From contig SVNP01000024.1 in NCBI GenBank assembly GCA_015066805.1, positions 1-36,544 of the forward strand: DNA of 36,544 nucleotides. The letters run 5' to 3'. A model generated the notes under the pieces. That model was not told where the DNA came from and made no database searches. It saw only the letters and a program-made list of their open reading frames with translations. The stretch is from Ruminococcus sp. (GTDB taxonomy: Bacteria > Bacillota > Clostridia > Oscillospirales > Ruminococcaceae). This document shows, piece by piece, positions 1-36,544 of this stretch. Each line of letters starts with the position of its first letter. Position 1 is the first letter of the stretch. A program made the translations under genes and the position numbers.

Positions 1-102
1 AGGATGCGGATCGTCATACATACGATCAAGCTGTATCCTCATTCCCTTGGGATAGAACTCACGGAGCATATCAATCTTCGCTTTACTTGGCATTTTATTC
101 AT
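1..102 (-). CDS. DUF4314-type protein, N-terminal part (cut by window edge)
   Basis: The frame opens at an ATG (102) and runs off the left edge, giving 34 residues beginning MNKMPSKAKIDMLREFYPKG and continuing to an RIQLDRM motif. This start is typical of the small DUF4314 proteins carried by firmicute integrative and conjugative elements and phages; their function is unknown. A GTGAGG ribosome site lies 8 bases upstream, inside the end of the preceding frame, whose TGA directly abuts this ATG, so the two are probably translationally coupled. The identification rests on recognition of the N-terminus only; the rest is outside the window. Confidence 0.7.
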   Translation of the reverse strand, partial: MNKMPSKAKIDMLREFYPKGMRIQLDRMYDDPHP

Positions 103-564
103 TCATATCACCTCACATAGAAATACCACCCATGCCAGTATTGATTTTGTTTCTTTTAGAGAATAAAGTACATTTATAAAACTATGTTCAAATTCAATAT
201 AAATCTCATTACGTTTTTTAATTTCAAACTTATTTATTACATATTCATAATATTTATCTGGATTACAGCTTAATGAAATAATATCAAAAATAACCTTTAT
301 TATTCGGATATCAACAACATCATTTAAGATAGATAGTATTTCATCTAAATAATCATCAGAGCATTGATTTATATTAATTAATGCTTTAAGTGCTAACGAT
401 GTTATATAGCTAGGCTGGTTACCATTTCTTAAGATATTTATTATTATCTTCTGAGCTTTATCTTTTTCAAATAATCTTGTTGTATATTGTATAACCTGTA
501 GCAACGTTGAAAGTCCATATTCATTTTGTTTTTCTTCGAATTTTAGAATAATATATGTCCACAT
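103..564 (-). CDS. AT-rich hypothetical protein, 153 aa
   Basis: I do not recognise this protein. It is rich in Ile, Asn, Lys and Tyr and looks all-helical with repeated hydrophobic heptads, such as a stretch around residues 50-75 reading like a HEAT- or TPR-type helix pair; that fold is only an impression. Base composition is far more AT-rich than any other gene in the window, suggesting recent acquisition. The start is doubtful: an in-frame TAG lies just upstream, the ATG (564) has no convincing ribosome site, and the frame could be the 3' part of a broken gene. Its stop abuts the start of the DUF4314 gene. No function is proposed. Confidence 0.5.
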   Translation of the reverse strand: MWTYIILKFEEKQNEYGLSTLLQVIQYTTRLFEKDKAQKIIINILRNGNQPSYITSLALKALININQCSDDYLDEILSILNDVVDIRIIKVIFDIISLSCNPDKYYEYVINKFEIKKRNEIYIEFEHSFINVLYSLKETKSILAWVVFLCEVI

Positions 565-608
565 TTCTTGGCATTCATATAACTAAACAAATTTGCTTAC
601 ATCCTCTA

Positions 609-959
609 TTACTGTATGAATAGGAAGGTTTTTATCAATACAATAATGTCATTCGCTTCAACGATCGCTCTTGCATTCGGAATGAACTGTGACTTCCGAG
701 CGTAGTCAGCACCCTCGGCTTCAACAAGGATTCCATCGCTGCCGTTGGCATCAAGGAAGAGAATGCAATGGGCTGTGTTGCCTTCCATATACATCAGATC
801 CTTGTTGTCGATAATTTCGGGAGCATCTTCAAGGGGATGATCTCTCATCTGTTCGAACCTCTTACCGTAGAGGGGAATGACTTTCTCCACTTCAATCTGC
901 ATCGGCTTATAGTTATGAGCCTTGTGATTGAGCAGAGCATTGAATGTGATTTTCTTCAT
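609..959 (-). CDS. Small conserved protein of mobile elements (DUF6329-like, tentative)
   Basis: The frame encodes about 116 residues beginning MKKITFNALLNHKAHNYKPM, followed by an acidic, Met-rich middle and a conserved-looking segment with HCILFLDANGSDGILVEAEG. It resembles short uncharacterised proteins, possibly DUF6329, found near DUF4314 genes in clostridial integrative elements. The ATG at 959 is preferred over that at 965 because a GAGAGG site is 8 bases before 959 but only 2 before 965. The last 15 or so residues, rich in Ile, Leu and Phe, come from sequence that turns abruptly AT-rich near 650, so the natural C-terminus may have been replaced. Function unknown. Confidence 0.6.
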   Translation of the reverse strand: MKKITFNALLNHKAHNYKPMQIEVEKVIPLYGKRFEQMRDHPLEDAPEIIDNKDLMYMEGNTAHCILFLDANGSDGILVEAEGADYARKSQFIPNARAIVEANDIIVLIKTFLFIQ

Positions 960-999
960 GGGCATCGCCTCTCTTTCTTTTTAATAGTATAAGGGAAAC

Positions 1000-1048
1000 A
1001 AAAAATGCCGAACCAATCGAGAGTAGTGACTCTCAACGGGTTCGGCAT
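1000..1048 (-). terminator. Intrinsic terminator 1 (minus strand), two-part hairpin
   Basis: Outer stem ATGCCGAACC/GGTTCGGCAT (1005-1014 with 1039-1048) and inner stem GAGAGT/ACTCTC (1019-1024 with 1029-1034) are separated by a small internal loop. Read on the minus strand the hairpin is followed by a run of T (1000-1005). It is the last of three in a row. Confidence 0.75.
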
Positions 1049-1093
1049 AACGAACAAGAAACCGCCAGAAACTTTGTGAAAGTTTTTCGCAAT

Positions 1094-1135
1094 AAAAAAG
1101 AGCAGACTTTGGAATTTTTCTTCCAAATCTGCTCT
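1094..1135 (-). terminator. Intrinsic terminator 2 (minus strand)
   Basis: AGAGCAGA and TTTGGAA (1099-1114, with one bulged C) pair with TTCCAAA and TCTGCTCT (1121-1135) around a TTTTTC loop. On the minus strand the stem is followed by six T (1094-1099). Confidence 0.75.
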
Positions 1136-1241
1136 CACATCTCTTGAAAATGAAAAAACGCCCGTTCAAATCCTCTTTTGAGGCTGAAAAGGCAAAATGT
1201 CATCTACGGTTTCAGTATAAAAAATTTCGGCGTCAGAGCAT

Positions 1242-1269
1242 AAAAAAACCACGCAACTGCGTGGTTTTT
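1242..1269. terminator. Intrinsic terminator 3, end of tRNA unit
   Basis: CCACGC/GCGTGG stem with an AACT loop, flanked by A-run and T-run on both sides, so it can stop transcription in either direction. It lies 31 bases beyond the 3' end of tRNA-Tyr and is the likely end of the tRNA transcript. Confidence 0.8.
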
Positions 1270-1299
1270 CGCCCTGTCATCTATTTTGGGCATAAGAAA

Positions 1300-1384
1300 T
1301 GGTGGGAGAGGGTGGATTCGAACCACCGAAGTCAGTGACAACAGATTTACAGTCTGCCCCCTTTGGCCACTCGGGAACTCTCCC
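1300..1384 (-). tRNA. tRNA-Tyr (anticodon GUA), CCA encoded
   Basis: On the minus strand the acceptor GGGAGAG (1384-1378) pairs with CTCTCCC (1310-1304). The anticodon loop gives ACTGTAAATC with anticodon GTA. The variable arm is long, as expected for class II tRNA-Tyr, and the T loop GGTTCGAATCC is canonical. The genome encodes the discriminator A and the terminal CCA (1302-1300). It is cotranscribed with tRNA-Thr 10 bases upstream. Confidence 0.95.
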
Positions 1385-1394
1385 ATTCCTATAA

Positions 1395-1467
1395 AGCTGG
1401 TGGACGGACTTGAACCCCCGACCTGCTGATTACAAATCAGCTGCTCTACCAACTGAGCTACACCAGC
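1395..1467 (-). tRNA. tRNA-Thr (anticodon UGU), CCA not encoded
   Basis: Acceptor GCTGGTG (1467-1461) pairs with CACCAGC (1402-1396). The anticodon stem GCTGA/TCAGC encloses loop TTTGTAA, anticodon TGT. The T arm contains GGTTCAAGTCC. The CCA end is absent from the DNA, unlike the neighbouring tRNA-Tyr. It is the first gene of the two-tRNA unit. Confidence 0.95.
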
Positions 1468-1510
1468 ATATTCGGCTCGGTCAACGTTGTTCTCCGTAAC
1501 CAGCTTTATT

Positions 1511-1539
1511 ATTATAGCACATCATTGCAGAAATGTCAA
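1511..1539 (-). promoter_or_regulatory. Promoter of the tRNA-Thr/tRNA-Tyr unit
   Basis: Minus-strand TTGACA (1539-1534), 17-base spacer, TATAAT (1516-1511), with TGC just before the -10. Both boxes are consensus, as expected for a strongly expressed stable-RNA unit. Confidence 0.9.
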
Positions 1540-1622
1540 GCCTTTTCCGAAAAAAATTCCGGAATTTTTTGAGATTTTTGAAATACCGCCTGCATCCGTC
1601 ATTTTTTGCAGTATAGCAGCAT

Positions 1623-1667
1623 AAAAAGAAGCAAGACCGCACCCCAATGTTCATCGGAATGCGGTCT
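1623..1667 (-). terminator. Terminator of the dockerin gene
   Basis: AGACCGCA/TGCGGTCT arms (1634-1641 and 1660-1667) with further GCA..CC/GG..TGC pairing inside; minus-strand T-rich tract follows. It lies 8 bases after the stop codon. Confidence 0.75.
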
Positions 1668-1675
1668 GTAAAGGG

Positions 1676-2599
1676 TTATTCAGCCAAAAGCTGCTCCCAA
1701 GAGATATCCTCACCCAGCAACGTCACACGATTGTAGTACAAAATGATCCACAACGCATCCACAGTATTTCTGCTGCCGTCGCCGTTGATATCGGAGACAT
1801 TGTAAGCCACTTCGGGCAGTGCAGGATCCAGCCGTTCCATGTACTCCGATTCATTTCCGTTGCCCATAACATGGCAGGCATTATAGAACTGCAAAACGCT
1901 CATTGCATCGGTAGTATCCACATCACCATCGGAATCCACATCGCCTAGATTCCCTGTACCGGGTGCAACAGAATCATCCACCACAGTAATGGTACAGTCT
2001 TCTCTCACCACCGCCGGCAGCTCGATGTCATCATAATCCCCATCAAAGCTATGCACATTAAACAGCGGATACAGCTTACCGGAAGAAAGCACCAGATCAC
2101 GGGTATCAAAGTAGATCTGATACTGACCGGCAGGTGTCCCCTTCGGGATCCGTACATCGAACGTTACAAAAGCAGCATTTTCATCTGCCACAGGGGTATC
2201 GTCCCAGCTTACGCCGTCATCGGCATAGGGGCCATACCAGGCGATGAGATTGGAAACATCATGCACCTGGGAATAGGGATTATATACGTTGCGGGATTCC
2301 TCTCTGCCCTCTAAAAAGCAAGGATCTGCAAAGCCGCCGTTTTCAATGATGATACCCTCACTGTTAGCGATCACAATTCGCATGGAGCTGATACCCGTAT
2401 AATTCTCGATATACATAGCACCATGCACCACCTGCTCCGATTCCGCCAGCTCCTGAACAGTAAACAGATCATTGTCTACGGTCAGTCGGAAGGTCATCGG
2501 TGTATCGGCAGCCGCAGCAGGAAGCGAAAAGCAGCCGGTACTCAGTACCAAAGCAGCAGCCGCTGCAGCGGCACGCTTCAAGCGATCAAACAGTTTCAT
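1676..2599 (-). CDS. Secreted dockerin protein with a possible cohesin-like domain, 307 aa
   Basis: Start is the ATG at 2599 with GGAGG 7 bases upstream. Residues 1-31 form a signal peptide ending PAAAA|D. Residues 36-175 are a beta-rich domain with the pattern of a cohesin-like sandwich: VVHGAMYIENYTGISSMRIV early and FDVRIPKGTPAGQYQIYF late. Residues 218-292 hold a type I dockerin: first calcium loop GDVDSDGDVDTTDAMSVLQF, second SDINGDGSRNTVDALWIILY, separated by an unusually long linker of about 30 residues. If the first domain binds dockerins, the protein would be a cellulosome adaptor like ScaC of R. flavefaciens; otherwise it is a dockerin-borne unknown module. The dockerin is certain, the cohesin assignment is inference. 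It follows metG on the same strand, 131 bases apart, with no promoter seen. Confidence 0.85.
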   Translation of the reverse strand: MKLFDRLKRAAAAAAALVLSTGCFSLPAAAADTPMTFRLTVDNDLFTVQELAESEQVVHGAMYIENYTGISSMRIVIANSEGIIIENGGFADPCFLEGREESRNVYNPYSQVHDVSNLIAWYGPYADDGVSWDDTPVADENAAFVTFDVRIPKGTPAGQYQIYFDTRDLVLSSGKLYPLFNVHSFDGDYDDIELPAVVREDCTITVVDDSVAPGTGNLGDVDSDGDVDTTDAMSVLQFYNACHVMGNGNESEYMERLDPALPEVAYNVSDINGDGSRNTVDALWIILYYNRVTLLGEDISWEQLLAE

Positions 2600-2730
2600 T
2601 ACAGTACCTCCGTTTATTGATACAGCGGTCACAAATCACTCAAAGGAGCCGATGTGATATGTCCCAAACGCCTCCCCGCAGATTCTGCATCCGCTATGGC
2701 AGTATTCCTCTCAGCCGTATTCTCCCGCAA

Positions 2731-4710
2731 TCAGTGGAGTCTGGCACCGCAAGGCACGCCGTCATCCACAAACATGACCTTACAGCTTCCATCGGGCAGA
2801 TCGGCAGCACAGATCATACCGCAGCTTTCCACGCCGCAGAGCTTCACGGGCTTGAGGTTTGCAACCAGCAGCACCTTTTTCCCGATTAAGTCATCGGGCT
2901 GATACCACTTTGCAATACCGGAAACCACCTGACGCTGCGCCATACCGTCATCCAACTGCAGGCAAAGCAGCTTGGAGGATTTTTTCACCTTCTCGCAGGC
3001 AATGACCTTTGCCACACGCAGATCGGATTGGAAGAAGGTCTCAATGCCGATTTCCTCTGCAAACGGCTCCACAGGAGGCTGCTCGGCAGCCTTTGCGGCA
3101 GCAGCCTTTGCATCCTCGGCAGCCTTCAGTTCGGCCAGCAGTGCATCGGCATTGACACGAACAAACAAGGGCTTTGCCTCACCGATGACTGCACCATGCT
3201 GCAAACCGCCGAACACAGCGCAGCGGGCAAAGGATTCTTCCTCGGCGCAGGGAGCTGCATCGGGGGTGTAAGCCAGAATTTTTGCAGCGGTCTCAGGCAT
3301 AAAGGGCATCAGCAGACCACCAATGCAGCGGATACCGCACAGCAGATTGTACAGCACCTTGGCAAGGCGAGGCTTTGCATCGGGATTCTTTGCCAGAACC
3401 CAAGGTGTGGTTTCATCAATATACTTGTTGCAGCGACGAGCCAGATCCATGACAGCCTCCACGGCATCGCTGACACGGAAAGCATCCAGCAGCGCAGCCA
3501 CACGGGCAGCAGTACCCTCTGCAACCGCCTGCAGATCGGCATCAAACTCGGCATCGGGAGCATCGGCAAGCATCTCGGCAGAAGGAATCTCGCCACCGAA
3601 ATACTGATGCAGCATAGCCACGGTACGGTTCACCAGATTACCCAGTGTATTGGCAAGATCGGAGTTAAAACGCTCGATCATGGTTTCATAGGTAATGGAA
3701 CCGTCAGCAGCAAAGGGCATCTCACTCAGCAGATAGTAACGCACAGCATCCACGCCAAAGCGTTCCACCAGCTCATCGGCATAGATCACATTGCCTCTGG
3801 ATTTGCTCATCTTATCATTGCCGAACAGCATCCAGGGGTGACCGAAGATCTGCTTGGGCAGGGGCAGCCCCAGTGCATGGAGCATAATGATCCAGTAAAT
3901 GCTGTGGAAACGGACAATATCCTTACCGATGATATGCACATTGGCAGGCCAGTATTTGTTGTACAGCTCACCATGATTGCCGGCTGCATCGTAGCCCAGT
4001 GCGGTGATATAGTTGGAAAGGGCATCAATCCAGATATAGATGACGTGCTTCTCATCAAAGGGCACGGGAATACCCCACTTTACCGTAGTACGGGATACGC
4101 AAAGATCCTGCAGACCGGGCTTGATGAAGTTGTTGAGCATCTCCTTCTTGCGGCTTTCGGGGTAGATAAAGTCGGGATGGGCTTCGATATATTCCTCCAG
4201 CCACTGCTGATACTTGGAAAGTCTGAGGAAATAAGCCTCCTCCTTGGCATCGTGAACATCTCTGCCGCAGTCGGGGCACTTACCTTCCACCAACTGGGAA
4301 TCCGTCCAGAAGCTCTCACAGGGGGTGCAGTATTTGCCCACATACTCGCCCTTGTAGATATCTCCCTGATCGTACAGCTTCTGGAAGATATCCTGCACAG
4401 CCTTGGTGTGAGCAGGATCGGTGGTGCGGATAAAGCCGTTATAGGTGGTATTCAGCAGGTCACAGATCTCACGGATCTCCCCTGCGATCTTGTCAACGTG
4501 CTGCTGAGGAGTAATACCGGCTTCCTTTGCGATCTCCTCGATCTTCTGGCCATGCTCATCGGTACCGGTGAGGAAGTACACATCATACCCCTGCATACGG
4601 CGGAACCGTGCCAGCGCATCGGTCATTACGATCTCGTAGGTATTGCCGATATGCGGTTTGCGTGAAGTATACGCAATGGCTGTTGTCAGATAATAGGGCT
4701 GCTTGTTCAT
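2731..4710 (-). CDS. metG: Methionyl-tRNA synthetase, 659 aa
   Basis: Charges tRNA-Met with methionine in the cytoplasm. The class I signature appears as PHIGN (about residues 19-23) and KMSKSRGN in the Rossmann core. A zinc knuckle with CTPCESFW and CPDCG lies between. The C-terminal 110 residues form a Trbp111/EMAP-like tRNA-binding domain (FFQSDLRVAKVIACEKV), which makes this the long dimeric form. The start at 4710 has AAGGAGG 9 bases upstream; an in-frame extension to 4848 has no support. The leader from the predicted start site is only about 58 bases, so there is no room for a T-box. An Ala/Glu-rich linker precedes the tRNA-binding domain. Confidence 0.97.
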   Translation of the reverse strand: MNKQPYYLTTAIAYTSRKPHIGNTYEIVMTDALARFRRMQGYDVYFLTGTDEHGQKIEEIAKEAGITPQQHVDKIAGEIREICDLLNTTYNGFIRTTDPAHTKAVQDIFQKLYDQGDIYKGEYVGKYCTPCESFWTDSQLVEGKCPDCGRDVHDAKEEAYFLRLSKYQQWLEEYIEAHPDFIYPESRKKEMLNNFIKPGLQDLCVSRTTVKWGIPVPFDEKHVIYIWIDALSNYITALGYDAAGNHGELYNKYWPANVHIIGKDIVRFHSIYWIIMLHALGLPLPKQIFGHPWMLFGNDKMSKSRGNVIYADELVERFGVDAVRYYLLSEMPFAADGSITYETMIERFNSDLANTLGNLVNRTVAMLHQYFGGEIPSAEMLADAPDAEFDADLQAVAEGTAARVAALLDAFRVSDAVEAVMDLARRCNKYIDETTPWVLAKNPDAKPRLAKVLYNLLCGIRCIGGLLMPFMPETAAKILAYTPDAAPCAEEESFARCAVFGGLQHGAVIGEAKPLFVRVNADALLAELKAAEDAKAAAAKAAEQPPVEPFAEEIGIETFFQSDLRVAKVIACEKVKKSSKLLCLQLDDGMAQRQVVSGIAKWYQPDDLIGKKVLLVANLKPVKLCGVESCGMICAADLPDGSCKVMFVDDGVPCGARLH

Positions 4711-4774
4711 GGGAAACGACCTCCTTGTTATATGGCTGCCGCAGCAGAGACCACGGCATTTTTCTCCGTTTATC

Positions 4775-4803
4775 ATTATAGCATATTTTTCCCGGTTTGT
4801 CAT
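4775..4803 (-). promoter_or_regulatory. metG promoter
   Basis: Minus-strand ATGACA (4803-4798), 17-base spacer, TATAAT (4780-4775) preceded by TGC. Transcription would start near 4768. Confidence 0.8.
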
Positions 4804-4833
4804 CTCTTTTTTGAAAATTCCCAAAAATCCTGC

Positions 4834-4868
4834 AAAAAAACACGGCACGATGAAATTATCATCGTGCC
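4834..4868 (-). terminator. mscL terminator
   Basis: Ten-base-pair stem GGCACGATGA/TCATCGTGCC (4844-4853, 4859-4868) followed on the minus strand by seven T. It ends the mscL transcript before the metG promoter region is reached. Confidence 0.85.
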
Positions 4869-4879
4869 ATGCAAAAGAC

Positions 4880-5296
4880 TCACTTGTTTTCGGCCTGTGC
4901 CTTCAGCAGATCACGGATCTCGGTGAGGAGCACTTCCTCCTTAGAGGGAGCAGCAGGTGCAGCGGGAGCCGCAGGCTTCTTGCGCTTCAGTGCATTGATG
5001 CCCTTCACGATAATGAACAGGCAGATAGCAGTCAGCAGGAAGGTGATGATATTCTGGATGAAATTGCCCAGATTGATAAAGGGCTCATTGCCCCACGGAA
5101 TGGAAATGCCGAAATTCTCGAAATTGATGCCGCCCAGAACCGTACCGATAATAGGCGTGAAGATATCGTTGACCAGCGAAGTGACGATAGCAGTGAAAGC
5201 ACCGCCGATGATCACGCCGACTGCCATATCAATCACGTTGCCCTTGGAGACAAACTCCTTAAATTCCTGCATAATGCCCTTTTTCTCGTTTGCCAT
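4880..5296 (-). CDS. mscL: Large-conductance mechanosensitive channel MscL, 138 aa
   Basis: Homopentameric membrane valve that opens under hypo-osmotic stress. The N-terminal amphipathic helix KKGIMQEFKEFVSKGNVIDM leads into TM1 (AVGVIIGGAFTAIVTSLVND), the typical loop with IFTPIIGTVLGGINF, and TM2 (NIITFLLTAICLFIIVKGIN). The tail carries an Ala-Pro linker and the usual C-terminal helical bundle LLTEIRDLLKAQ. Length is normal for the family. Monocistronic: own promoter-like -10 and own terminator. Confidence 0.97.
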   Translation of the reverse strand: MANEKKGIMQEFKEFVSKGNVIDMAVGVIIGGAFTAIVTSLVNDIFTPIIGTVLGGINFENFGISIPWGNEPFINLGNFIQNIITFLLTAICLFIIVKGINALKRKKPAAPAAPAAPSKEEVLLTEIRDLLKAQAENK

Positions 5297-5349
5297 ATGT
5301 AAAACATCCTTTCCTTGGCTGCGTCACGCGCAGCATACTCACATACTGT

Positions 5350-5378
5350 ATTATAGCATATTTCCGCAAGAATTGCAC
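5350..5378 (-). promoter_or_regulatory. Probable mscL promoter (extended -10)
   Basis: Minus-strand TGC-TATAAT with TATAAT at 5355-5350. The hexamer 17 bases upstream (GTGCAA) is a poor -35, so recognition would rely on the extended -10. Confidence 0.5.
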
Positions 5379-5426
5379 TATTCAATCTGACGAATTTTGT
5401 CGATTTCCACCGCCTGTTTTGGTTGT

Positions 5427-5456
5427 TTTGACAGTTCCGACCTGTCAAACTATACA
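5427..5456 (+). promoter_or_regulatory. Upstream promoter with palindromic operator-like repeat
   Basis: TTGACA (5428-5433), 17-base spacer and TATACA (5451-5456) on the plus strand. The -35 lies in a perfect 8-base inverted repeat TTTGACAG/CTGTCAAA (5427-5434, 5442-5449), placed where a repressor dimer would block polymerase. It points toward the VanY-type gene. Confidence 0.5.
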
Positions 5457-5504
5457 AAACACCTTCAGGATTTTATGCAGCTTCCACAAAGATGCGGAAA
5501 ATCA

Positions 5505-5534
5505 TTTCCATTTTTGCTAAAGCTGTGGTATAAT
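5505..5534 (+). promoter_or_regulatory. Proximal promoter of the VanY-type gene
   Basis: TATAAT at 5529-5534 with TGG immediately before it (extended -10). The -35 is weak, TTTCCA at 5505-5510 with an 18-base spacer. It lies 64 bases before the earliest start codon. Confidence 0.6.
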
Positions 5535-5597
5535 GGATACCATAGATAGGACGAAGCGCAGCAGGCATATGAGCCTCTGCCATGAAAACCAACCGTT

Positions 5598-6707
5598 GTG
5601 AAAGGAGAATGTGCGGCTCCCCTGCCGTGCATGAAATATCATATGGCTGTATACCATACTACCGGCAAAGAACTGCGGAAATCCCCCAAAAAGCTGCTGG
5701 CCGGCATTGTAGTGCTGCTGGCTGTGGCAGGTACCGTGTTCGGTGTGATCTCCGTGAAAAACGGACTGCAGGATATCGCCACCCCCTCCGGGGAGGAAAG
5801 CAGTCCGGAGATCAGCGTGCCCTCCTACCCCGACAGCATCACCACCCCCGAAGACAAGGTCATCTACGCTTACGATATCCGCTTCCACGATGAAACGGCA
5901 AAGGGTGCCCTGGTGCTGGTGAACCGTCAGCACGGTATTGAGGATACAGAAACCGGACTGGTGCCTGTGTTCGATTTCAAAAATGAGCATTACAAGGTGC
6001 GTGACCATGAGGTTCTGCTGCAGGAAGAAGCCATTCTTGCCCTGAACGAAATGACTGCCGCCTTCTATCTGGCAACCGGCAAGGAAGATCTGCAGGTCAC
6101 CACAGGCTACCGCACCAAGGCATATCAGCAGGAGCTTTACGATAACTACACTCCCGATGCCGACGAGGACCCCTCGGAAATGGCAGCAAAGGGCGGTCAC
6201 AGCGATCACGAAAGCGGCTATTCCGTGGATTTCAACATCTACCGTGACGGCGAAAGCCTGACCATGGACGGTACCGGGGATTACGCATGGCTGGCAGAGC
6301 ATTGTGCAGAGTACGGCTTCATCCTGCGTTACCCTCAGGACAAGGTCTCCGAAACGGAATTTGCCTATGAACCGTGGCATTTCCGCTATGTGGGCAAGGC
6401 ACACGCCTTGTATATTACACAAAACAAGCTTTCTCTGGAAAGCTACCTGAACCTGCTGAAGGATTACACCTACAACGGCACCCATCTGCAAATCACCGAT
6501 GCACAAGACAGCCTTTGCGAGGTGTTCTATGTCCCCGTAAACGAGGAATCGGCAACCACGGAGATCCCCGTTCCCGCCACCTGCGAGCATACCGTATCCG
6601 GCAACAATGTGGATGGCTATATTGTGACCGTGTTTCCCGAACGGCCTCTGACCCAGACGGACACCGACACCCCCGAGGACGAATCCGCCGCCACCCCCAC
6701 CGAATAA
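5598..6707 (+). CDS. Membrane-anchored D-alanyl-D-alanine carboxypeptidase, VanY/M15B type
   Basis: Zinc peptidase that trims the terminal D-Ala of peptidoglycan stem peptides outside the cell. Counting from the GTG at 5598, a short basic N-terminus precedes one membrane segment (about 33-52, LLAGIVVLLAVAGTVFGVIS) and a linker rich in Pro, Ser and Thr. The catalytic domain spans about 130-275. Metal and catalytic residues are in GGHSDHESGYSVDF (His204, Asp211) and EPWHFRYV (Glu258, His261). A C-terminal extension of about 95 residues ends in a Thr/Pro/Asp-rich tail. The start is unresolved: the AAAGGAG at 5601-5607 is inside this frame, and an internal ATG at 5631 is the main alternative. The protein has no VanRS or VanX neighbours, so housekeeping wall trimming is more likely than glycopeptide resistance. 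Confidence 0.9.
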   Translation: MKGECAAPLPCMKYHMAVYHTTGKELRKSPKKLLAGIVVLLAVAGTVFGVISVKNGLQDIATPSGEESSPEISVPSYPDSITTPEDKVIYAYDIRFHDETAKGALVLVNRQHGIEDTETGLVPVFDFKNEHYKVRDHEVLLQEEAILALNEMTAAFYLATGKEDLQVTTGYRTKAYQQELYDNYTPDADEDPSEMAAKGGHSDHESGYSVDFNIYRDGESLTMDGTGDYAWLAEHCAEYGFILRYPQDKVSETEFAYEPWHFRYVGKAHALYITQNKLSLESYLNLLKDYTYNGTHLQITDAQDSLCEVFYVPVNEESATTEIPVPATCEHTVSGNNVDGYIVTVFPERPLTQTDTDTPEDESAATPTE

Positions 6708-6708
6708 C

Positions 6709-6747
6709 AAAAAAGATGCAGTCCAAAGCGGGCTGCATCTTTTTTTG
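6709..6747 (+). terminator. Terminator after the VanY-type gene
   Basis: GATGCAG/CTGCATC stem (6715-6721, 6733-6739) inside A6 and T7 runs. It begins two bases after the stop codon. Confidence 0.85.
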
Positions 6748-6756
6748 TTTTTGGCA

Positions 6757-6838
6757 GAAAAAAGCACCCCACTTCCGTGAGGTGCGTCTCATAGCGAGAC
6801 AAAAGGGTGTTTTTCGGAGAACACTTGTCGATCTGACA
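6757..6838 (-). ncRNA. Candidate small RNA of about 80 nt
   Basis: A minus-strand extended -10 (TGCTATAAT) sits just upstream at 6852-6844. A strong intrinsic terminator follows about 50 bases later: GCACC..CAC/GTG..GGTGC stem (6764-6785), then six T on the minus strand (6763-6758). No open frame of useful length lies between. The predicted transcript holds two further hairpins, GTGTT/AACAC (around 6823-6806) and GTCTC/GAGAC (around 6800-6786). It matches no RNA family I recognise; it is not SRP RNA and is too short for 6S RNA. The -35 region is weak. Confidence 0.4.
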
Positions 6839-6843
6839 CTCCG

Positions 6844-6852
6844 ATTATAGCA
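6844..6852 (-). promoter_or_regulatory. Extended -10 element before the candidate small RNA
   Basis: Minus-strand TGC followed by TATAAT (6849-6844). The hexamer at the expected -35 distance is TGATTT, a poor match. No minus-strand gene follows before the terminator at 6785-6758. Confidence 0.5.
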
Positions 6853-6979
6853 CATCTCCCCTGTCGAAATCACACGAAGGCGCACAGCGAAATACGCAGA
6901 TTCTGACCGCAGTCGGCAAAGGTGCCACCCCCAGATGTTTCCGCATTGTGACCAAAACAGAAAATTTCGCCGAATCCTA

Positions 6980-7008
6980 TTGACAAACTGTGTCATTTTT
7001 GATATAAT
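6980..7008 (+). promoter_or_regulatory. Consensus promoter of the DUF1874-like gene
   Basis: TTGACA (6980-6985), 17-base spacer, TATAAT (7003-7008): both boxes are perfect. TGACA and TGTCA (6981-6985 and 6991-6995) form a short inverted repeat over the -35. Transcription should start near 7015, leaving a leader of about 65 bases. Confidence 0.9.
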
Positions 7009-7078
7009 TAACACATAGCCAATGGGGACCATCCCCCAACCTTGCGCTATCAAAGCAATTTCGAGGAGGATGATTTTT

Positions 7079-7459
7079 ATGGACCACAAAGATTTACCGC
7101 TGTTGCTGCTGGATAACAGCAGCATGATGTCTGTGCTGAACGAGGGTGTGTACAAGTGCCACAATCTCTCTCTGGAAGAGGCCACACAGATTCTGGAGAC
7201 CTATGATGAGGAACACATTCTGCGCTGCTTCAGCGACCAGACGCTGGAGACTGTCATCTACGACTATCTGGGCGCAGAAAAGCGGAATTTTGAATACAAG
7301 CGCATCCGCAATATGCGCCCCGGTCAGGATGCACTGGTCTTTAAGCTGTATGTGACCCGTTCCGAAACCCAGCCTGTGATCCAGGCAGATGACGGCGTGG
7401 AGGCAAAGAAGATCCAGAATGTGTATGTGTACTGCCAGTACCTTTCCCGCATTTCCTGA
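7079..7459 (+). CDS. STIV-B116/YddF-like (DUF1874) protein, 126 aa
   Basis: The sequence follows the DUF1874 pattern: an N-terminal strand ending LLLLDNSSM, then NLSLEEATQIL, a helix DQTLETVIYDYLG, and the diagnostic MRPGQDALVFKLYVTR strand near residues 79-94. The family includes virus-encoded AcrIII-1 ring nucleases that cleave cyclic tetra-adenylate, and bacterial YddF-type proteins of unclear role. In the ring nucleases the motif around the helix start is xIGHxxT with a catalytic His; here the aligned stretch is CFSDQT, with Ser52 in that place, so ring-nuclease activity is doubtful. The start at 7079 has GAGGAGG 9 bases upstream; the ATG at 7070 abuts the site and is rejected. The gene stands alone with its own consensus promoter and terminator. 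Family call moderate, function unknown. Confidence 0.65.
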   Translation: MDHKDLPLLLLDNSSMMSVLNEGVYKCHNLSLEEATQILETYDEEHILRCFSDQTLETVIYDYLGAEKRNFEYKRIRNMRPGQDALVFKLYVTRSETQPVIQADDGVEAKKIQNVYVYCQYLSRIS

Positions 7460-7471
7460 GAAGCACACAAC

Positions 7472-7509
7472 AAAAACCGCACGGAAGTCTTCCGTGCGGT
7501 TTTCTTTTT
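7472..7509. terminator. Bidirectional terminator between converging genes
   Basis: ACCGCACGGA/TCCGTGCGGT stem (7476-7500) flanked by A-run and T-run. It serves the DUF1874-like gene on the plus strand and clpE on the minus strand. Confidence 0.9.
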
Positions 7510-7513
7510 CGGT

Positions 7514-9802
7514 TCATTTGGCAGCAACATGGATCTTATCATCCGCAACGGAAATATGCAGGGTAGTGACCATACGGTCAGCCTCCAGCAGAACAGCGGC
7601 AATGCGGTCATCCACCTCATCCCGCAGCACTCTGCGGATATCTCTTGCGCCGTAGGCATGGCCGTGAGCATTCTTTGCCACCCATGCAAGAACTTCGTCA
7701 TCCCAGGAAAGCAGCACATTGCGCTCTGCCAGAGCTTCGGCAGTTTCCTTCAGCATCAGCTCTGCGATCTTGCCGAAGTCCTCCACAGACAGCGGACGGA
7801 ACACAATGATCTCGTCGATTCTGCCTACAAACTCAGGCCGCAAAAATTCCTTGAGGGCCTTCATGGCCTTTTCCTTGGAGATATCCTCCTCGGTGCGGTT
7901 AAAGCCCATACCCGTAGAACGATCGGTGCTGCCTGCATTGGAGGTCATGACAATAATGGTATTTTCAAAGCTGACTGCTCTGCCTTGTGCATCATTGATC
8001 TTGCCCTCATCCAGAATCTGCAGCAGAATATTCATCACGTCGGGGTGCGCCTTTTCGATCTCATCAAAGAGGATCACGGAATAGGGGCGGCGGCGTACCT
8101 TTTCGGTAAGCTGACCGGCCTCATCGTAGCCCACATATCCGGGGGGCGAGCCGATCATGCGGGAAACAGAATGCTTCTCCATAAACTCGGTCATGTCCAG
8201 ACGGATCAGGGGATCGGCGGAATCGAACATCTCCTCTGCCAGCACCTTTACCAGCTCGGTTTTACCCACACCGGTGGGACCCACAAAAATAAAGGATGCC
8301 GGTCTGCGCCGCTTGGAAAGCTGCACACGGGTGCGCTTGATGGCTCTTGCCAGAGCGGAGATCGCCTCATCCTGTCCGATGACTCTTGCAGAAAGCCGAT
8401 CCTCCAGTCTGCCCAGCTTGGCAAACTCGGTTTCCTCGATCTTATCCGCAGGCACACCGGTCCAAAGCTCAATGACCTTTGCCAGATCGGAAGGCTCCAC
8501 CGCTACTTCGGCAGCCACCTTTTCAAGGCCCTCCAGCTCATCCTTCAGGCGGATCAGCTCACCCTTTTTCTCGGCAAGGAGCTGATAATCGGGGTTCACA
8601 TCGGTTTCGATCTCCTCGATCTCTGCCTCCTTGGCGGTTACCTGTGCCCGCACCTCATCCACGCGTGAAAGCTCCGGATGGCGGATGCTGGCATGGGCGC
8701 AGCCTTCATCCAGCAGATCAATGGCCTTATCGGGCAGAAAACGGTCTGTGATATATCGCTCGGAAAGCACCGCACACAGCCGCAGCAGGGCAGGTGCGAT
8801 CTTCACACGATGATACTGCTCATAGTAAACGGCAATGCCGCTGAGGATGGAAACCGTATCCTCCAGATTGGGCTCTTCCACCTTTACCGGCTGGAAGCGG
8901 CGTTCCAATGCGCCGTCTTTTTCAATATACTTGCGATATTCGCTGAAGGTGGTTGCACCGATGACCTGCACCTCACCTCTGGAAAGGGCGGGCTTTAAGA
9001 TATTGGCGGCATTCATGGAGCCTTCGGCATCGCCGGTGCCCACCAGATTATGCACCTCGTCAATAAACAGGATCACATTGCCCTGCTCCTTGACTTCCTC
9101 CACCAGACCCTTCACACGGCTTTCAAACTGGCCTCTGAACTGGGTACCTGCCACCAAAGCGGTGAGGTCCAGCAGATAGATCTTCTTATCCTTCAGATGA
9201 AAGGGCACATCACCGCTTGCGATGCGCTGTGCAATGCCTTCGGCGATGGCGGTTTTACCCACGCCCGGCTCACCGATAAGGCAGGGATTGTTCTTCTGGC
9301 GGCGGGAAAGGATCTGTACCACTCTGGCAATCTCACGATCTCTGCCGATGATGCGGTCCAGCTTGCCTTCCTCGGCACGCTTGCTCAGGTTATTGCAGTA
9401 GTTGTCTAAGAACTTCAGTTCCTTCTGCTTTTGTTTTTCTTCCTTGCGTTTTTTCCGTTCCTCCTTGCGAGAGGCTTTGTCTGTCTTTGGTGCATCGTCC
9501 TCGCTGTCTGCCTTTTCGGCGGATTTCTCGGAGGTAGAGAACAGCTTCTGCAAAAAGGGGGGCATCATTTCGGCACCGCCCATTTCAAAGGCTTCGCCGT
9601 CCATGATCTCCATCATCTGCTCGCCCATACGGTCAAGCTCCTCGGCAGAGATTCCCATCTGTTCCATATATTCGCTTACCTGCGGAATGTTCATCTCCTT
9701 GGCACAGGAAAGGCACAAGCCTTCGTTCTTGCGCTCCTGTCCCTGCATGGTCGTAATGAACACCACCGCAGGTCGTTTTTTACATTTACTGCATAAAATC
9801 AT
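7514..9802 (-). CDS. clpE: ClpE-type Clp protease ATPase with N-terminal zinc finger, 762 aa
   Basis: HSP100 unfoldase that feeds proteins to ClpP. Instead of the usual double Clp-N repeat it starts with a four-cysteine zinc finger (Cys4, Cys7, Cys30, Cys33), the mark of ClpE. A highly charged Lys/Glu linker (about 95-130) leads to AAA module 1 with Walker A GEPGVGKT (177-184) and Walker B LFIDEV. A short middle coiled coil (about 385-430) precedes AAA module 2 with GPTGVGKT (508-515), and a ClpB-D2-small domain closes the protein. GGAG lies 8 bases before the ATG. ctsR, mcsA and mcsB are not adjacent, and no CIRCE-like or CtsR-like operator is evident. It is the last gene of the long minus-strand run. 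Confidence 0.93.
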
Positions 9803-9854
9803 AGAATCTTCTCCAATTCTCGGTGCAAAGGTATCTTTCTTTTGATTTCAGGCG

Positions 9855-10766
9855 TTACAGCATTATGTTCAGCCGTTCGTACAGGAAAGAGAACAGCTTG
9901 GAAGCCATCACCGTTTCCTCATTGAAGAACAGGAAGGTGCCGCCGCCCAGCAAAATGGCAAGCCGTGTGAGAATCGTCATCAGAACGGTCATCATGCCTG
10001 CTTCGATCAGGCCGATGAAGCCGCCCAGAACATGCTCCGTGGAGCGATACAGGTTGAAGAACAGCCGATGCTCCAGCATGGAAGCGATCAGCGCGGCAAA
10101 CACCATGATGATGGAAAACAGGATCAGGTACGCATAAATGCGGAACACTTCGATGGTGGATTCCTTGACAAAGGTGTCCTCCACAAAGGCAGCCGCACTT
10201 CTGGCGGACATGGTGGAGCTGTACATATTCTCGATGATGGTATACATAATGGTAGTATCCTGCGCCAGCTTCTCACGGAAATTGGCTGCGGCGTAATCGG
10301 GCAGATTATCCAGCAGCACCTTGCAGTAGCCCTCGGCAAAGCTCTCCTGCATCAGGTAGTGGAAGCGCACCTCGGTCACAGGCTCATAGCCGCTTTTACG
10401 CACCACATGCTGGTACAGATTGGGAATAAACTGTGCGGTATCGGGGGGCAGCAGGAAGGCCTCGGTCTTTGCAAGATCCATATCCATGCCGTAATTCTGG
10501 GCATTGATGGTATCTGTCAGCACCTTTGCGGGGTCAAACTCACGGTTGACATCATCGCAGGCCTCCAGATTGCTGTCTCTGGCCATAACCTCATACAAAG
10601 CAGGGGCAGCAACGGTACTGAGCAGGGAGCTCGCAACAGTGGCAACAATATAGCCGATGCACATTACCAGCACCTTTGTTACGCCTCTTTTGGCGTTGGA
10701 GTAGATAAAGAACACTGCCAACAAAACCAGAACAGTGTCAAAAACCCACCAAAACTGTGTTGTCAT
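9855..10766 (-). CDS. CvpA-like integral membrane protein, 303 aa
   Basis: Two N-terminal membrane helices (about residues 5-20 and 29-55) flank a basic NAKRGVTKV turn, a layout seen in CvpA-family proteins. A soluble, largely helical insert of roughly 140 residues follows, then two or three C-terminal helices including LYRSTEHVLGGFIGLIEAGM, which matches the glycine-rich last repeat of CvpA. The central insert is longer than in ordinary CvpA (about 165 residues), and I do not recognise it. The ATG at 10766 has GAGAGG 7 bases upstream; a TTG extension to 10781 is less likely. It lies between the DUF5711 gene and clpE. Role unknown. Confidence 0.65.
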   Translation of the reverse strand: MTTQFWWVFDTVLVLLAVFFIYSNAKRGVTKVLVMCIGYIVATVASSLLSTVAAPALYEVMARDSNLEACDDVNREFDPAKVLTDTINAQNYGMDMDLAKTEAFLLPPDTAQFIPNLYQHVVRKSGYEPVTEVRFHYLMQESFAEGYCKVLLDNLPDYAAANFREKLAQDTTIMYTIIENMYSSTMSARSAAAFVEDTFVKESTIEVFRIYAYLILFSIIMVFAALIASMLEHRLFFNLYRSTEHVLGGFIGLIEAGMMTVLMTILTRLAILLGGGTFLFFNEETVMASKLFSFLYERLNIML

Positions 10767-10823
10767 ACAGGAACCTCTCAATTCGTAGCAGACAAAGCAT
10801 CCGTCTGCTGTTATCTCTTTCTA

Positions 10824-12014
10824 TTATGGTAAGGAGATCCGGTCGATCACATCATAGCCCATCAGGAATACATAGGAATCCATTGGCATAAAGCTGTCAA
10901 ACCGATCGGAAATATCCGTTGCGGCGATCCGTTCGCCGCTGTAATTTCTGGTTTCCAGCGCAGTACGGGTCTGCACCGTTACTCTGTCACCGCTGATGGC
11001 AACATCCTTCACCGTGGAAGCAAAATCCATCAGCAGCGGCTCTGTGCCATCCTGCCGCAGCAAGGCCACGGTGTTGGTGCGTTTTTCATCGTTACGCAGC
11101 AGCACCGCTGCGGTATCGCGATAAAAAGCACCGCTGACCAGAGAATCGGGGTAATGGTAGGTACTGCGGACTGCACCGCCCACATCCAGAAAGGCACAGC
11201 CTGCATCGCCCAGCACGAACACGCCGCCATCCCTAGTATTATATACCGAAATACACAGCATGTCAAGAGGCGCAGCCGTCCAGCGGGGCTGCTCGCTGTT
11301 GAAATCATAGGAATTGACCACCGATTGCAGCACGCCATCCTTGGTACGGATGCTGACGGCATAGCAGCCGCCGTTTTCCGTATCAAAAGCCACCTCTGCA
11401 AGCTGATTGACGCAGTTGCGCTGGTAGATGGCCTTACCATCCTCATTATACACCACCAGCTTGCAGGCAGAGGTTTCCGAGGTTGTGACCAAAGCCACCA
11501 TACCGTCACCGGATACTCTGCCGAACACGATGCTGTCGCTGCTGTTTTTCTCATAAACGGTTTTGTTTTTGGTTTCCAACCGGAATCTTGCGCTGCCGCT
11601 TTCATACACCAGCGCATAATCCCCTGCGGTCTGCAGCATGGCACTGCCGTAGGCGTGCTGTCTGGCATCCTCCAAAGAGCCATCCGCCTTGTACAGATAC
11701 AAATGAGTATCGCTCAAAATCAGCAATCTGCCATCCATGGTGCCGGTCTGATATGCCGCACCGCCGTAAATGGAAAGCGGAAAACGGTTGCCGGAAAGGG
11801 CACCGTCGCTTTGCTGTACAAACTGCTGGGTCTGTCCGATCTTTTCCAGCTTGGGGATCCACAGATCACGGTTGACATACAGCACCAGAATAAATCCGCT
11901 GAGCAGCACAAACAGCAATGCACGGCGGATCATCCGCCGCCTGCGCTTGATTTTCCGCAGCCGATGCACATCCTGTACCGGCTGCGCGCTCTGCGGGTTC
12001 TGTTGTTCGTTCAT
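10824..12014 (-). CDS. DUF5711-like membrane-anchored beta-propeller protein, 396 aa
   Basis: A basic cytoplasmic N-terminus (RLRKIKRRRRMIRRA) is followed by one membrane helix (about 32-47). The remaining 340 residues sit outside and form a repeated beta pattern with GD, DG and YxxDG turns such as LYLYKADGSL, VVYNEDGKAIY and TVALLRQDGTE, consistent with a propeller. This matches DUF5711 proteins common in clostridia, whose role is not known. A GAAAGGAG site precedes the ATG. It lies 27 bases after truA in the same run. Binding or sensing of an extracellular partner is a guess only. Confidence 0.75.
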   Translation of the reverse strand: MNEQQNPQSAQPVQDVHRLRKIKRRRRMIRRALLFVLLSGFILVLYVNRDLWIPKLEKIGQTQQFVQQSDGALSGNRFPLSIYGGAAYQTGTMDGRLLILSDTHLYLYKADGSLEDARQHAYGSAMLQTAGDYALVYESGSARFRLETKNKTVYEKNSSDSIVFGRVSGDGMVALVTTSETSACKLVVYNEDGKAIYQRNCVNQLAEVAFDTENGGCYAVSIRTKDGVLQSVVNSYDFNSEQPRWTAAPLDMLCISVYNTRDGGVFVLGDAGCAFLDVGGAVRSTYHYPDSLVSGAFYRDTAAVLLRNDEKRTNTVALLRQDGTEPLLMDFASTVKDVAISGDRVTVQTRTALETRNYSGERIAATDISDRFDSFMPMDSYVFLMGYDVIDRISLP

Positions 12015-12041
12015 AAGACTCCTTTCACAAATGCGCCCTCT

Positions 12042-12803
12042 CTATTCTGTACGGGCAAACTCCTTTTCCTCGTAAAACACACGGTTGAGATACAGACCGT
12101 GTGCCATAGCGGTACGTCCCGCCGCCAGACGATCCTTTGCTGCCAGAATCTGCGGCAAAGCATCCTGCGGGAGCTTCCCTTCGTTGATATCCAGCAGGGT
12201 ACCCACAAAGATCCGTACCATGTTATACAAAAAGCCGTTGCCGCTGATGTAGATCTCCACCATATCCCCATGCCGTTCCAGAGAAGCACCGTAAATGGTA
12301 CGCACCGTATCGGATTTCTCATTGGCCTGGGCACAAAAGCTGTGGAAATCATGGGTACCCACCACATCTGCCAAAGCCTGCTGCAGCCGTTCCTCGTGCA
12401 GAGGGCGGCGGTAGTGGTAGGCAAGATCGGTGAGAAAGGGATTTTTGCTCTCATGATTATGAATACGGTACAGATACTCCTTGCCAAGGCAGTCAAATCG
12501 GGCATGGAAGCCCTCATGTACCTCCTCGCAGGAAAGGACGGAGATATCATCGGGCAGATAGCCGTTGACACCCCGCACCAGATTCTTGCAGGGAATGGGG
12601 CGTTCTGTGTGCAGATGCAGGCAGAACCGATTGGCGTGTACGCCTGTATCCGTGCGGGAACAGCCATAAACGGTCAGCGGATGATTCAGCACACGGGCAA
12701 GCTGCTGTTCCAGCACGCCCTGAATGGTAATGGCATTGGGCTGCCGCTGAAATCCGTGATATCTTGTACCGCGGTAAGCAATGGTCAGTTTCAGTGTTCG
12801 CAT
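12042..12803 (-). CDS. truA: tRNA pseudouridine synthase A, 253 aa
   Basis: Converts U38-U40 of the tRNA anticodon arm to pseudouridine. The family start MRTLKLTIAYRGTRYHGFQR and the catalytic motif GCSRTDTGVHA are present, with the nucleophile Asp52. Length is typical. AAAGGA stands 9 bases before the ATG. The position directly after ecfT repeats the classical firmicute order ecfA1-ecfA2-ecfT-truA, but the ribosomal protein genes rplQ, rplM and rpsI that usually frame it are absent here. Confidence 0.97.
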   Translation of the reverse strand: MRTLKLTIAYRGTRYHGFQRQPNAITIQGVLEQQLARVLNHPLTVYGCSRTDTGVHANRFCLHLHTERPIPCKNLVRGVNGYLPDDISVLSCEEVHEGFHARFDCLGKEYLYRIHNHESKNPFLTDLAYHYRRPLHEERLQQALADVVGTHDFHSFCAQANEKSDTVRTIYGASLERHGDMVEIYISGNGFLYNMVRIFVGTLLDINEGKLPQDALPQILAAKDRLAAGRTAMAHGLYLNRVFYEEKEFARTE

Positions 12804-12818
12804 AGACTGTTGTCCTTT

Positions 12819-13622
12819 TTACATCAGGGTGTTCAGCAGGATCACCGCCGCAAACAGCAGCAGCATGAGGGAAAGGGCAATGTAATCTCTTGCGCCGCTC
12901 TGCATGATCCGCAGTCTGGTTCTGCCCTCACCGCCGTGATAGCAGCGGCATTCCATGGCAAGAGCAAGCTCCTCTGCACGACGGAACGCCGAAACAAACA
13001 GCGGAATGAGGATCGGCACCAGCGCATGGGCTCTCTGCAGCAGATTGCCGCTTTCCATATCGGCACCCCTTGCCTTCTGTGCCGCCATGATCTTGTCGGT
13101 CTCCTCGATGAGCGTGGGAATGAACCGCAGGGCAATGGTCATCATCATAGCAAGCTCGTGCACGGGCATCTTCAGCTTTTTCAAGGGAGAAAGCAGATGC
13201 TCGATGGCATCGGTCAAAGTAATGGGCGAGGTGGTATAGGTCAGCAGAGAGGTTCCCGCAATCAGCAGGCAGATCCGCACCACCATAAATACAGAGGTCT
13301 GAATGCCCTCCGTGGTGATCCGCAGAAATTTCCACTGCCAGAGCACATCGCCGCCATCCAGCAGCAGCAGATTCAGCAGACCCGTGACCATCAGAATGGG
13401 CACAATGGGCTTAATGCTCTTCAGGATCATTTTTGCGGGGATCTTGGAACAGACTGTGACGGTTACGGTAAACAGCAGCCCCGCCAGCAGGCAGTAAATG
13501 CGCTGTCCCAGAAACAGCATGACCAGATACAGCATGGTAATGATGATCTTAAACCGTGCATCCATCCGATGCACCACGCTGTCCATGGGGAAATACTGCC
13601 CCAGGGTAATATCCTTCAGCAT
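12819..13622 (-). CDS. ecfT: ECF transporter transmembrane component EcfT, 267 aa
   Basis: Scaffold membrane subunit that couples the two ATPases to interchangeable vitamin-binding S components. Four to five hydrophobic helices are visible, including MLYLVMLFLGQRIYCLLAGLL. The two cytoplasmic coupling helices carry the Ala-Arg-Gly signature KARGADMESGN and AFRRAEELALAMECRCY. The ATG at 13622 has GGAGG 9 bases upstream, lying inside the preceding ecfA2 frame; the two genes overlap by 7 bases, pointing to coupled translation. No S component is encoded in the window, so the module is probably shared. Confidence 0.95.
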   Translation of the reverse strand: MLKDITLGQYFPMDSVVHRMDARFKIIITMLYLVMLFLGQRIYCLLAGLLFTVTVTVCSKIPAKMILKSIKPIVPILMVTGLLNLLLLDGGDVLWQWKFLRITTEGIQTSVFMVVRICLLIAGTSLLTYTTSPITLTDAIEHLLSPLKKLKMPVHELAMMMTIALRFIPTLIEETDKIMAAQKARGADMESGNLLQRAHALVPILIPLFVSAFRRAEELALAMECRCYHGGEGRTRLRIMQSGARDYIALSLMLLLFAAVILLNTLM

Positions 13623-14482
13623 GAGGAGCCACCTCCTCTCAGACGTTCCAGCAGCATGGCGGCACCGTATTTCACGGTGTAGACCTCCTCGGGGAACACA
13701 ATGCCTTTTTCCCGCAGTGCCGCAAACACACGGGTGATCTGGGGCAGCGCAAGCCCCATTTCCTCCAGCTCCTCCTTGCGGGAAAACACATTGGCAGGGG
13801 CATCATAGCAGGCAGCCCTGCCGCCCCGCAGCACCAGCAGACGGGAGGCGTATTTTGCCACATCCTCCATGCTGTGAGAAACCAACAGAATGGTGCAGCC
13901 TGTGCGTTTATGATATTGCGAGAGCCGTTCCAGGATCTGCACCCTGCCCTTGGGGTCAAGACCTGCCGTAGGCTCATCCAGAATCAGCACCTTCGGCTCC
14001 ATAGCCATAACACCTGCAATGGCTACTCTGCGTTTTTGTCCGCCGGAAAGCGCATAGGGTGCCTTTTCCAGCAGCTCCTCACGCAAACCCACGATCTCGG
14101 CGGTCTGCCGCACGCGGCGGTCGATCTCCTCCTCGGAAAGTCCCATATTTTTGGGGCCAAAGGCAATATCCCGATACACCGTTTCCTCAAAGAGCTGATA
14201 TTCGGGGTACTGGAACACCAGCCCCACCTGAAACCGCACCTGACGGCGATCGGCCTTTTTCTCCCAGATATCCTTTCCATCCAGCAGCACCTTGCCGGAG
14301 GTAGGCTTCAGCAGGCCGTTGAGCATCTGCATCAGGGTGGATTTACCCGAGCCTGTATGCCCGATGATGCCCACAAACTCCCCCTGCTCGATCTGCAGAT
14401 TCATTCGATCCACAGCGGTTTTTTCAAAGGGTGAGCCGATGCTGTATGTGTAGGTCAGCTCCTGTGCTTCAAGAATCGGCAC
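13616..14482 (-). CDS. ecfA2: ECF transporter ATPase EcfA2, 288 aa
   Basis: ABC ATPase of the group II energy-coupling module. Walker A is GHTGSGKST, the Q-loop lies in VGLVFQYPEYQLFEETV, the signature is ALSGGQKRRVAIAG, Walker B ends VLILDEPTAGLD, and the switch His is in LLVSHSMEDV. The QLFEETV segment after the Q-loop is typical of the EcfA2 type. The start is a GTG with GGAAGGGAG 7 bases upstream. It overlaps ecfA1 by 14 bases and ecfT by 7, so the three are one translational unit. Confidence 0.95.
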   Translation of the reverse strand: MPILEAQELTYTYSIGSPFEKTAVDRMNLQIEQGEFVGIIGHTGSGKSTLMQMLNGLLKPTSGKVLLDGKDIWEKKADRRQVRFQVGLVFQYPEYQLFEETVYRDIAFGPKNMGLSEEEIDRRVRQTAEIVGLREELLEKAPYALSGGQKRRVAIAGVMAMEPKVLILDEPTAGLDPKGRVQILERLSQYHKRTGCTILLVSHSMEDVAKYASRLLVLRGGRAACYDAPANVFSRKEELEEMGLALPQITRVFAALREKGIVFPEEVYTVKYGAAMLLERLRGGGSSC

Positions 14483-15341
14483 CGATAGTCTCCCTTCCTT
14501 TCAGTAACTGGTAAAGGGCAGCCACGCATTCTTCCTCGGTAATAATATGGCTGTCCAGCGGATATCCCCCCTGCCGCAGCAGCTCTGCCAGCTCGGTGAC
14601 CTGCGGCACATCCAGCCCGATCTCCTTCATCTCGGCGACACGGGCAAACACATTTCTGGGGGTATCATCCATTCGTATAGTGCCGTGATCCACCACTACC
14701 ACACGGTCGCACTGTGCGGCCTCGTCCATCTCATGGGTGATGAGCAGCACGGTAATGCCGAATTCGCGGTTCAGCTTGCGGATGGTACGCATGACCTGCC
14801 CCCTGCCATGAGGATCCAGCATAGCGGTAGGTTCATCCATTACAATACACTCGGGACGCATGGCAATGATGCCTGCAATGGCCACACGCTGCTTCTGTCC
14901 GCCGGAAAGCTGATGGGGCGCATGATTGCGGTAATCATACATATGCACCGCTTTCAGAGCTTCATCCACCCGCTGCCGCATTTCCGGCTGGGGCACGCCC
15001 ATATTTTCCAGCGCAAAGGCCACATCCTCCTCCACGATGGTGGCAACGATCTGGTTATCGGGGTTCTGGAACACCATACCCACACGGCGGCGGATCTCCT
15101 GCAGCCGCTCCTCGTGGGCAGTATCCATGCCATCCACCAGCACCCTGCCCTCAGTGGGCAGCAGAATGCCGTTGCACATTTTTGCCAGTGTGGATTTTCC
15201 CGAGCCGTTATGCCCCAGAACCGCCACCAGCTCACCGCGGTTTACGGTAAGAGAAACGCCCTTCACCACTTCCTCGGGAACGGTATCCTCCTCTGCGGGA
15301 TAGTGAAAGCGTACATTTTCCAATTGTAAAAGAGGCTGCAT
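14469..15341 (-). CDS. ecfA1: ECF transporter ATPase EcfA1, 290 aa
   Basis: Partner ATPase of EcfA2. Walker A is GHNGSGKST, the Q-loop is in MVFQNPDNQIVATIVEEDVA (the EcfA1 form), the signature is QLSGGQKQRVAIAG, Walker B is CIVMDEPTAMLD, and the switch His is in LLITHEMDEA. AAAGGAGG lies just before the ATG. It begins the ecfA1-ecfA2-ecfT-truA block, 23 bases after the methyltransferase gene. Confidence 0.95.
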   Translation of the reverse strand: MQPLLQLENVRFHYPAEEDTVPEEVVKGVSLTVNRGELVAVLGHNGSGKSTLAKMCNGILLPTEGRVLVDGMDTAHEERLQEIRRRVGMVFQNPDNQIVATIVEEDVAFALENMGVPQPEMRQRVDEALKAVHMYDYRNHAPHQLSGGQKQRVAIAGIIAMRPECIVMDEPTAMLDPHGRGQVMRTIRKLNREFGITVLLITHEMDEAAQCDRVVVVDHGTIRMDDTPRNVFARVAEMKEIGLDVPQVTELAELLRQGGYPLDSHIITEEECVAALYQLLKGRETIGADS

Positions 15342-15364
15342 AGCTCCTCCTTTCGGATATCAGG

Positions 15365-16240
15365 TTATTTCAGGTCGGCGGAATGCCAGATGGCAGTGGA
15401 GCCGCAGGGCAGCACACCACCGGATTCTTTTACGGGCAGTCCGATTTCATCGGCGATCACAGCACCGCCGTAGCGTTTTTTCAGCAGCACATTGAGCATA
15501 TACCCCATGACCGAAGGCGAAAGCCCTGTGGTGTAGCTGTTGAGCACAAAGAACAAGGGCGCATCGGAAAGCACCTCCATGCAGGCTTCCACCAAGGGGT
15601 AAATGCTGTTTTCCAGCTTCCAGATCTCACCGCCGGGGCCTCTGCCGTAGCTGGGGGGATCCATAATGATGGCATCATAGGTCTTGCCCCGCCGTGCTTC
15701 TCTGCGGATAAACTTTTCACAGTCATCCACGATCCAGCGTATAGGGTGATCACTTAAGCCGGAAAGAGCAGCGTTTTCTCTTGCCCACTGCACCATGCCC
15801 TTTGCGGCATCCACATGGCAGACCTCCGCACCGGCTTCGGCGCAGGCAAGGGTTGCTCCACCCGTATAGGCAAACAGGTTCAGCACACGCACGGGCCTGC
15901 CCGCATGGCGGATGGCCTCCCCCATCCAGTCCCAGTTCACAGCCTGCTCCGGAAACAGCCCCGTATGCTTAAAGCCCGTGGGCCGCACCTGAAAGGTCAG
16001 CCTGCCGTAGCGGATATTCCAGGATTCCGGCGGAATTTTGGCGTAGCTCCAGCTTCCGCCGCCGCTTTTGGAGCGGTGATAATGCCCGTCGGCCTTCTGC
16101 CACATGGGAGAATCCTTTGGGGTCTGCCAGATGACCTGTGGGTCGGGGCGGATGAGGATGATATTCCCCCAACGCTCCAGCCGTTCTCCGCAGGAGGTAT
16201 CCAGCAGCCGGTAATCCAGCCAATGCTCTGCAACTCTCAC
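15365..16240 (-). CDS. Class I SAM methyltransferase, RlmI-like (COG1092)
   Basis: Probable cytosine-C5 methyltransferase of large ribosomal RNA. The SAM site is VLNLFAYTGGATLACAEAGA with VCHVDAAKGMVQWA after it. The catalytic-loop motif DAIIMDPPSYGRGPGGEIW is the DPPSF/Y type of the RlmI/RlmK group. At about 291 residues it lacks the N-terminal PUA domain of E. coli RlmI, replaced by a beta-rich stretch ending at VRPTGFKHTGLFPEQ. The GTG at 16240 is chosen because AGGAAGGA lies 9 bases before it; a TTG at 16246 is too close. The RNA target is inferred. Confidence 0.85.
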   Translation of the reverse strand: MRVAEHWLDYRLLDTSCGERLERWGNIILIRPDPQVIWQTPKDSPMWQKADGHYHRSKSGGGSWSYAKIPPESWNIRYGRLTFQVRPTGFKHTGLFPEQAVNWDWMGEAIRHAGRPVRVLNLFAYTGGATLACAEAGAEVCHVDAAKGMVQWARENAALSGLSDHPIRWIVDDCEKFIRREARRGKTYDAIIMDPPSYGRGPGGEIWKLENSIYPLVEACMEVLSDAPLFFVLNSYTTGLSPSVMGYMLNVLLKKRYGGAVIADEIGLPVKESGGVLPCGSTAIWHSADLK

Positions 16241-16267
16241 AAACAACAGTCCTTCCTAAGTGCCGCC

Positions 16268-17623
16268 TCACGCACTCTGCACGCCGGCACGTTCCTTGAT
16301 TTTCTCGGCAATATCCAGCGCATACTGATTGATGCGTCGGAAATCTCTGCCTTCCAGCAGAATTTGTATGACAGCCTCACGGCTGCGTTCTCTCACCAGA
16401 ATCCTGCCCTCATTTCCAAGCTGACGCTCGTATCGGGCAATGAGATCGGTGATGTGATAATCGTTTTTCCAGACTTCCTTCCACAAGGGCGAGATCCGCA
16501 CAGAAACCGACACCTGGGGGTCACGCTCCAGGCAATCCGCAAGCTGATGCAGCGTTTTGCCCGTATGCTGCATCACACCGCAAAGGCGCAGTGCCGTGCA
16601 GAGTCCGTCTGCACCGCCCATATCATCAAAAAAGAGATATCCGCTGCGTTCTCCGCCCAGAGAAAGCCCTGCATTCCGCATTTTTTCGGGGACAAATCTT
16701 GCCCCTGTACGGGTGGTATGCACTAAGATACCCTTCTGCTCGGCAAAGCGCAGCAGCCCCAGATTGGACATGACCGTTGCCGCAATGCCGTGGTTGCTGA
16801 GCATCCCCTGCTCCATGGCATCATTTGCAAGAATGGCCAGCATGCAGTCGCCGTCCAGCAGCTCGCCGCCTGCATCCACCGCAAGACATCTGCCGCCGTC
16901 GCCATCAAAGGAAAAGCCCGCATCGCACTGATGCTCGGCAACAAATTCCATCAGCGTGTCCATGGACTGCACGCCGCAGTCATGGTTGATGGAAAGTCCA
17001 TCGGGGCTGTGGTGCAGCAGATGCACCTCCATGCCGTAGTGTTCAAACAGGGGGGCAGCGATTTCGCTGACTGCACCGTTGGCGCAGTCCAGAGCCACAC
17101 GGTAGGGCATCTGCGGCAGCGGATTTTTCTCAATGAGCAGATCACGGTAGGCACAAGCCGCCTCGGTATCCCGCTGTATCACGCCGCAGGCACGGTGAGA
17201 AGCCACAGGCAAGGGCATATTGGAGGGCAGCAAAGCCTCCACCGCATCGCACTCCTCGGCGTTCATGGGCAGACCTGCCCCATTGAACAGCCGCAGACCG
17301 TTGTATTCATAGCTGGCACTTTCCGCAGTAATGGCAACACCTGCGGAGACCGCCTCACGGGTCATCAGCAGAGCCATACCGGAAGAAGGCAGCACACCCA
17401 GACATCTGGCAATGCCGCCGCCGGAGCAGATGCCCGCACACAGGGCGGCTTCCAGCGCATCGGCGGAACGTCTGGGGTCTTTGCAGATCATAATCACGGG
17501 GGTCAGCATTCCCCCGCGGGAAAAGCACTGGGCCAGGGCTCTGCCCAGATGCATCACCAGCTCGCAATTCAGCTCGGCAATGGCAATGCCCCGCAATCCG
17601 TCGGGCTTGATGATCTTACTCAA
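16268..17623 (-). CDS. Degenerate phosphohexomutase (GlmM/PMM-like), probable pseudoenzyme, 451 aa
   Basis: Full-length four-domain alpha-D-phosphohexomutase fold with no frameshift, but every active-site loop differs from the family. The N-terminal GTDGIRG is KPDGLRG (6-12). The phosphoserine loop, normally ISASHNP, reads ITAESAS (98-104), with Glu101 where the phosphorylated Ser belongs, while the downstream YEYNG (105-109) is kept. The metal loop DGDxDR is DGDGGR (240-245), losing the third Asp. The sugar loop GGExSGH is GGERSGY (323-329). The phosphate loop, normally RPSGTEP, is RERSREA (411-417). Catalysis therefore looks lost while the fold is retained, suggesting a regulatory or binding role. 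Its start overlaps the stop of the C39-like gene by 4 bases (ATGA), so the two are translationally coupled. A canonical glmM should exist elsewhere. Confidence 0.85.
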   Translation of the reverse strand: MSKIIKPDGLRGIAIAELNCELVMHLGRALAQCFSRGGMLTPVIMICKDPRRSADALEAALCAGICSGGGIARCLGVLPSSGMALLMTREAVSAGVAITAESASYEYNGLRLFNGAGLPMNAEECDAVEALLPSNMPLPVASHRACGVIQRDTEAACAYRDLLIEKNPLPQMPYRVALDCANGAVSEIAAPLFEHYGMEVHLLHHSPDGLSINHDCGVQSMDTLMEFVAEHQCDAGFSFDGDGGRCLAVDAGGELLDGDCMLAILANDAMEQGMLSNHGIAATVMSNLGLLRFAEQKGILVHTTRTGARFVPEKMRNAGLSLGGERSGYLFFDDMGGADGLCTALRLCGVMQHTGKTLHQLADCLERDPQVSVSVRISPLWKEVWKNDYHITDLIARYERQLGNEGRILVRERSREAVIQILLEGRDFRRINQYALDIAEKIKERAGVQSA

Positions 17624-18183
17624 TGGGCAGCCTCCTCTCCGCAGGCGGTGTGTAATGTGATCCCGAAGGCAGCGATCATATGCCGCCTGTAAAGCTCAGC
17701 CACAGGCATCAACGTTGCATAGGGTCTGCGGCTGTAAAGATTATATACCCTTGCTTTCCCGCTGCCTTCTCCGTAAAGGCACACAATATGTGCAGAGGAA
17801 AGAAAGGGCTTTTTTGTCCAGTAAGCGGCCAGAGCCACTCTGTCTTTTTGCAGAAAATCCGTCATATTTCCGGCTCCAGAGATCTTTTTTGCGGGGATAT
17901 CCCATCTGCCCAGAGCCTTACCCAGCGCAAAGCAGTTGACCCCCAGCAGACCCCACATCACACGGTAGGATTCCATGACACAGGCCACCTGCTGCAAGGG
18001 GATTTTTCTGCCGCAAAGGGTCAGTGCATTGAACACCGCCAGCACGCCGCAGCCGCACTTTGCCAAGGTTCCAACCCCGAATTTCACGCCCGATACCGCC
18101 CCCAACGCCTGTCCATTGACAGGTACGGTCGGAAGCGGTATCGTCTGATTGTATTGAAAATTGTGTTTGGCAAGCAGCTTCAA
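17620..18183 (-). CDS. C39/papain-like cysteine peptidase family protein, 187 aa
   Basis: The segment AKCGCGVLAVFNALTLCG (41-58) has the look of a C39-like nucleophile helix, with Cys43 or Cys45 as candidate nucleophile. A matching His is in AHIVCLYGEG (His132) and a polar third residue in RVYNLYSRR (Asn148). There is no signal peptide, no ABC transporter domain and no bacteriocin leader nearby, so it is unlike exporter-linked C39 peptidases. It lies 20 bases after ruvB and overlaps the degenerate phosphohexomutase gene by 4 bases. The target is unknown; an amidase or transglutaminase-like activity would fit the same residues. Confidence 0.55.
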   Translation of the reverse strand: MKLLAKHNFQYNQTIPLPTVPVNGQALGAVSGVKFGVGTLAKCGCGVLAVFNALTLCGRKIPLQQVACVMESYRVMWGLLGVNCFALGKALGRWDIPAKKISGAGNMTDFLQKDRVALAAYWTKKPFLSSAHIVCLYGEGSGKARVYNLYSRRPYATLMPVAELYRRHMIAAFGITLHTACGEEAAH

Positions 18184-18202
18184 CGGGATGCTCCTTTCCC
18201 TG

Positions 18203-19291
18203 TTACAGTTCGGAATCGGTTTCCGTCACATCCAGCAGCGAGAGCTGTCTTGCGGCGTTTTCCGGGGGCGGGTACCCCAGATGCGTATAGGCAAGGGCCG
18301 TGGCACATCTGCCCCTTGGGGTGCGGGCAAGCATACCCTGCTGCATGAGGAAGGGTTCGCAGACATCTTCCAGGGTCACAGCCTCCTCACCAATGGCGGA
18401 AGCGAGAGTCTCCAGACCCACAGGGCCGCCGCGGTAGCCGCGGATGATCATATCCAGCATACGGCGGTCCAGCTTATCCAGACCTAAGTGGTCGATCTCC
18501 AGACGCTCCAGCGCAAGGGCAGCCATTTTGCTGTCGATGACACCGTTGCCCATGACATCTGCAAAATCTCTGACACGGCGCAGCAGACGGTTTGCAATAC
18601 GGGGGGTACCGCGGGAACGCTTTGCAAGCTCCATGGCACCGTCTGTTTCGCAGGGAATATCCAGCAGCATGGCACTGCGGCGTATAATATCGCAAAGCTG
18701 CTCCGGCGAATACAGCTCCAGCCGCTGCGTGATGCCGAAGCGGTCCCGCAGCGGGGGGGTAAGCTGGCCGGCTCTGGTGGTGGCACCCACCAGAGTAAAG
18801 GGCTGTAAATCTACGCGGATGCTGCGTGCGGAGGGGCCTTTGCCGATCATGATATCCAGCACCCTGTCCTCCATGGCGGGGTACAGGATCTCCTCCACAG
18901 CACGGGAAAGGCGGTGGATCTCATCCACAAAAAGCACATCGCCCCTGCCCAGATTGGTCAGCAGCGCTGCCAGATCACCGGGCTTTTCAATAGCAGGGCC
19001 GGAGGTCACACGCAGGTTGACCCCCAGCTCATGGGCGATAATGCCCGAAAGCGTGGTTTTGCCCAGACCGGGCGGGCCATACAGCAGCACATGATCCAGC
19101 GGCTCACTGCGTCGTCTTGCGGCCTCAATATATACCGCAAGATTCTCCTTCACCTTATCCTGCCCGATGTAATCCACCAAGGATTTCGGGCGCAGGGAAA
19201 GCTCCAGATCCACATCCTGCGAGATCAGCTCAGGGCTGCTCATACGCTCCTCAGCGGAAAAATCAAATGCATTATCGCCTGTCTGAATCAT
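18203..19291 (-). CDS. ruvB: Holliday junction branch-migration ATPase RuvB, 362 aa
   Basis: AAA+ motor that drives branch migration with RuvA. Walker A is GPPGLGKTT (72-80), Walker [11 protein letters not shown] (121-130), and sensor motif LVGATTRAG follows. The C-terminal winged helix contains [17 protein letters not shown]. The N-terminus is about 20 residues longer than E. coli RuvB, as in many clostridia. TGGAGG stands 4 bases before the ATG. It is separated from ruvA by an SseB-like gene. Confidence 0.97.
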
Positions 19292-19318
19292 GCTGCCTCC
19301 AAAAGAATCAACGGGGAA

Positions 19319-20044
19319 TCAGCGTTCAAAATAACGCTTTTTACGGATGTAGAACGGCTCAATGCCATCAATTGCCTTTTTGGCCGCCGCCTCCTCCAGG
19401 CTCAGGAACACAAGGCTGTCACCGGACTTGGTGTAGCTCTGCATATACTTGGAGAGGGGGAAGAACAGCTTTCTGGTATTGCCGATCATATCGAACACGA
19501 ACAGGGTCTGGGGGCGTTCGCAGCCGCGGATCATATCCACCACATAGCAGCTATCCACATTGGCCTGTCGTGCCAGATAGCGCACCATGGGACGGATGAG
19601 ATGCTCCAGATCCTTCTGGCATCTGCGGTACTCAATGGTCTCCTCCTCCTTCATGGAGATGGCGGGGATGTTCAGGTTCTTTGCCACCATGAGGATGCTC
19701 TTGATCTCCTGAGAGGAGAACTCCTTGCCGTAGGAGTTGGGGTTCAGCACGGCAGAGGCGGACTGGATGAGATCGAACAGACGCAGGCAGTTGAGGCGGT
19801 AGCAGTTGACATAACGCTTGGCAAACTGCTGCACGGCACGGTAGCTGGTAAAGAACGGGATGAAGATGTCGCCGTCGGGGTTCTGGGTGGTCACCAGCTC
19901 CATGGAGATGCCTCCTGCACTCTGATCCTGCTTGACAGGCTGCTTGCAGATGACATACACATCGCTCTTAATGAGCGTCTGCAGGAAAACGGAGCGTTTT
20001 TCCGGCTTGGTTATGGCTTCTTTCAGCAATTCGTCGAGATTCAT
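19319..20044 (-). CDS. SseB-family protein, 241 aa
   Basis: The opening NLDELLKEAITKPEKRSVFLQTLIKSDVYVIC and the GDIFIPFFTSYRAVQQFA segment match the SseB N-terminal domain, a small alpha/beta fold of unknown biochemical role. The C-terminal half (QTLFVFDMIGNTRKLFFPLSKYM) may be a second, diverged copy. AAGGAGG lies 8 bases before the ATG. The unusual point is location between ruvA and ruvB on the same strand, which suggests cotranscription with the repair genes. A link to Holliday-junction processing is not established. Confidence 0.75.
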   Translation of the reverse strand: MNLDELLKEAITKPEKRSVFLQTLIKSDVYVICKQPVKQDQSAGGISMELVTTQNPDGDIFIPFFTSYRAVQQFAKRYVNCYRLNCLRLFDLIQSASAVLNPNSYGKEFSSQEIKSILMVAKNLNIPAISMKEEETIEYRRCQKDLEHLIRPMVRYLARQANVDSCYVVDMIRGCERPQTLFVFDMIGNTRKLFFPLSKYMQSYTKSGDSLVFLSLEEAAAKKAIDGIEPFYIRKKRYFER

Positions 20045-20121
20045 GAGTATGTCCTCCTTGAAAAAATAATATCATAAAATCTGTTTTTTCAGATATTGTT
20101 CACGGGTTCATTTGCGGGGCT

Positions 20122-20727
20122 TCAGCCGAACATCTGCTTGCCAAGCTGCATCAGGGAAAGGCGGATCAGCTCGGAAGCGGGCAAGGCGGGATCCATAACG
20201 GAAAGCACCCCTGCCACCTCGGATTGTCCGTAGCCCAGCACCATCAGTGCGGCCATGGCTTCTTCCATGGCACCGCCCACGGGCTGCACGGCAGCGGCAT
20301 CGGCGTAGCCTGCCGACTGTGCGGTTTTTGCCACCTTATCCTTCAGCTCCAGCACAATACGCTGGGCGAGCTTGGGACCCACGCCCTTTGTCTTGGTAAA
20401 GACCTTATAATCTCCCGCAGCCACTGCCAAAGCAAAGCGGTCGGGGGAAAGATCGGAGAGGATGGAAAGCGCGGCCTTCGGCCCCACGCCGGAAACCCCC
20501 AGCAATTGCAGGAAGCAGGTACGCTCACTGCGGGTGGCAAAGCCGTACAGTGCGATCTCGTCCTCACGCACGGCAAGGTGGGTCATGAGCATGGTCTCCT
20601 CGCCCACGGCACCTGCCGCAGCAGCGGTTTGCAGGCTGACTCTACAGGCATAGCCCACGCCGCCGCAGGCGATCACCATCAGCGAGGGCTCCTTGTGCTG
20701 CACAACGCCGCTTAAACTGTCGATCAT
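20122..20727 (-). CDS. ruvA: Holliday junction DNA-binding protein RuvA, 201 aa
   Basis: Tetrameric junction-binding partner of RuvB. Domain I begins MIDSLSGVVQHKEPSLMVIAC. Domain II has the two helix-hairpin-helix motifs LLGVSGVGPKAALSIL and TKGVGPKLAQRIVLEL. A linker of Ala, Gln and Val leads to the RuvB-binding domain III (EEAMAALMVLGYGQSEVAGVL). The ATG at 20727 follows an AAGGAG by 10 bases; the longer frame to 20814 overlaps ruvC and is rejected. It is second in the ruv operon. Confidence 0.97.
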   Translation of the reverse strand: MIDSLSGVVQHKEPSLMVIACGGVGYACRVSLQTAAAAGAVGEETMLMTHLAVREDEIALYGFATRSERTCFLQLLGVSGVGPKAALSILSDLSPDRFALAVAAGDYKVFTKTKGVGPKLAQRIVLELKDKVAKTAQSAGYADAAAVQPVGGAMEEAMAALMVLGYGQSEVAGVLSVMDPALPASELIRLSLMQLGKQMFG

Positions 20728-20749
20728 AACGGGAATGCTCCTTTTATAT

Positions 20750-21229
20750 TCAGTAATCGGGCTGTGCACAGTGGCCGTGGCAGATGGCCAGAGCCAGCGC
20801 ATCGGCGGCATCATCGGGCTTGGGAATCTCCTCCAGCCGGAGGATCCGTCTGGTCATATCCATGACCTGTGCCTTTTCCGCCTTGCCGTAGCCCACCACC
20901 GCAGATTTCACCTGCAGAGGGGTATATTCATGAACGGGAATGCCGTGCTGCCCTGCTGCCAGCAGGATCACACCTCTGGCCTCGGCAACCATAATACCGG
21001 TGGTTTTATTGGTATTGAAAAACAGCTTTTCCACAGCGATGCACTGGGGCTTGTAATGCTCCAGCAGATAGTTCATATCCTCGTAGATGATCCCCAGCCG
21101 CCCGCAGAAGTCCGTATGGGCCTCCGTGAGGATGGCACCGTACTCCACGGCAGAAAACCGCATTCCCTGATAATCCAGAATGCCGAAGCCCACCGTTGCA
21201 TAGCCGGGGTCAATACCCAGAATCCGCAT
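20750..21229 (-). CDS. ruvC: Holliday junction resolvase RuvC, 159 aa
   Basis: RNase-H-fold endonuclease that cuts Holliday junctions. Catalytic acids are Asp7 (GIDPGYATVGFGI), Glu67 (AVEKLFF) and the Asp pair 140/143 in PDDAADALALAICH. Length is normal. It is the first gene after the promoter at 21291-21263 and starts the ruvC-ruvA-sseB-ruvB series. Confidence 0.97.
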   Translation of the reverse strand: MRILGIDPGYATVGFGILDYQGMRFSAVEYGAILTEAHTDFCGRLGIIYEDMNYLLEHYKPQCIAVEKLFFNTNKTTGIMVAEARGVILLAAGQHGIPVHEYTPLQVKSAVVGYGKAEKAQVMDMTRRILRLEEIPKPDDAADALALAICHGHCAQPDY

Positions 21230-21262
21230 AGAACCTCCTCACCGCATATGTATCTGCATATC

Positions 21263-21291
21263 ATTATAGCATGGTTTTCCCATAAATTCAA
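21263..21291 (-). promoter_or_regulatory. Promoter of the ruvC operon
   Basis: Minus-strand TTGAAT (21291-21286), 17-base spacer, TATAAT (21268-21263) with TGC before it. Expected start near 21256, a leader of about 27 bases. No other clear promoter is seen in the minus run down to clpE. Confidence 0.85.
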
Positions 21292-21366
21292 GGGGATTTG
21301 CACAAAATTTCCTGTTTTTTGCGAAATTTTTGCGATTCTTTATGCGTTTTTTCGTCTTTTTGGCTG

Positions 21367-22161
21367 TTAAGCCCTGTGTTCTCGGCGATAAACCGTGGGT
21401 GTCACGCCGTTGTTTTTCTTAAACTGCCGCATAAAATGCTCTTCGTTATCGTAGCCGCAGAGCTGTGCGATATGGGAGATGGTATAGGCCGTCGCAGTCA
21501 GCAGCTCTCTGGCACGGTGCATTTTGCAGTTGATGACATCTGCGATGCAGGTCATGCCGAAGGTCTCACGGTAGATGAGCTGGAAGTAGCTGCGGCTCAT
21601 ATTCACCTCGGAGCAGAGCATTTCCACCGTCCATTTTTCCTGGGGGTTGGCGTAGATCTTCTCCCGCAGGCGCACCAGTGCGGCGTAGTGGGGGTCACCG
21701 CCCTGCATGGCAACAGAGCCGGTAGCGGCAGCGGTTTCCGCAATGCGGATGAACAGGGCCTTCAGCAGGCTGTCGGTCATATCGGCACGTTTGGGGTTGC
21801 CTGCGTAGAACTCGGCGCAAAGCTGCCGCAGCAGGGTACAGAGGAACTCCGTATCACCGAAGCGCAGCAGCACATTTTCGGGGATCTGCAGGGAACGGAA
21901 GAAATCCGTATCCGCATCGGCATCGAATTCCACCCAGTCATACAGCAGCACATCGCCCATTGCGGAAAACCGCAGGGGTGTCCGTTTTTCCAGCAGCAGC
22001 ATATCACCGGGCTGCGCCTGCATGAGCTGCTCCCCTGCCTGTATCTCCATGGAAGAATGGGTCAGCAGCAGCATTCTGCCTTCCATACCCCGGGGCTGAT
22101 GGCACACGCTTTCCCTCTCCTGCAAAATATGATATCCCATTGTGAGAACCTGCAAGCCCAT
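21367..22161 (-). CDS. AraC/XylS-family transcriptional regulator, 264 aa
   Basis: The N-terminal half is a cupin-like ligand domain (AQPGDMLLLEKRTPLRFSAMG). The C-terminal 100 residues carry the two helix-turn-helix motifs of the family: KWTVEMLCSEVNMSRSYFQL and YTISHIAQLCGYDNEEHFMR, the latter followed by FKKNNGVTPTVYRR. Such regulators commonly sense sugars. The annotated ATG (22161) is only 2 bases from AGGAGG; the in-frame TTG at 22155 is 8 bases away and may be the true start. It lies 39 bases after the topoisomerase A gene on the same strand, with no promoter seen, so cotranscription is possible. Target unknown. Confidence 0.9.
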   Translation of the reverse strand: MGLQVLTMGYHILQERESVCHQPRGMEGRMLLLTHSSMEIQAGEQLMQAQPGDMLLLEKRTPLRFSAMGDVLLYDWVEFDADADTDFFRSLQIPENVLLRFGDTEFLCTLLRQLCAEFYAGNPKRADMTDSLLKALFIRIAETAAATGSVAMQGGDPHYAALVRLREKIYANPQEKWTVEMLCSEVNMSRSYFQLIYRETFGMTCIADVINCKMHRARELLTATAYTISHIAQLCGYDNEEHFMRQFKKNNGVTPTVYRREHRA

Positions 22162-22200
22162 CTCCTCCTTTCGGGCTGTATTGCGGCTGCGAAGCCGATA

Positions 22201-24435
22201 TTACAGGGTAAGCTGGCCGGAAAGCTCCAGCTCCTTTGCCATGCCGCCTACTGCGGGTATATTCTTCACGATGTATTTTTTCATCTGCTCCTGCTGCTCC
22301 TCGGTGATGACGGCAGCGTATTCCACCACAGCCTTTGCCCGCAGGGTCATCACCTGCACACCGATGCTGTCACGGCTTGCCTTGGGCAGCAGCATCTCGG
22401 TACGGAACACCAGTGCCCTGCCGTTGGTGGTACGCATCAGCACGGAGGCATCCTCCGGCAGCACCAGCACAGCCACCAGCGGCGATTTATCCGAGTAGGC
22501 ATTGGCAAGCTTGCGGCGGTTGGTTTTGGTCTCATAGGCACGCAGCGGCACCTTGGTTGCCTTGCCGTTTGCATAGCAGAACAACAAAAATCCGCTGTAA
22601 TCGGCAGTGGCTACCATGGAAACCACGTTCTCGCCCTCATCAAAGCCCAGCTTTACGGGAACATAATCGCCCAGCACGCTGGTTTTGGTGTCCTCAAACT
22701 GGGCGGCACGGGATTTGTACACCTGTGCTTTATCCGTAAAGAACAGCAGCTCGGTGCGGTTGGTAGCTTCCATCTGCCGGATCAGGCTGTCGCCCTCCTT
22801 CAGCTTATGCTCGCCGCTCATCCGCAGGCTCTGGGGGGTGATCTTCTTGAAGTAGCCCCCTGCGGTCATAAACAGATGCACGGGATAATCGGGGGTATCC
22901 TCCCGGGGGTCCTCCTCCGGCTCATCGGTCAGATCATAGAACAGGGTTTTACGGGGCTGACCGTACTTTTTCATCACATCCTGCAGCTCACCGATCATAA
23001 TTCTGCGGATCTTCTTCACATCCCGCAGGATCTCCTCCATCTCGGCGATCTCCGCTGCAAGCTGTTCGATCTCCTTGGTGCGGTTGAGGATATACTCACG
23101 GTTTAAATGGCGCAGCTTGATTTCCGCCACATATTCCGCCTGGATCTCATCAATGCCAAAGCCGATCATCAGGTTGGAGACCACCTCGGCTTCCTCCTCG
23201 GTCTCCCGCACGATGCGGATGGCCTTGTCGATATCCAGCAGGATTTTTGCAAGACCCTGCAGCAGATGCATCTTATCCTTTTTCTTGTGCAGATCAAAAT
23301 ACACTCTGCGGCGGATGCACTCGGTACGGAACGCCACCCATTCCTCCAGAATCTCACGGATGCCCAGTACTCTGGGGGTACCTGCAATGAGGATATTGAA
23401 GTTGCAGGATACCGAATCCTGCAAAGGAGTCATGCGGAACAGCTTCTGCATCAGCTTGTCGGGATCGGTGTACCGCTTCAGGTCAAGGGTCAGCTTCAGG
23501 CCGTTGATATCCGTTTCATCCCGCAGGTAGGAGATCTCTCTGATCTTACCTGCCTTGATCAGCTCCACCGTTTTCTCCATAATGGCTTCGATGGTGGTGG
23601 AATAGGGGATCTGGGTGATCTCAATACAGTTTGCGGATTTATCGTAGCTGTACTTTGCACGCAGCTTCACGCTGCCTCTGCCTGTTTCGTAGATGCGCTG
23701 CATTTCCGCTTCATCATAGACCAGATAGGCTCCCGTGGGGAAATCCGGCCCCTTGAGGGTGGAAAGCAGGTCATGCTCGGGATTTTTGATGTAGGCAATG
23801 GTCGTCTCACAGACCTCCGCCAGATTAAAGGGGCACACATTGCTTGCCATGGAAACCGCAATGCCTACGTTGGAATTCACCAGCACCGTAGGGAAAGTAG
23901 CGGGCAGCAGGGTCGGCTCCACGGTGGTATTGTCGTAGTTGGGAACAAAATCCACGGTTTCCTTGTCGATATCACGGAACAGCTCGCCGCTGATGGGTTC
24001 CAGCTTGACTTCGGTGTAACGGGGGGCGGCATATGCCATATCACGGCTGTATGCCTTGCCGAAGTTGCCCTTGCTGTCCACATAGGGGTGCAGCAGAGAT
24101 TCATTGCCCCTTGCCAGACGCACCATGGTCTCATAGATGGCAGCATCGCCGTGGGGGTTCAGGCGCATGGTCTGACCCACCACGTTTGCGGATTTGGTTC
24201 TGGCACCGCTGAGCAGACCCATTTTGTACATGGTATACAGGATCTTGCGGTGGGAGGGCTTAAAGCCGTCGATCTCCGGCAGCGCACGGGACACAATGGC
24301 ACTCATGGCATAGGGCATGAAGTTCTTCCGCAGGGTTTCCGTAATGCGCTCCTCCACCACCAGCCCCGCACCCTCGATGTAGGCATCGTTGGGGTTTGCG
24401 GGCTGAATGGGCGTTTCTCGTTTTTTTCTCGCCAT
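22201..24435 (-). CDS. Divergent type IIA topoisomerase subunit A (GyrA/ParC-like), 744 aa
   Basis: Breaks and rejoins DNA through the tyrosine in AAPRYTEV (Tyr140 from this start). The winged-helix segment ARTKSANVVGQTMRLNPHGDAAIYE corresponds to the quinolone-determining region. There the residue equivalent to GyrA Ser83 is Ala and Asp87 is Glu. A long coiled-coil tower region (about 420-480) follows, then a C-terminal part of about 230 residues, shorter than GyrA. No clear GyrA-box is visible, which favours a topoisomerase IV-like enzyme. The start is the second ATG, 9 bases after AAAGG; the first ATG abuts that site. The B subunit lies upstream, separated by a four-helix-bundle gene and two repeat arrays. 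Probably the second type IIA enzyme of the cell alongside gyrase. Confidence 0.9.
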   Translation of the reverse strand: MARKKRETPIQPANPNDAYIEGAGLVVEERITETLRKNFMPYAMSAIVSRALPEIDGFKPSHRKILYTMYKMGLLSGARTKSANVVGQTMRLNPHGDAAIYETMVRLARGNESLLHPYVDSKGNFGKAYSRDMAYAAPRYTEVKLEPISGELFRDIDKETVDFVPNYDNTTVEPTLLPATFPTVLVNSNVGIAVSMASNVCPFNLAEVCETTIAYIKNPEHDLLSTLKGPDFPTGAYLVYDEAEMQRIYETGRGSVKLRAKYSYDKSANCIEITQIPYSTTIEAIMEKTVELIKAGKIREISYLRDETDINGLKLTLDLKRYTDPDKLMQKLFRMTPLQDSVSCNFNILIAGTPRVLGIREILEEWVAFRTECIRRRVYFDLHKKKDKMHLLQGLAKILLDIDKAIRIVRETEEEAEVVSNLMIGFGIDEIQAEYVAEIKLRHLNREYILNRTKEIEQLAAEIAEMEEILRDVKKIRRIMIGELQDVMKKYGQPRKTLFYDLTDEPEEDPREDTPDYPVHLFMTAGGYFKKITPQSLRMSGEHKLKEGDSLIRQMEATNRTELLFFTDKAQVYKSRAAQFEDTKTSVLGDYVPVKLGFDEGENVVSMVATADYSGFLLFCYANGKATKVPLRAYETKTNRRKLANAYSDKSPLVAVLVLPEDASVLMRTTNGRALVFRTEMLLPKASRDSIGVQVMTLRAKAVVEYAAVITEEQQEQMKKYIVKNIPAVGGMAKELELSGQLTL

Positions 24436-24454
24436 ATATTCCATCCTTTCTGGG

Positions 24455-24486
24455 AGTTAATAGTTAATAGTTAATAGTTAATAGTT
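24455..24486. repeat. Heptamer tandem repeat (AGTTAAT)x4.6, left flank of S23 gene
   Basis: Four perfect AGTTAAT units plus AGTT, ending one base before the stop codon of the four-helix-bundle gene and 20 bases from the start of the topoisomerase A gene. In the mRNA sense it reads TTAACTA repeated. Confidence 0.95.
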
Positions 24487-24487
24487 C

Positions 24488-24850
24488 TCAACCATTTTCA
24501 TTGTCGCGTATTGTTTTGATTGTTGCGGTCAGCATACGGATAATTTCATCGCAATCATGCCGCATGGACTCAAACATACCCTTGGTCAGGTATCCTGTTT
24601 CATACAGCAATTCCAACCAATACATAGTTTCTGCGCCTTCTTTATAGGCAATATACAGCTTGGCAACAAAGTCCCTTCTGCTGGCTCCATAACAAGCCTC
24701 GGTCACATTGGCACCGATGCTCGTGCCGCTTCGAAGTATCTGCTTTGAAAGCACGAATTCACGTTTTTCTTCCACCAGATACTGATACATACGCACAATC
24801 CGGACAGCGAATCGCTTGCTCTTATTCCGCACTGTATCTTTTTCACTCAT
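24488..24850 (-). CDS. Four-helix-bundle protein, S23/IVP family, 120 aa
   Basis: The motifs FAVRIVRMYQYLV, LSKQILRSGTSIGANVTEA, SRRDFVAKLYIAYKEGAET and YWLELLYETGYL follow the S23 (23S rRNA intervening-sequence protein) family, a pentamer-forming four-helix bundle related to Avd of diversity-generating retroelements. The ATG at 24850 is preferred to a GTG at 24862. It sits between the two subunit genes of a topoisomerase operon, same strand, bounded tightly by heptamer arrays: 15 bases on the 5' side and 1 base on the 3' side. Its base composition is more AT-rich than its neighbours, so it looks inserted. No reverse transcriptase or template/variable repeat is present in the window. Function unknown; RNA binding is suspected in the family. 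Confidence 0.9.
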   Translation of the reverse strand: MSEKDTVRNKSKRFAVRIVRMYQYLVEEKREFVLSKQILRSGTSIGANVTEACYGASRRDFVAKLYIAYKEGAETMYWLELLYETGYLTKGMFESMRHDCDEIIRMLTATIKTIRDNENG

Positions 24851-24865
24851 ATGTACGCCCACCCT

Positions 24866-24919
24866 AACTCTTAACTCTTAACTCTTAACTCTTAACTCTT
24901 AACTCTTAACTCTTAACTC
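24866..24919. repeat. Heptamer tandem repeat (AACTCTT)x7.7, right flank of S23 gene
   Basis: Seven perfect AACTCTT units plus AACTC. It begins 15 bases before (in the mRNA sense, upstream of) the S23 start codon and ends 14 bases from the stop of the topoisomerase B gene. Its reverse complement is (AGTTAAG)n, differing from the left array (AGTTAAT)n by one base per unit, so the two arrays are near-inverted copies. Confidence 0.95.
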
Positions 24920-24933
24920 GTACAACTCGTAGA

Positions 24934-26916
24934 TCAACTGATGTCTGCAAGGTCAAGGTAGTCGCCGCCATGCTCTGCGATGTAGTCTTTTCTGCCCTGT
25001 AAATTATCGCCCAGCAGCATCTCGAACATTTCTGCTGTGGCACTTACATCCTCGGGGGTCACCTTGATGATGCGTCTGGTTTCGGGATTCATGGTGGTCA
25101 GTGCCATCATTTCCGCTTCGTTTTCACCCAGACCCTTGGAACGCTGTAAGGTGAACTTCTCCCCCTCGATCATCTTCAGGATCTTCACCCGTTCCTTTTC
25201 ATCATAGGCAAAATAGGTGCGGTTTTTGGTGGTGATCTCAAACAGCGGGGATTCCGCAATATACACATAGCCCTCACGGATCAGGGTGGGTGTCAGACGG
25301 TACAGCATGGTAAGGATCAGGGTACGGATATGGAAGCCGTCCTCATCCGCATCGGTACAGATGACGATTTTGTGCCAGCGCAGATTCTCCAGACTGAAGG
25401 TGGAAAGCTCCTTGTTGCTTTTGGCGGAAACTTCAACACCGCAGCCCAGCACCTTCAGCAGATCGGTAATGATCTCGCTTTTGAAGATACGGGCATAGTC
25501 TGCCTTCAGGCAGTTGAGGATCTTGCCGCGCACGGGGATCACCGCCTGGAACTCTGCATCTCTTGCCATTTTGACAGAGCCCAATGCAGAGTCGCCCTCC
25601 ACGATGTAAAGCTCTCTGCGGCCGGTATCCTTGGAACGGCAATCCACAAACTTGGGTACCATATTGGCAAGATCAATGTTGCCCGAAAGCTTCTTTTTCA
25701 GGTTCAGCCTTGTACGCTCGGCGTTTTCACGGCTATGCTTGTTTACCAGCACCTGGGATGCGATCCTTGCGGCATCATCGGGGTTTTCGGTAAAGTAAAC
25801 CTCAAGCTGATGCTTCAAAAACTCCACCATTGCCTCATAGATGAAGCGGTTGGTAATGGCTTTTTTGGTCTGGTTTTCGTAGGATGCCACCGTGGAAAAG
25901 GAGGAGGACACCAGCACCAGACAATCCTGCACATCGGCAAAGGTGATCTTGTTTTCGTTTTTGGTGTAGCGGTTGTTGGCACGCAAAAATGCGTCGATCT
26001 GGGCTACAAAGGCACGCTTTACGGCATCATCGGGGGTACCGCCGTGCTCCAGAAAGCTGGAGTTGTGGTAGTATTCGATCTTCTGCACCGCATTGGAGAA
26101 GGCAAATGCCACGGAAAGCTTTACTTTATACTCGGGCTTGTCCTCCCGATCTCTGCCCTTGCGCTCTGCCTGCCAGTACTGCACCCCTGTCATGGCCTGA
26201 TCGCCCAGCATTTCGGTCACATAATCGGAGATGCCGTTTTCATAGCGGTACTCGGTGGTTTCAAACCTGCCCTTTTCTGCCTCATTGCGGTAGATCAGCA
26301 GCAGATTGGGGTTTACCACTGCCTGACGGCGCAGCACATCCCGGAACCACTCATCGGGGATCATAATATCGGTAAAAACCTCCAGATCGGGCTTCCAGCG
26401 GGTACGGGTACCCGTATGACGGCGGGAAACCGCTTCTTTTTGCAGGCCGCCGATGTTAAAGCCCTTCTCGAAGTGCAGGGTATAGCGGGTATTGTCACGG
26501 ATGATCTCCACATCCATATACTCGGAGGCAAACTGGGTAGAGCAAAGACCCAGACCGTTTAAGCCCAGAGAATAGGCATAGGTATCATCCTCGGCATCGT
26601 ATTTGCCGCCTGCGTACATCTCGCAGTAGACCAGCTCCCAGTTATAGCGTTCCTCGGTGCTGTTCCAGTCCACGGGGCAGCCGCGGCCGAAGTCCTCTAC
26701 CTCCACGGAGCCGTCTGCAAAGCGGGTAATGATGATCTTTTCACCAAAGCCTGCTCTGGCTTCATCAATGGAGTTGGAAATGACCTCAAAAATGGAATGG
26801 GCACAGCCATCGAGTCCATCGGAGCCGAAAATAACGCCCGGACGCTTTCTGACCTTATCGGGGCCTTTCAGCAGGGTAATGCTTTCGTTGCCGTATTCCG
26901 GCGTTTTCTTTGCCAT
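24934..26916 (-). CDS. Divergent type IIA topoisomerase subunit B (GyrB/ParE-like), 660 aa
   Basis: ATPase subunit of the topoisomerase. The GHKL site has Glu44 and Asn48 in FEVISNSIDEARAG, Asp75 in VEDFGRGCPV (the family norm is DNGRGIPV) and the loop GLNGLGLCSTQFAS. The TOPRIM domain has Glu440 in YIVEGDSALGS and Asp522/524/526 in TDADEDGFHIRTL. The C-terminal RSKGLGENEAEMM replaces the usual RYKGLGEMNPEQL. Catalytic residues are therefore kept although the surrounding motifs have drifted, marking a diverged ParE-like lineage. AAGGA lies 8 bases before the ATG. It is first in its operon, after a good promoter. Confidence 0.92.
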   Translation of the reverse strand: MAKKTPEYGNESITLLKGPDKVRKRPGVIFGSDGLDGCAHSIFEVISNSIDEARAGFGEKIIITRFADGSVEVEDFGRGCPVDWNSTEERYNWELVYCEMYAGGKYDAEDDTYAYSLGLNGLGLCSTQFASEYMDVEIIRDNTRYTLHFEKGFNIGGLQKEAVSRRHTGTRTRWKPDLEVFTDIMIPDEWFRDVLRRQAVVNPNLLLIYRNEAEKGRFETTEYRYENGISDYVTEMLGDQAMTGVQYWQAERKGRDREDKPEYKVKLSVAFAFSNAVQKIEYYHNSSFLEHGGTPDDAVKRAFVAQIDAFLRANNRYTKNENKITFADVQDCLVLVSSSFSTVASYENQTKKAITNRFIYEAMVEFLKHQLEVYFTENPDDAARIASQVLVNKHSRENAERTRLNLKKKLSGNIDLANMVPKFVDCRSKDTGRRELYIVEGDSALGSVKMARDAEFQAVIPVRGKILNCLKADYARIFKSEIITDLLKVLGCGVEVSAKSNKELSTFSLENLRWHKIVICTDADEDGFHIRTLILTMLYRLTPTLIREGYVYIAESPLFEITTKNRTYFAYDEKERVKILKMIEGEKFTLQRSKGLGENEAEMMALTTMNPETRRIIKVTPEDVSATAEMFEMLLGDNLQGRKDYIAEHGGDYLDLADIS

Positions 26917-26975
26917 GAAATCGTTCCTTTCTTCTGCCTTTGGGCATAGGGAGACATTTTACAATATACGGAATC

Positions 26976-27004
26976 ATTATACCACAACCCGAAAAAAAAT
27001 GCAA
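26976..27004 (-). promoter_or_regulatory. Promoter of the topoisomerase operon
   Basis: Minus-strand TTGCAT (27004-26999), 17-base T-rich spacer, TATAAT (26981-26976) with TGG before it. Leader of about 50 bases. Confidence 0.85.
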
Positions 27005-27120
27005 GTGTGCAGGTTCTCCCCAAACATTTTTCCGTTTTTCCGTAAGCCTGTAAGCTGCGGCAAAAAAGGGTGTCTTTACAGGTGAAGGCACCAAAGCCCA
27101 TACAGCAAGGAGGTTTTACC

Positions 27121-27849
27121 ATGAAACGATACCCGCTGATTCTTTTCTGCCTGTGGAGCATCTGTCTGCTGCAAGGCTGCGGCGGTACATCCTCTGCGGC
27201 AGATGCGTATACTGCACAGGAGCCATTTATCGCTCTTTCCGTCCGCACAGAACCCGATCTTGCCCACGCTGCCTATACCGTTGAAGAATTATATGCCGAC
27301 TCCGATGTGGTTGTGGAAGGCGTTGTCAAATCCGTCAGCGGCACCAACGACACACTCTATTACAGCGGTATGGTGTATACGCAAATGCAGATCGAGCCAA
27401 TTGCTGTGTACAAAGGACAATACGAAAATGAGACCCTTTGGATGTGCGGCGGTACAATGCCGTTAAGTACCTATGTGCTGAATCTGGAACCGGATCATCC
27501 GGAAAAAAACAATCGCTATTCTGCGGAGGAATGGGAATACGGCATGGTTTCTCAGCAATTTGCCAACAATTCCGCACCGCAGATGGGTGATCGCATCCTG
27601 TTTTGCGGTCACTATGCAGAAAAAGACCCCGGCACCCTTTGGAATACGAATGTAACGCAGGGCATATACCTCTGCGATGACGAAACCCTGTCCACCTCTG
27701 CCCTGCTGGTGGACGAAAACGGCTTTACGGAGCCGCTGGCAAAGGATATCCTTGCACGCTGCGGCGGTACCGTTTCTGCTCCCATGGAGGAAAACGGCCT
27801 GCCCATCCTGACCTTTGACCGCAAGGCCTTTCTGGAAATCATTGGGTAA
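27121..27849 (+). CDS. Lipoprotein of unknown function, 242 aa
   Basis: A signal peptide MKRYPLILFCLWSICLLQGC ends in a lipobox (LLQG|C20), so the protein should be lipid-anchored on the outer face of the membrane. The mature part has a beta-rich pattern VEELYADSDVVVEGVVKSV, then YTQMQIEPIAVYKGQYENET, and MGDRILFCGHYAEKDPG, reminiscent of small OB-like domains in firmicute lipoproteins. I cannot name the family. The start at 27121 has AAGGAGG 7 bases upstream; the earlier in-frame ATG at 27070 would hide the signal peptide. No terminator or promoter of its own is clear. It diverges from the topoisomerase operon. Confidence 0.8.
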   Translation: MKRYPLILFCLWSICLLQGCGGTSSAADAYTAQEPFIALSVRTEPDLAHAAYTVEELYADSDVVVEGVVKSVSGTNDTLYYSGMVYTQMQIEPIAVYKGQYENETLWMCGGTMPLSTYVLNLEPDHPEKNNRYSAEEWEYGMVSQQFANNSAPQMGDRILFCGHYAEKDPGTLWNTNVTQGIYLCDDETLSTSALLVDENGFTEPLAKDILARCGGTVSAPMEENGLPILTFDRKAFLEIIG

Positions 27850-27869
27850 GGGAAGCTCCCGAAAACTAC

Positions 27870-27898
27870 TTGCTTTTCCCACAGGAATATGCTATAAT
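27870..27898 (+). promoter_or_regulatory. Promoter of the GH25 gene
   Basis: TTGCTT (27870-27875), 17-base spacer, TATAAT (27893-27898) with TGC before it. Leader of about 75 bases. Confidence 0.85.
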
Positions 27899-27979
27899 GA
27901 ACAGGCGGCTGTATTCTGCGGTTTTCCGCATGACGGCTGCCTTTTCGTTTTTTCCGCCCAAAGCCCCCAAAGGAGACTT

Positions 27980-29014
27980 ATGGACCGTAATACCGCCTTC
28001 AAAATCGCAGCAGCCGCTTTGCCTGCCCTGTTTTTTGCCGCCCTTGCGGGAGGTCTGGGCATTGCTCTGCATCAGCAGCGGCAGACCATTGATTCCCTGA
28101 CCGCCATGCACGAATACATAGAAGAACATACCACCACGACTACCACATCCATCACCTACGAGAGCATTCAGGTAGACCGCTTTTATGAACGGGGCGGAAA
28201 AAAGATCCTGCTGCACGATGAGGTCTATGGGCAGATCTGGCTGCCTGTGCTGGAGGATGTTCCCCTTTCCACCCATCCCCTTGAGCTGCTGAAGGAAGAA
28301 AATGACCGTATGATCTCCTACGACAAATACGGCAGCATCAATGCCATGACAGGCATCGACATCTCCGTGTACAATGATGTGTATGACTGGGAGGCTGTCA
28401 AGGCAGACGGCATTGATTTTGTGATGATGCGTGTGGGCTACCGTACCTACGGCGGCGGTCAGATCAAGGCAGATACCGCTTTTCACAAGAATTACAAGGC
28501 CGCCAAGGAAGCAGGTCTGCTGGTGGGTGCGTATTTCTTCTCCCAGGCCATTACCATTGAAGAAGCTGTGGATGAAGCCATCTTTACCGCACGGCAACTG
28601 GAGGGTCTGGAGCTGGATTTCCCTGTGGCATATGACTGGGAGATCATCTACCATGATGAGGACGGCGCAAGAACGGATAATGTTCCCGTGGATGTGCTGA
28701 CCGACTGCTGTCTTGCCTTTTGTCAGCATATAGAAGCCTACGGATATCAGCCTATGATCTATCAGAATAAGCGCACCACGCTGCATAAGCTGGATCTGCC
28801 CAGATTGCAGGATTATCCGTTCTGGCTGGCAGAATACGGCGACGGCCCTACCTACATCTATGATTATGATATGTGGCAGTATAGCTGTACCGGTACCGTA
28901 AAGGGCATCAACGGTGCGGTGGATCTGAACCTGAGCTTTTATGATTATTCCAAGGAGGATGCCCCTCCTGTGATCAGACCCGCAAAGCCTTCTACCGAAA
29001 CCACAACAGAATGA
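27980..29014 (+). CDS. Membrane-anchored GH25 lysozyme-type muramidase, 344 aa
   Basis: Hydrolyses the MurNAc-GlcNAc bond of peptidoglycan outside the cell. An N-terminal membrane segment (about 9-30) acts as an anchor, followed by a helix and a short Thr-rich stretch (51-56). Residues about 122-325 form the GH25 barrel: GIDISVYNDVYDWEAVK with Asp127, FVMMRVGYRTYGGGQIKAD, GLLVGAYFFSQA, and the catalytic DWE at 219-221. The end has a Pro/Thr tail. The ATG at 27980 is 4 bases from AAAGGAG, a short spacing. It has its own promoter and terminator. Confidence 0.93.
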   Translation: MDRNTAFKIAAAALPALFFAALAGGLGIALHQQRQTIDSLTAMHEYIEEHTTTTTTSITYESIQVDRFYERGGKKILLHDEVYGQIWLPVLEDVPLSTHPLELLKEENDRMISYDKYGSINAMTGIDISVYNDVYDWEAVKADGIDFVMMRVGYRTYGGGQIKADTAFHKNYKAAKEAGLLVGAYFFSQAITIEEAVDEAIFTARQLEGLELDFPVAYDWEIIYHDEDGARTDNVPVDVLTDCCLAFCQHIEAYGYQPMIYQNKRTTLHKLDLPRLQDYPFWLAEYGDGPTYIYDYDMWQYSCTGTVKGINGAVDLNLSFYDYSKEDAPPVIRPAKPSTETTTE

Positions 29015-29020
29015 TTTTAC

Positions 29021-29052
29021 GGCTTCGGACAGCAATGTCCGGAGCTTTTTTT
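29021..29052 (+). terminator. Terminator of the GH25 gene
   Basis: TCCGGACA-type stem: GGCT and TCGGACA pair with TGTCCGG and AGCT around GCAA, followed by seven T. Confidence 0.85.
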
Positions 29053-29063
29053 ATTCTCCCCCG

Positions 29064-29125
29064 GCAAGAATGCCAAGAGTGCCACTTTTCATAGGGAGAA
29101 AAAGTGGCACTCTTGGCATTCTTGC
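29064..29125. repeat. Perfect 26-bp inverted repeat, hairpin copy 1
   Basis: Arms 29064-29089 and 29100-29125 are exact reverse complements around a 10-base loop. The left arm contains two 9-base near-repeats (AAGAATGCC, AAGAGTGCC). Positions 29074-29110 (37 bases) recur exactly, inverted, at 29482-29518. No coding frame of interest. Confidence 0.95.
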
Positions 29126-29465
29126 TCATCCTCTCTGATATCACACCCACAGAGGTTACCTGTAAATCCAAAAAAATCCCCCACCGCTTCACTTGGAGTA
29201 GCACAATTAAGAGGGGAGAGGTAAGCGGAGGGGGGTCTAAGGGGGCAAGTTTCGTCAGAAACTTGATGCCATAATGCGGAGCATTTGGCGTGAAGCCTTG
29301 TAAGGAGAGGGGGGAATTGGAGAGCGAAGCTCGAACATCCCCCCTTTCCTGTCGGGTGCCCCCCTTATCTTACGTTGCCTATGAGATTGATAGCAAGTCA
29401 CGGTTTTTGCAGTCAAAATCGGCTTACAATCGCCATATCTCAACGCTCATAAGCCGTCAGGAAAT
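29126..29465. other. Non-coding, palindrome-rich spacer between two hairpin copies
   Basis: No supported gene lies in this 340-base stretch. It holds several short perfect hairpins: AAGTTTC/GAAACTT with GTCA loop (29247-29264), ATGC-GGA-GCAT, GAGC-GAA-GCTC, and an AGGAGAGGGGGGA/TCCCCCCTTTCCT stem around the latter. CCCCC-A-CCGCTT and AAGCGG-A-GGGGG pair across about 35 bases. The density of purine-rich stems suggests a MITE-like or structured-RNA element. Confidence 0.6.
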
Positions 29466-29520
29466 TCTAAGGGTGCCAAGGGTGCCACTTTTTCTCCCTA
29501 TGAAAAGTGGCACTCTTGCC
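29466..29520. repeat. Hairpin copy 2, inverted relative to copy 1
   Basis: Contains 37 bases identical to the reverse complement of copy 1, with stem GTGCCACTTTT/AAAAGTGGCAC. The left side carries a tandem AAGGGTGCC repeat. Outer arms have diverged from copy 1, so only the inner hairpin is conserved. Confidence 0.9.
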
Positions 29521-29593
29521 CCCCATAACACCTCGGAATGTGCAGCCCGCAACAGAAAAATCAAAGCCCATTCATAATTCTGTCATAAAAATA

Positions 29594-29602
29594 TGGTATA
29601 AT
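29594..29602 (+). promoter_or_regulatory. Extended -10 before the beta-helix/dockerin gene
   Basis: TGG-TATAAT, TATAAT at 29597-29602, 35 bases before the start codon. No good -35 is present at the right distance. Confidence 0.6.
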
Positions 29603-29636
29603 ATACAGAAATATTTCATATTATGGAGGCGTTATT

Positions 29637-31199
29637 ATGAAACATACCACTACACGCCTGCTGGCAGCCGCCCTGACAGCAGCCCTCCTGCTGCCATGTG
29701 CACAAACCGTTACCATGGCGGATGATACCCGTACCGTTACGGTTTCTACCACAGAAGAACTGCTTGCGGCACTTGCCGATGCCCGGGCAGGCGATGAGAT
29801 CATCGTAAAAGAAGGCATCTACCGCAACGAAGAATGGATCGGTGACTGGTCAGCCTTTTATGCCAATGCATCCGGCACGGCGGAAAACCCCATCATTCTG
29901 CGCAGTGAAGACCCCGAACATCCTGCCCACCTGCAGGCAGGCGGCGATGATGACAAGCTGGCTCTGCGGATCATCGGCAGCTATTGGCAGATCAGAGATC
30001 TGATCGTCAGCGATGCCGCCAAGGGTATTTTCCTGCAGCAGTCGGAACACAGCATCATCTCCGGCTGTGAGGTATACAATATCGGCGGCGAAGCCATCCA
30101 CATCATTGATAACAGCAGCTATAATCTGGTAGAAAACTGCTATGTCCATGATGCAGGCACCGTGACTCCTCAGTATGGTGAGGGCGTTTACATCGGCAGC
30201 TCCCACAAAACAGAGGGCTACGGCTATGAGTGCCACTACAATACCGTAAGAGGCTGTACCTTCGGTCCCAACGTGGCAGCCGATCATGTGGATATCAAAG
30301 AATATACCATCGGCAATCTGGTGGAATACTGTACCTTTGACGGTACGGGCATACAGGGTGAAAACGGCGGCGACAGCTTTGTGGAGATCAAGGGCAATTA
30401 CTGTACCGTACGCAACAACATCGGCTACCGCAACGGCTGTGAAAAGGTTCTGTACGCCTTTGATCTGAATGTACAACTGGACGGCTGGGGGCAGTATAAT
30501 AAGATCTACGACAACACCGTGCATATGGATACCACCGACTGCTGCATCACCAAAAGCTGGAATTGCAGCACTATGGTATTCCGCAATACCGCCACCCCCG
30601 AAGGCATCACCCATTCCGGCAACATGACCATGCAGGTACTGGGGTTTGCTCTGCCCGGCGATGCCGACGAAAACGGTACGGTAGATATGGAAGATGTACA
30701 GACCATGCAGAATCTGCTGGTAAACCGCCCCTGCCGCTATCTCAGCCCCGAAAACGCAGACATGGACGTCAGCGGCACACTCACCGCAGCCGATCTGACC
30801 CTGCTGAAGCGGCTGATTCTTTCCGGCACACAGCAGGAGCCTGTTATGACCGTGGATTTCACCAAAGAAGAAGCAGGCAAATGGCGCATGAGCGATGGTC
30901 TGGCAGACCGCACCCTTACCTTTACCCTTCAGGGTGAGGCAGGCTGCAAGGTCAATATGGCATGGGGCTACTGGAACCCCAATACCGTAAACGAAAGCAC
31001 AGGCAGCACGGGCAAATGGCATCAGATCGGGCTGGGCGAATATACTGCGGATGAAAACGGCCGCATCACCATTATCGTAACCACTCCCGCAGAGGATCCC
31101 GTGACCCGTATTGCACTGGAGATCTACGATTACTACGGTGCAGACGGCAGCACCTCGGATATGGATTTGGTGGAGCTGGTCAGTGTACAGGTGCAGTGA
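29637..31199 (+). CDS. Secreted right-handed beta-helix protein with internal dockerin, 520 aa
   Basis: Signal peptide at residues 1-28 ending near VTMADD. Residues about 35-338 form a right-handed parallel beta-helix like those of polysaccharide lyases and chondroitinase-B-type proteins: VSTTEELLAALADARAGDEI, ISGCEVYNIGGEAIHI, ADHVDIKEYTIGNLVEYCTF, SFVEIKGNYCTVRNN. Residues 341-395 are a type I dockerin (GDADENGTVDMEDVQTMQNL and ADMDVSGTLTAADLTLLKRL). Residues about 400-520 are a beta-sandwich-like module with Trp and Tyr residues (WGYWNPN, KWHQIGLGEY) resembling carbohydrate-binding modules of Ruminococcus proteins. The substrate is probably pectin or another acidic polysaccharide, but no lyase family can be fixed by eye. 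GGAGG lies 7 bases before the ATG. Confidence 0.85.
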   Translation: MKHTTTRLLAAALTAALLLPCAQTVTMADDTRTVTVSTTEELLAALADARAGDEIIVKEGIYRNEEWIGDWSAFYANASGTAENPIILRSEDPEHPAHLQAGGDDDKLALRIIGSYWQIRDLIVSDAAKGIFLQQSEHSIISGCEVYNIGGEAIHIIDNSSYNLVENCYVHDAGTVTPQYGEGVYIGSSHKTEGYGYECHYNTVRGCTFGPNVAADHVDIKEYTIGNLVEYCTFDGTGIQGENGGDSFVEIKGNYCTVRNNIGYRNGCEKVLYAFDLNVQLDGWGQYNKIYDNTVHMDTTDCCITKSWNCSTMVFRNTATPEGITHSGNMTMQVLGFALPGDADENGTVDMEDVQTMQNLLVNRPCRYLSPENADMDVSGTLTAADLTLLKRLILSGTQQEPVMTVDFTKEEAGKWRMSDGLADRTLTFTLQGEAGCKVNMAWGYWNPNTVNESTGSTGKWHQIGLGEYTADENGRITIIVTTPAEDPVTRIALEIYDYYGADGSTSDMDLVELVSVQVQ

Positions 31200-31211
31200 G
31201 CGTTGCAAATC

Positions 31212-31252
31212 AAAGAAAACAGGGGCAGAAATTGCATCTGCCCCTGCTTTTT
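31212..31252. terminator. Bidirectional terminator between beta-helix gene and hflX
   Basis: CAGGGGCAGA/TCTGCCCCTG stem (31220-31229, 31237-31246) with T-rich tails on both strands. It serves both converging genes and touches the hflX stop codon. Confidence 0.85.
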
Positions 31253-32492
31253 ATACCTGATACTGCTCTGCCTGCTTCTGGCGGCGGATATCCACCAGCA
31301 CATCCACCACAACGCCATCTCCCGTATATTCCTCGGAAAACAGCCTGCCTTCCTCCCGCAGGAGCTGCAGAAAGCTGCCTTCACTGTAGGGGATGCAAAG
31401 CTGCATCCGCTTTACGGTCTTGGGCAGATGATGCGCCATGGCAGCAAACAGCTCGGGGATGCCCTCCCCTGTTTTGGCACTGCACCATACATGGTCGGTA
31501 TCGCTTTCTTTCGGGATATCCAGCAGATCAGCCTTATTCAGCACCTGCACCTGCGGAATCCCGCCGCAGCCCAGCTCCTCCAGAAGCTTTACGGTGATCT
31601 CCATGCGTTCCCGCACATCCTCAGCGGAAGCATCCATCACATGAAGGATCAGATCCGCATCGGCGGTTTCTTCCAGCGTGGAACGGAAGGCTTCCACCAG
31701 ATGATGAGGCAGACGGCGGATCAGCCCCACCGTATCGGAGATCACAACGGTTCTGCCGTCGGGCAGCTCCAAGGCTCTGGCAGTCACATCCAGCGTGGCA
31801 AAGAGCTTGTCCTCCGCCAAAACCCCTGCATGGGTCAGCAGATTAAACAGGGTGGATTTGCCTGCGTTGGTATAGCCTACAATGGCAACGGTCAGCACGC
31901 CCTCCTTTTTGCGGCGGCTGCCAATGAATTTCCGATGCTTTTCCATCTCCCGAAGCTGCTCCTCCAGAGAGGCAATGCGGCTGCGGATATGGCGGCGGTC
32001 GGTCTCCAGCTTGGTTTCACCGGGGCCTCTGGTACCAATGCCGCCTCCCAGACGGGAAAGGGCACTGCCGCTGCCTGCCAGTCGGGTCAGGCGATATTTA
32101 TACTGGGCAAGGGCTACCTGTATCTTACCCTCCGCAGTACGGGCACGGCCTGCAAAAATATCAAGAATAAGCATGGTGCGGTCAATGACCTTGCAATCGG
32201 TGAGATCGGTAATGTTCCGAAGCTGCATACCCGTCAGCTCCGTATCAAAGATCAGCATTTCCGCTTCCAGATTTTCTGCCAGCTCCCGGATCTCCTCCAG
32301 CTTGCCTGTGCCGATGCAGGTTGCGGACTCCACCGAGGGTCGGGACTGGATCACGGTACGCAGCACCTCACAGCCTGCGGTATCTGCCAGCTCCCCCAGC
32401 TCCTCTATGGAGACCTGTGCGTCATATTCGCCTGTATCCACGCCCACCAGAATCACTTTTACGGGCTGCTGCTCCTGTGCAATTTCATACAT
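31251..32492 (-). CDS. hflX: Ribosome-associated GTPase HflX, 413 aa
   Basis: GTPase that splits stalled or hibernating ribosomes. The N-terminal HflX domain ends in the glycine-rich RLGGGIGTRGPGETKLETDR linker. The G domain has G1 GYTNAGKST (206-214), G3 DTVGLIRRLP and G4 NKAD. The C-terminus is short. The ATG at 32492 is 6 bases after AGGTG; the in-frame GTG at 32501 is part of that site. It has its own promoter and is the only minus-strand gene between 27 and 34.5 kb. Confidence 0.96.
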   Translation of the reverse strand: MYEIAQEQQPVKVILVGVDTGEYDAQVSIEELGELADTAGCEVLRTVIQSRPSVESATCIGTGKLEEIRELAENLEAEMLIFDTELTGMQLRNITDLTDCKVIDRTMLILDIFAGRARTAEGKIQVALAQYKYRLTRLAGSGSALSRLGGGIGTRGPGETKLETDRRHIRSRIASLEEQLREMEKHRKFIGSRRKKEGVLTVAIVGYTNAGKSTLFNLLTHAGVLAEDKLFATLDVTARALELPDGRTVVISDTVGLIRRLPHHLVEAFRSTLEETADADLILHVMDASAEDVRERMEITVKLLEELGCGGIPQVQVLNKADLLDIPKESDTDHVWCSAKTGEGIPELFAAMAHHLPKTVKRMQLCIPYSEGSFLQLLREEGRLFSEEYTGDGVVVDVLVDIRRQKQAEQYQV

Positions 32493-32536
32493 ATCTTTCA
32501 CCTGTCTTTACGGGGATTTTTTCGGTATCTGCCTCT

Positions 32537-32565
32537 ATTGTAACCGCATTCGGGGAAAAAGTCAA
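32537..32565 (-). promoter_or_regulatory. hflX promoter
   Basis: Minus-strand TTGACT (32565-32560), 17-base spacer, TACAAT (32542-32537). It is back to back with the GH9 promoter, 38 bases apart. Confidence 0.8.
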
Positions 32566-32603
32566 GCACAGCAGAAAATCAAAGGCTGCTGCAAGAAAAT
32601 CTA

Positions 32604-32632
32604 TTGACATTTCAGACGGTTTGTGCTATATT
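32604..32632 (+). promoter_or_regulatory. GH9 gene promoter
   Basis: TTGACA (32604-32609), 17-base spacer, TATATT (32627-32632) with TGC before it. Transcription should start near 32639, giving a leader of about 97 bases. Confidence 0.85.
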
Positions 32633-32648
32633 GATTCTATATAGTTTC

Positions 32649-32700
32649 CATCACCATCTGCACGGATTTTTATACATTCCGCCCTTTGGTGATGCCGTGC
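32649..32700 (+). promoter_or_regulatory. GH9 leader with two mutually exclusive stems
   Basis: CATCACC (32649-32655) is complementary to GGTGATG (32688-32694), and GCACGG (32660-32665) to CCGTGC (32695-32700). The order means the two stems cross and cannot be nested. The joining loops (4 and 0 bases) are too short for a coaxial pseudoknot, so alternative folding is the simplest reading. No known riboswitch is recognised. Confidence 0.35.
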
Positions 32701-32735
32701 CCCCAAAACTGTACATAAAGAAAGGACGAGTCACC

Positions 32736-34511
32736 ATGAAAACACGCTCCCTGAAAACCAGATGGATCGCTGCCCTCTCCGCAGGTGCCATGCTGATGCA
32801 GCTTCCTGCCATCACCCCCGCGGCAGCCGATACCCTCAACTACGGCGATGCCCTGAAGCTGAGCCTGTACTTCTACGATTCCAACCAGTGCGGCACCGAG
32901 GTGGATGACAACCCCCTGACATGGCGCGGCAACTGCCACACCTATGATGCTGCCGCACCCCTCAGTGCTGCCGTAGGTCTCACCGATGCGGAAAAGGCTG
33001 TCATCAAGGCAGCAAACGGCGGTGCCGATACGGTGGATGTTTCCGGCGGCTACCATGATGCGGGCGACCACATCAAATCCACCATGACCATGGGCTTTTC
33101 CGCCACCAGCCTTGCCTGGTCTTACTACACCAACCCCGCTGCCTTCAAGGATACCGGCAGCCGTGCCCATCTCTTTGATATCCTGAAGGAAATGTGCGAC
33201 TACATGATGAAGGTCACCTACCTGGATGACAGCGGTGCGGTAGTGGCGTTCTGCTATCTGGTCAGCAACAGCGGCGAACACAGCGAATGGCTTGCACCCG
33301 AAAAGCAGACCTCCGCAAGACCCACCTACTGGGGTACCGCATCCCACCAGTCTGCCGATACCGCAGGTGAAATGGCTGCCGCACTGGCAAGCTCCTCTGT
33401 TGCCCTGCGTGAGGTAGATGCCGACTACGCCGATGAATGCCTGAAATATGCCAAGGCCCTGCGGGATTTTGCACAGAAATACCCCGGTGCCTCCTATGAC
33501 GGCATCGGTGATATGTATTCCTCCTCCTCTCAGGTGGATGATATCGCATGGGCAGATCTGTGGTGCCATGTGGCTGACGGTACCATCAGCAGCTATACGC
33601 CCGTTTCCGTCAACAGCGATGGCTCCTACAATGCTTCCACCGGCAAGGAATATGACGGCTGGATCTACTCCTGGGGCAAGGTCTGGGGCGGCTACTGCAC
33701 GCTGCTGTACTCTCTGGGCTTTGATGCCTATGGCAGCACCGTACTCAACAACATGAACCGCCTGCTGAGCAATCCCACCGCAGGCAGCTATTCCATCGTG
33801 GCGGATGGCTGGGGTGCTTCCCGTTATAGCTGTGCATGGCAGATGTACTGCACCAATTACGCCGCAACCTCCGGTGAAAGCCGCTATGCCGAAAATGCCA
33901 AGACCCAGATGGACTATCTGCTGGGCGGCAACCCCGATCACAGAAGCTATCTGCTGGGCTATACCGATACCTTCCCCTCCCAGATCCACCACAGAGGTGC
34001 CAACCCCAACAAGGGCAATGCCACCTATGTGCTGTACGGCGGTCTGGTCGGCGGCCCCACCGATGCCAACGGCTCCTACACCGATCGTTATGATTCCTAC
34101 GCCTGTACCGAGCCTGCTCTGGATTACAACGGCTGCTTTACCCTTGCCATCTCCGGTCTTTGCACCGCCTTTGGTGCAGGCGACGGCAGCGGTGCCGATG
34201 CTGTGATCGCAGCGGCAAGCGAGATCGACGAAACCAAAGAGTTCGGTGCATGGTATGATGAGGGCGGTCAGGTGGATCCCCCCACCACCACCGATACCAC
34301 CGAGCCTGTGGGCGATGCCCATGTAGGCGATGTCAACTGCGACGGCATGGTAAAAATCGGTGATGTGATCCTGCTGAACCGCTTTTTGGCAGAGGATCAG
34401 ACCGTAAACATTTCCGATCAGGGTATGCTCAATGCGGAAGCCGACGGCACAACCGGCATCAACGGCAACGATGCGACTGCAATTCTCAAGATCATTGCAG
34501 GTCTGGAATAA
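32736..34511 (+). CDS. GH9 endoglucanase with C-terminal type I dockerin, 591 aa
   Basis: Secreted cellulase of the cellulosome. Signal peptide 1-31 ends TPAAA|D. The GH9 (alpha/alpha)6 domain starts directly at about 35 with no N-terminal Ig or CBM module. Catalytic motifs: SGGYHDAGDHIK with the Asp pair 108/111, PSQIHHRGANP with His418, His419 and Arg420, and the acid Glu459 in ACTEPALDYNGCF. A Pro/Thr linker (about 513-525) leads to the dockerin: a canonical first loop GDVNCDGMVKIGDVILLNRF and a second repeat, ADGTTGINGNDATAILKI, that is longer than usual. AAGGA lies 9 bases before the ATG; the upstream in-frame ATG at 32604 falls on the promoter and is rejected. Own promoter and terminator. 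Confidence 0.96.
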   Translation: MKTRSLKTRWIAALSAGAMLMQLPAITPAAADTLNYGDALKLSLYFYDSNQCGTEVDDNPLTWRGNCHTYDAAAPLSAAVGLTDAEKAVIKAANGGADTVDVSGGYHDAGDHIKSTMTMGFSATSLAWSYYTNPAAFKDTGSRAHLFDILKEMCDYMMKVTYLDDSGAVVAFCYLVSNSGEHSEWLAPEKQTSARPTYWGTASHQSADTAGEMAAALASSSVALREVDADYADECLKYAKALRDFAQKYPGASYDGIGDMYSSSSQVDDIAWADLWCHVADGTISSYTPVSVNSDGSYNASTGKEYDGWIYSWGKVWGGYCTLLYSLGFDAYGSTVLNNMNRLLSNPTAGSYSIVADGWGASRYSCAWQMYCTNYAATSGESRYAENAKTQMDYLLGGNPDHRSYLLGYTDTFPSQIHHRGANPNKGNATYVLYGGLVGGPTDANGSYTDRYDSYACTEPALDYNGCFTLAISGLCTAFGAGDGSGADAVIAAASEIDETKEFGAWYDEGGQVDPPTTTDTTEPVGDAHVGDVNCDGMVKIGDVILLNRFLAEDQTVNISDQGMLNAEADGTTGINGNDATAILKIIAGLE

Positions 34512-34518
34512 CAAAGCT

Positions 34519-34548
34519 TCGGGCGGACATTTTTGTCCGCCCGTTTGT
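34519..34548 (+). terminator. GH9 terminator
   Basis: Ten-base stem CGGGCGGACA/TGTCCGCCCG (34520-34529, 34534-34543) then TTTGTT. The minus strand lacks a T-run, so it serves the GH9 gene. Confidence 0.8.
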
Positions 34549-35240
34549 TATGCCTCGGTTTCCGTCACAAAGGCCTCAAAGCCCGCCTCTTTGATTTTCC
34601 GCACCATGGCTTCTGCGTTCTCACGGATGCGGAATGCGCCCACCTGCACTCGGTAGAGCTTGTCTGCTCCCGACTTTTGCAGCCCGTAGTGCTTGGCGAT
34701 CACTTCCGCCTCCGCTTGGGCAAGCTGCTTCAGATTGCTTTCATCCATGAGCCATTTTGCGGAGCGTTCGTTGGTGTGGAAGCTATGCTCGATCAGCAGC
34801 CCCGGCACACCCACCGCAGCAGAGCCACGAAGCACGCCGTAATAATCACCGTTGTTGCCCTTTCGATGCCCCACTCTGCCCGATTGCTTGGTCTGCATGA
34901 CATCTGCGATGCGGTTTGCCAGCTTTTCTGCCAGAGCATCCGCAACGCCCGAAATCTGACCGTATACGATGGGATAATCGGGCGATGTTGCCCCATCTGC
35001 CGTGGCATTGGAATGGATGGACAAAAACAGATCGCAGCCCTGTGCAGCTTTGCCACGCTGGGAAACCTCCAGATCCTTTGTCTGATCGGCTCGGGTGGTG
35101 ATGACCTGACAGCCGTAGGATTCCAGCTCCGTTTTCAGCAGCAGATGCAGCTTCCAGGCCATTTCCGCTTCATAGTAGCCTTTGACGATCGGAGAGGGAT
35201 TATACTTGCCAAAATGCCCTGCGTCAAGACAGATCTTCAT
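34548..35240 (-). CDS. N-acetylmuramoyl-L-alanine amidase (Amidase_3) with SPOR domain, 230 aa
   Basis: Zinc amidase that cuts the bond between MurNAc and L-Ala. Metal and catalytic residues: His9 in DAGHFG, Glu24 in YYEAEMAW, His76 in LSIHSNA and Glu151 in LIEHSFHTN. Residues about 195-229 (KLYRVQVGAFRIRENAEAMV) are a SPOR peptidoglycan-binding domain. There is no signal peptide, as in phage and CwlC-type lysins that need a holin or mother-cell lysis for release. GGGAGG is 8 bases before the ATG at 35240; a GTG at 35249 overlaps that site. It overlaps the upstream holin-like frame by 17 bases. Confidence 0.92.
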   Translation of the reverse strand: MKICLDAGHFGKYNPSPIVKGYYEAEMAWKLHLLLKTELESYGCQVITTRADQTKDLEVSQRGKAAQGCDLFLSIHSNATADGATSPDYPIVYGQISGVADALAEKLANRIADVMQTKQSGRVGHRKGNNGDYYGVLRGSAAVGVPGLLIEHSFHTNERSAKWLMDESNLKQLAQAEAEVIAKHYGLQKSGADKLYRVQVGAFRIRENAEAMVRKIKEAGFEAFVTETEA

Positions 35241-35436
35241 GGTTTTCACCTCCCATGTTCATGGCTGCGGAGATACCTGCCGCAATGGCGGCAACAAAAA
35301 ATCCGATGACCGCATCTCTTGCGGAGAAATCCAGTGTGGCTGCGTTGACTACCACATAGCCTGCCGCCGCCTGAATGAATGTCCGCAAGCCTCTGCGGAC
35401 GGGTTCTTTTTGCAAAAAATCTCTGATATACCGCAT
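35224..35436 (-). CDS. Holin-like small membrane protein, 70 aa
   Basis: A basic N-terminus (RYIRDFLQKEPVRRGLR) is followed by two moderately hydrophobic segments, TFIQAAAGYVVVNAAT and AVIGFFVAAIAAGISAAMNM, and a short acidic tail. Size, two-helix layout and overlap with a signal-less amidase gene match phage holin-endolysin cassettes. AGGAGG is 6 bases before the ATG. No other phage gene is visible, so it may be a domesticated lysis pair or part of a sporulation or release system. The holin call rests on topology and context, not on a recognised family. Confidence 0.65.
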   Translation of the reverse strand: MRYIRDFLQKEPVRRGLRTFIQAAAGYVVVNAATLDFSARDAVIGFFVAAIAAGISAAMNMGGENHEDLS

Positions 35437-35445
35437 AAGAAACCT

Positions 35446-35486
35446 CCTGTTGATACGAAATTGATCCGCTGCCCTCTATCAACAGG
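35446..35486 (-). promoter_or_regulatory. Hairpin overlapping the holin-like ribosome site
   Basis: Perfect 10-base inverted repeat CCTGTTGATA/TATCAACAGG (35446-35455, 35477-35486). In the minus-strand mRNA the 3' arm runs into the AGGAGG of the holin-like gene (35448-35443), so folding would partly hide the ribosome site. Confidence 0.5.
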
Positions 35487-35610
35487 AAGAAAACCGCCAA
35501 AACTTGTACGTTTTCGGGGCTTCCTCCAAAAAAACGGCAGAACGCACAAAATCCGCCCTGCTTTTTTGGTGGATTTTCCGTGATTAACCCCCCTTTTGTG
35601 ATTTTTCCTC

Positions 35611-35639
35611 TTGCAAAACAGCGGAAAATCCGCTATAAT
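35611..35639 (+). promoter_or_regulatory. Promoter of the tyrosine recombinase gene
   Basis: TTGCAA (35611-35616), 17-base spacer, TATAAT (35634-35639). Leader of about 37 bases to the ATG. Confidence 0.85.
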
Positions 35640-35681
35640 AAAGGGAGTACCCAAAATCACAAGCGGAAAGGAGCTGCAGCC

Positions 35682-36544
35682 ATGGATCTGCATCCCGATG
35701 AAAACCCGTCTTTTCTCAATGATTACCTGATCTATCTGGATCTGAACCGTGGACGTTCCCCACGCACCGTGGCAGAATATCATCAGGATATCTGCCGCTT
35801 TCTGCGGTGGTTTTCCGCCCCGAGGGGCACCGATCCCGATACGGTGGAGATCGTGCAGATGCAGGCAGATGCGCTGCGGAAGGTCACCGTGACCACGCTG
35901 TATGAGTACATCCGCTACCTGCGGGATGTGCGGGGCAATACACCACGCTCCGTTGCCAGAAGAATGAGTGCCGTGCGGAGCCTGTTCCGATATCTGACAC
36001 GCACCAAGGGCATACTGGAGCAGGACCCCTGCCAGAATCTGGAGCTGCCTGCGGCCGATAAGCCCCTGCCCCATTTTCTCACCCTCCGGGAAAGCGAACG
36101 GCTGCTGGAAACTGCCGATGCCCGACCCGATTCCCCCGAGACCCTGCGGGATTACTGCATTCTTACCCTGTTTCTCAACTGCGGCTTCCGTCTCAGTGAG
36201 CTGGTAGGCATGAATGTAGGCGATGTGGATTTCTACGAACGGCAGGTGCGGGTGCTGGGTAAGGGCAGCAAGGAACGGCTGGTTTATCTCAATGATGCTT
36301 GTCTTTCCGTGCTGCATGAGTATATGCACAGCCGTGAAAATCCCCCCGAAGAACCAAAAGCTTTGTTTTTAAGCCGCAATCACCGCCGCATCAGCCGCCG
36401 CCGTGTACAGCAGATCGTGGAAAATGCTTTGCAGGCAGCGGGGCTTTCGGGCAAGGGGCTTTCCACCCACAAGCTGCGGCACACCGCCGCAACGCTGATG
36501 TATCGGCACGGCGGTACGGATACCCGCACCCTGCGGGATATTCT
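35682..36544 (+). CDS. Tyrosine recombinase XerC/XerD type, N-terminal 287 residues (cut by window edge)
   Basis: The open frame runs without interruption off the right edge. The N-terminal SAM-like DNA-binding domain is visible as FLNDYLIYLDLNRGRSPRTV and SVARRMSAVRSLFRYL. In the catalytic domain Arg170 (LNCGFRLSELVGM), Lys194 (VLGKGSKERLVYL) and His263/Arg266 (STHKLRHTAATLMY) are present; the last His and the tyrosine would be just beyond the window. AAGGAG is 8 bases before the ATG. The sequence pattern suits host XerC/D dimer resolution, but an element-encoded integrase cannot be excluded. Confidence 0.92.
   Translation, partial: MDLHPDENPSFLNDYLIYLDLNRGRSPRTVAEYHQDICRFLRWFSAPRGTDPDTVEIVQMQADALRKVTVTTLYEYIRYLRDVRGNTPRSVARRMSAVRSLFRYLTRTKGILEQDPCQNLELPAADKPLPHFLTLRESERLLETADARPDSPETLRDYCILTLFLNCGFRLSELVGMNVGDVDFYERQVRVLGKGSKERLVYLNDACLSVLHEYMHSRENPPEEPKALFLSRNHRRISRRRVQQIVENALQAAGLSGKGLSTHKLRHTAATLMYRHGGTDTRTLRDI

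Follow-up and report, generated by a model that had tools for sequence, protein, structure and literature searches.

S23 proteins are known from the intervening sequences (IVS) of 23S rRNA. According to the accessible text of its description, the IVS of Coxiella burnetii has three GACAGAT heptamers upstream of the S23 open reading frame (ORF), a heptamer copy number that varies among strains, and a 28-bp terminal stem; the same text recalls earlier suggestions of IVS mobility and terms the function and origin of the IVS and of the S23 protein unclear (PMC4990558). The protein family PF05635 resembles Avd, and Xcc0516 (2GSC) is cited by title as five four-helix bundles, in the available part of PMC10053308. 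Heptamer repeats have also been described. TAACTGA heptamers, whose origin is given as unknown, occur in Beggiatoaceae, cyanobacteria and Bacteroidetes (MacGregor 2015, PMC4679880), and GGGAATC repeats of Xanthomonas form 70 and 75 inverted pairs, generally with no mobile-element association (Rehm 2015, PMC4692102). In the available portions of these two papers, heptanucleotide arrays have no agreed origin so far, and the terms S23 and four helix are absent. No literature joining S23 with heptamer-ended elements was found beyond the heptamers of Coxiella itself, in a search for which subscription papers and preprints were largely out of reach.

The window is a stretch of 36,544 nucleotides from Ruminococcus sp. 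(GCA_015066805.1, contig SVNP01000024.1), and its S23 element of about 464 bp, with inverted heptamer-array ends, lies on the minus strand (24455..24918). The S23 gene (24488..24850, minus strand) encodes 120 aa from an ATG start, which is more likely than the GTG that is also open (24488-24862). Its product matches PF05635 (5.2e-29) and TIGR02436 'four helix bundle protein' (6.7e-33), and the AlphaFold2 model consists of four helices with a mean pLDDT of 95.1. The upstream host gene (24934..26916, minus strand; Pfam PF00204, PF00986 and PF01751) and the downstream host gene (22201..24444, minus strand; PF00521, 3e-130) encode type IIA topoisomerase subunits. NCBIfam matches of this pair fell below the cut-offs, so the names are kept as ParE/GyrB-like and ParC/GyrA-like. 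The S23 gene is sense to both neighbours, and its GC content is 0.446 compared with 0.525 and 0.551 in the neighbour genes. Elsewhere in the window, three stretches (1676-2632, 29637-31199 and 32604-34511) appear from their translations to encode secreted proteins with dockerin-like repeats, one of which resembles a family 9 cellulase.

Both arms of the element are perfect arrays in TRF (100% matches), the top scorers among the 18 TRF rows of the window and its sole rows of period 7. The 3' arm, (AGTTAAT)x4.6 on the plus strand (24455..24486), is exactly 32 nt long and contains five AGTT words with the spacer AAT (at 24455, 24462, 24469, 24476 and 24483). The 5' arm, (TAACTCT)x7.9 on the plus strand (24865..24919), reads on the minus strand as eight AGTT words with the spacer AAG. 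From outside to inside, AGTT thus recurs every 7 nt in both arms, eight times on the 5' side and five times on the 3' side. The arms match at 6 of 7 bases per unit because the word is common to both and the spacers differ (AAG versus AAT); this agrees with the original prediction, as do the distances of one array from the S23 stop (1 base) and of the other from the ATG (15 bases). In the window genome (2.07 Mb, 79.6% complete) there is a single PF05635 match, and the pattern AGTTAANAGTTAANAGTTAA is present in the two S23 arms only. We use S23 element here for an S23 gene with inverted arms in which ARTK words recur every 7 nt; the window copy has both gene and arms.

Compared with the IVS, the window element has complementary ends and an S23 ORF; however, it does not lie in a 23S rRNA gene. 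An Rfam search at gathering scores found two tRNAs in the window and no known RNA family at the element. No transposase was recognised in the element, and PF05635 is the only Pfam match of the S23 protein. As for diversity-generating retroelements, the neighbours are topoisomerase subunits and the genome's one RVT_1 match is partial and lies on a different contig (C23). The window element is most likely mobile; it is kin to the 23S rRNA IVS, though no strict member, because it lies outside rRNA. The best explanation of the locus is that it may be one copy of a small mobile S23 element with heptad-word terminal inverted repeats, a proposal to which, taken in full, we assign a probability of about 0.7. 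The architecture, the matching of the arms, the link between arrays and S23 (by locus and, in the sampled stretches, by genome) the co-variation of residue and word, the presence or absence of elements at orthologous sites and the existence of related elements that lack S23 are direct observations, and mobility is most likely.

PF05635 was found in 48 of the 297 genomes of the window's family. At 41 of 70 S23 places in this family a period-7 array lay within 400 bp under looser limits, and 29 had none. In a by-eye reading of the family loci, from which L025-L047 were left out, several departures in layout were noted. Upstream of S23 in L020, L023 and L070 there is a variant plan, with AATGATG and CATCATT heptads split by short hairpins; in L052, L053, L054, L064 and L068 the S23 gene stands behind apparent tRNA genes and terminators, and is preceded by both inverted arms.

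For a broader scan, genome contigs were searched with 17 aligned S23 proteins and the best 80 of at least 585 relatives were kept; these loci are top matches to queries from one bacterial family and not a random sample. They span Bacillota, Bacteroidota, Acidobacteriota, Ignavibacteriota, KSB1, Planctomycetota, Spirochaetota, Pseudomonadota and others. Among these best 80 loci, a period-7 array was found within 300 bp of S23 at 68, on both sides at 50, and no scoring array at 12. The density of period-7 arrays was 2.57 per kb near S23 (130 arrays) versus 0.127 per kb farther off (37 arrays in 291 kb); all other periods from 4 to 12 combined gave 3 arrays near and 11 far. The far arrays include S23-less inverted pairs built from the same unit as the S23 element close by (L099 and L163). 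The expected association of S23 genes with flanking heptamer arrays is therefore found at most of these loci. The arrays had also been proposed as an insertion scar; this idea was ruled out, since they recur at S23 loci with a differing unit and the same plan, and they are instead the element's own terminal inverted repeats. In Planktothrix plasmids (L198-L200), S23 with heptamer arrays has drmD on one side and a methylase or restriction-modification gene on the other, in DISARM-type operons.

The two arms of a locus resemble each other. At the 50 two-sided loci, the 5' unit agreed with the reverse complement of the 3' unit at six or more of seven bases in 45, compared with 8.5% when loci were mismatched, and the summed arm match was 327 versus 211±6.5 in 20,000 permutations (maximum 238). 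These 50 loci have 36 distinct heptamer units, so the unit varies while the plan is constant. Ungapped inverted repeats scoring at least 16 were present at 61 of the best 80 loci, versus 2 of 80 with swapped arms. At some loci variant units are mirrored in place between the arms (L143 and L145). Gene conversion alone, with no protein involved, could maintain such matching.

Arms aligned circularly (77 of 81 arm pairs) gave the consensus A-[A/G]-T-[T/G]-NNN, with 4.03 bits versus 2.28±0.09 for shuffled columns. The modal arm is 30-34 nt, which corresponds to five words, in 30 of 50 upstream and 26 of 50 downstream arms; the commonest arm repeats A-R-T-K five times, with 3 nt between successive words and 32 nt in all. 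The identity of S23 proteins correlated with unit match (75 of 81 loci; Mantel r 0.234, against at most 0.224 in 5000 permutations), and less with the spacer alone (r 0.131; the permutations had an sd of 0.045 and peaked at 0.161).

When all columns of the S23 alignment were scanned post hoc against the second base of the word, one N-terminal position led with z 11.7, the next being 5.0. In the AlphaFold2 model of the window S23 this position is the start of helix 1. Asn accompanied AA words at 47 loci and AG words at 2, whereas Ser accompanied AA at 1 and AG at 8 (63 loci tabulated, 58 used; Fisher 2e-7). The held-out loci gave 16, 1, 1 and 7 in the same order (25 decided; Fisher 1.3e-4); both Fisher values overstate independence, because many of the loci, held-out ones included, are related. 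On a tree built without that segment, the word changed 8 times and the residue 8 times, and 6 changes coincided, versus a null mean of 0.94 and none of 20,000 null draws that high. For example, the sister loci L141 and L178 differ in both residue and word. The misses are L012 and L152 (Asn with AG) and L151 (Ser with AA), while in the held-out set L019 pairs Asn with AG and L187, where the register is ambiguous, pairs Ser with AA; some loci in the comparison are mis-anchored, such as L037 and L039. The window S23 stands outside this rule, having Asp at that position and the word AGTT. The co-variation suggests that the word may be read directly by the protein.

Elements with the same units also occur away from S23 genes. 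In sampled stretches, 65 period-7 arrays were counted in 1.13 Mb of 22 S23-positive genomes and none in 0.93 Mb of 20 S23-negative relatives. The arrays came from 6 of the 22 genomes, with 37 in G113, 12 in G002 and 16 across the 20 others. Thus arrays scattered genome-wide with no relation to S23, which would have spoken against the original prediction, were not seen; in the sampled genomes the arrays track S23. The 37 arrays of G113 lie in 400 kb sampled away from its S23 genes, and by eye many are inverted pairs with shared inner hairpins. As we read them, 30 have units of its four S23 elements, 6 are AATGCAT and 1 fits none.

Searches with triple units gave a similar picture. (CAGGTAA)x3 had 57 overlapping exact matches at 33 places in G113 and none in 27 other S23-positive genomes; (AATTCGG)x3 had 15 in G002, 12 in G199 and none in 26 others; (GTGGAAA)x3 had 4 in G111 and none in 39 other genomes. 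A reversed control pattern gave 0 matches. Each of these four genomes (G113, G002, G199 and G111) has an S23 locus whose arms bear the searched unit. The pairing is not strict, because G113 has AATGCAT arrays and no S23 element of that unit: (AATGCAT)x3 had 43 matches in G113 and 40 in G249, and the S23 of this unit (L009) is in the congener G249 and not in G113. Moreover, in G002, which is rich in AATTCGG arrays, the S23 gene has an in-frame stop. Many dispersed copies with shared terminal inverted repeats are seen in G113, G002 and G199 and, more weakly, in G111; the window genome shows a single copy.

The parE-parC site of the window was compared across the genus. Of its 30 genomes 28 had a ParE match; 28 loci were taken, and the spacer was readable in 25 (L078, L095 and L098 were left out). 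S23 is in the spacer at 4 of these 25 loci (L071, which is the window locus, L079, L081 and L096). The spacer is short in L076, L090 and L094; the other readable S23-less spacers (L072-L097) are longer and, by eye, contain another ORF of about 110-120 aa. All four S23 loci have arms, with a different unit in each, and relatives with S23 here and no arrays, which would have told against the original prediction, were absent among them. In L079 the S23 frame looks broken by eye; the arms are kept. The match of own arms was 0.75-0.93 versus 0.43-0.81 for swapped arms, a comparison that is weak by itself because L096 scored higher with the arms of L081 (0.81) than with its own (0.75). A tree built from 141 S23 proteins placed the three intact S23 of the parE-parC site apart and not in one clade, with 3 changes, and a single change was seen in 0% of 200 bootstrap trees; even so, the strong branches are compatible with a single origin.

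Filled and empty sites were compared in six genomes of one genus, where argC, argJ, dfrA and dnaJ were named by sequence recognition and without a profile scan. Between argC and argJ an S23 element is present in G002 and G199, the site is empty in G323, and G124 and G254 have other sequence with no arrays. The G322 site (L305) preserves what is left of an earlier element: a single heptamer arm and the opening codons of S23, which then run into an unrelated insert. Of the gene-less elements, one near dfrA is shared by G002 and G254 and absent from G199, and one after dnaJ occurs in G002 and is absent from both G199 and G322. In the Nostoc plasmids L201-L203 the element lies within a DNA cytosine methyltransferase gene that has intact alleles on other plasmids; these alleles give no clean junction because the filled ones lack about 320 bp of the gene. 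No transposition event was seen, and a target duplication was not readable at the compared sites, where the empty sites are too diverged and the outer word AATT is not separable from a duplication. Searches of viral contigs with four flank patterns gave no empty site; three patterns matched their own filled contig and one matched the filled contigs of L187 and L188. The idea that the unit copies a target word (CAATTCG in Nostoc, AATT at dnaJ) stayed anecdotal. These comparisons favour the mobile cassette of the original prediction, which had likened it to the 23S rRNA IVS and to Avd; the likeness to Avd holds at family level.

Several other explanations have to be weighed against a mobile S23 element. 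The arrays might be plain heptanucleotide microsatellites that arose by replication slippage and lie near S23 by chance. Array length does vary: the 3' arm differs between L187 and L188, and the same element in the three Nostoc plasmids has arms of 4 and 4 or of 3 and 3 units. Slippage may set the copy number; as the sole explanation, however, it or chance is refuted by the array counts and has a next to negligible probability, with period 7 almost alone, at S23 loci, and in inverted pairs with matching units. Chance is not a fair explanation because the same detector gave no period-7 array in the S23-negative 0.93 Mb. A further alternative places the arms in RNA. They would pair in the polycistronic mRNA and RNase III would cut the stem, which would either take out the S23 segment or part the two topoisomerase messages. 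Folding prediction does pair the window arms as RNA, with an MFE of -137.1 kcal/mol and a z of -3.17, a result matched by 1 of 100 shuffles, and RNase III cleavage of the Coxiella IVS with its heptamers in vitro is reported in the accessible text of PMC4990558. Moreover, S23 was sense to both neighbours at 47 of the 67 loci with ORFs on both sides and antisense to both at 5, as read by a crude longest-ORF caller. This bias fits either read-through expression or selection on RNA; it would be equally expected of a promoterless gene. The mismatches between arms at 81 loci were of the G-U type in 29 cases and of the A-C type in 34, and recognition at the DNA level is ranked above the RNA stem because there is no such wobble excess. 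The predicted stem can thus form as RNA, but its selection as an RNA stem was not borne out, and we regard a processing cassette as unlikely, while giving it appreciable weight.

S23 could also be a regulator acting in trans, which binds heptamer arrays across the genome at the transcriptional or post-transcriptional level, the element being domesticated rather than selfish. By eye, several arrays follow a stop codon and precede the next gene, residue and word co-vary, and a repeat-binding regulator had been proposed by MacGregor (2015, available text of PMC4679880), who also considered the binding protein itself as a mobile element. The window genome, however, shows the unit only in the element's own arms, and sites differ between congeners, which leaves this role rather improbable. 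By analogy with Avd, the elements might instead be retroelements moved in trans by a reverse transcriptase. S23 and Avd are near enough to have common Pfam matches, and the PF05635 protein of L065 looks Avd-like by eye, beside apparent variable and template repeats. This locus has no heptamer arrays, though, and RVT_1 was found in 9 of 28 S23-positive versus 6 of 12 S23-negative genomes. RVT_1 was not found in G002 (99% complete) or G199 (100%), both with many AATTCGG arrays; a strict need for a reverse transcriptase was rejected on this ground, and such a mode of movement is very improbable. Y1_Tnp was found in 17 of 28 S23-positive versus 4 of 12 S23-negative genomes, a weak association; a strict need for a Y1 transposase was likewise rejected, as no match was found in the array-rich G111. 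Neither RVT_1 nor Y1_Tnp is a clear partner of S23 elements.

The preferred reading remains a mobile element recognised as DNA by its own protein. S23 would be the sole gene of the element, and each end, in its commonest form, would be an arm of 32 nt in which the word A-[A/G]-T-[T/G] appears five times and the 3-nt spacer is free. One S23 pentamer may engage one arm, with one subunit per word, because solved S23-family proteins have five subunits; the entries 2rld and 2gsc, both relatives by sequence, have five chains each. The N-terminal arm of S23 would bind and read the second base of the word. Gene-less elements with the same unit would be moved or kept in trans, and the window S23 is probably expressed by read-through from its sense neighbours. 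A more general proposal, which we hold tentatively and at somewhat less than even odds, is that S23 elements might represent an unrecognised mobile class. It would use a non-nuclease pentamer whose subunits each read one of the five 4-nt words at either end, with Asn for A and Ser for G as the second base; each lineage would have its own unit and a fleet of gene-less copies, and much heptanucleotide repetition, as well as the 23S rRNA IVS, would be its products.

The link between S23 and heptamers would give a long-unexplained protein family a candidate ligand, and a common class of bacterial repeats a possible cause. The reading of the word by S23 predicts a specificity switch of one residue. 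If movement is confirmed, the element would be mobile and yet have no known transposase. The window site is no local oddity; it is one case of a widespread, apparently mobile family whose protein seems to recognise repeats.

The Coxiella IVS and the window element are alike in having one S23 ORF, complementary ends, a length of about 430-460 bp and a sense orientation to the host transcript; whereas the window element lies between protein genes and the Coxiella IVS within 23S rRNA. The accessible text on the Coxiella IVS does not present its heptamers as general S23 ends, and includes no S23-less relatives and no unit families (PMC4990558). Avd of the diversity-generating retroelements (PMC10053308, PMC12875486) is kin to S23 by PF05635, whose resemblance to Avd is noted in the available part of PMC10053308; however, there is no reverse transcriptase beside the window element. 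The TAACTGA and GGGAATC repeats, as far as their accessible descriptions go, are like the S23 arrays in being of period 7, mostly intergenic and dispersed, and GGGAATC is often in inverted pairs. On the other strand, as we read it, TAACTGA is AGTT with a 3-nt spacer, as in the window arms.

MITEs and REPIN/RAYT systems are short, non-autonomous inverted-repeat elements that are mobilised in trans by a resident protein. S23 elements are also short inverted-repeat copies; their ends, however, are tandem heptads and not a fixed terminal sequence. Compared with the resident proteins of those systems, S23 does not belong to a known transposase family, and its unit differs from one S23 family to another.
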